Virus record (IMG/VR): IMGVR_UViG_3300034954_000075
Location: 1 to 35,549 of that record
Length of the DNA: 35,549 bases
Source of the DNA: a virus
Strand: one strand, 5' to 3'
A program made the position numbers and the translations under genes. The first letter of the stretch is position 1; the number at the start of each line of letters is the position of its first letter. This document shows, one piece after another, positions 1-35,549 of this stretch. Below the pieces are notes generated by a model. It made no database searches. It saw only the letters and a program-made list of their open reading frames with translations, and was not told the DNA's origin.

Positions 1-169
1 CAGATTGAGATGGAGAAGAGCAGAAGTAATTAGACACGATCAAAACGCACATGATCGTATGAAAAGGTATCAATGTATTATGTTGCTTGATACTGCTACA
101 AAGTTTGCAGAAGAACCCTTTTGGCATGTAGCACAGGCAGATTTTACAGGCAGAATTTATTATGTGTCA
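1..169. repeat. Terminal overlap of the contig, left copy
   Basis: These 169 bases recur at 35381-35549 with one difference (A at 43, G at 35423). They lie inside the RNA polymerase gene, and joining the ends restores one continuous reading frame. This is an assembly overlap marking a complete circularly closed contig, not a biological terminal repeat. The difference changes CAA to CAG, both Gln, so it is silent and probably reflects population variation. Confidence 0.95.
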
Positions 170-1405
170 GGGATATTTAATCCTCAAGGTAATGATTTAG
201 CTAGAGCTTTGCATAGGTTTGCAGAAGGTGCAGCAATAACAGATGAGAAAGCAAAGAATTGGTTAGGTATTGCAGGTGCTAACTCTTGGGGTATGAGCAA
301 ATACAGTTATGAAGAACGTATTGAATGGTCTAAAACAGAAGGAGAAGCATTAGCCAGACAGATAGCAAGCAATCCAGAATCTTATATCAGCATATGGAGT
401 CAAGCAGAAGAACCATTTCAATTTCTTGCCTGGTGTTTAGACTTCAATGAATTACTTGAAGAGGGATATGGATATATAAGCAAGCATCCTGTCTTACTTG
501 ATGGTACAAACAATGGCTTTCAACATTTTGCAGCCATGTCTTATGACAATAAACTTGCAGCAAAGGTTAATTTAAAAAACTATGACGAGGTAGAGGACCT
601 TTATGAAGAGGTTAAAGATGAAGTTATAAATGAATTATCAAAGCAAGCAGATACTATTGCAGAAGATTGGTATCAACATCATCAAGTCATTACAAGAAAG
701 ATGATAAAGAAACCTGTGATGATGATTCCATACAGTGGTAAAACTTTTGGTATTACAAATGCTATCCGAGATTATTTTATGGCAAGCGATGAAGACTTGT
801 CTTGGAATAAAGATTGCTTTTTACATAATCATTATCTTGCAAAAATAATAGAGAAAAGTGTTAATAATATCTGCCCTAAATGTATAATAGTGATGAAATA
901 TTTAACAGAGATAGCAAGATGTTTTGGTAAAGAAGATAAAGATATGACATGGATTACACCTTCTAAGTTTTATGTTAAGCAGCATTATTACAAGTCTAAT
1001 ATAAAAAGAATTGCCACCAAACTGCATGCTACGACTGTACAGTTGTCACTTAATTGTAATACAACAGAGATTGATAAAAGAAAATCTACACAGAGTTTTG
1101 CAGCAAACTTTGTTCACAGTTTAGATGCTGCTAATGTACATTTAGCGTTAGAAAAAAGTAAAGCTAGTGGTCTTAATCAGTTCTGTACAATACATGATTG
1201 TTTTGGATCACCTGCTGCACATATAGAAGAATTTATAGGTTATGTAAAAGAAAGTTTTGTTGATATGTATAGTAAAAATTTATTAGATGATTTATACCAG
1301 CAAGCAGTAAAACAGTTAGATGATCCAAGCAAGCTACCCATACCACCAGACATAGGGGATTTTGATGTGTGTGAAGTTTTATTAGCACCATATGTGTTTA
1401 GTTGA
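1..1405 (+). CDS. gp1: T7-like single-subunit RNA polymerase, C-terminal part (partial; continues from window end)
   Basis: This is the catalytic half of the phage DNA-dependent RNA polymerase, which transcribes middle and late phage genes. The gene starts at 34392 and runs across the circular junction; joined it encodes 797 residues, against 883 in T7. Numbered on the joined protein, motif A is LLDGTNNGFQHFAAM with metal-binding Asp497. Motif B is KKPVMMIPYSGKTFG, with Lys566 and Tyr574 equivalent to T7 Lys631 and Tyr639. Motif C is IHDCFG with Asp729. The upstream NFVHSLDAANV matches the conserved T7 segment NFVHSQDGSHL. All catalytic residues are present, so the enzyme looks active. SSB follows after a 92-nt gap. 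The break in the gene is only where the contig was opened. Confidence 0.97.
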   Translation, partial: RLRWRRAEVIRHDQNAHDRMKRYQCIMLLDTATKFAEEPFWHVAQADFTGRIYYVSGIFNPQGNDLARALHRFAEGAAITDEKAKNWLGIAGANSWGMSKYSYEERIEWSKTEGEALARQIASNPESYISIWSQAEEPFQFLAWCLDFNELLEEGYGYISKHPVLLDGTNNGFQHFAAMSYDNKLAAKVNLKNYDEVEDLYEEVKDEVINELSKQADTIAEDWYQHHQVITRKMIKKPVMMIPYSGKTFGITNAIRDYFMASDEDLSWNKDCFLHNHYLAKIIEKSVNNICPKCIIVMKYLTEIARCFGKEDKDMTWITPSKFYVKQHYYKSNIKRIATKLHATTVQLSLNCNTTEIDKRKSTQSFAANFVHSLDAANVHLALEKSKASGLNQFCTIHDCFGSPAAHIEEFIGYVKESFVDMYSKNLLDDLYQQAVKQLDDPSKLPIPPDIGDFDVCEVLLAPYVFS

Positions 1406-1497
1406 ACAAATGCGTGACAAGTAATTTTCTTGCGGTACTATCAGTGATACATCCAATATGGATGCAATTAAAAGAAAACTTAAACTGAAATTTCCAA

Positions 1498-2124
1498 ATG
1501 ATTAAATCAGAAATTATCAACATCACAACACCAGTGTGCCTATTTCAATTTGCATGGCTGGTAGAACCCGACACAAAATTTGATGCGTCAGGTATATGGC
1601 AGGTCGAATGTCTTATTGATCCAGAAAAATCACAAGATATAAGTGATCAATTAGATGGACTTCTTGAAAGATGGAAAACGCAATTAAAAATTGCTAATCC
1701 TAATAAAAAATTTAAACTTGCACCATTACCTTTTGGTTATGAAGACATAGATGGCAAGCCATACTTCAGAATCAAAACCAAAATGAAAGGTGGAGGAGTA
1801 AGGGCAGATGGTACACAGTGGAAACAAAGACCACCTGTTTTGTTTAATTCTGATGGTTCTCCTATGACAGAAGACCAGAAGGAAAAAGTTAACAAGTGTG
1901 GTCCTGGTACAACAGGTCAAGTCAACATGCGTTGCAGTGGGTGGGAAAATCCAAGCTTTGGTGTTGGTATAAAGATCCAACCAGAAGCTGTCATCATTCA
2001 CAACCATGTCGAGTACACAAAAACCGCACAAGGCTACGGCTTTGAAACAGAAGAAGCAACCATCGAAGAAGAGAAACCCAAAGCGAAAGCAGGGTTTGAA
2101 ACAGTCGGAGCAGACGAATTTTAG
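1498..2124 (+). CDS. gp2.5: Single-stranded DNA-binding protein, T7 gp2.5-like
   Basis: The 208-residue protein resembles T7 gp2.5 (232 aa), which coats single-stranded DNA and coordinates the replisome. It sits between RNA polymerase and endonuclease I, as in T7. The first ~175 residues would form the OB-fold core. The C-terminal tail is low-complexity, rich in Glu and Lys, and ends in GADEF; an acidic tail with a terminal Phe is the hallmark by which gp2.5 contacts polymerase and helicase. The tail is encoded in DNA shared with the next gene (overlap 2006-2124). No Shine-Dalgarno sequence is visible before the ATG. With no phage DNA polymerase in this genome, the tail's usual partner would have to be the helicase or a host enzyme. 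Confidence 0.88.
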   Translation: MIKSEIINITTPVCLFQFAWLVEPDTKFDASGIWQVECLIDPEKSQDISDQLDGLLERWKTQLKIANPNKKFKLAPLPFGYEDIDGKPYFRIKTKMKGGGVRADGTQWKQRPPVLFNSDGSPMTEDQKEKVNKCGPGTTGQVNMRCSGWENPSFGVGIKIQPEAVIIHNHVEYTKTAQGYGFETEEATIEEEKPKAKAGFETVGADEF

Positions 2125-2485
2125 AAGTAAGTTTGAAGCTGCAATAGCAGCTACATTACAAGCAAATAAAGTTCCTTATACCTATGAAACACTTGATGTT
2201 AGCTACCAAATCAGTTGCATTTATAAGCCTGATTTCATCCTTGACAACGGCATCTGTATTGAAACTAAAGGCTTCTTCTCAAAAGAGGACCGCAGAAAAC
2301 ATGTTGCGATCAAGACGCAACGACCCGACCTAGATATTAGGTTCTGTTTTCAAAACAGCAAAGCAAAATTGAGTCGTGGCAAAAGAAGTTTAACCTATGG
2401 TGCTTGGGCTACTAAGCATGGGTTTCTTTGGAGTCACGGCTCTATCCCTGAAGAATGGATGAATGAAAACACAAGAAAAAATTAA
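2006..2485 (+). CDS. gp3: Endonuclease I / Holliday junction resolvase, T7 gp3-like
   Basis: The 159-residue protein matches T7 endonuclease I (149 aa), which resolves branched DNA and helps degrade the host chromosome. Catalytic residues are visible: Glu44 in FRSKFE, Asp76 in KPDF, Glu86 and Lys88 in ETKG, the equivalents of T7 Glu20, Asp55, Glu65 and Lys67. The ATG at 2006 is the only ATG before the domain and gives a 38-residue Lys-rich N-terminal arm, longer than in T7. A TTG at 2096 would give a T7-like length instead. From the ATG the gene overlaps SSB by 119 nt in another frame, where SSB encodes its disordered tail. Confidence 0.9.
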   Translation: MSSTQKPHKATALKQKKQPSKKRNPKRKQGLKQSEQTNFRSKFEAAIAATLQANKVPYTYETLDVSYQISCIYKPDFILDNGICIETKGFFSKEDRRKHVAIKTQRPDLDIRFCFQNSKAKLSRGKRSLTYGAWATKHGFLWSHGSIPEEWMNENTRKN

Positions 2486-2582
2486 CAACGCAAAACAAAG
2501 AATTAAAGAACTTGAATGTCTTATCAAACATTGGGAGAAAGATGACACAAAGCAAGTATCTCAGAAAAGAACCATGCCCTGA
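2463..2582 (+). CDS. Possible 39-residue helical peptide between endonuclease I and primase
   Basis: This short reading frame starts MKTQEKINNAKQRIKELECL and looks like a single amphipathic helix or coiled coil. It overlaps the end of endonuclease I (to 2485) and the start of primase-helicase (from 2542), filling the gap in a region where genes are tightly overlapped. The codons read like protein and there is a weak purine-rich stretch upstream of the ATG. I do not recognise a family. It may be a real small gene or a chance frame. Confidence 0.35.
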   Translation: MKTQEKINNAKQRIKELECLIKHWEKDDTKQVSQKRTMP

Positions 2583-4149
2583 GTGTGGCAGTAAAGATAA
2601 CCTAGCCATCTATGATGATGGACATGGTTACTGTTTTGGTTGTGGCTATACGCAGCAACCACAAAAAGATAAACCCAGAAAATCTTTTGTAAAACCAGTG
2701 AAGAAACCATTACTTAAATTTGTTACACCAAAAGCATTGCCAAAGCGTGGACTTTCGCACGAAACTTGCGAACTGTTTAACTACGGAATATCTGAACATA
2801 ACGGTCAACCAGTACAGGTTGCTACCTATGAAGACAAGTTAGGTAGACAGGTTGCACAGCATATTAGATTTCAAAACAAAAAATTTATCTGGCTTGGTGA
2901 TGTAAGTGATCTACAACTATGGGGCCAGAGATTATGGAGACAAGTTAATACAGGTAATATGTTTGTCACTATTACAGAAGGAGAGATTGATTGCATGTCA
3001 GTCTCACAGGCACAAAATAACAAGTATCCTGTAGTAAGTTTGCCTTCGGGATCACAGTCGGCTAATAAATATATAGCTGCAAATCTGAAATGGTTATCTC
3101 AATTTGTACGGATAGTAATTTGTTTTGACAGTGACGAGCCTGGCATGGTTGCTGCCGAAAAAGCAATTAAAATCTTACCTCCTGGTAAGGCAGCAATATG
3201 TAGACTCCCTAGAAAAGACGCTAATGAAATGCTCATCGCAGGTGAGGGGGAAGAACTTAGAGATCTCCTATGGAAGGCAACACCTGTTAGACCAGATGGC
3301 ATCCTTAACGCATCTAACCTATGGACAGAGCTAACAAAGAAAGGCAGTAATAGTATTTGTTCTTTTCCTTTTCCAGAGCTAGATAAGTTCTGTAAAGGGT
3401 TTCGTAAACAGCAGATGCTTTGTATTGCAGCAGGTAGTGGTACAGGTAAGTCAACTATATGTCGTGAACTTGCACATCACTTTATGAAGAATAGTTTGAC
3501 CGTAGGTTATATAGCTCTTGAAGAATCGGTACAAAGAACAATGCAGGGGATACTCGGTGTAGAGATGAATAAACCCCTGCATCTTGAGGATAATGTAGAA
3601 GAAACAGAAGGGCTAAAACAATCGTTTGACAGACTGTTTGGTACAGGAAAACTATTCTTATATGATCACTTCGGTTCTATTGATCCTGATAGATTAGTCG
3701 AACAGATACAATATCTTGCAACAGCAGAAGGTGTAGATGTTGTTATCTTGGATCATTTAACAATAGTTGTTTCTGGTATCAGTGACCTTGATGAGAGAAG
3801 AGCTTTAGATGTGGTCTGTACAAAGCTTAGACAGGTAGTTGAATCTACTGGTATAGGTTTAGTTATTGTTTCTCACTTACGTAGACCAGAAGGCAAAGGA
3901 CATGAAGAAGGTAATAAAGTAAGTCTTAATCATTTAAGGTCTAGCCATTCAATAGCACAACTATCTGATTTAGTAGTTGCCTGTGAAAGAAATCAGCAGT
4001 CAGAAAGTTATGCAGAACGAGCAGAACTACAGTTAAGAGTATTGAAGAACAGACACACAGGAATGACAGGACCAGTAGATAAATTATTGTATGACGAAAA
4101 GACAGGAAGGCTTGTAGTACCTATGGAATCTTATTTTGGAAACAAATGA
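2542..4149 (+). CDS. gp4: Bifunctional DNA primase-helicase, T7 gp4-like
   Basis: This 535-residue protein makes primers and unwinds DNA at the fork; T7 gp4A has 566 residues. In order it has a zinc-binding domain (Cys12, Cys15, Cys31, Cys34), a TOPRIM primase core (TEGEID with Glu146; FDSDEPG with Asp196 and Asp198), and a RecA-type hexameric helicase. The helicase shows Walker A GSGTGKST with Lys303, Walker B VVILDH with Asp404, the HLRRPEGKGHEEG loop, and an arginine finger in CERNQQ (Arg483, like T7 Arg522). I chose the ATG at 2542 because GGGAG lies just upstream; a TTG at 2512 would add ten residues. The stop overlaps the exonuclease start as ATGA. No polymerase gene follows, which is exceptional for this position. 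Confidence 0.95.
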   Translation: MTQSKYLRKEPCPECGSKDNLAIYDDGHGYCFGCGYTQQPQKDKPRKSFVKPVKKPLLKFVTPKALPKRGLSHETCELFNYGISEHNGQPVQVATYEDKLGRQVAQHIRFQNKKFIWLGDVSDLQLWGQRLWRQVNTGNMFVTITEGEIDCMSVSQAQNNKYPVVSLPSGSQSANKYIAANLKWLSQFVRIVICFDSDEPGMVAAEKAIKILPPGKAAICRLPRKDANEMLIAGEGEELRDLLWKATPVRPDGILNASNLWTELTKKGSNSICSFPFPELDKFCKGFRKQQMLCIAAGSGTGKSTICRELAHHFMKNSLTVGYIALEESVQRTMQGILGVEMNKPLHLEDNVEETEGLKQSFDRLFGTGKLFLYDHFGSIDPDRLVEQIQYLATAEGVDVVILDHLTIVVSGISDLDERRALDVVCTKLRQVVESTGIGLVIVSHLRRPEGKGHEEGNKVSLNHLRSSHSIAQLSDLVVACERNQQSESYAERAELQLRVLKNRHTGMTGPVDKLLYDEKTGRLVVPMESYFGNK

Positions 4150-4877
4150 CTTTATTAATTGACGCTGATTGGCTCGTTTTCACCTCATGTATTAACGCTG
4201 AAAGAGAATATGAATGGATGAGAGACTTGTGGAGCTTTAAGTTTGATGCACAAGAAGTACATGAAATAATTGATACAAGAATTAAGCGTTACCAAGCAAT
4301 AGCTGAAGGTGATAAAGATGTTGTTATGTGCTTTACTGAGTACCCAACATTTAGACATACGATATATCCAGAGTACAAAGCTAATAGAAAAGAAAAAAGG
4401 AAGCCTTGTAGATATAGAGAAACGATAGAACAAGTTAAAGACAAATATAGATCGGAAAGCTATCCAGGTTTAGAGGGAGATGATGTTCTTGGACTTCTTG
4501 CAACTAGCAAAAAATATCCAGATCCCATTGTTGTATCAATAGATAAGGACATGAGATCTGTACCTTGCACACTATTAGCAGGTGATGACATGGAACTTAT
4601 AACCAAACGTAAAGCTGATAGACATTGGATGATACAAGCTCTTACAGGTGACAGTACTGATAACTACTTTGGTATAGATAAGGTAGGACCAGTAACAGCA
4701 GAAAAGATATTAGGTGAAGCTAAAACACTTGAACAAATGTGGGAAAAGGTAGTAGCTGCGTATGAGAAAAAGAAATATAAATTTGCTGATGCTGTTCTTA
4801 ATGCACAGCTTGCAAGAATACTGAGAGATGGAGATTTTGATTACAACACTGGAGAAGTATCTCTCTGGACTCCATAA
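4146..4877 (+). CDS. gp6: 5'-3' exonuclease, T7 gp6-like
   Basis: The 243-residue protein is a FEN/5'-nuclease homologue of T7 gp6 (300 aa), which removes primers, degrades host DNA and aids recombination. Visible motifs are IDADWLVF (Asp6, Asp8), YKANRK (77-82), LEGDDVLG (109-116), DKD (133-135), GDSTDN (168-173), and a helix-three-turn-helix GIDKVGPVTAEKIL (176-189). The C-terminal SLWTP parallels YLWRP in T7. The gene is translationally coupled to primase-helicase through a 4-nt ATGA overlap. In T7 the DNA polymerase gene lies between these two; here nothing does. Confidence 0.93.
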   Translation: MTLLIDADWLVFTSCINAEREYEWMRDLWSFKFDAQEVHEIIDTRIKRYQAIAEGDKDVVMCFTEYPTFRHTIYPEYKANRKEKRKPCRYRETIEQVKDKYRSESYPGLEGDDVLGLLATSKKYPDPIVVSIDKDMRSVPCTLLAGDDMELITKRKADRHWMIQALTGDSTDNYFGIDKVGPVTAEKILGEAKTLEQMWEKVVAAYEKKKYKFADAVLNAQLARILRDGDFDYNTGEVSLWTP

Positions 4878-4880
4878 AAA

Positions 4881-4920
4881 AACACCAACAACGCAGTAGC
4901 ATGGGCTGTTGGTATTTCTT
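4881..4920 (+). terminator. Possible terminator after the replication genes
   Basis: ACCAACA (4884-4890) and TGTTGGT (4907-4913) form a 7-bp stem with a 16-nt loop, followed by ATTTCTT. It begins four bases after the exonuclease stop, before the first structural operon. The loop is long and the T tract interrupted, so termination may be partial. Confidence 0.45.
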
Positions 4921-4945
4921 AGTTGCCTGGATAAGCATATCAACC

Positions 4946-4974
4946 TTATCACAGAAATTATATACTGCTATACT
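4946..4974 (+). promoter_or_regulatory. Candidate sigma70-type promoter for the structural operon
   Basis: TTATCA (4946-4951) is followed after 17 bp by TATACT (4969-4974); each is a partial match to TTGACA and TATAAT. It lies in the 141-bp gap between exonuclease and the first small structural gene. A perfect TTGACA at 4987-4992 has no good -10 partner before the ATG at 5019. No phage-polymerase promoter motif was identified here. Confidence 0.35.
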
Positions 4975-5018
4975 TTATTCTATAAATTGACATATACTAA
5001 ATATAAATCTTACTAATC

Positions 5019-5222
5019 ATGTCATCTGAAAAACTACCAGTAATTACAGATGAAATGATTTTTGCCTTAGATCAAATCTTTCCTAATCGTCATCCTGATT
5101 TGTCTTTATCTGATAGAGAGGTATGGTATAGAGCAGGGCAACGGTATGTTGTTGACTTCCTGATCGAACAACAAAAAAGGCAAAAGGATACCATGCTCAA
5201 TCAATCAGTCTTGGAGAATTAG
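5019..5222 (+). CDS. Small conserved-type protein upstream of portal
   Basis: The 67-residue acidic protein starts MSSEKLPVITDEM and contains the segment DREVWYRAGQRYVVDFL. I recall similar short proteins in front of the portal gene in cyanobacterial T7-like phages, but cannot assign a function. There is no membrane segment or Cys motif. It is the first gene of the morphogenesis block and is followed after 2 nt by the next gene. The start lies in TAATCATG without a Shine-Dalgarno sequence. Confidence 0.7.
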   Translation: MSSEKLPVITDEMIFALDQIFPNRHPDLSLSDREVWYRAGQRYVVDFLIEQQKRQKDTMLNQSVLEN

Positions 5223-5224
5223 CC

Positions 5225-5449
5225 ATGTGCGTCGGCAGAAGACCATCCCCACCACCTTTACCAAAACCCAGGCCAACAGCACCAAGACCTGAACAAACTG
5301 CTCAACGTGTAGTGATTGGATCGCAAAGGGCTGAAGGGGGAAGAAGAAAAACACCAACTCAAAGAACTAGAAGAAGGTTAGGTACACAGTCATTAAGAAT
5401 ACCTTTACTGGCTCAAGAACAGACAGGAACAGGTAATCTTAGGTATTAA
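5225..5449 (+). CDS. Small Pro/Arg-rich protein starting Met-Cys, possible virion protein
   Basis: The 74-residue basic protein begins MCVGRRPSPPPLPKP; Pro is concentrated at the N-terminus and Arg in the centre. It occupies the position of the small T7 genes 6.5-7.3 before the portal. The Met-Cys start also occurs in the next gene, in the gp14 homologue here, and in T7 gp6.7 and gp14. A role as a minor virion protein (gp6.7 or gp7.3 type) is a guess from position and composition. Two-nucleotide gaps on both sides suggest translational coupling. Confidence 0.65.
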   Translation: MCVGRRPSPPPLPKPRPTAPRPEQTAQRVVIGSQRAEGGRRKTPTQRTRRRLGTQSLRIPLLAQEQTGTGNLRY

Positions 5450-5451
5450 TT

Positions 5452-5760
5452 ATGTGTATATTTAGCAACAGAGGAAGTCAAGCCGTTGTGCAACCCACAT
5501 CAACTTTTCGTGATGCTCCACCGATTGTGACAGGATCACAAACTGGTGTTGCTAATCCGAAAGATACTGAGAAGGCAACAGAAGAATTAAAAATTAAAAG
5601 ACAAAAAGAAGAAGGAACTTATTTAGATCCAAATCTTAGTAGGCTTGAAGAAGCTTTAAATCCAGGTAGTGGTAGGAGTAACAGAAGACGTTTTAGTAGA
5701 AAAGGAGCTATTAGGAACAGCAGAAGAGGTTCTAGTAGTAGCAGAGGAAGAAGATCTTAA
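5452..5760 (+). CDS. Small basic protein starting Met-Cys, possible minor virion protein
   Basis: The 102-residue protein begins MCIFSNRG, has a charged middle (about residues 45-75) and ends in an Arg/Ser-rich tail resembling nucleic-acid-binding tails. It shares the Met-Cys start and position with the preceding gene and may correspond to T7 gp7.3 or gp6.7. It is followed after two bases (TAATTATG) by the portal gene. No enzymatic motif is seen. Confidence 0.65.
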   Translation: MCIFSNRGSQAVVQPTSTFRDAPPIVTGSQTGVANPKDTEKATEELKIKRQKEEGTYLDPNLSRLEEALNPGSGRSNRRRFSRKGAIRNSRRGSSSSRGRRS

Positions 5761-5762
5761 TT

Positions 5763-7346
5763 ATGGAATACTCAACACAAAAACAAACAGCAGCAGGTAG
5801 ATACGCACAACTACAAAGTGCAAGATCTACCTTTGATAGAGAAGCAAAAGAATCTTCTAAGCTGACAATTCCAAGCTTGATACCTGAGAGTACAACAGGT
5901 ACAAGATCTAAAATCAAAACACCTTTTCAAGCTGTAGGTGCTAGAGGTGTAAACAGTCTTGCATCTAAACTTTTATTTGCATTGCTACCACCATCAACTG
6001 CTTTCTTCAAACTAAGTATTGATAGTCTTGAACTGTTAAAGCAAGGACAAGAAGGATTAGAAACAGAAATAGATAAAGGATTACGAACAATAGAAACAGC
6101 TTTGATGAATGAGATAGAGATCTCTAACGATAGGGTTGCAATGTTTGAAGCATTGAAACATCTAATCGTTGGTGGGAATGTTCTTCTCTATCTCACAGAT
6201 GATGGACTAAAAGTATATCCACTATCAAAGTTTGTATGTAAAAGAGATGCAGTTGGTAATGTATTAGAAATCATTACACAAGAATCAATACACCCAAACG
6301 CACTATCACCAGAGTTCTTAGAACAAATCAAAAAGAAAGAGAACTATGATGAGAAAACAATGGATAGTGACCTTGATATATACACATACGTCAAGAGAGT
6401 AAACGATGACTTCATGTGGTATCAAGAATGTAAAGGAGAAAAAATACCAGGTACTGATGGTAGATCAAAGGTAGATGTATCACCTTGGATAACTCTCAGG
6501 TTTGTTCGGATAGATGGTGAAGATTATGGTAGAGGATATGTAGAAGAATACAGAGGAGACTTAATTAGTTTAGAAGCTTTGATGCAAGCAATCATAGAAG
6601 GTGCAGCAGCTTCCGCTAAAACTTTGTTTCTTGTAAATCCTAATGGTGTAACCAGAGCAGCGACCCTAGCCAAAGCTCCTAACGGTGCAATACGAGAAGG
6701 AAGTGCAGCAGATATATCTGTGATGCAGGTCGGTAAGGCTGCTGATTTCAGTGTTTCTCAGGCTGTTATGCAAACTATTACAGGTAGATTAGAGTATGCC
6801 TTTCTGATGGCTAGATCTGTTCAGAGAGATGCAGAAAGAGTAACAGCAGCAGAAGTTACCATGATGGCTAATGAACTAGAGAATAGTCTTGGTGGTATCT
6901 ACTCCATACTTACTCAAGAGTTTCAACTACCTTATCTTAAACGTAGGATGCACATGCTTGTACGTTCTGGTAAGGCTCCAAAACTACCAGAAAAAATAGT
7001 TAAACCTAAAATTGTTACAGGTGTACAAGGTCTTGGTCGTGGTAATGATCGCAATAAGCTTGTTGAATTTATTGGCACAGTAAGTCAGGCTTTAGGTCCA
7101 GATATAATGCGTCAGTACATGAATGTAGATGAAGCTATAAAACGACTAGCAAACTCAATAGGAATAGATACTGCTAACCTAGTGAAGACGCAAGAAGAAA
7201 TACAGGCTGAGATGGAAGCTATGCAACAGCAGCAGCTAATACAACATCTCGGACCTGCTGCTCTTGGATCTCCATTACTTGATCCACAGAAAAATGCAAA
7301 TGCACAACAACTAGCGGAGGAAACCAATGCCGAGCAAGAAACCTGA
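5763..7346 (+). CDS. gp8: Portal (head-tail connector) protein, gp8-like
   Basis: The 527-residue protein matches T7 gp8 (536 aa), the dodecameric portal through which DNA enters and leaves the capsid. It begins with a Gln/Ala/Ser/Arg-rich helix and includes SLASKLLFALLPPSTAFFKL and ARSVQRDAERVTAAEV, both typical of podoviral connectors. The last ~60 residues are Gln/Glu-rich and probably flexible. Its 3' end overlaps the next small gene by 20 nt. Length, order (portal-scaffold-capsid) and motifs agree, so the assignment is firm. Confidence 0.95.
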   Translation: MEYSTQKQTAAGRYAQLQSARSTFDREAKESSKLTIPSLIPESTTGTRSKIKTPFQAVGARGVNSLASKLLFALLPPSTAFFKLSIDSLELLKQGQEGLETEIDKGLRTIETALMNEIEISNDRVAMFEALKHLIVGGNVLLYLTDDGLKVYPLSKFVCKRDAVGNVLEIITQESIHPNALSPEFLEQIKKKENYDEKTMDSDLDIYTYVKRVNDDFMWYQECKGEKIPGTDGRSKVDVSPWITLRFVRIDGEDYGRGYVEEYRGDLISLEALMQAIIEGAAASAKTLFLVNPNGVTRAATLAKAPNGAIREGSAADISVMQVGKAADFSVSQAVMQTITGRLEYAFLMARSVQRDAERVTAAEVTMMANELENSLGGIYSILTQEFQLPYLKRRMHMLVRSGKAPKLPEKIVKPKIVTGVQGLGRGNDRNKLVEFIGTVSQALGPDIMRQYMNVDEAIKRLANSIGIDTANLVKTQEEIQAEMEAMQQQQLIQHLGPAALGSPLLDPQKNANAQQLAEETNAEQET

Positions 7347-7476
7347 AGAAACAAAAACACCTGAAACAGAACCAGCAAAGGCTGTTGTTAGTAAGCTAGG
7401 TATCAATGATGAGCCTACCCCTACAAAGCCAAGAGTGGTCGAAACCAAGAATGGTCGTACAATGACTTATAACTAA
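7327..7476 (+). CDS. Small hypothetical protein between portal and scaffold
   Basis: A 49-residue frame begins MPSKKPEETKTPETEPAK and is rich in Lys, Pro, Thr and Glu, so probably disordered. A strong ribosome site (GCGGAGG) lies just before its ATG, inside the portal gene, which supports translation. It overlaps portal by 20 nt and precedes scaffold by 9 nt. Function unknown. Confidence 0.6.
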   Translation: MPSKKPEETKTPETEPAKAVVSKLGINDEPTPTKPRVVETKNGRTMTYN

Positions 7477-7485
7477 ACAAATATT

Positions 7486-8289
7486 ATGACTTCATCCCAG
7501 GTAAATGTTACAGAGACACCACCAATGTCTGCTGAGGACTTACAAACTTTAGCTAAAAATGAAACTGATGAAAACGGTCTTATCTTAGGTAAGTTCAAAT
7601 CAGTAGAAGATCTAGCTGCCAGTTATAAAGAACTCGAAGGTAAGCTAGGACAGGTAACAGAAGAAGATCAACCACAAACAGAGGAAGAAACAGAAACCAC
7701 AGAAACAGAATTTAATGCAGAAGAGTTTTATGGTGATGGTCTTGCAACTGTATTAGAAGAAGTTGGCATTGATCCACAAGAAATCTCTAATAGATTTGAA
7801 GAGACAGGTGAAATCAACGATGATGATTATGCAAAGCTAGGAGAAGCAGGTTTCTCTAAACAAGTAATCGACACCTATCTTGATGGTCTTAGAGGAAGTG
7901 GTGCAACTAGCGAAGACATAGCTTCTGCACAAATACAAGGAATAAAAGATTCTGTCGGTGGAGATGAAAATTACAGTAAGATGGTGGCATGGGCTATAGA
8001 CAATCTCCCTGCTGATGAAGTAAAGGAATTTAATTCTTTAACTGAAACAGCAAATGCAACTGCAATTAAGTTTGCAGTGCAAGGTCTTTATTCTCAATAC
8101 AATAACGCTATGGGTGTCGAACCAAACTTAGTAACAGGCCGTGCTTCTCAAAGTGGACCTACACCATATAGATCTACACAAGAAGTAGTTACTGCTATGT
8201 CAGATCCACGCTATGGTAAAGATGTCACATACACCGAAGATGTTCAAAGGCGTTTAGGTGGTAGTGATGTATTTAACACTGGTCGTTAA
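7486..8289 (+). CDS. gp9: Capsid assembly scaffolding protein, gp9-like
   Basis: The 267-residue acidic protein matches podoviral scaffold (T7 gp9, 307 aa), which directs procapsid assembly and then leaves. Features are the N-terminal segment GLILGKFKSVEDLAASYKEL, a long Glu/Thr-rich stretch (about 55-80), a helical centre and the C-terminal segment DPRYGKDVTYTEDVQRRL, common near scaffold C-termini. It lies directly after the portal block. Unlike in T7, the capsid gene does not follow at once: six small genes intervene. Confidence 0.9.
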   Translation: MTSSQVNVTETPPMSAEDLQTLAKNETDENGLILGKFKSVEDLAASYKELEGKLGQVTEEDQPQTEEETETTETEFNAEEFYGDGLATVLEEVGIDPQEISNRFEETGEINDDDYAKLGEAGFSKQVIDTYLDGLRGSGATSEDIASAQIQGIKDSVGGDENYSKMVAWAIDNLPADEVKEFNSLTETANATAIKFAVQGLYSQYNNAMGVEPNLVTGRASQSGPTPYRSTQEVVTAMSDPRYGKDVTYTEDVQRRLGGSDVFNTGR

Positions 8290-8291
8290 TC

Positions 8292-8438
8292 ATGGCTAAT
8301 GTACCCACCAAACCAGAGCTTTATGCAAGAATAAAAGCAAAAGTAAAACGCACTGTTAAAAAGTGGCCTTCTGCTTATGCAAGTGGACAACTTGTACGAC
8401 AATATAAAGCTGCAGGTGGTGGCTATCGTAAAACTTAA
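8292..8438 (+). CDS. Small basic protein with KWPSAYASGQLVRQYK segment
   Basis: The 48-residue frame begins MANVPTKPELYARIK. The WPSAYASGQLV...GGGY pattern resembles a short domain I recall from cyanophages and large DNA viruses; the exact family name is uncertain. The net charge is strongly positive. Two-nucleotide junctions (TAATCATG) on both sides and no Shine-Dalgarno sequence suggest re-initiation from the scaffold gene. It may bind DNA or coat the capsid interior, but that is only inference from charge and position. Confidence 0.7.
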   Translation: MANVPTKPELYARIKAKVKRTVKKWPSAYASGQLVRQYKAAGGGYRKT

Positions 8439-8440
8439 TC

Positions 8441-8557
8441 ATGCCTTACTCTAAAAAACAAATGAAGATCGCTAGGGTTGCAGAACCTAGAGATAAAATC
8501 ACTAGAGAGGATCTTATGATCCTTCGTAAATCTAAAAAGAAAAAGAAAAATGGCTAA
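8441..8557 (+). CDS. Small Lys-rich peptide
   Basis: A 38-residue frame begins MPYSKKQMKIARVAEPRDK and ends in an Arg/Lys tail. It starts two bases after the previous stop and overlaps the next gene by 8 nt. The tight spacing on both sides supports it as a gene. Function unknown. Confidence 0.6.
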   Translation: MPYSKKQMKIARVAEPRDKITREDLMILRKSKKKKKNG

Positions 8558-8735
8558 ATTTATTTACAAAGTCCTCAACAAAAATAACGACATCATTGAA
8601 GGCAGCTTTGGTACTAAGAAAAAAGCTAAAGACTTTATTGAGGAAGAAGAACCAGTTGAAGGTATGTACCAAATAATTCTTGAAAAGGTACAAAAGAAAA
8701 AAAGTAGAAACCAACTTAAAATTAAAAAAGCTTAG
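8550..8735 (+). CDS. Small hypothetical protein, mixed charge
   Basis: The 61-residue protein begins MAKFIYKVLNKNNDIIEGSF, likely a short beta hairpin, then continues with a Lys/Glu-rich helix and a Lys-rich tail. It overlaps the preceding frame by 8 nt, and the next ATG lies one base after its stop. No family recognised. Confidence 0.6.
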   Translation: MAKFIYKVLNKNNDIIEGSFGTKKKAKDFIEEEEPVEGMYQIILEKVQKKKSRNQLKIKKA

Positions 8736-8736
8736 G

Positions 8737-8889
8737 ATGGCAAAACTTAATCTTAGCCAGATAAAAAAGCTGAAAGCACATTCAGTTCATCACACACCTA
8801 AACACATGAACCTTATGAAGAAGCTTATGCGTGAAGGTAAATCATTTAAAGCTGCACATACAGCAGCACAAAAAGAAGTAGGCAAATGA
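8737..8889 (+). CDS. Small His/Lys-rich helical protein
   Basis: The 50-residue protein starts MAKLNLSQIKKLKAHSVHH. The pattern HHTPKHMNLMKKLMREGKSF...AHTAAQKEVGK resembles short proteins I recall from cyanophages and large DNA viruses. I use the ATG at 8737, just after the upstream stop, rather than an ATG at 8680 deep in the previous gene. It overlaps the next gene by 4 nt (ATGA). The many Met, His and Lys residues in a helix suggest a nucleic-acid or capsid contact, unproven. Confidence 0.65.
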   Translation: MAKLNLSQIKKLKAHSVHHTPKHMNLMKKLMREGKSFKAAHTAAQKEVGK

Positions 8890-9140
8890 GTCTTAAAAGA
8901 TGGTTTAAAGAAAAGTGGGTAGATGTTAAAACAGGTAAGCCTTGTGGAAGGCAGAAGGGTGAAAGTCGTGGCTACCCCGCTTGCAGACCATCAAAAAGAG
9001 TAAGTAGTAAAACACCAAAGACTACCAGTGAAATGAGTAGTAAAGAAAAGGCTAGATTTAGAAGAGAAAAGACAGGTTCAAAAAGAATTAGTTACCAACA
9101 TAGAAGAAATAAAAACAGAAAAAAGTTAAGACTTGCATAA
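8886..9140 (+). CDS. Small basic protein with KWVDVKTGKPCGRQKG motif
   Basis: The 84-residue, strongly basic protein begins MSLKRWFKEKWVDVKTGKPC. The stretch through RGYPACRPSKRV, with two Cys, is a recognisable small domain shared by marine phages and some large DNA viruses; I believe it is a catalogued domain of unknown function but will not name the number with certainty. The C-terminal half is Ser/Lys/Arg-rich. It is coupled to the previous gene by an ATGA overlap. Role unknown. Confidence 0.75.
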   Translation: MSLKRWFKEKWVDVKTGKPCGRQKGESRGYPACRPSKRVSSKTPKTTSEMSSKEKARFRREKTGSKRISYQHRRNKNRKKLRLA

Positions 9141-9177
9141 GAGTGTTATATTTTAAATAACTACTTATCTTTCCTTA

Positions 9178-9441
9178 ATGTCTAAGGGAGTATCTCTTAC
9201 CAAAAAAGACAAAGATCCCACTGGGGGTCTTACTGCTTCTGGTCGTAGGAAATACAACCGAGCAACAGGTGGAAACTTGCAAGCTCCTGTTACTAAAAAG
9301 ACAGGTCTTTCTCCTAGACAAAAAGCAAGAAGAAAATCTTTTTGTGCAAGGATGTCTAAGGTAAAAGGACCATTAAAGAAAGATGGTAAGTTGACTCGTA
9401 AAGCCCTTGCGTTACGCAAGTGGAATTGCGGTTCAGTATAA
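9178..9441 (+). CDS. Small basic protein with RRKSFCARMSKVKGPLKKDG motif
   Basis: The 87-residue basic protein shows the segments PTGGLTASGRRKYNRATGGN, KSFCARM, GPLKKDGK and RKALALRKWNC. This is a conserved small family I recall in phages and large DNA viruses, often found near capsid genes (possibly DUF6321; number from memory). Two Cys residues could bind metal with a partner. It is the last of six small genes before the capsid gene and has its own 37-nt leader. Confidence 0.75.
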   Translation: MSKGVSLTKKDKDPTGGLTASGRRKYNRATGGNLQAPVTKKTGLSPRQKARRKSFCARMSKVKGPLKKDGKLTRKALALRKWNCGSV

Positions 9442-9547
9442 ACTTAACAAAACGAAAATCTTAATATCAAAAGTGCCTGATGCGTCAGATACCACTGGAG
9501 AGAACAGACAGTAGTGAAGTTAGTTTCTCAAATTATTTAATCAATCC

Positions 9548-9554
9548 AAAGGAG
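9548..9554 (+). promoter_or_regulatory. Strong ribosome binding site of the major capsid gene
   Basis: AAAGGAG stands 7 bases before the ATG at 9562. Most neighbouring genes lack a Shine-Dalgarno sequence, so this strong site fits the high expression expected of the capsid protein. The 120-nt leader upstream also has a short inverted repeat, CTGA-TGCG-TCAG (9477-9488), of unknown use. Confidence 0.8.
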
Positions 9555-9561
9555 TTAATCT

Positions 9562-10548
9562 ATGGCTAACGCCACAGTTTCACGCCTGGGTTTGGTGAAC
9601 AATACAGGAACAGACTTTGACGCTCTGTTTCTGAAAGTGTTTTCAGGAGAAGTTCTTACAGCATTTGCTCGTAACAACATCTTCAATGAACAACTACATT
9701 CTGTTCGCACGATAACCTCAGGTAAATCAGCACAGTTCCCAGTAACAGGGGCTGCAACTGCTGCATATCACACACCAGGTACACCATTAGTAGGTGCTAA
9801 CCAGATCTTGGCAAATGAGAAGATTATTTCTATTGATGATCTACTTATTTCACAAGCATTTGTAAGCAATCTAGATGAGCTTAAAAATCATTACGATGTA
9901 AGAGCTACATACGCTGATGAATTAGGTAAGGCACTTGCTAAAAAATACGATGAAAACGTAGCGAAGGTAATTGCTAATGCTTCAAGAGCATCTACAACTC
10001 TTACAGGTGGCAGTGGTGGATTAGTTTCTACTCTTGCTTCTGGTAATACAAGTTCAGCAAACGTATCAGGTGATGAGTTAGCTGCTGCTATCTATGACAT
10101 TGCACAGGCATTTGATGAAAGAGACATCCCTCCAACAGATCGCTTCTGTGTACTACCACCTGCTGAGTACTACAAGTTGGCTGAATCAGCTACAAGAACA
10201 GTAGATGTTGACTTCAACCCAGGTGGCAATGGTTCATTTGCTTCAGGTCGTGTACAACAGATTGCTGGTATCCCAGTGATGATGAGTAACAACGTACCTC
10301 AATCAAACGTAGGATCTAACCCAAGTGGAGCTAACAACACCTATTCAGGTGACGATAGTAAAACTATTGGTCTTGTCTTCCATAAGTCTGCTGTTGGTAC
10401 AGTTAAGCTAATGGATATGACAACTGAGATCTCTGGTTCTGATTATGGAATCATGTATCAAGGTACATTGATGGTTGCTAAGTATGCTCTTGGTCATGGA
10501 ATCCTAAGACCTGAGTGTGCAGCTACAATCAAGCTATCTGCTTCTTAA
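9562..10548 (+). CDS. gp10: Major capsid protein, gp10-like
   Basis: The 328-residue protein is a HK97-fold T7-type capsid protein (T7 gp10A, 345 aa). Visible landmarks are FSGEVLTAFARNNIF, VRTITSGKSAQFPVTG, YHTPGTPL, DERDIPPTDRFCVLPPAEYY, an internal Gly/Ser/Asn-rich loop (about 235-260), and the closing KYALGHGILRPECAATI. It has the strongest ribosome site in the late region and is followed by a terminator, as in T7, where Tphi follows gene 10. I see no slippery sequence for a gp10B-type frameshift at its end. Confidence 0.97.
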   Translation: MANATVSRLGLVNNTGTDFDALFLKVFSGEVLTAFARNNIFNEQLHSVRTITSGKSAQFPVTGAATAAYHTPGTPLVGANQILANEKIISIDDLLISQAFVSNLDELKNHYDVRATYADELGKALAKKYDENVAKVIANASRASTTLTGGSGGLVSTLASGNTSSANVSGDELAAAIYDIAQAFDERDIPPTDRFCVLPPAEYYKLAESATRTVDVDFNPGGNGSFASGRVQQIAGIPVMMSNNVPQSNVGSNPSGANNTYSGDDSKTIGLVFHKSAVGTVKLMDMTTEISGSDYGIMYQGTLMVAKYALGHGILRPECAATIKLSAS

Positions 10549-10556
10549 CTTACATA

Positions 10557-10588
10557 AAAGGGTACTCAGCAATGGGTACTCTTTCTTT
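10557..10588 (+). terminator. Terminator-like hairpin after the capsid gene
   Basis: AAAGGGTAC (10557-10565) pairs with GTACTCTTT (10576-10584) over 9 bp with one G-U pair and a 10-nt loop, then CTTTAC. It starts nine bases after the capsid stop. The position equals the partial terminator Tphi of T7, which gives the capsid gene more transcript than the tail genes. The T run is short, so read-through is likely. Confidence 0.6.
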
Positions 10589-10605
10589 ACACTTTGGAGA
10601 ACATC

Positions 10606-10680
10606 ATGTATCACGGATCTAAAAAAAAGAAGAAAAAAAAGATGGGTGGTAGGGAATCACTTAAAATAAAAAAGTACTAA
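10606..10680 (+). CDS. Lys-rich micropeptide between capsid and tail tube A
   Basis: A 24-residue frame reads MYHGSKKKKKKKMGGRESLK plus four residues. The ATG follows TTGGAGAACATC, which contains a usable Shine-Dalgarno sequence. It fills the gap between the capsid terminator and gp11, ending three bases before the gp11 ATG. I recall similar poly-Lys peptides at this place in cyanopodoviruses. Its function is unknown and its size makes the call uncertain. Confidence 0.5.
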   Translation: MYHGSKKKKKKKMGGRESLKIKKY

Positions 10681-10683
10681 ACC

Positions 10684-11292
10684 ATGACTGTAGCTGCAAC
10701 CACTGAACTAGAAAGCATCAACATTATGTTGGCTGCTATAGGAGAAGCTCCTATAAATAAACTTACGGGTACTCTTCCTGTTGATGCTCGTCTAGCGCAA
10801 TCAACTCTTACTGAAGTAAACAAAGAAGTTCAATCTGAAGGCTGGTCTTTTAATACTGAAATAGATGTCACTCTTACAAGGGATGGATCTGATCAGGTAG
10901 CCTTATCTACTGATACTTTAAGAGTTGATCCTAATATTCATCAGCACCCTACTATTGATGCAATACAACGTGGTCTTAAGCTGTACGACAGACTAAATAA
11001 TAAATATGAATTTGATGAAGATCTTATCTGTACTGTTGTTTACTTTAGAACTTTTGATGAGATACCAGAACCTGCAAGAAGATATATAACAATCAAAGCT
11101 GCTCGTATCTTTGTTGATAGGTTGGTTAGTGATGATGGATTAAGAACTTATACACAACAAGACGAAATAAGAGCAAGAGCTATACTAATGGAAACAGACT
11201 TAGCAAATGGAGATCATAACCTTCTTAGAGGAGATCCATCATTAACAAGTGTCTTCGATACTTACTCACCTGCAAACGCATTAATTAGGTAA
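10684..11292 (+). CDS. gp11: Tail tubular protein A (gatekeeper), gp11-like
   Basis: The 202-residue protein matches T7 gp11 (196 aa), the ring attached below the portal. Typical segments are ESINIMLAAIGEAPINKL, EVQSEGWSFNTE and PARRYITIKAARIF. It lies between capsid and gp12, in T7 order, and is followed by gp12 after two bases (TAACTATG). Confidence 0.93.
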   Translation: MTVAATTELESINIMLAAIGEAPINKLTGTLPVDARLAQSTLTEVNKEVQSEGWSFNTEIDVTLTRDGSDQVALSTDTLRVDPNIHQHPTIDAIQRGLKLYDRLNNKYEFDEDLICTVVYFRTFDEIPEPARRYITIKAARIFVDRLVSDDGLRTYTQQDEIRARAILMETDLANGDHNLLRGDPSLTSVFDTYSPANALIR

Positions 11293-11294
11293 CT

Positions 11295-14246
11295 ATGGCA
11301 GTTATATCTAAAGCAATACCAACCTTATTAAGAGGGGTATCACAAGCTGCTGACAATACTAAACAAGCTGATCATGCTGATATACAGGACAATGCTGATA
11401 GCAACCCTGTTACAGGTCTTACAAAGCGTTCTGGAATACAATATGTTACTAATCTTAGTTCTTCTACTTTAGGTAATGTTCATATCCAAACTATCAATAG
11501 AGATATTAATGAAAGGTATGTAGCAATATTTAGTAATGGTAATGTAAGAGTATTTGAATTAGATGGTACAGAAAAGACAGTACATAAACCTGATGGAACA
11601 ACATATTTAAATACTTCTGATCCCAGAAGTGTAATAAAAACTGTAAGTGTTGCTGACTTTACTTTTGTTGTAAATACAAGTATTACAGCAGCTATGGATA
11701 GCACTTTAAGTGAAGCTTCTTCAAACATTACTCAAGCAGTTGTATTTATCAATCAAGTCTCAGACAAGACTACATACTCAATAACTGTAGATGGGGTTAC
11801 TGTTACTGATGACACCTCATCAGACTCTACACTAAGCACTACACAAGTTGCTACTGATTTAGTATCAGGACTTAATTCAGGTCTTACAGGTTTTACTATT
11901 GCACGGAATGGTCCTGTAATTCATATCAAGAAAACAGATGGAAGTAACTTTTCTATTGATGGTACTGACACTCAAGGTAATACCCATATGACGGTAGTAA
12001 AAGATACTATCCAAAGGTTTACAGATCTACCAACAGTTTCACCTAATGGTTATGTAGTAGAAGTAAAGGGAGATGAGAATACTGATTTTGATAATTATTA
12101 CGTTAAGTTTGTTACTAATAACGGTAATGCTTTTGAAGAAGGGCAGTGGGAAGAATGTGTACAACCAGGTATAAACTTTAAATTTGATTACAGCACAATG
12201 CCCCATGTCTTAATAAGACAGGCAGATGGTTTTTTTAGATTTGCAAGAGTTGATGGCGATAAATATACAGCGTTATTAAAAACTGCAACGTACAGTCAAT
12301 CAGGCACAACTGTAACTATAACTGCTACCGATCATGGATATGGTAGCCTACAAAATTTAAACTTTCATTTTCTTACTGGTAATGCTGTTGATGGTATCTT
12401 TCCTATTACAAAAGTTGATGATGATACTTTTACATTTACAGCAGCCAGTTCATTAACTACTAGCGGTAATCTGGTTTATGAAACTACTGGTACAATTAAT
12501 GGAATTTACGCACAGTTATCGGGAACTCATGCACAGAAGAAAATAGCTATCTATTCTACTAATCATGGTTTTAGTGTTGGCGATAAAGTGGACTTAACTT
12601 TAACTGCTGATACAGCACCAGATGCTGTTAATAGACCTGCGGATGGTGTATATACAATTACAGATGTTTTTACAAACCAATTTAACGTACTTTATTCAGA
12701 ATTAAATACTTTCGTTAATACTAGTAGCGAAAATCATACAGGTACGTTTACATATCCTACTACTAGCAATCAATATACTTTACCTAAATGGGGAGAACGT
12801 ACTGTTGGTGATTTAGATTCAGCACCTAATCCTTCTTTTATTGGAAGTAAAATTAATAACGTTTTCTTTTTTAGAAATAGACTTGGATTTTTAGCTGATG
12901 ATAATGTTGTTTTATCAAGAGCAGCAGAGTTTTTTAACTTCTTTCCAGAAACAGTCTTATCTGTAATTGACAGTGAACCCATAGATGTAGCAGCTTCACA
13001 TACTAAAGTAGCTATTCTTAGAAGTGCTGTAACAGTAGAACAGGAATTAATTTTGTTTTCTGATCAGACACAGTTTGTTCTTACTTCATCAACAGATAAT
13101 TTAACTCCTAGAACAGCTAATGTTGTAGTTGCAACTGAATTTGAATCAGATGATGATGCACAACCAATAGGTGCTGGTAGCAGTATTTATTATTTATCCA
13201 AAAGAGGATCTTTTGCTAACGTAAGAGAATATGTATATCAAAGAGATCTTGTCATAAGAGAGTCAAGCAATATTACCGTTCATGTACCGAGATTAATACC
13301 AAGTAATTTATTTAAGTTTGCAGTTTCTACAAGTGCAGATGTCTTGGTTTGTCTAGGTACAGATGAACCAAATAAGTTATATATCAATAGATGGTTATAT
13401 GGTTCGCAATATCAAAAGATATTAAATAGTTGGTCTACTTTTACTATTAATGAAAACAGATCTATCAAGAATGTTGATTTTATTGGTAGTGATTTGTTTT
13501 TAGTAATAGAAGAAGCAAATGGTACAACTTTAGAAAAGATACCTTTTGAGAATGATTTTACGGAAGCTAATGCTACCTTTGAATATCGTCTAGATCATAA
13601 GGTTACAGAAGCAACTACAGGTGTATCTGTAGCTTATAACTCTACTACTAATGTTTCTACATTTACTGTTCCTTATAGATTAAGAGCAAATATGAATGTT
13701 GTTGGAAGATATTTAGGTAGTGATGAGACAAGTACATTTGTTAATCAACAAGGCACAACTTTAACTTTAAAACCAGGGCAGATTATATCAACTACTAATA
13801 CTACTAATGGTTCAACATCTACAATCACAGCAACAGGAGATTATAGAAACAGTAAATTTATTATTGGTGAACCTTATGAAATGCACTATAGGTTTAGTCA
13901 ACAACGATTGATAGAAGGTCAAGGAGGTGGAAATTCTGGTGAAATTATTAGTGGTCGTTTACAACTGCATCATTTCTATATCAAATTTGAAGATACAGGT
14001 TTTTTTAAAGTAGAAGTTACACCAGAGAATAGAGATACATCTACTCATAAATTTACTGGTAGGTTCCTAGGTGCAGCTAGTAGCACTATCGGATCAATAA
14101 ACTTAGAGTCTGGATCATTTAAAGTTCCTGTAATGAGCAGGGCTGACAGAGTAAATATTGATATAAAGAACGACACATTTTTACCGACAACATTGGCTAG
14201 TGCAGAATATGAAGCTATGTTCCATATGAGGAGTAGACGTATTTAA
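11295..14246 (+). CDS. gp12: Tail tubular protein B (nozzle), gp12-like
   Basis: The 983-residue protein corresponds to T7 gp12 (794 aa), the hexameric tail nozzle. It opens with IPTLLRGVSQAADNTKQADH, a typical nozzle N-terminus. The centre contains repeated beta-rich modules (about residues 325-500, with TDHGYG and TNHGFS turns) that account for the extra length and may be insertions on the tail surface. The segment NNVFFFRNRLGFLADDNVVL and the closing FHMRSRRI are characteristic. The final TAA overlaps the next ATG (TAATG). Confidence 0.93.
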   Translation: MAVISKAIPTLLRGVSQAADNTKQADHADIQDNADSNPVTGLTKRSGIQYVTNLSSSTLGNVHIQTINRDINERYVAIFSNGNVRVFELDGTEKTVHKPDGTTYLNTSDPRSVIKTVSVADFTFVVNTSITAAMDSTLSEASSNITQAVVFINQVSDKTTYSITVDGVTVTDDTSSDSTLSTTQVATDLVSGLNSGLTGFTIARNGPVIHIKKTDGSNFSIDGTDTQGNTHMTVVKDTIQRFTDLPTVSPNGYVVEVKGDENTDFDNYYVKFVTNNGNAFEEGQWEECVQPGINFKFDYSTMPHVLIRQADGFFRFARVDGDKYTALLKTATYSQSGTTVTITATDHGYGSLQNLNFHFLTGNAVDGIFPITKVDDDTFTFTAASSLTTSGNLVYETTGTINGIYAQLSGTHAQKKIAIYSTNHGFSVGDKVDLTLTADTAPDAVNRPADGVYTITDVFTNQFNVLYSELNTFVNTSSENHTGTFTYPTTSNQYTLPKWGERTVGDLDSAPNPSFIGSKINNVFFFRNRLGFLADDNVVLSRAAEFFNFFPETVLSVIDSEPIDVAASHTKVAILRSAVTVEQELILFSDQTQFVLTSSTDNLTPRTANVVVATEFESDDDAQPIGAGSSIYYLSKRGSFANVREYVYQRDLVIRESSNITVHVPRLIPSNLFKFAVSTSADVLVCLGTDEPNKLYINRWLYGSQYQKILNSWSTFTINENRSIKNVDFIGSDLFLVIEEANGTTLEKIPFENDFTEANATFEYRLDHKVTEATTGVSVAYNSTTNVSTFTVPYRLRANMNVVGRYLGSDETSTFVNQQGTTLTLKPGQIISTTNTTNGSTSTITATGDYRNSKFIIGEPYEMHYRFSQQRLIEGQGGGNSGEIISGRLQLHHFYIKFEDTGFFKVEVTPENRDTSTHKFTGRFLGAASSTIGSINLESGSFKVPVMSRADRVNIDIKNDTFLPTTLASAEYEAMFHMRSRRI

Positions 14247-14698
14247 TGGGACATTTAAGAAAAGCAAATTTAGAAGATCTGAAACATGTTGCTAAAAACA
14301 TGAGAGAGATGGATAAGCTGGAAGCTTTCTATCAATCAGGACAAGAACCGAAACAAGCTCTTCAACTGTCTTATATATGCAGCAGTATAAACATGGCAAT
14401 AGCTGATGATAATGATGCTCCTATAGGTCTTTGTGGGGTAGTACAAGGTGGTGTTATATGGATGGTTGCTACTGATGAGTTGTTTAGTAATAAAAAATAT
14501 AAAATACAACTAATAAGAAAAGGTCGAAAATGGGTAGATAACCTGTTGAAAAAATACAAAATCCTATATAATTTTGTATATGCAGAGAATGATTCTGCTA
14601 TCAAGTGGTTAAAGTCTCTTGGGTTTACTTTTATTCAATATCACGAACACTACGGTATGCAGGGTAAACCATTCTACGAATTTCTGAGGATCGCATAG
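14246..14698 (+). CDS. gp13: Internal virion protein A-like with GNAT-type fold, gp13-like
   Basis: The 150-residue protein occupies the T7 gene 13 position (138 aa). The plan is similar: an N-terminal MGHLRKANLEDL beta-strand and helix, GVIWMVATDELF (T7: CWFVTSDQVW), a Lys/Arg-rich helix, then FVYAENDSAIKWLKSLGFTF (T7: YVWVGNTSHIRFLKTIGAVF). This is a GNAT-type acetyltransferase fold, but an acetyl-CoA pyrophosphate loop is not clear, so a structural or assembly role is likelier than catalysis. It overlaps gp12 by one base and gp14 follows immediately. Confidence 0.82.
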   Translation: MGHLRKANLEDLKHVAKNMREMDKLEAFYQSGQEPKQALQLSYICSSINMAIADDNDAPIGLCGVVQGGVIWMVATDELFSNKKYKIQLIRKGRKWVDNLLKKYKILYNFVYAENDSAIKWLKSLGFTFIQYHEHYGMQGKPFYEFLRIA

Positions 14699-15337
14699 AT
14701 GTGCGTTGCAGCAATACCAGGAATAGCAGCATTAGGCAGTGCAGGTCCACTGTTTGCAGCATCTTTGGGTCTTAGTTTAGTTAGTGGTTTAGCACAAAGA
14801 TCAGCAGCACAGGCAGCAGCAGACCAAACATACCAATCTTCATTAATAGCAAACAGATCAGCAGAACAGGCTTTTGCTGTACAACAAGAAGCGTTAGCAG
14901 CACAGTTAAAAGAATCAAGGGCATCACAAGCACAAGAAAAACAAGCAGCAACTATAAGAGGATTACAGGCAAAAGGAGCTATAAAGGCATCAGGTAGAGC
15001 AGGTCTTACTATTGATTTATTATTACAAGATCAGGAACGACAGACAGCAAACTTTAGAGAATCTATAAACCAGGCACTTGAATCAGCAAGCAGACAGTAT
15101 GGTAGAAATGTAGAAGGATTAACAGCACAGAGAGATGATAGACGCAATCAACTAACAAGTAATATTAATCAAGCATATAATCAGATACCTTCACTTGGGT
15201 CGGTTCTTCTTAATACTGCTATATCAGGTCTTAGCTCCTACGCTTCACTTACAGGAGGTCTTGGTGGAGTTACTTCAGCAAGTACTGCACCACAAGCTAC
15301 TTATCTTACTACTGGTAGCTCTCTTGGTATCGCTTAA
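14699..15337 (+). CDS. gp14: Internal virion protein B, gp14-like
   Basis: The 212-residue protein corresponds to T7 gp14 (196 aa), which is ejected first and forms a pore in the outer membrane. It starts MCVAAIPGIAALGSAGPLFA, matching the Met-Cys plus hydrophobic start of T7 gp14 (MCWAAAIPIA). A long Ala/Gln/Glu-rich helical region (about 35-150) follows, then a Ser/Thr/Gly-rich tail. It begins directly after the gp13 stop with no gap. Confidence 0.88.
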   Translation: MCVAAIPGIAALGSAGPLFAASLGLSLVSGLAQRSAAQAAADQTYQSSLIANRSAEQAFAVQQEALAAQLKESRASQAQEKQAATIRGLQAKGAIKASGRAGLTIDLLLQDQERQTANFRESINQALESASRQYGRNVEGLTAQRDDRRNQLTSNINQAYNQIPSLGSVLLNTAISGLSSYASLTGGLGGVTSASTAPQATYLTTGSSLGIA

Positions 15338-15339
15338 TT

Positions 15340-17640
15340 ATGACTAACAGTTTTCAAAGCACAGCTTTTCAATCCTCTGCAAGACCTGTAGATACTTTTG
15401 TACGACCCCCTAGTGTTCAACCTAAAACAGATTTGGAAGAATTAGCAGAAGCATTGCAATCAATAAACCCTGCAATACAAAGTTTTATAGGTTCAAGAAT
15501 AAAAAAAGCAATAGAGAGAGAAGAAGCAGAAGGCACAGAACAAGCTATAGAAGATGCTGCTAAGAATTTTAAAGATATAAGTAGAGGTGTTAAAAAAGCT
15601 GATGGTGAAGATGCTGCTAGACAACTAATAGGTGGAAGTATTTTTGCTGATCGTGCTTATCAAAGAACTAAAGCACAGATTTTAGGTAGTAACTTGGCAA
15701 GTACTTTGTCTAATAGTTATTCAACTACACAGGTTGATGGCAGATCTTTAAATACTTTTTCTTTGCAATCACCACAATTTCAAACATGGTTAGAAGGAGA
15801 GAGATCAAAAGTTGTTGATCAGTTAAGTGATGTAAATCCTACATATGTCAATAAATATTTTTTACCAAAGTTAGCAGATGCTACAGCTACTGTAACCTCT
15901 AGTCATATCAAACAACATCAAGAATATAACCTTGAAAAATTAAAAAACTTAGCTGTTCCTTTGGTTAAAGGTTTAATAGTTAGTGATGATGAAACAGACC
16001 TGCAACTTATATCTAACTTTGAACAAAGCATGAATGATTTAGGTCTTGTTACAAAAGACAGAAGTGACCTTAATAAAACCATAGTTAATGTCTTAATAGA
16101 TCAAGCAGAAGCAGTCGGTCTTTCTGGTGGTGGTGATATGGAAGGAGCAGAAGATATTTTAGATATTGCTTTACAGTTTCCCTATGGTGCTGATGGTAAG
16201 TTAAACCTTACTGCTCATCCTGATTATCAAAGTAAAGTAAATGATTTAAAGAAATCAATTAACAATTACATTTATGAATATGAAAATCGTAAAGATGTAG
16301 AAAGAAAAAGAATACAAAGAGAAGATACTGTTAATCAGTTAAAACAATTTGCAGAAACTGGTGATGCTCAAATTATCAGTGATCTTATAAAAAAATATCC
16401 ACTTGATGCTACAAAAATATCTACATCTGGTGTAGCTATTGATGGTAATACACTTGATAGATCTGCACAGTTAGAAGCAAACATGATAAGTGGTAATTTT
16501 GAATCATCAAAAGATGCAAGTATAGCAGCTTTACAATGGTATCAAGACCCTAGAACACCAAAAACAGTACAGAACAGAAATAGATTAACTCAGTTATTAG
16601 ACACTGCTGAATCTGTAGAAAGAGGTGATTATACAGAAATCAATAAAGGTCTTACAGAATTATTAGGTCAACTAAAAGGTGAGTTTAGTAGTGCTGATTT
16701 TATTACATCTATGACAGGCCAACTAAATGACAAAGGTTCTCGTAAAGTTACCGACTTCTATAACAAAGCAAAATTAGAACTGTATCAGTATCGTCTTAGC
16801 GAAGAAGGCCGTAATGCAACCACTTTAGAAATTATTGAGAAGATAGAAGAAGTTAAAGATAAATATATTAAACAAGCAAGAAAATTAAATCCAGGTATCA
16901 CTATTCAATCAGGTAAAGATGATGAAAAAGAAAAAGATGACATGAGTGATATTGAAGGTGATGCTGATAGTAATTTAGAAGCTGGTTTTTTCAGTGATGA
17001 TGACACACCTACCACTGTTACTGTTGAAAAAGGAGATACTTTAACTCAACTAGCAGATTCTTTTAGTACAACAGTAGAAGCTATAAAAAAAGCTAATAAT
17101 ATTACCAATGAAGATTTTATAAGGGTAGGACAAGAGCTAATTATGCCGATAACTGAATCAATCACACCCACAATAACTGCAAGTAGTAAACAACAGGCTA
17201 TTGTTACAGCAGCAAAAGAGTTAGGAGTGAAACCAGAAGATCTTGCTTCTGTAATTTCACAAGAAACAATGGGTACTTTTAATCATCAGATAACAGGTGG
17301 TGAAGGTGGTAATTACAAAGGTTTAATTCAATTTGGTATTCCAGAACGTAAAACATATGGGTATAGAGATGATATGACCTTTGAAGAACAGATACTTGGT
17401 CCAGTTGTACGTTTCTTAAAAGATAGAGGTGTTAAACCTGGTCATGGTGTTAAGGAGATATATGCAGCTATATTGACAGGTAATGTATCAACTCTTCAAA
17501 GTGATGGTCTAAAAAGAAAAGATTCTTTTGGAACATCGGTTGAAAGTGCATTACCAGAACTACGTCAAGGAGGTTCTCATTACAACAATGCCCTTGATTT
17601 CCTATCAGAACAAGGAAAGTTTAAACAAAATTCTAATTAA
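15340..17640 (+). CDS. gp15: Internal core protein gp15-like with C-terminal LysM and lysozyme-like domains
   Basis: The 766-residue protein is at the gp15 position (T7 gp15, 747 aa), part of the core ejected to form a channel across the periplasm. The first ~530 residues are helical. A LysM peptidoglycan-binding module follows (about 560-604: VEKGDTLTQLADSF, IKKANN, GQELIMPI). The last ~145 residues resemble a lytic transglycosylase or lysozyme: ISQETMGTF with a candidate catalytic Glu642, GEGGNYKGLIQFG, then helices. In T7 the transglycosylase is at the N-terminus of gp16, so the wall-cutting activity appears relocated here. Catalysis is inferred from motif pattern only. Confidence 0.82.
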   Translation: MTNSFQSTAFQSSARPVDTFVRPPSVQPKTDLEELAEALQSINPAIQSFIGSRIKKAIEREEAEGTEQAIEDAAKNFKDISRGVKKADGEDAARQLIGGSIFADRAYQRTKAQILGSNLASTLSNSYSTTQVDGRSLNTFSLQSPQFQTWLEGERSKVVDQLSDVNPTYVNKYFLPKLADATATVTSSHIKQHQEYNLEKLKNLAVPLVKGLIVSDDETDLQLISNFEQSMNDLGLVTKDRSDLNKTIVNVLIDQAEAVGLSGGGDMEGAEDILDIALQFPYGADGKLNLTAHPDYQSKVNDLKKSINNYIYEYENRKDVERKRIQREDTVNQLKQFAETGDAQIISDLIKKYPLDATKISTSGVAIDGNTLDRSAQLEANMISGNFESSKDASIAALQWYQDPRTPKTVQNRNRLTQLLDTAESVERGDYTEINKGLTELLGQLKGEFSSADFITSMTGQLNDKGSRKVTDFYNKAKLELYQYRLSEEGRNATTLEIIEKIEEVKDKYIKQARKLNPGITIQSGKDDEKEKDDMSDIEGDADSNLEAGFFSDDDTPTTVTVEKGDTLTQLADSFSTTVEAIKKANNITNEDFIRVGQELIMPITESITPTITASSKQQAIVTAAKELGVKPEDLASVISQETMGTFNHQITGGEGGNYKGLIQFGIPERKTYGYRDDMTFEEQILGPVVRFLKDRGVKPGHGVKEIYAAILTGNVSTLQSDGLKRKDSFGTSVESALPELRQGGSHYNNALDFLSEQGKFKQNSN

Positions 17641-17642
17641 TT

Positions 17643-20600
17643 ATGACAGATTCAAACCCAATAACTCGTTTTCGTAAAAACAGACAAGAAGCTGGTAAAA
17701 AGTTTCGAGAAAAACTTAAAAAAAATGAAAAGATAATAAAACAAACTACTAGCTCTAAAGTTATTAGAGGTGCATTATCTGGTCCTTTAAAAGCTGTAAA
17801 TGAAACTGTTGAATTTGTAGATGATATTTATGATTATGCTGTTGGTAATCCATACGACAATAATGAACTTATAGATCTACAAGCATTAGGTCTTGCAATT
17901 AAAGGTGATAAAGAAGATTGGGCTTATACAGTACCACAAGCTATAACACAGTTCTTGCTACCTGCTGGTGTTATTAGTAAAGGATTAAAAGGTACAAAGC
18001 TAGTAGGAATGGGTAATGCTTGGGCTAGAAATGCTGTTGCAGGTTTTGTTACTGATGCTGTCGTGCAAGACCCTTATGAAGAAAACTTGTTCAATATGAT
18101 TGACAAGCATCCAAGACTTGCAACTCCAATAAGTGAACTTTTAAAAGCAAAAACACCAGAAGAAATAAGTGTAGCTGAAGCACGTTTTAGACAGGCAACT
18201 GGTGGATTATTAGCAGGTGAAGCTCTTACTGCTTTAGGTCTAGGTGTAAAAGCAATGAAAAAAACACCTGAGTTATATGAAAGAGTCATTAACAGATTAT
18301 CAAGAAGAGATGAAATATTAATGACAGATAATGTTGTTGATAATCTTGGTGATGAAATTATTGATGATTTAAACCTTCCAAACAAAGTTGTTAAAGATGG
18401 TGACAAGGTAGAAACTACATTTAATCCTAAATTTACAGGCGGTGGAGATCCTGATGTGCAAGAACTTATTTTAGAAAGAGCAGATCAATTAAAAAAATTA
18501 GACGCTAATAATGCTTGGCCTTACAAAAGAACTTTTGCTGATATGGTTAAAAGTGCAAACGATTTATTACCAGCAGAAGTTATTGAATCTGCAAGATTAT
18601 TTAACGCTAGATATGGCAGAGGGGGAGAAGAAGACTTACCTGCAACATTAATAGCAATGAATCAACTAATGAATAAAAACGCTATCAACCTAGCTTCATT
18701 AGCAAAAACTATTGATGAAACTTTAGCCACAGGTAACAAAAGTGGATTTTCTGAAGAATTAAAACAACAATTTATTAGGGAAGCAAAAGTACTAGATGGT
18801 CTTATCACTCTTAACAAACCACTTAAAACAGTACCTGCACAAACATTAGCTGCTAACAGGGCAGGTGGTGGAGTAGGCAAAGTTGCTGCTTCTGTAGAAG
18901 ATCTAGCAGGTCGAACACCAACAGAGAAAGCAATAGATCAAGCTACTGATATTAGAGGAACAGTTAAAGAACCTACAGATCCATTAGCTGAATTTTCAAT
19001 GCAAGAAATATTAGATGCTGCTGAAAAAGGTGATAAGGCATCTTGGAAAAAACTAAGAATAATTACAAAAAAACTACAAGCTGCACAAGGTAATCCTCAA
19101 GCCTTACAGAAAATGGCCAATGAAAGCAAGCTGATGAGAGGACTAAAAGTTCAAAACGAAATATTTATAAACTCAATATTATCAGGACCAGAAACACACG
19201 CTGTCAATATTCTTTCTACTGGTTTAAATACTTTGGCTAGACCACTAGAACAAACACTCGGTTCTTTTGCTCAAGGTGATATGACAGGTGCTATCAGAGG
19301 TGGTAAGGAACTTTATTATCTAATTTCATCTATTACTGATTCTTTAAAAGGTGCAAAACTATCTTTTCAGATTGAAGATAATATTGTTAACCCTGGTGCA
19401 ATGATTCAAGATGCTGATCGCTTTCAAGTAAGAATGGAAGGTGATGGTAATTTAGCAAATATAGTTAATGCTTTTGGTACGATTATTCGTTTGCCTAGTC
19501 GTTTTTTACTTGCAGAAGATGAATTTTTTAAACAGTTAAATTTTAGAGCTTATGTAAAAGCAAGTGCTTGGGAAGATGGCATGAGGAAAGGTTTGCAAGG
19601 TGCTGATTTACAAGATCATATACAAAGACAGTTTGATGGCACTATTGAAATTGTTAATAAAAACAGCATGGCAAATGTTGAAGATAAGTCTGTTTTGGAT
19701 TTATACGAAAAAGCACAGCAATATGCTGCTGAGACTACATTTACTGCTGATTTACCAGAAGGTAGTTTAGGTGGTGCAATACAAGGAGTGGCAAGACATC
19801 CAGCAGGTCGAATAGTTTTTCCGTTTGTAAGAACACCAATAAATATATTTAAAGCACAGGTAAGAAGAACTCCTGGTGTAAATATGTTATTACAGGAATA
19901 CAGACAAGCATTAAAAAGCACTGATCCATCTGTAGTAGCAAAAGCAAAAGGTGAAATGATACTTGGTGGTTCTATTTGGGCTATTGCAGGTCTTACAGCT
20001 TATTCAATTAATGATCCTATGTCTGAGTTAGCAATAACAGGTGGTGGTCCTTCTGATTACAATATGCTTAATCAAAAACGTGCTACAGGTTGGCAGCCTT
20101 ATAGTTTTAGATTTTTGTTGAAAGATGAAAATGGCAATGTACGCATGGGTAAAGATGGTAAACCAAGATATAAATATGTCAGTTTTAAGAGATTAGATCC
20201 TTGGTCTTCTTTTCTTATGATGGCTGCCGATGCAGCAGCTATTACAGGTAGTCTTAGCAAACAAGACCGTGATGATTTTGGTGTCGCTGCTTCAGTTGCA
20301 TTGGGTCGTAATATTACAAACAAAACTTATCTACAAGGCATTACTGAATTAGCTGATTTATTAGGTAAGCCTTATAAATTAGAAAGTTGGCTTGCTAGAA
20401 GAGCAGCAGCAACTATCAATCCTTTTAGTTCCTTTGGAAGATCAGTAAAAAGAAGTGGTCTTACAACTTCATATGGTCAATTACCAGGTGATCAAAGGAT
20501 TTTAGATAAAAAAGTAAGAGCAGGTGATGATGGGTTTGTAATACTTAGAAAATTTCATAATGAGTTAGCTGCAACCATACCTGGTTACACTGGTGGCTTA

Positions 20601-21188
20601 AGGCCAATGAGAAACTTTATAACTGGTTCTGTTATTGAATATCCTGTTGGTTTTGGTCCTGATACTATGAATATTCTTAATCCTATAAAAGAAACAAGCA
20701 GTATAAATAATACAGTCTTAACAACTCTTGATGATATAGGTGCAAGGATAACTCAACCTTCAGATGAATTAACTCTTGGAAGATTACCTAGTGGCAAAAC
20801 AATCGGAAGTGGGATAGAACTAACTTATGATGAACATCTTGATTTGATTGAAGAAACTGCTTTTGTGAAAATTAATGGTCAAACTATGGTCAAAGCTTTG
20901 CATAACAGAATACAACAAAAAGATTTTCAAGCACTTATGAAAAGTGTAAGGGGTGAAATGATAGAACAAAATAACATGGATATAGAAGTTAAAGCACAAC
21001 AAGCTAATAGAGATCTAGCTGAAGATATTTTGAGAGATATTGTAAATAAATACAAAAAAGCTGGTAAACAAATATGGTTAGGTAAAAATAAAGAACGTGC
21101 TTTAGAATATCAACAGTTGCAATCTGCTATTAGGCAAGAAGCTAACAACGACATCCTTAAATCCTTTGAAGCTCTTAACGCTAACTAA
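17643..21188 (+). CDS. gp16: Internal core protein, gp16-like
   Basis: The 1181-residue protein lies at the position of T7 gp16 (1318 aa), the largest ejected core protein, thought to cross the inner membrane and pull DNA into the cell. It has no N-terminal transglycosylase domain, consistent with a lysozyme-like domain on gp15. Recognisable segments are QNEIFINSILSGPETHAVNI, LAEDEFFKQLNFRAYVKASA and RIVFPFVRTPINIFKAQVRR; I recall these as typical of gp16-like proteins of marine podoviruses. Junctions on both sides have two-base gaps (TAATTATG, TAATCATG) and no Shine-Dalgarno sequence. Confidence 0.87.
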   Translation: MTDSNPITRFRKNRQEAGKKFREKLKKNEKIIKQTTSSKVIRGALSGPLKAVNETVEFVDDIYDYAVGNPYDNNELIDLQALGLAIKGDKEDWAYTVPQAITQFLLPAGVISKGLKGTKLVGMGNAWARNAVAGFVTDAVVQDPYEENLFNMIDKHPRLATPISELLKAKTPEEISVAEARFRQATGGLLAGEALTALGLGVKAMKKTPELYERVINRLSRRDEILMTDNVVDNLGDEIIDDLNLPNKVVKDGDKVETTFNPKFTGGGDPDVQELILERADQLKKLDANNAWPYKRTFADMVKSANDLLPAEVIESARLFNARYGRGGEEDLPATLIAMNQLMNKNAINLASLAKTIDETLATGNKSGFSEELKQQFIREAKVLDGLITLNKPLKTVPAQTLAANRAGGGVGKVAASVEDLAGRTPTEKAIDQATDIRGTVKEPTDPLAEFSMQEILDAAEKGDKASWKKLRIITKKLQAAQGNPQALQKMANESKLMRGLKVQNEIFINSILSGPETHAVNILSTGLNTLARPLEQTLGSFAQGDMTGAIRGGKELYYLISSITDSLKGAKLSFQIEDNIVNPGAMIQDADRFQVRMEGDGNLANIVNAFGTIIRLPSRFLLAEDEFFKQLNFRAYVKASAWEDGMRKGLQGADLQDHIQRQFDGTIEIVNKNSMANVEDKSVLDLYEKAQQYAAETTFTADLPEGSLGGAIQGVARHPAGRIVFPFVRTPINIFKAQVRRTPGVNMLLQEYRQALKSTDPSVVAKAKGEMILGGSIWAIAGLTAYSINDPMSELAITGGGPSDYNMLNQKRATGWQPYSFRFLLKDENGNVRMGKDGKPRYKYVSFKRLDPWSSFLMMAADAAAITGSLSKQDRDDFGVAASVALGRNITNKTYLQGITELADLLGKPYKLESWLARRAAATINPFSSFGRSVKRSGLTTSYGQLPGDQRILDKKVRAGDDGFVILRKFHNELAATIPGYTGGLRPMRNFITGSVIEYPVGFGPDTMNILNPIKETSSINNTVLTTLDDIGARITQPSDELTLGRLPSGKTIGSGIELTYDEHLDLIEETAFVKINGQTMVKALHNRIQQKDFQALMKSVRGEMIEQNNMDIEVKAQQANRDLAEDILRDIVNKYKKAGKQIWLGKNKERALEYQQLQSAIRQEANNDILKSFEALNAN

Positions 21189-21190
21189 TC

Positions 21191-24100
21191 ATGGCTACTA
21201 ACACTGCTGCATCTTTTACGAACCACACAGGTAATGGTACTGCTGGTCCATTTAATGTCTCCTTTTCCTATCTATCAGAAGCTGAAGTTGATGTTACTGT
21301 CGGTGGTGTATTAAAAACTATAACCACCCACTACACATTTACCAGTGCCACACAGATTACATTTACCAGTGGTAATGAACCTGGTAATGGTGTTGCTATC
21401 AAGTTTCAAAGAGATACTAATCTCAGTTCTAAAGCTGTAGATTTTAACGATGGTAGTGTTCTTACAGAAGCTGATTTGGATACTAATGCAGATCAACTTT
21501 TGTTTGGTATGCAAGAGATTGTTGATAGTGGTGTAGGTTCTAGTGTTCAATCAGTATCAGGTACAACTCCTATAGTCTCCTCTGGTGGTACTACGCCAGC
21601 TATAAGTATTTCAGCAGCTACAACCAGTGCAGCAGGTTCTATGTCTGCTAGTGACAAAACTAAGTTAGATGGTATTGAAGCTTCAGCTACAGCAGATCAG
21701 ACAGCCAGTGAGATAAGAACTTTAGTTGAAAGTGCTAGTGATAGTAACGTCTTTACTGATGCAGATCATACAAAGCTTAACGCTATAGAAGCTAATGCTA
21801 CTGCGGATCAGACTGCTAGTGAAATCAAAACAGCTTATGAAAGTAACAGCGATACTAATGCTTTTACAGATGCAGAGAAAACTAAATTAACTAGCGTAGA
21901 AAGTAATGCAACAGCAGATCAAACAAACTCAGAAATTAAAACAGCTTACGAAGCAAATTCAGATACAAACGCATTTACTGACGCAGAAAAAACAAAACTA
22001 TCAGGAATAGAAGCTAGTGCTGATGTTACAGATGCCACTAATGTAAATGCTGCTGGTGCTGTAATGAATAGTGACACTTCAACCACTGCAATGAATTTTG
22101 TAGTTGATGAAGATAATATGTCATCAAATAGTGCGACAAAAGTTCCTACACAGCAATCTGTTAAAGCGTATGTAGATACAGAAGTTGCTGGGGTTGTTGA
22201 TTCTGCTCCAAGTGCATTAAATACATTAAATGAGCTTGCTGCTGCACTTGGTGATGATGCAAACTTTTCAACTACTGTTACTAACTCAATAGGAACAAAA
22301 CTGCCTTTAGGTGGCGGTACAATGACAGGCAACATTGTTATGTCTGGTTCTCAAACTGTTGATGGAAGAGATTTATCTGTAGATGGTGCAAAGTTAGATA
22401 ATATAGAAGCCAATGCTGACGTTACTGACGCAACCAATGTAAATGCAGCAGGTGCTGTTATGAACAGTGACCTTGATGGCAAAGGTGAACTACTTGTCGG
22501 AGATGGGTCAGGTGATCCTACTGCTTTAGCTGCTGGTACTGATGGCTATGTTCTAAAGGCTAATAGCAGCACTGCTACAGGTCTTGAATGGTCTGCTGCT
22601 GGAAGTGGTGGTGATGCAAACCAAAATGCTTTCTCTACTATTGCAGTATCAGGTCAGTCAAACGTAGTTGCTGATAGTACTACTGATACCTTAAATATTG
22701 TTGCTGGCAGTAACGTCACGATTACAAGTAATGTTGGTAGTGATACTATTACTTTTTCTTCTACAGATACAAATACAACTGATCTGGCTAGTGATTCAAG
22801 TCCTCAGTTAGCAGCTAATTTAGATGTACAAACTAATCAAATAACTACAAGTACCTCTAACGGTAATATTAAATTAAATCCAAACGGTACAGGTTTTGTA
22901 GAAATATTTGGTGATGGTAGTAGTGCCGATGGTACTATCCAACTTAACTGTTCACAAAACAGCCATGGCGTAAAAATAAAATCACCACCTCATAGTGCAG
23001 GTGCAAGTTATACCCTTACTCTTCCAGATAGTGATGGAAATGCTAACCAAGTTTTAAAAACTGATGGTTCTGGTGGCTTAAGTTGGGTTGATCAAACTAC
23101 AGATACCAACACACAATTATCTAACGCACAAGTTAGGGCAGCAGTTGAAGCAGCTACTGACAGTAATGTATTCACTGACGCAGATCATTCTAAGTTAAAT
23201 GCAATAGAAGCTTCCGCTACAGCAGATCAAACTGCTAGTGAGATAAAAACTCTTTTACAATCTGACAAATTAACAGTTAATGAGATAGCAGATGATGCAA
23301 TTACAGCAGATAAATTGGCTAACTCTATTAATACAGAGATAGCTGCTAATACAGCTAAAACATCTAATGCTACACATACAGGTGAAGTAACAGGGTCAAC
23401 CACTTTAACTATTGCAGATAACGTAGTTGATGAAGCAAACCTCAAAGTAAGTAACTCCCCTACTGATGGTTATGTGTTAACGGCCCAATCAGGTAATACT
23501 GGAGGATTAACTTGGGCTGCTCAATCAGGTGGTGGCGGTGGTGCATCTGCAATAAATGATTTATCTGATGCTAAAACTGACAACTCTGGTGAAACTATTG
23601 GTATTGGTTCTGGAGCGTTAGCAGCAGATGATGGCACTAACCAAACTATTGCTATCGGAAAAGACGCTTTAAACGACCAAACTTCTGGACTTTATAATTG
23701 TGCAATAGGAGTTGAAGCACTTTCAAAAATAACAAATACAGGTCAAAACATGGCTTTTGGTGTTTACGCAGGGCGTAGAAGTACTGGTAGTGATAATGTT
23801 TTTATTGGATATAGTGCAGGTGAAGGAGCTTCTAGTGGAACTATAAGTGGTAGTAATAACTTTGCCATGGGCGTAAAATCCATGGAGCATTATAGTGGCT
23901 CAAGTTACAATATTGGTATCGGCCCCCATACTCTTAGAAATGTTTCAACTGGTGGCTCCAATATTGCAATCGGTTATTACGCAGGTGATGCAATTAATGC
24001 TGGTGTATACAACACTTTAATTGGATATAACGCTGGAACTGCTATGACATCGGCAGATGACTGCGTTGCTTTAGGATACAAAGCACTTGAAAGTTTATCA

Positions 24101-25063
24101 ACTTCAGACGACAACACTGCGATTGGTGCTTATGCTTTGCAACTTTGTACAAATCAAGCCAATACAGCATTAGGTCGCAGTGCTTTAGCTTTGTGTACTA
24201 CAGGTCAATACAACTCTGCTTTTGGTAAACATTCCTTAGCTAAAGTTGCTGGAGGGTCACACAATGTAGGTTTTGGACAAGGTGCTGGAAATGATCTTAC
24301 ATCTGGTGATTACAATGTTTGTATAGGTAAAACTGCAGGTTGGCAAAGTGGAAATTCTAATAACCTTTCAACAGGTAGTAATAATATTTTAATAGGCTAT
24401 GAATCTATACCTTCAGCTTCAGGTGTTGATAATGAAATAACTTTAGGTAATACGAATATAGATAAATTTAGGATTCCTGGAATTAATTTTATTCTTAAAG
24501 ATAACGGTGGTACACCAACTCAAGGTCACGTTTTAACAGTTGATGCCAATGGAGAAGCTTCGTTTGCTGCAGCTTCAGGAGGAGGAGGAGGAGGTAAATT
24601 AACTTTAATATCTAGCACTACTTTCACCGATGCTGCAACAGTAACCTTCACCTCAATTAGTGGCTACTTACAATATAAAATTTTCTTTGTACTTAATATG
24701 TATAATACATCTACCTTGTCTAATGCTGGTGTTTTAAAAATGAGAGTAGGTATTAATGGTACTTATGATACTGGTAATAACTATAATAAAGGTGGAAATT
24801 CAGATACTTCTTGCCAAATACTTGGTGGATTCAGTGCTAAATCAAAACAGGGCGAAATATTAATTACTCATTTAAATGAAGCAAAAGCTACAAAAGTACA
24901 TTCCATAGGTATTGGTGAAAGTAATGATGCAAGTGATTCAAACTTTCAAACGCAAGGTGCTGGCCACAGGACTACAACTGCTCAAAATTGTTTACAGATA
25001 TTTGGTGCTTCTGGCAATATTCCATCTGGAACTATATCCTTATATGGAATAGCTACATCTTAA
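21191..25063 (+). CDS. gp17: Tail fibre, gp17-like
   Basis: The 1290-residue trimeric fibre should bind the host surface. Its N-terminal ~115 residues (AASFTNHTGNGTAGPFNVSF, then FQRDTNLSSKAVDFNDGSVL) are the T7-type domain that docks to the tail. Next come 37-residue coiled repeats with ATADQTASEI and TDAEKTKL patterns, linkers with APSALNTLNELAAALGDD, and a long left-handed roll region (about 815-1060) with recurring AIG, FIGY-AG and NTAIGAYAL units as in trimeric adhesin heads. The last ~120 residues form a distinct tip, probably the receptor-binding end. T7 gp17 has only 553 residues. A putative fibre-assembly gene follows. Confidence 0.93.
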   Translation: MATNTAASFTNHTGNGTAGPFNVSFSYLSEAEVDVTVGGVLKTITTHYTFTSATQITFTSGNEPGNGVAIKFQRDTNLSSKAVDFNDGSVLTEADLDTNADQLLFGMQEIVDSGVGSSVQSVSGTTPIVSSGGTTPAISISAATTSAAGSMSASDKTKLDGIEASATADQTASEIRTLVESASDSNVFTDADHTKLNAIEANATADQTASEIKTAYESNSDTNAFTDAEKTKLTSVESNATADQTNSEIKTAYEANSDTNAFTDAEKTKLSGIEASADVTDATNVNAAGAVMNSDTSTTAMNFVVDEDNMSSNSATKVPTQQSVKAYVDTEVAGVVDSAPSALNTLNELAAALGDDANFSTTVTNSIGTKLPLGGGTMTGNIVMSGSQTVDGRDLSVDGAKLDNIEANADVTDATNVNAAGAVMNSDLDGKGELLVGDGSGDPTALAAGTDGYVLKANSSTATGLEWSAAGSGGDANQNAFSTIAVSGQSNVVADSTTDTLNIVAGSNVTITSNVGSDTITFSSTDTNTTDLASDSSPQLAANLDVQTNQITTSTSNGNIKLNPNGTGFVEIFGDGSSADGTIQLNCSQNSHGVKIKSPPHSAGASYTLTLPDSDGNANQVLKTDGSGGLSWVDQTTDTNTQLSNAQVRAAVEAATDSNVFTDADHSKLNAIEASATADQTASEIKTLLQSDKLTVNEIADDAITADKLANSINTEIAANTAKTSNATHTGEVTGSTTLTIADNVVDEANLKVSNSPTDGYVLTAQSGNTGGLTWAAQSGGGGGASAINDLSDAKTDNSGETIGIGSGALAADDGTNQTIAIGKDALNDQTSGLYNCAIGVEALSKITNTGQNMAFGVYAGRRSTGSDNVFIGYSAGEGASSGTISGSNNFAMGVKSMEHYSGSSYNIGIGPHTLRNVSTGGSNIAIGYYAGDAINAGVYNTLIGYNAGTAMTSADDCVALGYKALESLSTSDDNTAIGAYALQLCTNQANTALGRSALALCTTGQYNSAFGKHSLAKVAGGSHNVGFGQGAGNDLTSGDYNVCIGKTAGWQSGNSNNLSTGSNNILIGYESIPSASGVDNEITLGNTNIDKFRIPGINFILKDNGGTPTQGHVLTVDANGEASFAAASGGGGGGKLTLISSTTFTDAATVTFTSISGYLQYKIFFVLNMYNTSTLSNAGVLKMRVGINGTYDTGNNYNKGGNSDTSCQILGGFSAKSKQGEILITHLNEAKATKVHSIGIGESNDASDSNFQTQGAGHRTTTAQNCLQIFGASGNIPSGTISLYGIATS
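21671..22040 (+). repeat. Tandem 111-bp repeats in the tail fibre gene
   Basis: Units begin at 21671, 21782, 21893 and 22004, exactly 111 bp (37 codons) apart; each contains variants of GIEASATADQTASEI and AFTDAEKTKL. A further diverged unit lies near 23100-23250. They lengthen the coiled shaft. DNA identity between units is moderate, so they are old duplications under protein-level selection. Confidence 0.85.
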
Positions 25064-25075
25064 CAGGAGATTTTT

Positions 25076-25306
25076 ATGAACAAAATAGTAGACGGTATTC
25101 TTGTCTTAATGACAGACGAGGAAGTAGCAGCTAGAAATGCAGAAGTGGCTGCAGCTAAAGCAGAAGAAACTGCTAATGATTATAAAGTAAAAAGAGCAGC
25201 CGAATATCCCCCTATTGAAGATCAATTAGATGAGATATATCATAATGGTATTGAAGCTTGGAAAGCTACAATTAAAGTAGTTAAAGACAAGTATCCTAAA
25301 CCTTAA
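25076..25306 (+). CDS. Small tail-fibre-associated protein
   Basis: The 76-residue protein has an N-terminal MNKIVDGILVLMTDEEVAAR, an Ala/Glu-rich helix and a C-terminal segment YPPIEDQLDEIYHNGIEAWK followed by a short basic end. Proteins with this YPPIEDQLD...KYPKP pattern commonly lie directly after fibre genes in cyanophages and other phages; assembly or attachment of the fibre is likely but unproven. A good ribosome site (ACAGGAG) precedes the ATG, 12 nt after the fibre stop. Confidence 0.8.
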   Translation: MNKIVDGILVLMTDEEVAARNAEVAAAKAEETANDYKVKRAAEYPPIEDQLDEIYHNGIEAWKATIKVVKDKYPKP

Positions 25307-25317
25307 AAATTTTTATT

Positions 25318-25566
25318 ATGCCTAATTTTACTACAGAAGAAATCGCAACTATTTTTAGCGTTGCTGGAGATAGCGTAACCGTAATTAACGAACTTGCTGC
25401 TTTGTCATCTCTTACAGATAGACAAAAAGATAAACTTAAACGTAATGTTGAACATCTTGAAATTATTAAGGCTTACAAACAAGATGATGGTACTACATCT
25501 ATTTGGACAACTGAAGACTTTACGGAGCAAGATGCTGCGGTTACACTAGGTAAATCTAAGCTTTAA
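25318..25566 (+). CDS. Small hypothetical protein after the fibre genes
   Basis: The 82-residue acidic protein begins MPNFTTEEIATIFSVAGDSV and has a helical middle and a C-terminus resembling a small tail-associated domain. No membrane segment or enzymatic motif is seen. It sits 11 nt after the fibre-associated gene and 3 nt before the next, so it belongs to the same transcript. Confidence 0.65.
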   Translation: MPNFTTEEIATIFSVAGDSVTVINELAALSSLTDRQKDKLKRNVEHLEIIKAYKQDDGTTSIWTTEDFTEQDAAVTLGKSKL

Positions 25567-25569
25567 TTT

Positions 25570-25746
25570 ATGGCACGCAAAACAACAGAAGAACTTCAAC
25601 AAGAACTTTTAACGTTACAAAAGAATTTTGAAGAAGCAGAACAAGTTAAAAAAAATTGCCAAACAAGGGCTGTACAAATCAATGCAATCTTAGCTGACAG
25701 GGCAGAAGAAGAAACCGAAAAAAAGAAATCAAAAAAGGCATCTTAA
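25570..25746 (+). CDS. Small coiled-coil protein, possible frameshift donor
   Basis: The 58-residue protein (MARKTTEELQQELLTLQKNF at the start) is a coiled coil with a Lys-rich end. Two A_AAA_AAG heptamers lie in frame near the 3' end (25719-25725 and 25731-25737). A -1 slip on the second would skip the stop at 25744 and fuse 56 residues to the zinc-knuckle frame downstream, giving 95 residues. Without slippage the protein ends in KKSKKAS. Function is unknown. Confidence 0.7.
   Translation: MARKTTEELQQELLTLQKNFEEAEQVKKNCQTRAVQINAILADRAEEETEKKKSKKAS
25719..25737 (+). promoter_or_regulatory. Candidate -1 ribosomal frameshift site (two A_AAA_AAG heptamers)
   Basis: A_AAA_AAG occurs at 25719-25725 and 25731-25737, both in the phase needed for tandem -1 slippage. 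It is the heptamer used by Escherichia coli dnaX. The -1 frame is open from 25698 to the stop at 25854. A short possible hairpin AGGAC/GTCCT starts 12 bases downstream of the second heptamer. Poly-A runs are common in Lys-rich AT-rich genes, so chance is possible. Confidence 0.45.
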
Positions 25747-25856
25747 TTAGGACTTGTCCTGTCTGTAATAAATCCTTTGACACAATGGAACAAAGGCGTA
25801 TCTATTGCAGTGGTGCTTGCAAGACAAGATCATGCAGATCTCGTAAGGCTATTTAA
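25746..25856 (+). CDS. Zinc-knuckle protein with no ATG (ATT start or -1 frameshift product)
   Basis: This frame encodes CPVCNKSF, 13 residues after the second Cys CSGACKT, then a basic Arg/Lys/Ser tail: a compact Cys4 zinc-binding domain common in small phage and cyanobacterial proteins. No ATG, GTG or TTG precedes the first Cys pair. One option is an ATT start at 25746 that shares a base with the upstream stop (TAATT, the counterpart of a TAATG junction) with AAGG seven bases before. The other is a -1 frameshift from the upstream gene. The internal ATG would lose the first two Cys. The Cys spacing makes a real protein likely. Confidence 0.55.
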   Translation: MRTCPVCNKSFDTMEQRRIYCSGACKTRSCRSRKAI

Positions 25857-25878
25857 TTTTCTATGAACCATTCCAGAC

Positions 25879-25907
25879 ATGACATAAGCTGGTGCTATAC
25901 CTATAAT
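25879..25907 (+). promoter_or_regulatory. Sigma70-type promoter
   Basis: ATGACA (25879-25884), a 17-bp spacer and a perfect TATAAT (25902-25907) lie in a 79-bp gap upstream of the ATG at 25936. The -35 box matches five of six consensus bases. It would start RNA about 20 bases before the ATG and drive the two envelope-type genes with host RNA polymerase, separately from the phage late transcript. Confidence 0.62.
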
Positions 25908-25935
25908 TAGCAGTAATATAATAATTTTTAAATAT

Positions 25936-26166
25936 ATGCTAAATCGCATCTGTCAAATTTTAAGTATCATCTCATTTGTTATGGTAGCTTCCATGAGTGG
26001 TGGGGCGTACTTTGGTTACAAGTATGTAACTTCAGAACAGTTCCAAACAAAGATGATGAATAAAGTTTTAGGTAATATACAAGGCATGATGCCAAAGCTA
26101 TTGGATAAAGGATTACCTAAGACAACAGGAGAATCTTTACCAATACCCAAAGGGTTAGGAATTTAA
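25936..26166 (+). CDS. Small membrane-anchored protein
   Basis: The 76-residue protein has one N-terminal membrane segment (about 5-30, IISFVMVASMSGGAYFGYKY), then a basic amphipathic helix with IQGMMPKLLDKGLPK and a Gly-rich end. I recall a similar protein upstream of a similar partner in T4-like cyanophages, but cannot name a function; a role at the inner membrane, perhaps in lysis or secretion, is only a guess. A sigma70-type promoter lies upstream. The next gene starts directly after its stop with TTG. Confidence 0.75.
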   Translation: MLNRICQILSIISFVMVASMSGGAYFGYKYVTSEQFQTKMMNKVLGNIQGMMPKLLDKGLPKTTGESLPIPKGLGI

Positions 26167-26796
26167 TTGGAAATACCCGATATAGGTATTGTTGAAATAT
26201 ATATTCCTAACGTTCCAGAACCTTATAGTCATCATTATATTACTGTAACTGAACCACCTAACATTGATGTTCCTGGCTGTACTTATCAGCATCGTGATAT
26301 AAAAAATACTGGTAATCGTAATTTGTTATTGGAAGATCCAAATGGTGTATTTACAACGTGTGATTTTCCGTTTCCTGGGTTTGTTCCTCTTGATTACACA
26401 CCTCAAAATATCATTATTACAGAGCAAGCACCTGTCGATAACCAAGAAGATTCTTCAACAGGCAAGCAAAATACAGAAATACCAGAAGCTAAAAAAGAAG
26501 AAATTGTAATACCACCCTGTCCAAGTTCTAAAGATCAGAGAGTTGGAGACTTTCGTAACGAAAAACGATTGGAACGTGTCATTTCACATAAAAGAGGGGA
26601 TGATGGGATTGAATGTATAACTATCTATGAAGATGTTCCCTTTGTCGATCAATACATCCCAGAACCTAGCACTATTGTCTCTACTGCTATTATTGGCCTT
26701 GTGGCTGCGAGTAGCCCTTTTATTCTCAATTTAATAAAACCAGCTATTAAGAATATCGTTAAAAAACTTACAAAAAAGAAAGATAAAGTAGAATAA
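26167..26796 (+). CDS. C-terminally anchored protein with TTG start, cyanophage type
   Basis: The 209-residue protein begins at a TTG directly after the previous TAA (EIPDIGIVEIYIPNVPEPYS after the start). Segments PPNIDVPGCTYQHRDIKNTG, LLLEDPNGVFTTCDFPFPGF and QRVGDFRNEKRLERV look strongly conserved and I recall close relatives in T4-like cyanophages. A membrane segment lies at about 173-195 (STIVSTAIIGLVAASSPFIL), followed by a Lys-rich cytoplasmic tail; there is no signal peptide. Four Cys could form disulphides. Function is unknown. It converges on the minus-strand operon and ends before a shared hairpin. Confidence 0.8.
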   Translation: MEIPDIGIVEIYIPNVPEPYSHHYITVTEPPNIDVPGCTYQHRDIKNTGNRNLLLEDPNGVFTTCDFPFPGFVPLDYTPQNIIITEQAPVDNQEDSSTGKQNTEIPEAKKEEIVIPPCPSSKDQRVGDFRNEKRLERVISHKRGDDGIECITIYEDVPFVDQYIPEPSTIVSTAIIGLVAASSPFILNLIKPAIKNIVKKLTKKKDKVE

Positions 26797-26802
26797 GTAT
26801 AT

Positions 26803-26846
26803 GTAGATAAGCCTTACCACAGCCCGTGGCTTGTCTACTTTAATTT
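26803..26846. terminator. Hairpin terminator between convergent operons
   Basis: GTAGATAAGCC (26803-26813) pairs with GGCTTGTCTAC (26828-26838) over 11 bp with one wobble and a 14-nt loop, followed on the plus strand by TTTAATTT. On the minus strand the downstream side is also AT-rich. The minus-strand stop codon (26835-26837) lies in one arm. It probably ends transcripts from both directions. Confidence 0.7.
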
Positions 26847-27422
26847 ATGAGTATGTGGGATAACTTGATTTGGTGGAATATTAACAACAATATCGTCACA
26901 GGTAACTGCACTAGGAGTATTAGGTTTGAAAGTAACACCAAGTTTCGCTTGCTCCGCACAAATCTGAAGACGATACAAGCTAACCTCCATCGCTAATTTT
27001 TTATATAGTAATTCTTGATTTTTTATATTCACTTCAGTTGCTTTATGACAAAGAGCAGGTGACTTGCCTAATGGAATATTAAACTGCATACTGATTCCAT
27101 AATTGAGATTATAATTATCCTTCTCAAATCTAGGAGTCTCTTGAATATACTTTACCTCTCCAGTATCTTCGTCATATATATTCTGCCTAGTGACATATTC
27201 TATTGGCCTGTTAAATGACCAACTATCGGTTAAATATGGAGTGATTGTAAGACTAGGAGAAGCACAAACTATACCCTGACTCATTCTGTAAGATGGCATG
27301 GCTGATGGTGTTATCATTGTCGCATTATTATTTACAACACCACTAGCCTGACTTTGAGGAGAAGCTACTGTTGTATTAGCCAAAACCCTTGCAGGGCAAA
27401 GGATTATAGCTATTGTCCAAAT
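26835..27422 (-). CDS. Putative secreted Cys-containing protein (ATT start suspected), last gene of minus operon
   Basis: From ATT at 27422 the product has 195 residues: a hydrophobic stretch WTIAIILCPARVLA, a likely signal-peptidase site (VLA-NTT), Asn/Ser/Thr-rich sequence, then YNLNYGISMQFNIPLGKSPA and a helical part with LYRLQICAEQAKLG. Four Cys lie in the mature part, suiting a periplasmic or exported protein. The frame extends upstream to an ATG at 27581, but that stretch lies inside the preceding gene and reads as low-quality Arg/Asn/His-rich sequence. No ATG, GTG or TTG stands just before the signal. The start is therefore uncertain; function unknown. Confidence 0.65.
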   Translation of the reverse strand: MWTIAIILCPARVLANTTVASPQSQASGVVNNNATMITPSAMPSYRMSQGIVCASPSLTITPYLTDSWSFNRPIEYVTRQNIYDEDTGEVKYIQETPRFEKDNYNLNYGISMQFNIPLGKSPALCHKATEVNIKNQELLYKKLAMEVSLYRLQICAEQAKLGVTFKPNTPSAVTCDDIVVNIPPNQVIPHTHKLK

Positions 27423-27841
27423 GTAGTTGTAGTTTCTGAAGTAGTGCTTGTATTTATTTGCCTTGTTATTGTCGTTACTGTGTCTAACCCTGGTGTGATT
27501 AAAGTTTCTTGGATTGAGAAAGCTGCACCGTTGTTTACGATAGACCATTGAGGTATAGCTTCTAAGTTTGGCGAAGTCCAACTAAAATTTACTCCCCCAA
27601 CTGTTTGGTTGTTCGTAGTCGTAGGAGTAGGGTTGATATATCCTGTTTCAGATTTGATATTATGTCCTGACGCTGAGTATGTGTAACCTGTGCGATATTG
27701 GTGGCTTGTGATAGTTTCATTTATTATTGTTTCGGAAGTACTTGAAGTCTGAGACCCACCCGAACGAAATTGAGGTACTACAGGAACAGCAAGTGTTCTT
27801 ATGGGTAATGCTAATAAAACCAGTAACCAAAGTCTAGTCAA
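27410..27841 (-). CDS. Putative secreted Thr/Ser-rich protein
   Basis: The 143-residue protein begins with a clear signal peptide, MTRLWLLVLLALPIRTLA, with cleavage expected before VPVVPQF. The mature part is very rich in Thr, Ser, Asn and Gly, with few charges and no Cys, and should be beta-rich and extracellular or surface-bound. It overlaps the upstream gene by 8 nt and the downstream frame by at least 13 nt, forming one operon. No family recognised. Confidence 0.75.
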   Translation of the reverse strand: MTRLWLLVLLALPIRTLAVPVVPQFRSGGSQTSSTSETIINETITSHQYRTGYTYSASGHNIKSETGYINPTPTTTNNQTVGGVNFSWTSPNLEAIPQWSIVNNGAAFSIQETLITPGLDTVTTITRQINTSTTSETTTTFGQ

Positions 27842-28349
27842 TCGTAATAGTAACCTTAGTAGATCCTATGCAACTTGTACCCGATCCACCTGCGGTACAG
27901 GTATGAACTCCAGAACTTAGTGAAGTAAGTGCAAGGTTGCCAGCAGTACCGCCTGATCCTACTGTTGTCTGTCCACCTAATACTGGTAATGCTGCGATAC
28001 CACTAGAAGGAGTTACAGCAGATGGGGTGGCATCTCCCATAGTTACGGATTCTGTTTTACTAAATGCTGAACCTGCTGTTGTAATACTTGTATCTGTCTG
28101 AATCATCGCTGGAACGCCATTAGTCAACGAACCAACATTGATACCACCAATCTTTCCTGATGTTGTAGTATCTCCTACAGTTACAGATGGTGTTATGTTG
28201 TTTCCGCTAAGACTATATGTAGTACCTACTTTATTAGTAACTGAATAAGGCATATCAACAGTTATTTGTGCAGAGGTTACAAATTCCTGTTTTATATCAG
28301 CAAATGCAGCCGTTGGTAAAAATAAAAGTAAAGCAAATAGTTTTTTCAT
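27834..28349 (-). CDS. Putative secreted Gly/Thr/Ser-rich beta protein
   Basis: The 171-residue protein begins MKKLFALLLFLPTAAFA, a textbook signal peptide with AFA cleavage before DIKQEF. The mature part has the composition of an extracellular beta-structure: VTVGDTTTSGKIGGINVG, SVTMGDATPSAV, then a Cys pair near the end (HTCTAGGSGTSC) that could form a disulphide loop. Its start overlaps the membrane-protein stop as ATGA. It could be an exported adhesin-like or fibre-like subunit; that is inference from composition only. Confidence 0.78.
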   Translation of the reverse strand: MKKLFALLLFLPTAAFADIKQEFVTSAQITVDMPYSVTNKVGTTYSLSGNNITPSVTVGDTTTSGKIGGINVGSLTNGVPAMIQTDTSITTAGSAFSKTESVTMGDATPSAVTPSSGIAALPVLGGQTTVGSGGTAGNLALTSLSSGVHTCTAGGSGTSCIGSTKVTITID

Positions 28350-28600
28350 TGAATACCTACCTTAGTGTCTTTATTGTCTACTATTTTAGCAGTGTTGTTG
28401 GGCTTCTTTTTGTTAACGGAGATACCGTATGAACCTAAAACCCCACTGGTTAAACCTGCCAAAAAAGCTCCGTCATTACGAATCTTGTCCATGTATCCAA
28501 GAGTCATCATCGCTAAAGACCAACAAAGAATCATGAATCGGACAACGTGACCAAAAAGTTCAGCCCAATCCGTACCTTCTTTTTCGTCTTGATCTTCCAT
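28346..28600 (-). CDS. Small two-helix membrane protein, holin-like, first gene of minus operon
   Basis: The 84-residue protein has an acidic N-terminus, two hydrophobic segments (about 19-37, VVRFMILCWSLAMMTLGY; 44-62, GAFLAGLTSGVLGSYGISV) and a Lys-rich C-terminus. This plan fits a class II holin, which makes holes in the inner membrane at lysis, but also any small transporter or anchor. No endolysin or spanin is adjacent; instead three secreted proteins follow on the same strand, coupled by an ATGA overlap. A holin is the leading guess for lysis in this genome. Confidence 0.65.
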   Translation of the reverse strand: MEDQDEKEGTDWAELFGHVVRFMILCWSLAMMTLGYMDKIRNDGAFLAGLTSGVLGSYGISVNKKKPNNTAKIVDNKDTKVGIQ

Positions 28601-28667
28601 GAAAAGGCAGTAACTATGGCAAACTTAGCAAATATTGGTATGTTTGGAAAGTAACACAATAGTAATT

Positions 28668-28832
28668 ATGCTGAAACTCTTAAAACCAATCCTACTAAAG
28701 TTCTTCACTGCAACTGCTGTAAAGAGATTAGTAGTCGATCTTCTTCGTGCAATTTGTAAGCAAACTTCAAATACTCTTGATGATCGTGCTGTGGACATAT
28801 TGGAACAACAACTGTTCCCTAAAATGAACTGA
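28668..28832 (+). CDS. Small amphipathic protein, divergent from the minus operon
   Basis: The 54-residue protein (MLKLLKPILLKFFTATAVKR at the start) has an amphipathic basic-hydrophobic N-terminal helix and an acidic helix DDRAVDILEQQL. I use the ATG at 28668, not an upstream TTG at 28635. Proteins of this kind accompany lysis or membrane genes in some phages, from memory only. It shares a 67-bp divergent intergenic region with the holin-like gene; no convincing promoter boxes were found there. Confidence 0.6.
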   Translation: MLKLLKPILLKFFTATAVKRLVVDLLRAICKQTSNTLDDRAVDILEQQLFPKMN

Positions 28833-28833
28833 C

Positions 28834-29154
28834 ATGAACCACAAAGAGTTCTTCAATATTCTTATTGGTAAACCACCTCTTGAAGTTGAGTTGGAAATAG
28901 AAATGAAATGCAGAGAAGTAAATGAATTATCTGAAAGTTATTTAAAAGCGTATTCTTTTGCTTTAATAAAAGAAAACAGATTACAAGATCTACTTATCAT
29001 AGCTGCTATGCAACGCATACAAGATACTGAAATTAAACTGATGCGATATGAAATGGCAGAACATCATCGAAAAAAGAATCTTAAAGTGACAAAAAAATAT
29101 AAAAAGAAAACTTTACTCGACAGGATCAAGGCTATGTTGGGCATGTTCAGATGA
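28834..29154 (+). CDS. Hypothetical helical protein
   Basis: The 106-residue protein begins MNHKEFFNILIGKPPLEVEL, is mostly helical, and ends in a strongly basic stretch (KKYKKKTLLDRIKAMLGMFR). It starts one base after the previous stop. Its 3' end overlaps a gene on the opposite strand by 42 nt, tail to tail. No family recognised. Confidence 0.65.
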   Translation: MNHKEFFNILIGKPPLEVELEIEMKCREVNELSESYLKAYSFALIKENRLQDLLIIAAMQRIQDTEIKLMRYEMAEHHRKKNLKVTKKYKKKTLLDRIKAMLGMFR

Positions 29155-29334
29155 TCTGTTGTCTTCCCATAACACCTTGTAATAATACATTTTACTACCT
29201 GCTGAATTTTTTCTTTCTATAGTTTCAGTAATATTGCCATACTTTTTTTTATATGTATTAGCTATGACAGAATAGTTCTTTCTAGATACACGATCATTAA
29301 GTTGGAATCTTTGTCCGATTAGCTTATTAGGCAT
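29113..29334 (-). CDS. Small SH3-like beta protein on the minus strand
   Basis: The 73-residue protein begins MPNKLIGQRFQLNDRVSRKN and continues with strands such as SVIANTYKKKYGNITETIER and a YYYKVLWEDNRSSEHAQHSL segment. The alternating pattern suggests an SH3-like or Tudor-like barrel, and the pattern looks like a real protein I recall in cyanophages. It is alone on its strand, converging on the previous gene with a 42-nt overlap and divergent from terminase small subunit. Function unknown. Confidence 0.68.
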   Translation of the reverse strand: MPNKLIGQRFQLNDRVSRKNYSVIANTYKKKYGNITETIERKNSAGSKMYYYKVLWEDNRSSEHAQHSLDPVE

Positions 29335-29379
29335 AATTTTCTAAAACAAGGTATATTAGTTTCAAAACCAATTCTAATC

Positions 29380-29607
29380 ATGGGAAAAGAGAAAAAGTTA
29401 GAATTATTAGAAAATCTTCAAACTGTTCTCATACAAGAATTGTTAGGAAGAATAAAATGTGGCGAAGCAAAACCAGGTGATCTTAACGTAGCTAGACAAT
29501 TATTAAAAGATAACGGCATAGAGTGCATACCAACAGAAAAGAATCCTATGGAAGATCTTATGTCAAACCTACCAGACCTTGATGTAATACCTGCACTAGA
29601 AAGATAA
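29380..29607 (+). CDS. terS: Terminase small subunit, gp18-like
   Basis: The 75-residue protein corresponds to T7 gp18 (89 aa), which helps the packaging motor recognise DNA concatemers. It contains LQTVLIQELLGRIKCGEAKP and DLNVARQLLKDNGIE, typical of podoviral small terminases. It is immediately upstream of the large subunit, whose TTG start follows its stop codon directly. Confidence 0.88.
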   Translation: MGKEKKLELLENLQTVLIQELLGRIKCGEAKPGDLNVARQLLKDNGIECIPTEKNPMEDLMSNLPDLDVIPALER

Positions 29608-31329
29608 TTGCAACCTTTACCAGAAAAACTACAAGATTTTAGATACTTTCTAATAATAACTTGGCGTCATCTTAACCTGCCTGACCCCACACCAGTTCAA
29701 TTAGACATAGCTGAGTATTTACAATACGGCCCTCGTAGAAAGATCATACAAGCCTTTAGAGGTGTGGGTAAAAGTTGGATTACATCTACCTATGTTGTAT
29801 GGAAACTAAGGATGAATCCACAATTAAAGTTCCTTGTTGTATCTGCTAGTAAAGATAGAGCGGATAACTTCTCTACTTTCACTATGAGATTGATCAATGA
29901 GATGCCTGTACTTGCTCCATTACGACCAGATGACTCTCAAAGAAACAGTAAGATAAGTTTTGATGTTGGACCTGCACACGCTGACCACGCTCCTTCAGTA
30001 AAGTCTCAAGGGGTTTTAGGACAAATGGCTGGTAGTCGTGCAGATGAGGTCATAGCTGATGACGTAGAAGTACCAAACAACAGCTTTACCCAACCGATGA
30101 GAGACAAGTTAAGTGAAGCTGTAAAAGAATTTGATGCAATCCTCAAACCAAACGGTAAAATAACCTTTCTTGGTACACCACAAACAGAACAATCTTTATA
30201 TCTAACCCTAGAAGAACGTGGATATACAACACGTATCTGGACTGCACGTTATCCAGAGATAAAAAACAACTATGGAGATAGATTAGCTCCTAAGTTAGCT
30301 GAGAAGCTTGCACAAGAGCTTGTAAAGCCTAAAGATCCTGTTGACCCAGAAAGATTTTCATCAATAGATCTGATGGAACGAGAAGCTTCCTATGGTCGTT
30401 CTGGGTTCTCTTTACAGTTTATGCTAGACACTAGCTTATCTGACCAGGATAGATACCCTCTTAAACTATCAGATCTAATAATATCTTCAGTTAATCCTGA
30501 TCATGCTCCAGAAAAAGTTATATGGTCTTCTTCTCCAGAGTATGTAATCAAAGAATTACCTTGTGTAGGGTTTAATGGTGACCATTTCTACAGACCTGCA
30601 CAACAATTCGGTGATTGGATTGAATATACAGGCTCTGTTATGTTCGTAGACCCCTCTGGAAAGGGTCGTGATGCTACTGGTTACGCTGTTGTGAAGATGC
30701 TTAATGGAAACCTATACGTTCCCGATGCAGGGGGTCTTAACGGTGGTTACTCTGACGCAGTATTAACAACTCTATCTAAAATAGCCAAGACCAATAACGT
30801 CAATACAATCCTCGTAGAATCCAATATGGGTGGTGGTATGTTTGCAGAACTAATGAAACCTTTTCTCATGCGTTACCATCCCTGCGAAGTAAAAGACGTT
30901 AGAAATACTAAAACTAAAGAACTACGTATAATAGACACCTTAGAACCTGTAATGAACTCTCATAGGCTCATAATAGACCGTAAGGTAGTAGAAAAAGACT
31001 ATAGATCTAACCCCAACGAAGCACCAGAACGTAAACTAAAACTTCAACTCTTCTATCAAATGTCTCGTATTACAAGACATAGGGGTTCTTTAGTACACGA
31101 TGACATCTTAGATGCTCTATCAGGAGCAGTAGCCTATTGGACTGAGTACATGGCTCAAGATGAAGACCGTAATATTAGATCTCGTAAAGAAGAATTACTA
31201 AGAGTTCACTTAGATAACTGGGGTTCCTATATGAATAACACCATTACTCAAACTGCTATGGGTATGAACCCCTCACAAATAAGTAATTCTAATACCCCTA
31301 ACGATGGTTTTATAAGTAATTCTTATTAA
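29608..31329 (+). CDS. terL: Terminase large subunit, gp19-like (TTG start)
   Basis: The 573-residue packaging motor matches T7 gp19 (586 aa). The ATPase shows Walker A FRGVGKS (50-56, Lys55), the segment VVSASKDRAD, and Walker B IADDVE (Asp151, Asp152, Glu154). The RNase H-like nuclease includes VMFVDPSGKGRDATGYAVV with Asp348, LVESNMGGGMF, and HDDILDALSGAVAYW near the end. The start is a TTG directly after the small-subunit TAA; the alignment with gp19 begins near it, so TTG is well supported. The control region follows. Confidence 0.96.
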   Translation: MQPLPEKLQDFRYFLIITWRHLNLPDPTPVQLDIAEYLQYGPRRKIIQAFRGVGKSWITSTYVVWKLRMNPQLKFLVVSASKDRADNFSTFTMRLINEMPVLAPLRPDDSQRNSKISFDVGPAHADHAPSVKSQGVLGQMAGSRADEVIADDVEVPNNSFTQPMRDKLSEAVKEFDAILKPNGKITFLGTPQTEQSLYLTLEERGYTTRIWTARYPEIKNNYGDRLAPKLAEKLAQELVKPKDPVDPERFSSIDLMEREASYGRSGFSLQFMLDTSLSDQDRYPLKLSDLIISSVNPDHAPEKVIWSSSPEYVIKELPCVGFNGDHFYRPAQQFGDWIEYTGSVMFVDPSGKGRDATGYAVVKMLNGNLYVPDAGGLNGGYSDAVLTTLSKIAKTNNVNTILVESNMGGGMFAELMKPFLMRYHPCEVKDVRNTKTKELRIIDTLEPVMNSHRLIIDRKVVEKDYRSNPNEAPERKLKLQLFYQMSRITRHRGSLVHDDILDALSGAVAYWTEYMAQDEDRNIRSRKEELLRVHLDNWGSYMNNTITQTAMGMNPSQISNSNTPNDGFISNSY

Positions 31330-31351
31330 CATGCACTTGTAGATAAATCTT

Positions 31352-31371
31352 GGGGGGGATTATAGGGGGGG
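31352..31371 (+). other. Twin G7 tracts separated by ATTATA
   Basis: Seven G (31352-31358), ATTATA, then seven G (31365-31371) lie 22 bases after the terminase stop. Such G runs are very unlike the AT-rich surroundings. They could form a G-quadruplex, stall polymerases, or mark the packaging or terminus site. Function is not known. Confidence 0.6.
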
Positions 31372-31415
31372 TCGTTAAGTTCCTTCCATAGTTAGACTAT
31401 AAATCTTCCATAGAT

Positions 31416-31444
31416 TTGACCTTCATCAGCTTCATCACTATAAT
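31416..31444 (+). promoter_or_regulatory. Strong sigma70-type early promoter
   Basis: TTGACC (31416-31421), a 17-bp spacer and a perfect TATAAT (31439-31444) point toward the early genes. RNA would start near 31451. This is the expected position of the host-polymerase promoter that starts infection in T7-like phages. It leaves a leader of about 420 nt before the first gene. Confidence 0.7.
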
Positions 31445-31708
31445 CAACTCATAGGTTCTCTCTCCTACAGACCCTATAAAAGACCCTTTTAGTTTCCTTC
31501 TGGGTGGTTCTATTAGGGTCCTACAAAAGTTTTTTACCACAAAAATTTGAAGGGTTTACGCATATATACAAATCTAAGATTTACCCCATATATAGTAACT
31601 TTTGCAGATATTTAAGCTATAACTACAGTCTTTTATGTGTAGTACTGTCATAGAGACAGCACCGCAAGTTAACTTATAACTGGGATCTCAAGGTTTTTAT
31701 AGTGTTTT

Positions 31709-31735
31709 GGACAGTAAAAGGACAATAATTGGACA
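31709..31735 (+). repeat. Three GGACA repeats at 11-bp spacing
   Basis: GGACA begins at 31709, 31720 and 31731, one DNA turn apart; the first and third extend to TTGGACAG. Helically phased direct repeats are typical binding sites for an oligomeric protein, either a regulator or an initiator (iterons). The units are short, so this could be chance. Confidence 0.5.
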
Positions 31736-31757
31736 GGGTGGGGAGATATATAGGGTC

Positions 31758-31780
31758 AATTGTTACAAAATGTAACGATT
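31758..31780. promoter_or_regulatory. Operator-like palindrome 1
   Basis: AATTGTTACA and TGTAACGATT flank AAA; the arms match in 9 of 10 positions, with a perfect core GTTACA-AAA-TGTAAC. The form is that of a dimeric repressor or activator site. It lies about 90 bp before the first early gene. Confidence 0.55.
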
Positions 31781-31828
31781 TATCTGTTTTTATTTTATCG
31801 GTAGCCGACCTATAGTAATAATGCAATC

Positions 31829-31846
31829 AGTACTAGACCTAGTACT
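31829..31846. promoter_or_regulatory. Operator-like palindrome 2
   Basis: AGTACTAG-AC-CTAGTACT is a perfect inverted repeat with 8-bp arms. It starts 13 bases after a possible -10 box TATAGT (31811-31816), which lacks a good -35, and ends 23 bases before the first early ATG. A protein bound here would block an early transcript; as RNA it would form a hairpin. Confidence 0.55.
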
Positions 31847-31869
31847 ATTCCCAGAACCTTTAAAAAATT

Positions 31870-32478
31870 ATGTCTGCACATTTAGCCGATCAAGATTGTA
31901 TCAACGCTTTAGCTACATTCTGGTTTGAATACCACAAGCAACCAAGAAATGAAAGCCCAAAGCAAGCACTTGAAAGAGCTTTCTTAATTGCACCTGAAGA
32001 AGTGTCTTTAAAAAAGGATTACTTTGCAAGGATGGAGGATTTTAGAATTAGAGCCTATTCCAGGATTGAAGCTGAAGAACCTGTTTATAAGGGTTTAGCT
32101 TCTTGTGCTGTAGTCTTTAATTTATTATTTAACGAGAACGTAAGAAGCTTACAAGCTCGTTATCCTGACGATTACCAGGAATTAATCTCTAGTAACTATG
32201 AGTTTAAAAAGTCATCAACTGTTACTAAGTGGTTATCAGATAGAGACCCTAGAGGATTAATGATGGTATGGCAGATGCTTCGAGGGTGGGAGTATCAAAG
32301 TTGTGAGCATTACGAGTTTAGAAACTCTGTTGCATATCAGATCAAGCAACAGATTGAGTACGGGATCTTAAACACACTTAAAAAGATCCATTGTCCAAAT
32401 GATGAGGATAGAGTCTGGACTTCTTGGGAAGATCCTCAACTTGATTCTCATGTGGTTTGTATCTCTGATATGTTCTAA
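31870..32478 (+). CDS. Early hypothetical protein, 202 residues
   Basis: This is the first gene after the control region. The protein begins MSAHLADQDCINALATFWFE, is helix-rich and charged, and contains KQPRNESPKQALERAFLIAP and WLSDRDPRGLMMVWQMLRGW. There is no signal peptide, membrane segment or metal-binding motif. I recall early proteins of this size in cyanopodoviruses but no function. As an isolated early gene followed by a strong terminator, host takeover is a fair guess, without direct evidence. Confidence 0.8.
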   Translation: MSAHLADQDCINALATFWFEYHKQPRNESPKQALERAFLIAPEEVSLKKDYFARMEDFRIRAYSRIEAEEPVYKGLASCAVVFNLLFNENVRSLQARYPDDYQELISSNYEFKKSSTVTKWLSDRDPRGLMMVWQMLRGWEYQSCEHYEFRNSVAYQIKQQIEYGILNTLKKIHCPNDEDRVWTSWEDPQLDSHVVCISDMF

Positions 32479-32493
32479 AGCTGTTTAGATAAT

Positions 32494-32531
32494 CCCTTAA
32501 AGGGCCTACGGGCCTTTTAAAGGGTTCTCTT
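32494..32531 (+). terminator. Strong intrinsic terminator with UACG loop
   Basis: CCCTTAAAGGGCC (32494-32506) pairs with GGCCTTTTAAAGGG (32511-32524) over 13 bp with one G-U pair and one bulged A. The loop is TACG closed by C-G, the very stable cUACGg tetraloop. TTCTCTT follows. It isolates the first early gene from the next operon. Confidence 0.8.
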
Positions 32532-32569
32532 AACAAGTGAACCTTAACCGCCCAGTTATCTATTTTTAA
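32521..32569 (+). promoter_or_regulatory. Repeated early leader element, copy A
   Basis: GGTTC (32523-32527) and GAACC can pair across an 11-nt loop, followed by TTAACCGCCCAGTTAT and a T-rich stretch up to the ATG at 32570. The block GAACCTTAA-CCCAGTTAT recurs in copy B at 33244-33281, also directly before the first gene of an operon. It could be a phage promoter, RNA processing site or translation leader. Confidence 0.5.
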
Positions 32570-32728
32570 ATGATTATTAAATCAAATAGCACTTTTTCAT
32601 TAGTGCAAACAATAACCGATCAGCTTTTATTAGTTGTTAATGGTACTGTCTCTCAACCTGTTTTGAGATCTTGGAATACATCACAAAAAGATGATGCTAT
32701 CAATGAATTTAACAGGGTTACAAAATGA
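32570..32728 (+). CDS. Small early protein, 52 residues
   Basis: The frame begins MIIKSNSTFSLVQTITDQLL, with beta-like and helical stretches and a charged C-terminus. It is the first gene after leader copy A, and its stop overlaps the next ATG by 4 nt (ATGA). No family recognised; tight coupling to neighbours supports it as real. Confidence 0.65.
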   Translation: MIIKSNSTFSLVQTITDQLLLVVNGTVSQPVLRSWNTSQKDDAINEFNRVTK

Positions 32729-32889
32729 CTAAATCAAAATACATTTATCGAACCTACGACCAATCCTCTATTAAGGGGATTGAAAAAGGGGATAAAGAAC
32801 ACATGAGACTTCTTAACTTAGGTTATAGGGTCTCTCATACATCAAGTGGTTTGATGTCAGCACACATGACTTATGAACTAATCAAATGA
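32725..32889 (+). CDS. Small early protein, 54 residues
   Basis: The frame begins MTKSKYIYRTYDQSSIKGIE and ends GLMSAHMTYELIK. It overlaps both neighbours by 4 nt in ATGA junctions, so three genes are translated in a coupled series. Basic and compact, with no recognisable motif. Confidence 0.68.
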   Translation: MTKSKYIYRTYDQSSIKGIEKGDKEHMRLLNLGYRVSHTSSGLMSAHMTYELIK

Positions 32890-33137
32890 CTAACAACAAA
32901 AGTAACCACGAAGCGGAACTTAAAGCCGCTAAACGTGCAGAGATTGAGAGACTATGGTTTGCAGAGGAAGCCACTAACGAGGAGCTATTGCAAGCTTATA
33001 AATCTTTAGATGCTATCACTAATTCAGATTGGTTCTATAAAAAACTAGAAACGATGGTATTTGATATCATGACAAAAAGATTTAGTCCAAAAACAATAGA
33101 TGATCACATTAAAGATCTAGAAGACAAGCCTAGTTAA
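32886..33137 (+). CDS. Small early helical protein, 83 residues
   Basis: The protein begins MTNNKSNHEAELKAAKRAEI and is highly charged and helical throughout. It closes the three-gene coupled operon; its stop codon lies in the loop of the terminator hairpin that follows. Unknown function. Confidence 0.7.
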   Translation: MTNNKSNHEAELKAAKRAEIERLWFAEEATNEELLQAYKSLDAITNSDWFYKKLETMVFDIMTKRFSPKTIDDHIKDLEDKPS

Positions 33138-33162
33138 TCCTAGGCTTTTACTTCTTTTTATT
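33126..33162 (+). terminator. Intrinsic terminator after the first small-gene operon
   Basis: AAGCCTAG (33126-33133) pairs perfectly with CTAGGCTT (33140-33147) across a 6-nt loop, followed by TTACTTCTTTTTA. The stop codon at 33135-33137 sits inside the loop. Confidence 0.8.
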
Positions 33163-33243
33163 TTTGTTAGATGTTAGTTGCCTATTTTCCTTGGCGAAAC
33201 TTTTAATGGACCTATTAAGAATTTTTTTAGTTGAATTTTTAAC

Positions 33244-33281
33244 AGGTTCTTTTTGAACCTTAAACCCAGTTATTTTTTATT
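33244..33281 (+). promoter_or_regulatory. Repeated early leader element, copy B
   Basis: AGGTTC (33244-33249) and GAACCT (33255-33260) form a 6-bp stem with a T5 loop, followed by TAAACCCAGTTAT and a T-rich stretch before the ATG at 33282. It matches copy A at 32521-32569 through GAACCTTAA and CCCAGTTAT with a two-base length difference between the blocks. Both copies follow a terminator and start an operon. Confidence 0.5.
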
Positions 33282-33488
33282 ATGAAACTAAGTTTTAACA
33301 ATAGTTTCCCTATTGAATTTTTAAAGGGAGCTTGTATCTTTTTATCCGATGAGGATGAGGGGAGGTATATAAAAGAGGTGTGTGTAGATCTTGAAAGACA
33401 TTCTATTATCTTGATTGATGATGATGGTAATGGGATGTATTGGGAGTCTTTACGCAATGCTTCTATTCAATTCCAGGGGGGTAGATAA
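33282..33488 (+). CDS. Small early acidic protein, 68 residues
   Basis: The protein begins MKLSFNNSFPIEFLKGACIF and has alternating strands with an acidic loop (SDEDEGRYI) and IILIDDDGNGMYWESL; a small beta-sheet domain is likely. It is the first gene after leader copy B. The next gene starts directly after its stop. Function unknown. Confidence 0.68.
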   Translation: MKLSFNNSFPIEFLKGACIFLSDEDEGRYIKEVCVDLERHSIILIDDDGNGMYWESLRNASIQFQGGR

Positions 33489-33647
33489 ATGCAATTTACA
33501 GATGCCGAACTTAGTCTTATCTGCATACATATTGGTAAGTTGATAACTGAAGAAGTAATTCAACGAAAAATTCCAGACGATTTAGTGCATGAATTGGTTG
33601 ATACAGTAATGGATTATCAATTAAAACAAGTAAAGGAGGTGGACTAA
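33489..33647 (+). CDS. Small early helical protein, 52 residues
   Basis: The frame begins MQFTDAELSLICIHIGKLIT, an amphipathic helical protein with VDTVMDYQLKQVKEVD at the end. Its stop overlaps the next ATG (TAATG), and a perfect AAAGGAGGTG ribosome site for the next gene lies in its last codons. Confidence 0.68.
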   Translation: MQFTDAELSLICIHIGKLITEEVIQRKIPDDLVHELVDTVMDYQLKQVKEVD

Positions 33648-33811
33648 TGAGTGATTATCCATACAACCTTACAGCAATAGCTACTCATTTAAGGGAGCTT
33701 GCACAGTCTATTGCTAAGAAGCTAGACATAAGTGAACAAGATGCCTGGGATCTTTGTATTGAAAAACTTGAATACAAGTATTCATTTATGACAAGGGAGG
33801 AGGATCAATGA
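33647..33811 (+). CDS. Small early helical protein, 54 residues
   Basis: The frame begins MSDYPYNLTAIATHLRELAQ, then SIAKKLDISEQDAWDLCIEK; the second half resembles a small helix-turn-helix-like fold, but this is weak. It has the best ribosome site of the window (AAAGGAGGTG) and overlaps the next gene by ATGA. Confidence 0.68.
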   Translation: MSDYPYNLTAIATHLRELAQSIAKKLDISEQDAWDLCIEKLEYKYSFMTREEDQ

Positions 33812-34164
33812 AAATAGAATGTTTTAGCAGAAGTGAATGGTTAGAAATAGCAGATATAATTTCTTTACATTGTCCTAGTGAACCAATTATTGAAAAATTA
33901 ATATCAGAAATAAATAATAAAACAAATTTATTTAGTATAACTCATGAATTTTTTATAAAAAATAATATAAATCCTGTTTTTTTCCCTCATAGAAATACTA
34001 TTGAAAAACTAAAAGGTGGAAAAGGTTTAACAAAAAGGTTATCAACATATTCTAGTAGTACAGGTAAGGGTATGGTTTCATTTAAAAAAGACTATCAAAT
34101 ATATATTTTTAATAAATATGTAATTACAGAAAAACAGGAGACTAATAATGATTCAATGTCCTAA
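33808..34164 (+). CDS. Hypothetical protein of unusually AT-rich composition
   Basis: The 118-residue protein begins MKIECFSRSEWLEIADIISL and contains FFIKNNINPVFFPHRNTIEK and KGGKGLTKRLSTYSSSTGKG. Its codons use AAT, ATA, TTT and AAA far more than the neighbours, so it looks recently acquired or weakly constrained. A ribosome site (GGGAGGAGG) lies before the ATG, and the gene overlaps the zinc-ribbon gene by 17 nt. No family recognised. Confidence 0.7.
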   Translation: MKIECFSRSEWLEIADIISLHCPSEPIIEKLISEINNKTNLFSITHEFFIKNNINPVFFPHRNTIEKLKGGKGLTKRLSTYSSSTGKGMVSFKKDYQIYIFNKYVITEKQETNNDSMS

Positions 34165-34408
34165 CTGCAACAGCGACAATACTATTGTCTTACATACAAG
34201 AGAAAGGGAAGCTGCATATCTTTGGAGGTCTAGAACCTGCAAAGAATGTGGTAAGAAGTTTAGTACAAGAGAGTACAGTTTAGAAGAACTTGCTAAATTG
34301 ATTGATGAAGGCAAAGAATCTCTTGATAATATGCGTGGTCACTGCGATGAACTATTAGCAGATTTAAAAGAACTTATCTCTCAATACTCTAATGACAAAG
34401 CAAACTGA
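34148..34408 (+). CDS. NrdR-like zinc-ribbon protein without ATP cone
   Basis: The 86-residue protein begins with a four-Cys zinc ribbon: CPNC at 4-7 and CKEC at 31-34, with RSRTCKECGKKFSTREY. This closely matches the N-terminal DNA-binding ribbon of NrdR, the bacterial repressor of ribonucleotide reductase genes. The ATP-cone that senses nucleotides in NrdR is replaced by a ~45-residue Glu/Lys/Leu helix, likely for dimerisation. It may bind NrdR boxes or phage operators; that is inference. The ribosome site ACAGGAG lies upstream, and the gene overlaps RNA polymerase by 17 nt. Confidence 0.8.
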   Translation: MIQCPNCNSDNTIVLHTREREAAYLWRSRTCKECGKKFSTREYSLEELAKLIDEGKESLDNMRGHCDELLADLKELISQYSNDKAN

Positions 34409-35549
34409 TTTAGAAGATCGCATGTGGAGTCGTGGTTTTGATAGACGGCAACGCAACATTAACAACAACTTAGCTAAAGGTAGAGAATCAGAAACAGATT
34501 ATGCAAAGAGCATGATTAAAGCTGGTCTTCTACCTTTTGTTGAAGCGATACAACAATTCCTTGATAGGGCTTGGAGAGGTACACCAGGGGTAAAAGCTAC
34601 AGCAGCAATCAAACTACATGAATTAAAAGATGTAGATGTAATAGCTTTTATTACTTTTAAAGGTGTTATTGATGGTGCTTCTCAAAACAAAACCGCTACA
34701 CAAATAGCTATACAAGTAGGTCATATGCTTGAAGATGAACAAAGGTTTTCTTTGTTTGAAGAGCAAGATGAAAAGCATTTTAAAAACGTAAAACAACATA
34801 TATCAGATACAAATCATCCAAGATATAGACGCAATATGATGATAGGTCATATGAGAAACAGAGGTTTTGTATTTAAACCTTGGTCAAAGGAAGACAAACT
34901 AAAGGTTGGTATGAAGCTTATAGATATAATGATTAGTGCGGTTGGTATGGTAAAACTTTCAACTATAAGATCAGGAAAACAAACCAAAACCTATGTTGAA
35001 TTTACAGAAGTAACTATGGATTGGATAAAACGGCAACGCAAAAATAGATTAGCTTGTTATCCATTGTACGAACCATGTGTAGAACAACCGATTGATTGGA
35101 CTAGCACTACTGAAGGTGGTTTTCATACAAAAAGATTAAGACATATCAAAGCAATAAAATCAAAAGACCTTACCTACCATGAAGAAGTAACAAAAAGAAA
35201 ACCAACAGCACTTTATACAGCACTGAATTGTCTTCAACAAACAAAGTGGGAGATAAATACAACTGTTCTAGATATTGCTCAAAGCTGTTGGGATAGAGGT
35301 ATAGAAGTAGGTTGTTTAATAGATGCTGAACCACTACCACAGACTCCAAGACCTTTTGATATTAATACTAATGAAGAATCCAGATTGAGATGGAGAAGAG
35401 CAGAAGTAATTAGACACGATCAGAACGCACATGATCGTATGAAAAGGTATCAATGTATTATGTTGCTTGATACTGCTACAAAGTTTGCAGAAGAACCCTT
35501 TTGGCATGTAGCACAGGCAGATTTTACAGGCAGAATTTATTATGTGTCA
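34392..35549 (+). CDS. gp1: T7-like single-subunit RNA polymerase, N-terminal part (partial; continues at window start)
   Basis: The frame starts at ATG 34392 (MTKQTDLEDRMWSRGFDRRQ) and stays open for 386 codons to the window end, including the duplicated 169 bases. After joining at 35380/1 it gives a 797-residue polymerase. This part covers the N-terminal promoter-recognition domain and the start of the palm. Segments such as AIKLHELKDVDVIAFITFKG and QIAIQVGHMLEDEQRF resemble the T7 N-terminal domain. The start overlaps the zinc-ribbon gene by 17 nt and has no obvious Shine-Dalgarno sequence, so translation may be coupled. It is the last gene of the early region, so host RNA polymerase should make it. 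Confidence 0.95.
   Translation, partial: MTKQTDLEDRMWSRGFDRRQRNINNNLAKGRESETDYAKSMIKAGLLPFVEAIQQFLDRAWRGTPGVKATAAIKLHELKDVDVIAFITFKGVIDGASQNKTATQIAIQVGHMLEDEQRFSLFEEQDEKHFKNVKQHISDTNHPRYRRNMMIGHMRNRGFVFKPWSKEDKLKVGMKLIDIMISAVGMVKLSTIRSGKQTKTYVEFTEVTMDWIKRQRKNRLACYPLYEPCVEQPIDWTSTTEGGFHTKRLRHIKAIKSKDLTYHEEVTKRKPTALYTALNCLQQTKWEINTTVLDIAQSCWDRGIEVGCLIDAEPLPQTPRPFDINTNEESRLRWRRAEVIRHDQNAHDRMKRYQCIMLLDTATKFAEEPFWHVAQADFTGRIYYVS
35381..35549. repeat. Terminal overlap of the contig, right copy
   Basis: This is the right copy of bases 1-169, identical except at 35423 (G here, A at 43). It shows that the contig closes on itself; unique length is 35,380 bp. Confidence 0.95.

Follow-up and report, generated by a model that had tools for sequence, protein, structure and literature searches.

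A polymerase-less T7-like phage genome of the MPP-C kind that probably depends on a host DNA polymerase, and the contrasting C-terminal tails of its primase-helicase and SSB

The window analysed here is a 35,549-nucleotide stretch of viral DNA (IMG/VR record IMGVR_UViG_3300034954_000075). It is the complete genome of a marine T7-like phage of the MPP-C kind; very probably its ancestor lost the gene 5 region once and its DNA is copied by a host polymerase. The clade MPP-C comprises the 18 polymerase-less cyanopodoviruses isolated by Cai et al. (2022; PMC9860041). Within this clade the window represents an uncultured sublineage, and the phenomenon itself was already published in 2022. New here, as judged from sequence comparison, would be the contrast between two C-terminal tails in the polymerase-less lineage: the tail of the primase-helicase gp4 is lost or capped, whereas that of the SSB is kept.

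Comparison of the window ends revealed a 169-bp direct repeat whose copies differ at a single position (43), which leaves a unique length of 35,380 bp. The single-subunit RNA polymerase of 797 aa is intact once read across the end join. From the 169-bp overlap and the RNA polymerase frame closing across the join we concluded that the window is a complete phage genome, in agreement with the sequence-only reading, which held that the contig closes on itself. The features referred to below are as follows.

1..169, no strand: left-hand copy of the 169-bp repeat at the ends, by which the contig closes; lies within the RNA polymerase gene
2..1405, plus strand: single-subunit RNA polymerase, second part (phrog_414, PF00940)
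1498..2124, plus strand: gp2.5-like SSB with an acidic C-terminal tail ending ADEF (phrog_112, E 3.2e-14)
2006..2485, plus strand: endonuclease I (gp3-like), overlapping the SSB gene (PF05367, E 5.1e-36)
2542..4149, plus strand: T7-like primase-helicase gp4, tail end MESYFGNK (phrog_239, E 2.5e-167)
4146..4149, plus strand: ATGA overlap of the gp4 stop (4147-4149) and the exonuclease ATG (4146-4148); site of gene 5 in polymerase-bearing relatives
4146..4877, plus strand: gp6-like 5'-3' exonuclease (phrog_107, E 3.5e-59; PF02739 and PF01367)
34392..35549, plus strand: single-subunit RNA polymerase, first part, running over the join to 1405 (phrog_414, PF14700)
35381..35549, no strand: right copy of the 169-bp end overlap

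The genes are arranged in the order RNA polymerase, SSB, endonuclease I, primase-helicase, exonuclease, portal, scaffold, capsid, tail, internal proteins, fibre, and terminase. The window thereby has two features of Autographiviridae, the single-subunit RNA polymerase and the T7-like gene order. SSB and endonuclease I matched PHROG families, and endonuclease I, primase-helicase, and exonuclease matched Pfam families, so that the four replication proteins named in the sequence-only reading are all present; the SSB had no Pfam match. By motif patterns, the window gp4 has a zinc ribbon, a Toprim motif, and a Walker A motif. Strict patterns fitted 96, 131, and 95 of 203 polymerase-less gp4 proteins, and with looser patterns the P-loop was found in 203/203; the zinc ribbon and Toprim are hence claimed for the window gp4 only, and the P-loop for the whole clade sample. 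Directly before the RNA polymerase gene, positions 34148-34408 (plus strand) encode a protein of 86 aa that carries an NrdR-type zinc ribbon (PF22811, E 5.4e-10), of which P-SCSP2 carries a 33% relative. The protein is presumably too short to include an ATP-cone.

The searches bore out the claim that the window has no DNA polymerase gene. PF00476 (DNA_pol_A) had no match on the window record. An HMM built from five phage polymerases and run with --max at E<=10 matched none of 510 six-frame window segments wrapped over the join. This HMM detected 8/8 polymerase-bearing phages outside its training set (best segment of each at E<=1.3e-147), and over 88 further loci its matches were confined to the five polymerase-bearing reference phages. 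When the sense ORFs (10 + 32 proteins) were scanned against Pfam, no DNA polymerase family of any kind came up; the portal and major capsid genes were scanned against PHROGs only, and antisense ORFs with the polymerase HMM and PF00476 only. Each window ORF longer than 300 aa matched RNA polymerase, primase-helicase, portal, major capsid, nozzle/tail tube B, LysM/transglycosylase-like internal protein, internal virion protein, tail fibre, or terminase. A hidden polymerase in the window was rejected, as every ORF without identity has at most 248 aa. Cai et al. listed host Pol I, host Pol III, and an unrecognised polymerase as options for DNA copying in MPP-C, and could not exclude the third (PMC9860041). 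Several window ORFs do lack a family, but a polymerase too divergent for recognition is very improbable, given that all ORFs above 300 aa are otherwise identified and that the early unknown ORFs (202, 118, 83, and 68 aa) have no counterparts in P-SCSP1a. An early gene common to the window, P-SCSP1a, and P-SCSP2 yet missing in HTVC031P would be a candidate for a dedicated recruiter; none was found.

The junction of gp4 and exonuclease was then compared across relatives. T7, P-SSP7, P60, and the pelagiphages HTVC031P, HTVC168P, and HTVC120P share with the window a gene order that runs from RNA polymerase through SSB, endonuclease I, and gp4 to exonuclease, but they have gene 5 between gp4 and exonuclease and a gp4 ending in DF. 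Loci around gp4 were collected from eight IMG/VR scans, with the best 80 of hundreds matched per scan. Among the 381 loci listed, the window included, 149 have a polymerase, 211 are polymerase-less (gp4 followed by exonuclease), and 21 were set aside as having both the polymerase and the downstream exonuclease out of reach. The 4-nt overlap at 4146-4149 noticed in the sequence-only reading is the ATGA given above, and 203/211 polymerase-less loci among the matches listed have a junction of -4 to +3 nt. The window and the isolates P-SCSP1a and P-SCSP2 are among the loci with this tight junction. In contrast, gp4 and exonuclease lie 1,736-6,089 nt apart in the polymerase-bearing loci among the matches listed (n=248), which together with the six named phages agrees with the expected place of gene 5 in T7-like phages.

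This conservation bears on the possibility of an assembly or sampling artefact, by which the gene would have been lost in assembly or would have moved elsewhere. The window is a metagenomic contig whose end copies differ at one base, and IMG/VR records may be fragments. However, the 203 loci with the same junction, the two isolates included, rule out assembly loss of the polymerase, including loss of a segment between 4100 and 5000, which the sequence-only reading had named as a way to be wrong. Moreover, PF00476 was found anywhere in 0/33 whole records of polymerase-less relatives, which were chosen by hand and of which 27/33 are at least 35 kb long, and in 9/9 polymerase-bearing records serving as positive controls. 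We regard an artefact as next to impossible.

In a few polymerase-less relatives, one extra gene lies between gp4 and exonuclease, where other phages have gene 5.

L033 2153-2851: Mom-like DNA modification protein (scanned)
L048 3058-3756 and L049 7602-8300: Mom-like look-alikes, by resemblance to L033
L057 1911-2621 and L351 7593-8180: DNA methyltransferases
L061 7629-7976: protein without assigned identity
L076 4287-4529: NrdR-type zinc ribbon

One polymerase-less relative (L007) lies on a contig of 56,384 bp, most other long records having 35-41 kb; it is possibly a concatemer or a chimaeric assembly.

In a gp4 tree of 52 representatives, the 18 polymerase-less ones all fall on one side of a 100/100 branch (100% of bootstrap trees). 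The tree is based on one of nine core genes, includes the tail columns, and is rooted at the midpoint. The polymerase-less clade, which is separate from MPP-A and MPP-B, contains P-SCSP1a, P-SCSP2, and MedDCM-OCT-S08-C159, and the window belongs to a further sublineage without an isolate. The suspicion that this genome fits a reported polymerase-less cyanopodovirus lineage was thus well founded, as its gp4 shares one clade with MPP-C members P-SCSP1a and P-SCSP2 (PMC9860041). The window and MPP-C (P-SCSP1a-u, P-SCSP2) have in common the T7-like order, the lack of a DNA polymerase, and an exonuclease directly after gp4; the placement with P-SCSP1/P-SCSP2 is by the gp4 tree only. Like the MPP-C isolates, the window has no auxiliary metabolic gene in the Pfam lists: no Pfam family of psbA, hli, mazG, rnr, talC, or thyX appeared in the window scans, only the NrdR-type zinc ribbon. 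Its 35,380 bp lie outside the 37.3-37.9 kb of the MPP-C isolates, which is a descriptive range and no criterion, and several relatives have 35-36 kb. P-SCSP2 has an integrase, whereas none was found in the window. MedDCM-OCT-S08-C159 (Jalkavirus, GU943031) resembles the window in its 4-nt gp4/exonuclease overlap and in having no polymerase in its 10.3-kb record, but it is a fragment, its gp4 is 57-58% identical, and it belongs to the P-SCSP2-like sublineage. A cryo-EM paper has dealt with P-SCSP1u (PMC10575957).

Identities to the two isolates differ between gene groups. Those to P-SCSP1a are 55% for SSB, 64% for gp4, 27.5% for RNA polymerase, 49% for capsid, 47% for portal, and 52% for large terminase; the corresponding values for P-SCSP2 are 28%, 55%, 44%, 92%, 77%, and 78%. 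The exonuclease is 53% identical to both. By these identities, the window is a mosaic with P-SCSP1-like SSB and gp4 and P-SCSP2-like RNA polymerase and virion genes. An 84-aa DUF6450 protein at 28346-28600 (minus strand) is 93% identical to its counterparts in both P-SCSP1a and P-SCSP2; given the capsid identities above, this would point to either unusual conservation or recent exchange, and the gene is perhaps a lysis gene. Positions 5209-5628 of P-SCSP2 (L001, OM416780.1) contain an intact, unannotated frame of a 139-aa endonuclease I (PF05367, E 6.2e-37) overlapping the SSB gene; PMC9860041 states that P-SCSP2 has no recognisable endonuclease gene. In HTVC025P (L387), the annotation splits the RNA polymerase at 238-3401 into two ORFs, between which lie two small ones. 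As for hints to the host, the window has no tRNA and no Rfam match. A scan of genome contigs with gp4 matched no picocyanobacterium and gave four distant loci, the best one (44%) in Devosia. This gp4 relative lies inside a bacterial chromosome contig of the Devosia enhydra genome (L613, 8001-9557) and is perhaps part of a T7-like prophage.

We then inspected the C-terminal ends of gp4. The T7 polymerase is bound by the negatively charged tails of gp4, and their removal lowers processivity threefold (PMC8472574). Without the tails, cooperative binding to fork DNA is abolished, and synthesis goes on at about half efficiency with gp2.5 (PMC8835902). Unlike the window, a T7-type replisome includes a family A polymerase of its own, which docks on a gp4 tail that is acidic and ends in Phe. 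Among 13 named polymerase-bearing phages, gp4 ends in Phe in 12, the exception being HTVC025P with GDFDE. We speak of an acidic-Phe end where the last residue is Phe and at least one of the three preceding residues is acidic. It occurs in 150/157 close and 181/207 distant polymerase-bearing loci listed, and in 0/211 polymerase-less ones. Any terminal Phe was counted in 151/157, 191/207, and 9/211 of these loci, respectively, and the mean net charge of the last 12 gp4 residues is -2.48, -3.36, and -0.13. Some contigs were entered twice with different flanks; unique gp4 proteins listed give the same picture, with an acidic-Phe end in 104/110 close and 162/188 distant polymerase-bearing proteins and in 0/157 polymerase-less ones. 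The SSB, in contrast, has a terminal Phe in 145/145 close and 173/175 distant polymerase-bearing loci and in 171/171 polymerase-less loci, counting the readable loci listed; the residue directly before this Phe is acidic in 156 of the 171.

The gp4 difference concerns the very end of the protein. Many polymerase-less gp4 tails retain a Phe capped by one to four residues. An acidic-Phe pair within the last four residues is present in 50/211 polymerase-less versus 149/149 polymerase-bearing loci listed; the 50 matches are mostly EDFI of the P-SCSP2-like sublineage, with EDF one residue from the end. A slightly wider span gives 70/211 polymerase-less gp4 tails listed. On the other side, five close polymerase-bearing loci have one or two alanines after the gp4 Phe, and 16/207 distant polymerase-bearing loci listed have no terminal Phe, which indicates that this residue is not strictly needed. 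An absolute rule equating a gp4 terminal Phe with a polymerase is weakened by these 16 loci and by the P-SCSP2-like EDF ends. In the literature searched we found no report of the gp4/SSB tail pattern, and the word "C-terminal" is absent from the main text of Cai et al. (PMC9860041). Read from the sequences, the helicase has apparently lost its dock for the phage polymerase, and the SSB seems still to dock a partner.

Polymerase loss and gp4 tail change are one event on the gp4 tree, which makes their association one evolutionary coincidence, with no scope for statistics. No second independent polymerase-less T7-like lineage appeared among the best 80 loci of each of three wider scans: of the 224 loci listed, 207 have a polymerase, and the remaining 17, which either stop within 1 kb downstream of gp4 or contain only part of it, carry no weight either way. 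As these are the best 80 of hundreds matched per scan, rarer polymerase-less lineages could be missed. The gp4 tail may alternatively have changed by drift or as a side effect of its newly arisen overlap with the start of the exonuclease, with no rewired replisome. The end of gp4 overlaps that start or lies right next to it, several ends are lineage-specific, and the tree holds only the one event, all of which suit this explanation; yet polymerase-bearing gp4 genes such as that of HTVC031P also overlap the next gene and keep the tail, and drift once the partner was gone would itself fit a gp4 no longer docking a polymerase. We give this explanation considerable weight, if somewhat short of an even chance.

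The replication reading that we prefer starts from an ancestor that would have lost the gene 5 region, with the polymerase and small neighbour genes, once, so that gp4 was joined to exonuclease. RNA polymerase, SSB, primase-helicase, endonuclease I, and exonuclease would come from the phage itself, and a host polymerase would copy the DNA. Presumably gp4 opens the fork and primes, and the SSB coats the single strand and may draw in host replication proteins via its tail. Coupling of the helicase to the host polymerase would differ from that in T7 or be missing altogether. That a host polymerase cooperates with the phage helicase and SSB is plausible and was already proposed by Cai et al. (PMC9860041). 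Dependence on an obligate helper phage was rejected, since isolates of MPP-C were grown on Prochlorococcus MED4 (PMC9860041).

As to which host enzyme performs synthesis, we lean slightly towards the Pol III holoenzyme with its clamp rather than Pol I, because the family scans (one listing covering 25 of 70 families) brought up no recognisable phage clamp or processivity factor and because gp4 lacks the end that holds the family A enzyme in T7. Host DNA polymerase I, a cellular relative of gp5, might instead have taken over from the phage enzyme. Like T7 gp5, Pol I belongs to family A (PMC9860041), and contacts with gp4 or SSB could therefore carry over. The same two observations weigh against Pol I, however, the gp4 end contacting the family A enzyme in T7 not being kept in polymerase-less loci, and Pol I is a repair enzyme (PMC9860041); we consider its recruitment unlikely. 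Returning to Pol III, we tentatively suggest, with more doubt than conviction, that gp4 shed or capped its docking tail after gene 5 loss and that the SSB tail became the handle for the host holoenzyme. The same tentative reading would make this a hybrid replisome joined through the SSB and not from helicase to polymerase. The sequence-only reading had presumed a mixed replisome and asked whether a host polymerase binds the gp4 C-terminus or the SSB tail; loss of the acidic-Phe end speaks against the former, and retention of the SSB tail would favour the latter.

MPP-C accounts for almost half of the cyanopodovirus reads in the surface ocean (Discussion of PMC9860041), and the comparison of tails sharpens the question of how the DNA of these abundant phages is copied. 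Surveys that take DNA polymerase as their marker overlook several further uncultured sublineages. Two tails have related roles in T7, and in this lineage one is given up and the other kept, which allows a prediction of which phage protein touches the host polymerase and illustrates what may become of a very compact replisome once its polymerase is outsourced.

Follow-up and report, generated by a model that had tools for sequence, protein, structure and literature searches.

We find from sequence comparison that a set of four to six predicted membrane and exported proteins moves as a unit between unrelated phages of marine picocyanobacteria, and we suggest that this cassette may be the missing envelope-breaking machinery of cyanophages. 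Prochlorococcus and Synechococcus are the ocean's most abundant photosynthesisers, and the cassette offers a concrete six-gene candidate for the way in which cyanophages break their envelopes. Its protein families and T4-GC numbers are already public, as hypothetical proteins. In the open literature searched we found no description of the cross-family cassette, of its all-or-none pattern or of its selected overlap, and no paper naming DUF6450 or DUF6322. Even if its function is not lysis, the cassette would be a conserved multigene envelope unit common to unrelated phage families.

The analysed stretch, hereafter the window, is a 35,549-base IMG/VR virus record with T7-like gene order: phage RNA polymerase, primase/helicase, exonuclease, portal, scaffold, capsid, tail, internal virion proteins, tail fibre and terminase. 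At its 5' end (region 1-7346) the record opens within the RNA polymerase gene, which makes the window a fragment. The larger ORFs scanned matched no DNA polymerase family, and the closest phage records include the single-cell virus AG-345-A17 and P-SCSP2; thus the window resembles the MPP-C cyanopodoviruses (PMC9860041). The terminase genes of P-SCSP1u (L006 34646-36699) and P-SCSP2 (L002 12832-14775) lie on opposite strands, which makes the terminase region of MPP-C phages look inversion-prone. An 84-aa protein with a DUF5872 match (8886-9140, plus strand) sits between the scaffold and capsid genes. The sole peptidoglycan-related domain found in the window is the LysM domain of an internal virion protein (15340-17640, plus strand), which also gives transglycosylase/peptidase-like profile matches.

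Organization of the cassette

The earlier note had described four overlapping minus-strand genes at 26835-28600, and all four ORFs are present (Table 1). The two junctions and the divergent gap that had been named are there: the P4 stop and the P3 start share an ATGA at 28346-28349, the P3 stop and the TTG start of P2 overlap at 27834-27841 (8 nt), and the gap, about 70 bases long, lies beyond P4. The hydrophobic signals of the three exported proteins are likewise present; they end in the A-x-A sites AFA, TLA and VLA, and A-x-A sites are kept in the homologues. Two further claims stand only in part. The two helices ascribed to P4 are clear in the P-SSP7 homologue (GenBank note, hydropathy scan), whereas the second helix of the window P4 is only weakly hydrophobic. 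The unit does comprise the four genes, but it is larger, since the plus-strand N568 and N570 belong to it too.

Table 1. Features of the cassette region in the window
Feature	Position	Strand	Description
N568	25936..26166	+	Convergent partner, 76 aa, N-terminal TM helix; phrog_568, labelled 'plasmid stability'; T4-GC 414
N570	26167..26796	+	Convergent partner; Pro-rich, four Cys, one C-terminal TM helix, basic tail; phrog_570; PSSP7_042; T4-GC 234
Hairpin	26803..26838	.	Between convergent N570 and P1; terminator-like
P1	26835..27581	-	Exported, four invariant Cys, TTG start within P2; phrog_1755/848, 'gp165' family; PSSP7_045; T4-GC 235
P2	27410..27841	-	Exported Thr-rich beta protein, 143 aa, signal end TLA; PF19847 (DUF6322); phrog_650; PSSP7_044; T4-GC 236
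P2 3' end/P1 5' end overlap	27410..27581	-	172-nt dual-coding, P1 in the -1 frame of P2
P3	27834..28349	-	Exported, Thr/Ser/Gly-rich, 171 aa, signal end AFA; phrog_564; T4-GC 237
P4	28346..28600	-	Holin-like membrane protein, 84 aa; PF20048 (DUF6450); phrog_21865/721; homologue of PSSP7_043 (2 TM) and T4-GC 218
GTTACTTTCCAAACATA	28639..28655	-	Conserved motif upstream of P4, single copy in the window

The operon genes do not behave as chance ORFs would. The best family matches reach 1e-56, and dN/dS values of 0.09-0.17 (medians among close relatives: P1 0.12, P2 0.17, P3 0.09, P4 0.09) indicate strong purifying selection. Homologues with conserved gene order, whose absence anywhere would have counted against the operon according to the earlier note, occur in hundreds of loci. 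Together with the coupled junctions and the all-or-none co-occurrence described below, this agrees with the functional unit that had been proposed.

Out-of-frame overlap of P1 and P2

The overlap between P2 and P1, to which the earlier note gave no weight, is the most unusual feature of the operon. The P1 start codon is formed by the last base of a P2 codon and the TG of a conserved Trp codon TGG. In T4-like loci the wobble base is A, so that P1 starts with ATG, 54-58 codons before the P2 stop; podovirus/siphovirus-type loci use TTG at codon -56 (145 of 156), MPP-B loci usually have ATG, and the P1 of P-SCSP phages has its own ATG and an ordinary signal.

Over the last 44 codons of P2 the -1 frame is open in 98.7%, 100% and 100% of the members of three lineages, versus about 20% expected given the P2 protein and the codon use of the family. 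No such excess was seen in the controls, which were the N-terminal portion of P2 and every part of P3. Synonymous-rate suppression in P2 within the overlap was not seen. Selection thus holds the frame open while tolerating change in the extra N-terminal segment of P1, whose signal, with its VLA end, finishes about 68 residues into the protein. Only the last residues of this variable extension before the signal helix, RNYNY/RYYKY, are conserved.

In three close relatives (L140, L148 and L151) the P1 frame contains no ATG, GTG or TTG upstream of the signal helix, back to the nearest in-frame stop. A programmed frameshift or a non-ATG start, considered on account of these three, was rejected as a general rule for P1 in view of the conserved ATG/TTG positions and the open frame; the three stand as exceptions.

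Annotation pipelines truncate this overlap. The GenBank start of PSSP7_045 (L469 7103-7558) is too late and the signal peptide is missed; the true start is likely a GTG that lies within PSSP7_044, about 112 nt in. In P-SSP10 the P2 gene (L004 3720-4085) is unannotated and was found by its reading frame.

Distribution among marine cyanophages

Relatives of P1 were found in 392 phage records with the window query and in 456 with the P-SSP10 query, and all matches with a named host are phages of Synechococcus or Prochlorococcus. P3 gave 325 matches and N570 404; the IMG/VR scans comprised at least about 600 candidate stretches. Among phages of marine picocyanobacteria the cassette occurs in myoviruses, both T4-like and TIM5-like, in siphoviruses and in T7-like podoviruses, which bears out the earlier idea of exchange between phage families. 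A host origin was rejected: a P2 scan of 84,980 cellular genomes returned only five contigs, from Prochlorococcus single cells and metagenome bins, all of which carry the same phage gene array, and P1 had no plasmid match.

The gene order takes four forms. In window-like, MED4-type and TIM5-bin contigs it is P4>P3>P2>P1> facing <N570<N568; in T4-like phages P3>P2>P1> facing <N570<(g163, g162)<P4; in MPP-C phages of the P-SCSP type P4>P2>P1> facing <N570; and in the MPP-B phages P-SSP7 and P-SSP10 N570>P4>P2>P1> in line with terS>terL>. The siphoviruses MED4-117 and MED4-184/P-HS2 have the same six-gene convergent array as the window, with 59-71% protein identity in P1, P2, P3 and N570, although P4 is only 36% identical and the remaining phage is unrelated. 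The facing gene pair, which the earlier note had linked to T4-like cyanophages, is indeed also there. In P-HM2, P-SSM2 and syn9 (gp167-164), T4-GC 218, 414 and 234 are convergent with 235, 236 and 237, so that P3-P2-P1 face N570 and N568 as in the window; however, P4 lies in the N570 arm, opposite to its place in the window, and the site is beside hsp20 or hli and replication genes rather than the terminase. P-SSP7 (PSSP7_042-045) and P-SSP10 share with the window the N570, P4, P2 and P1 families and the out-of-frame overlap, but P3 is absent and all cassette genes run with the late genes, while in the window P4-P3-P2-P1 are inverted against N570. Thus the reverse orientation noted earlier is real in the window, but it is not intrinsic to the cassette, because the same genes run with the late genes in P-SSP7, P-SSP10 and S-SBP1.

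The P1, P2, P4 and N570 families, all present in the window, are all-or-none in 17 phage genomes. Eleven have all four (P-HM1, P-HM2, P-RSM4, S-SM2, Syn19, P-SSM2, syn9, S-TIM5, MED4-117, P-SSP7 and P-SCSP1u) and six have none (P-SS2, P60, Syn5, S-CBS4, S-PM2 and the freshwater phage Pf-WMP4). Because the genomes are phylogenetically non-independent, this pattern is no more than suggestive. In S-TIM5 P4 lies far from the other cassette genes, yet it is retained, which points to a shared function rather than mere linkage.

As the cassette adjoins tail-fibre genes in podo- and siphoviruses, its products might be minor structural components that reach the particle. We regard this as very improbable: signal peptides would export the proteins, whereas tailed virions assemble in the cytoplasm; the S-TIM5 neighbours are labelled virion structural and the cassette genes are not; and no morphogenesis family was matched.

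Predicted properties of the proteins

From their export and transmembrane signals the cassette proteins would reside in the cell envelope. The PHROG families of P1, P3, N570 and N568 have no assigned function beyond the label given to N568, and no sequence homologue was found in the PDB. P3 is a paralogue of P2: in P-HM1, P-HM2 and MED4-117 the P2 profile also matches at the place of P3 (4e-5 to 3e-4). P4 fits a holin in size and TM count, and the larger forms of N570 have four conserved Cys.

In the structure model of P1 (pLDDT 64, pTM 0.35) the signal is followed by a beta domain and then by a 40-residue helix, and the invariant Cys occupy positions 58, 130, 160 and 180 in the modelled 200-residue stretch. 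A fold search with this model returned only relatives from a viral library and noise from the PDB. In the P2 model (pLDDT 75) two polar strands of 24-25 residues flank a small beta domain, and Thr plus Ser make up about 35% of the protein. The PDB matches of this model are at noise level (Z 4.3 or less), with oligomeric beta pores and phage tail knobs at the head of the list. Although lysenin, aerolysin and PA-type pores are among the weak best matches, P2 as a membrane beta-barrel was set aside, as its strands show no significant alternation and Z is so low. An 8-strand barrel of the Ail/OmpX type, as expected of a lambda lom-like protein, does not figure among the fold matches.

Three exported beta-rich proteins with TM partners, and the long polar strands and pore- or knob-like weak matches of P2, could also belong to another envelope apparatus, for example a pore or fibre through which the infected cell would change in permeability, nutrient uptake or contact with other cells, akin to the curli module of pelagiphages, for which cross-family transfer of a secretion module has been reported (PMC9599517). 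We consider this quite unlikely, given that no CsgA/B/G or other curli family appeared among the Pfam or PHROG matches, that other secretion families show no similarity either, and that the fold matches do not exceed noise.

Proposed role in lysis

We suggest that the operon and N568-N570 form a noncanonical lysis and outer-membrane disruption cassette. Judged from genes and their predicted products, this is plausible, if somewhat short of probable. P4, with its helices in the inner membrane, would act as a holin or together with a holin, and N570 and N568 would be its inner-membrane partners. P2, its paralogue P3 and P1 would be exported by Sec and cleaved, would assemble in the periplasm or outer membrane and would disrupt or bridge the latter, doing the job of spanins without a lipoprotein. 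The cassette would then serve the last step of infection, the breaking of the cyanobacterial envelope.

Several observations favour lysis. The T7 interval between tail fibre and terminase holds the holin 17.5 and the spanins 18.5/18.7. In P-SSP7 and P-SSP10, N570-P4-P2-P1 lie with the late genes between the tail fibres and the terminase, that is, in the place of the T7 lysis cassette; in Syn5, which has no cassette, the same interval holds only the 1-TM protein gp47 and gp48 before terS. P-SSP7 and S-SBP1 have three sequential transcription classes, the last being that of maturation and assembly (PMC9860041). The all-or-none co-occurrence of P1, P2, P4 and N570, despite the unlinked P4 of S-TIM5, the purifying selection and the restriction to marine picocyanobacterial phages among host-named matches point the same way. 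So does the concentration of TM and exported proteins: outside the virion and enzyme genes, all of those in the window belong to the cassette, and nearly so in the complete P-SCSP1u, and the rest of the window gave no match to a holin, spanin or free endolysin family. Because the window is a fragment, this elimination argument is incomplete.

Lysis is also favoured by the selected P1/P2 overlap, as spanin genes typically come in overlapping pairs (PMC6139136). Two-component spanins, such as lambda Rz/Rz1 and the overlapped class of that survey, share with the cassette an out-of-frame overlapping pair, here P1/P2, N-terminal export or TM signals, an adjoining holin-like gene and, in P-SSP7, the lysis position. 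An i-spanin has an N-terminal TM segment and a periplasmic coiled coil; the P1 model has the 40-residue helix after the beta domain, but the P1 TM segment looks like a cleavable signal. Unlike spanins, the cassette proteins are larger and beta-rich, include a third exported paralogue and show no sequence similarity to them; the o-spanin lipobox Cys at the cleavage site is absent, the A-x-A sites of P1, P2 and P3, as read from the sequences, being without Cys across families. For want of a lipobox we do not classify the cassette as a spanin.

A spanin survey lists 20 Prochlorococcus and Synechococcus phages without a recognisable spanin and suggests that the outer membrane may simply be fragile; its authors point out that the spanin role could fall to an outer-membrane protein or to one with a C-terminal TM (PMC6139136). 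At least eight cassette carriers are on this list (P-SSP7, syn9, P-HM1, P-HM2, P-SSM2, Syn19, S-SM2 and P-RSM4, the last as pRSM4). The cassette-less Syn5, P60, S-PM2 and PSS2 are also there (PMC6139136), hence for cyanophages as a whole the cassette can be no more than part of the explanation. In a more specific proposal, the P2/P3-P1 exported pair with P4 and N570 would disrupt the outer membrane without a lipoprotein, as a new class of system that takes the place of spanins and that, dual-coding overlap included, was passed as a unit among myo-, sipho- and podoviruses of marine picocyanobacteria. This proposal seems to us unlikely as it stands.

Other observations speak against lysis. No protein has a lipobox and the cassette holds no endolysin. 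S-PM2, Syn5, P60, P-SS2 and S-CBS4 have none of the four genes, yet they lyse marine cyanobacteria. P1-P3 are larger and more folded-looking than classical spanins, and the structure models, whose confidence is low to moderate, resemble no known fold convincingly and show no significant barrel-type strand alternation. Finally, the exported genes run opposite to their neighbours in T4-like, siphovirus and MPP-C phages, as is often so with accessory genes.

The last point leads to surface modification or superinfection exclusion, where P1-P3, exposed in the periplasm or outer membrane of the infected cell, would keep other cyanophages from adsorbing or delivering their DNA; the cassette would then be a moron-like accessory unit handed on between phages with a common host. 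We hold this to be rather unlikely, though a serious contender. In the window phage the operon has its own orientation, hairpin and divergent gap; the cassette occurs in unrelated phages that share hosts; and some GenBank records give P3 homologues the name 'OMP1 protein'. In the siphovirus MED4-117 the cassette follows the tail-fibre gene J, the place of the outer-membrane gene lom in lambda. Compared with a lom-type moron, the window operon has the hairpin, and its promoter-like sites are no more than chance. However, exclusion genes usually vary between close relatives, while the cassette is near-core in the tested T4-like cyanophages and strongly conserved; and exclusion predicts early rather than late expression, while in MPP-B podoviruses the cassette is in line with the late genes.

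Of these functions we prefer lysis. The cassette is present in cultivable isolates and in the T7-like cyanophage S-TIP37, which carries P1 and whose genetic engineering has been published (PMC8776855).

Hairpin and divergent gap

The hairpin that had been proposed to bound the operon folds to -18.8 kcal/mol (z -4.4), with no shuffle equally good, and its stem is kept in relatives through paired changes, for example from ACAAG/CTTAT to ACGAG/CTCAT; by both measures it is more than chance. Its U-tract is weak, and the hairpin is missing from the output of a simple terminator scan. For the operon a -35/-10 promoter was rejected, as the number of sites found equalled that of shuffles. A separate 73-aa ORF on the minus strand (29113-29334), ahead of terS, had no PHROG match and no significant Pfam match. 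In the divergent gap, GTTACTTTCCAAACATA is possibly a promoter or leader. The motif GTTACTTYCCAAACATA at this position is conserved in about 149 relatives, and on the plus strand (28617-28655) it forms the last codons of a very small ORF, closing with MFGK and a stop (MANLANIGMFGK in the window).
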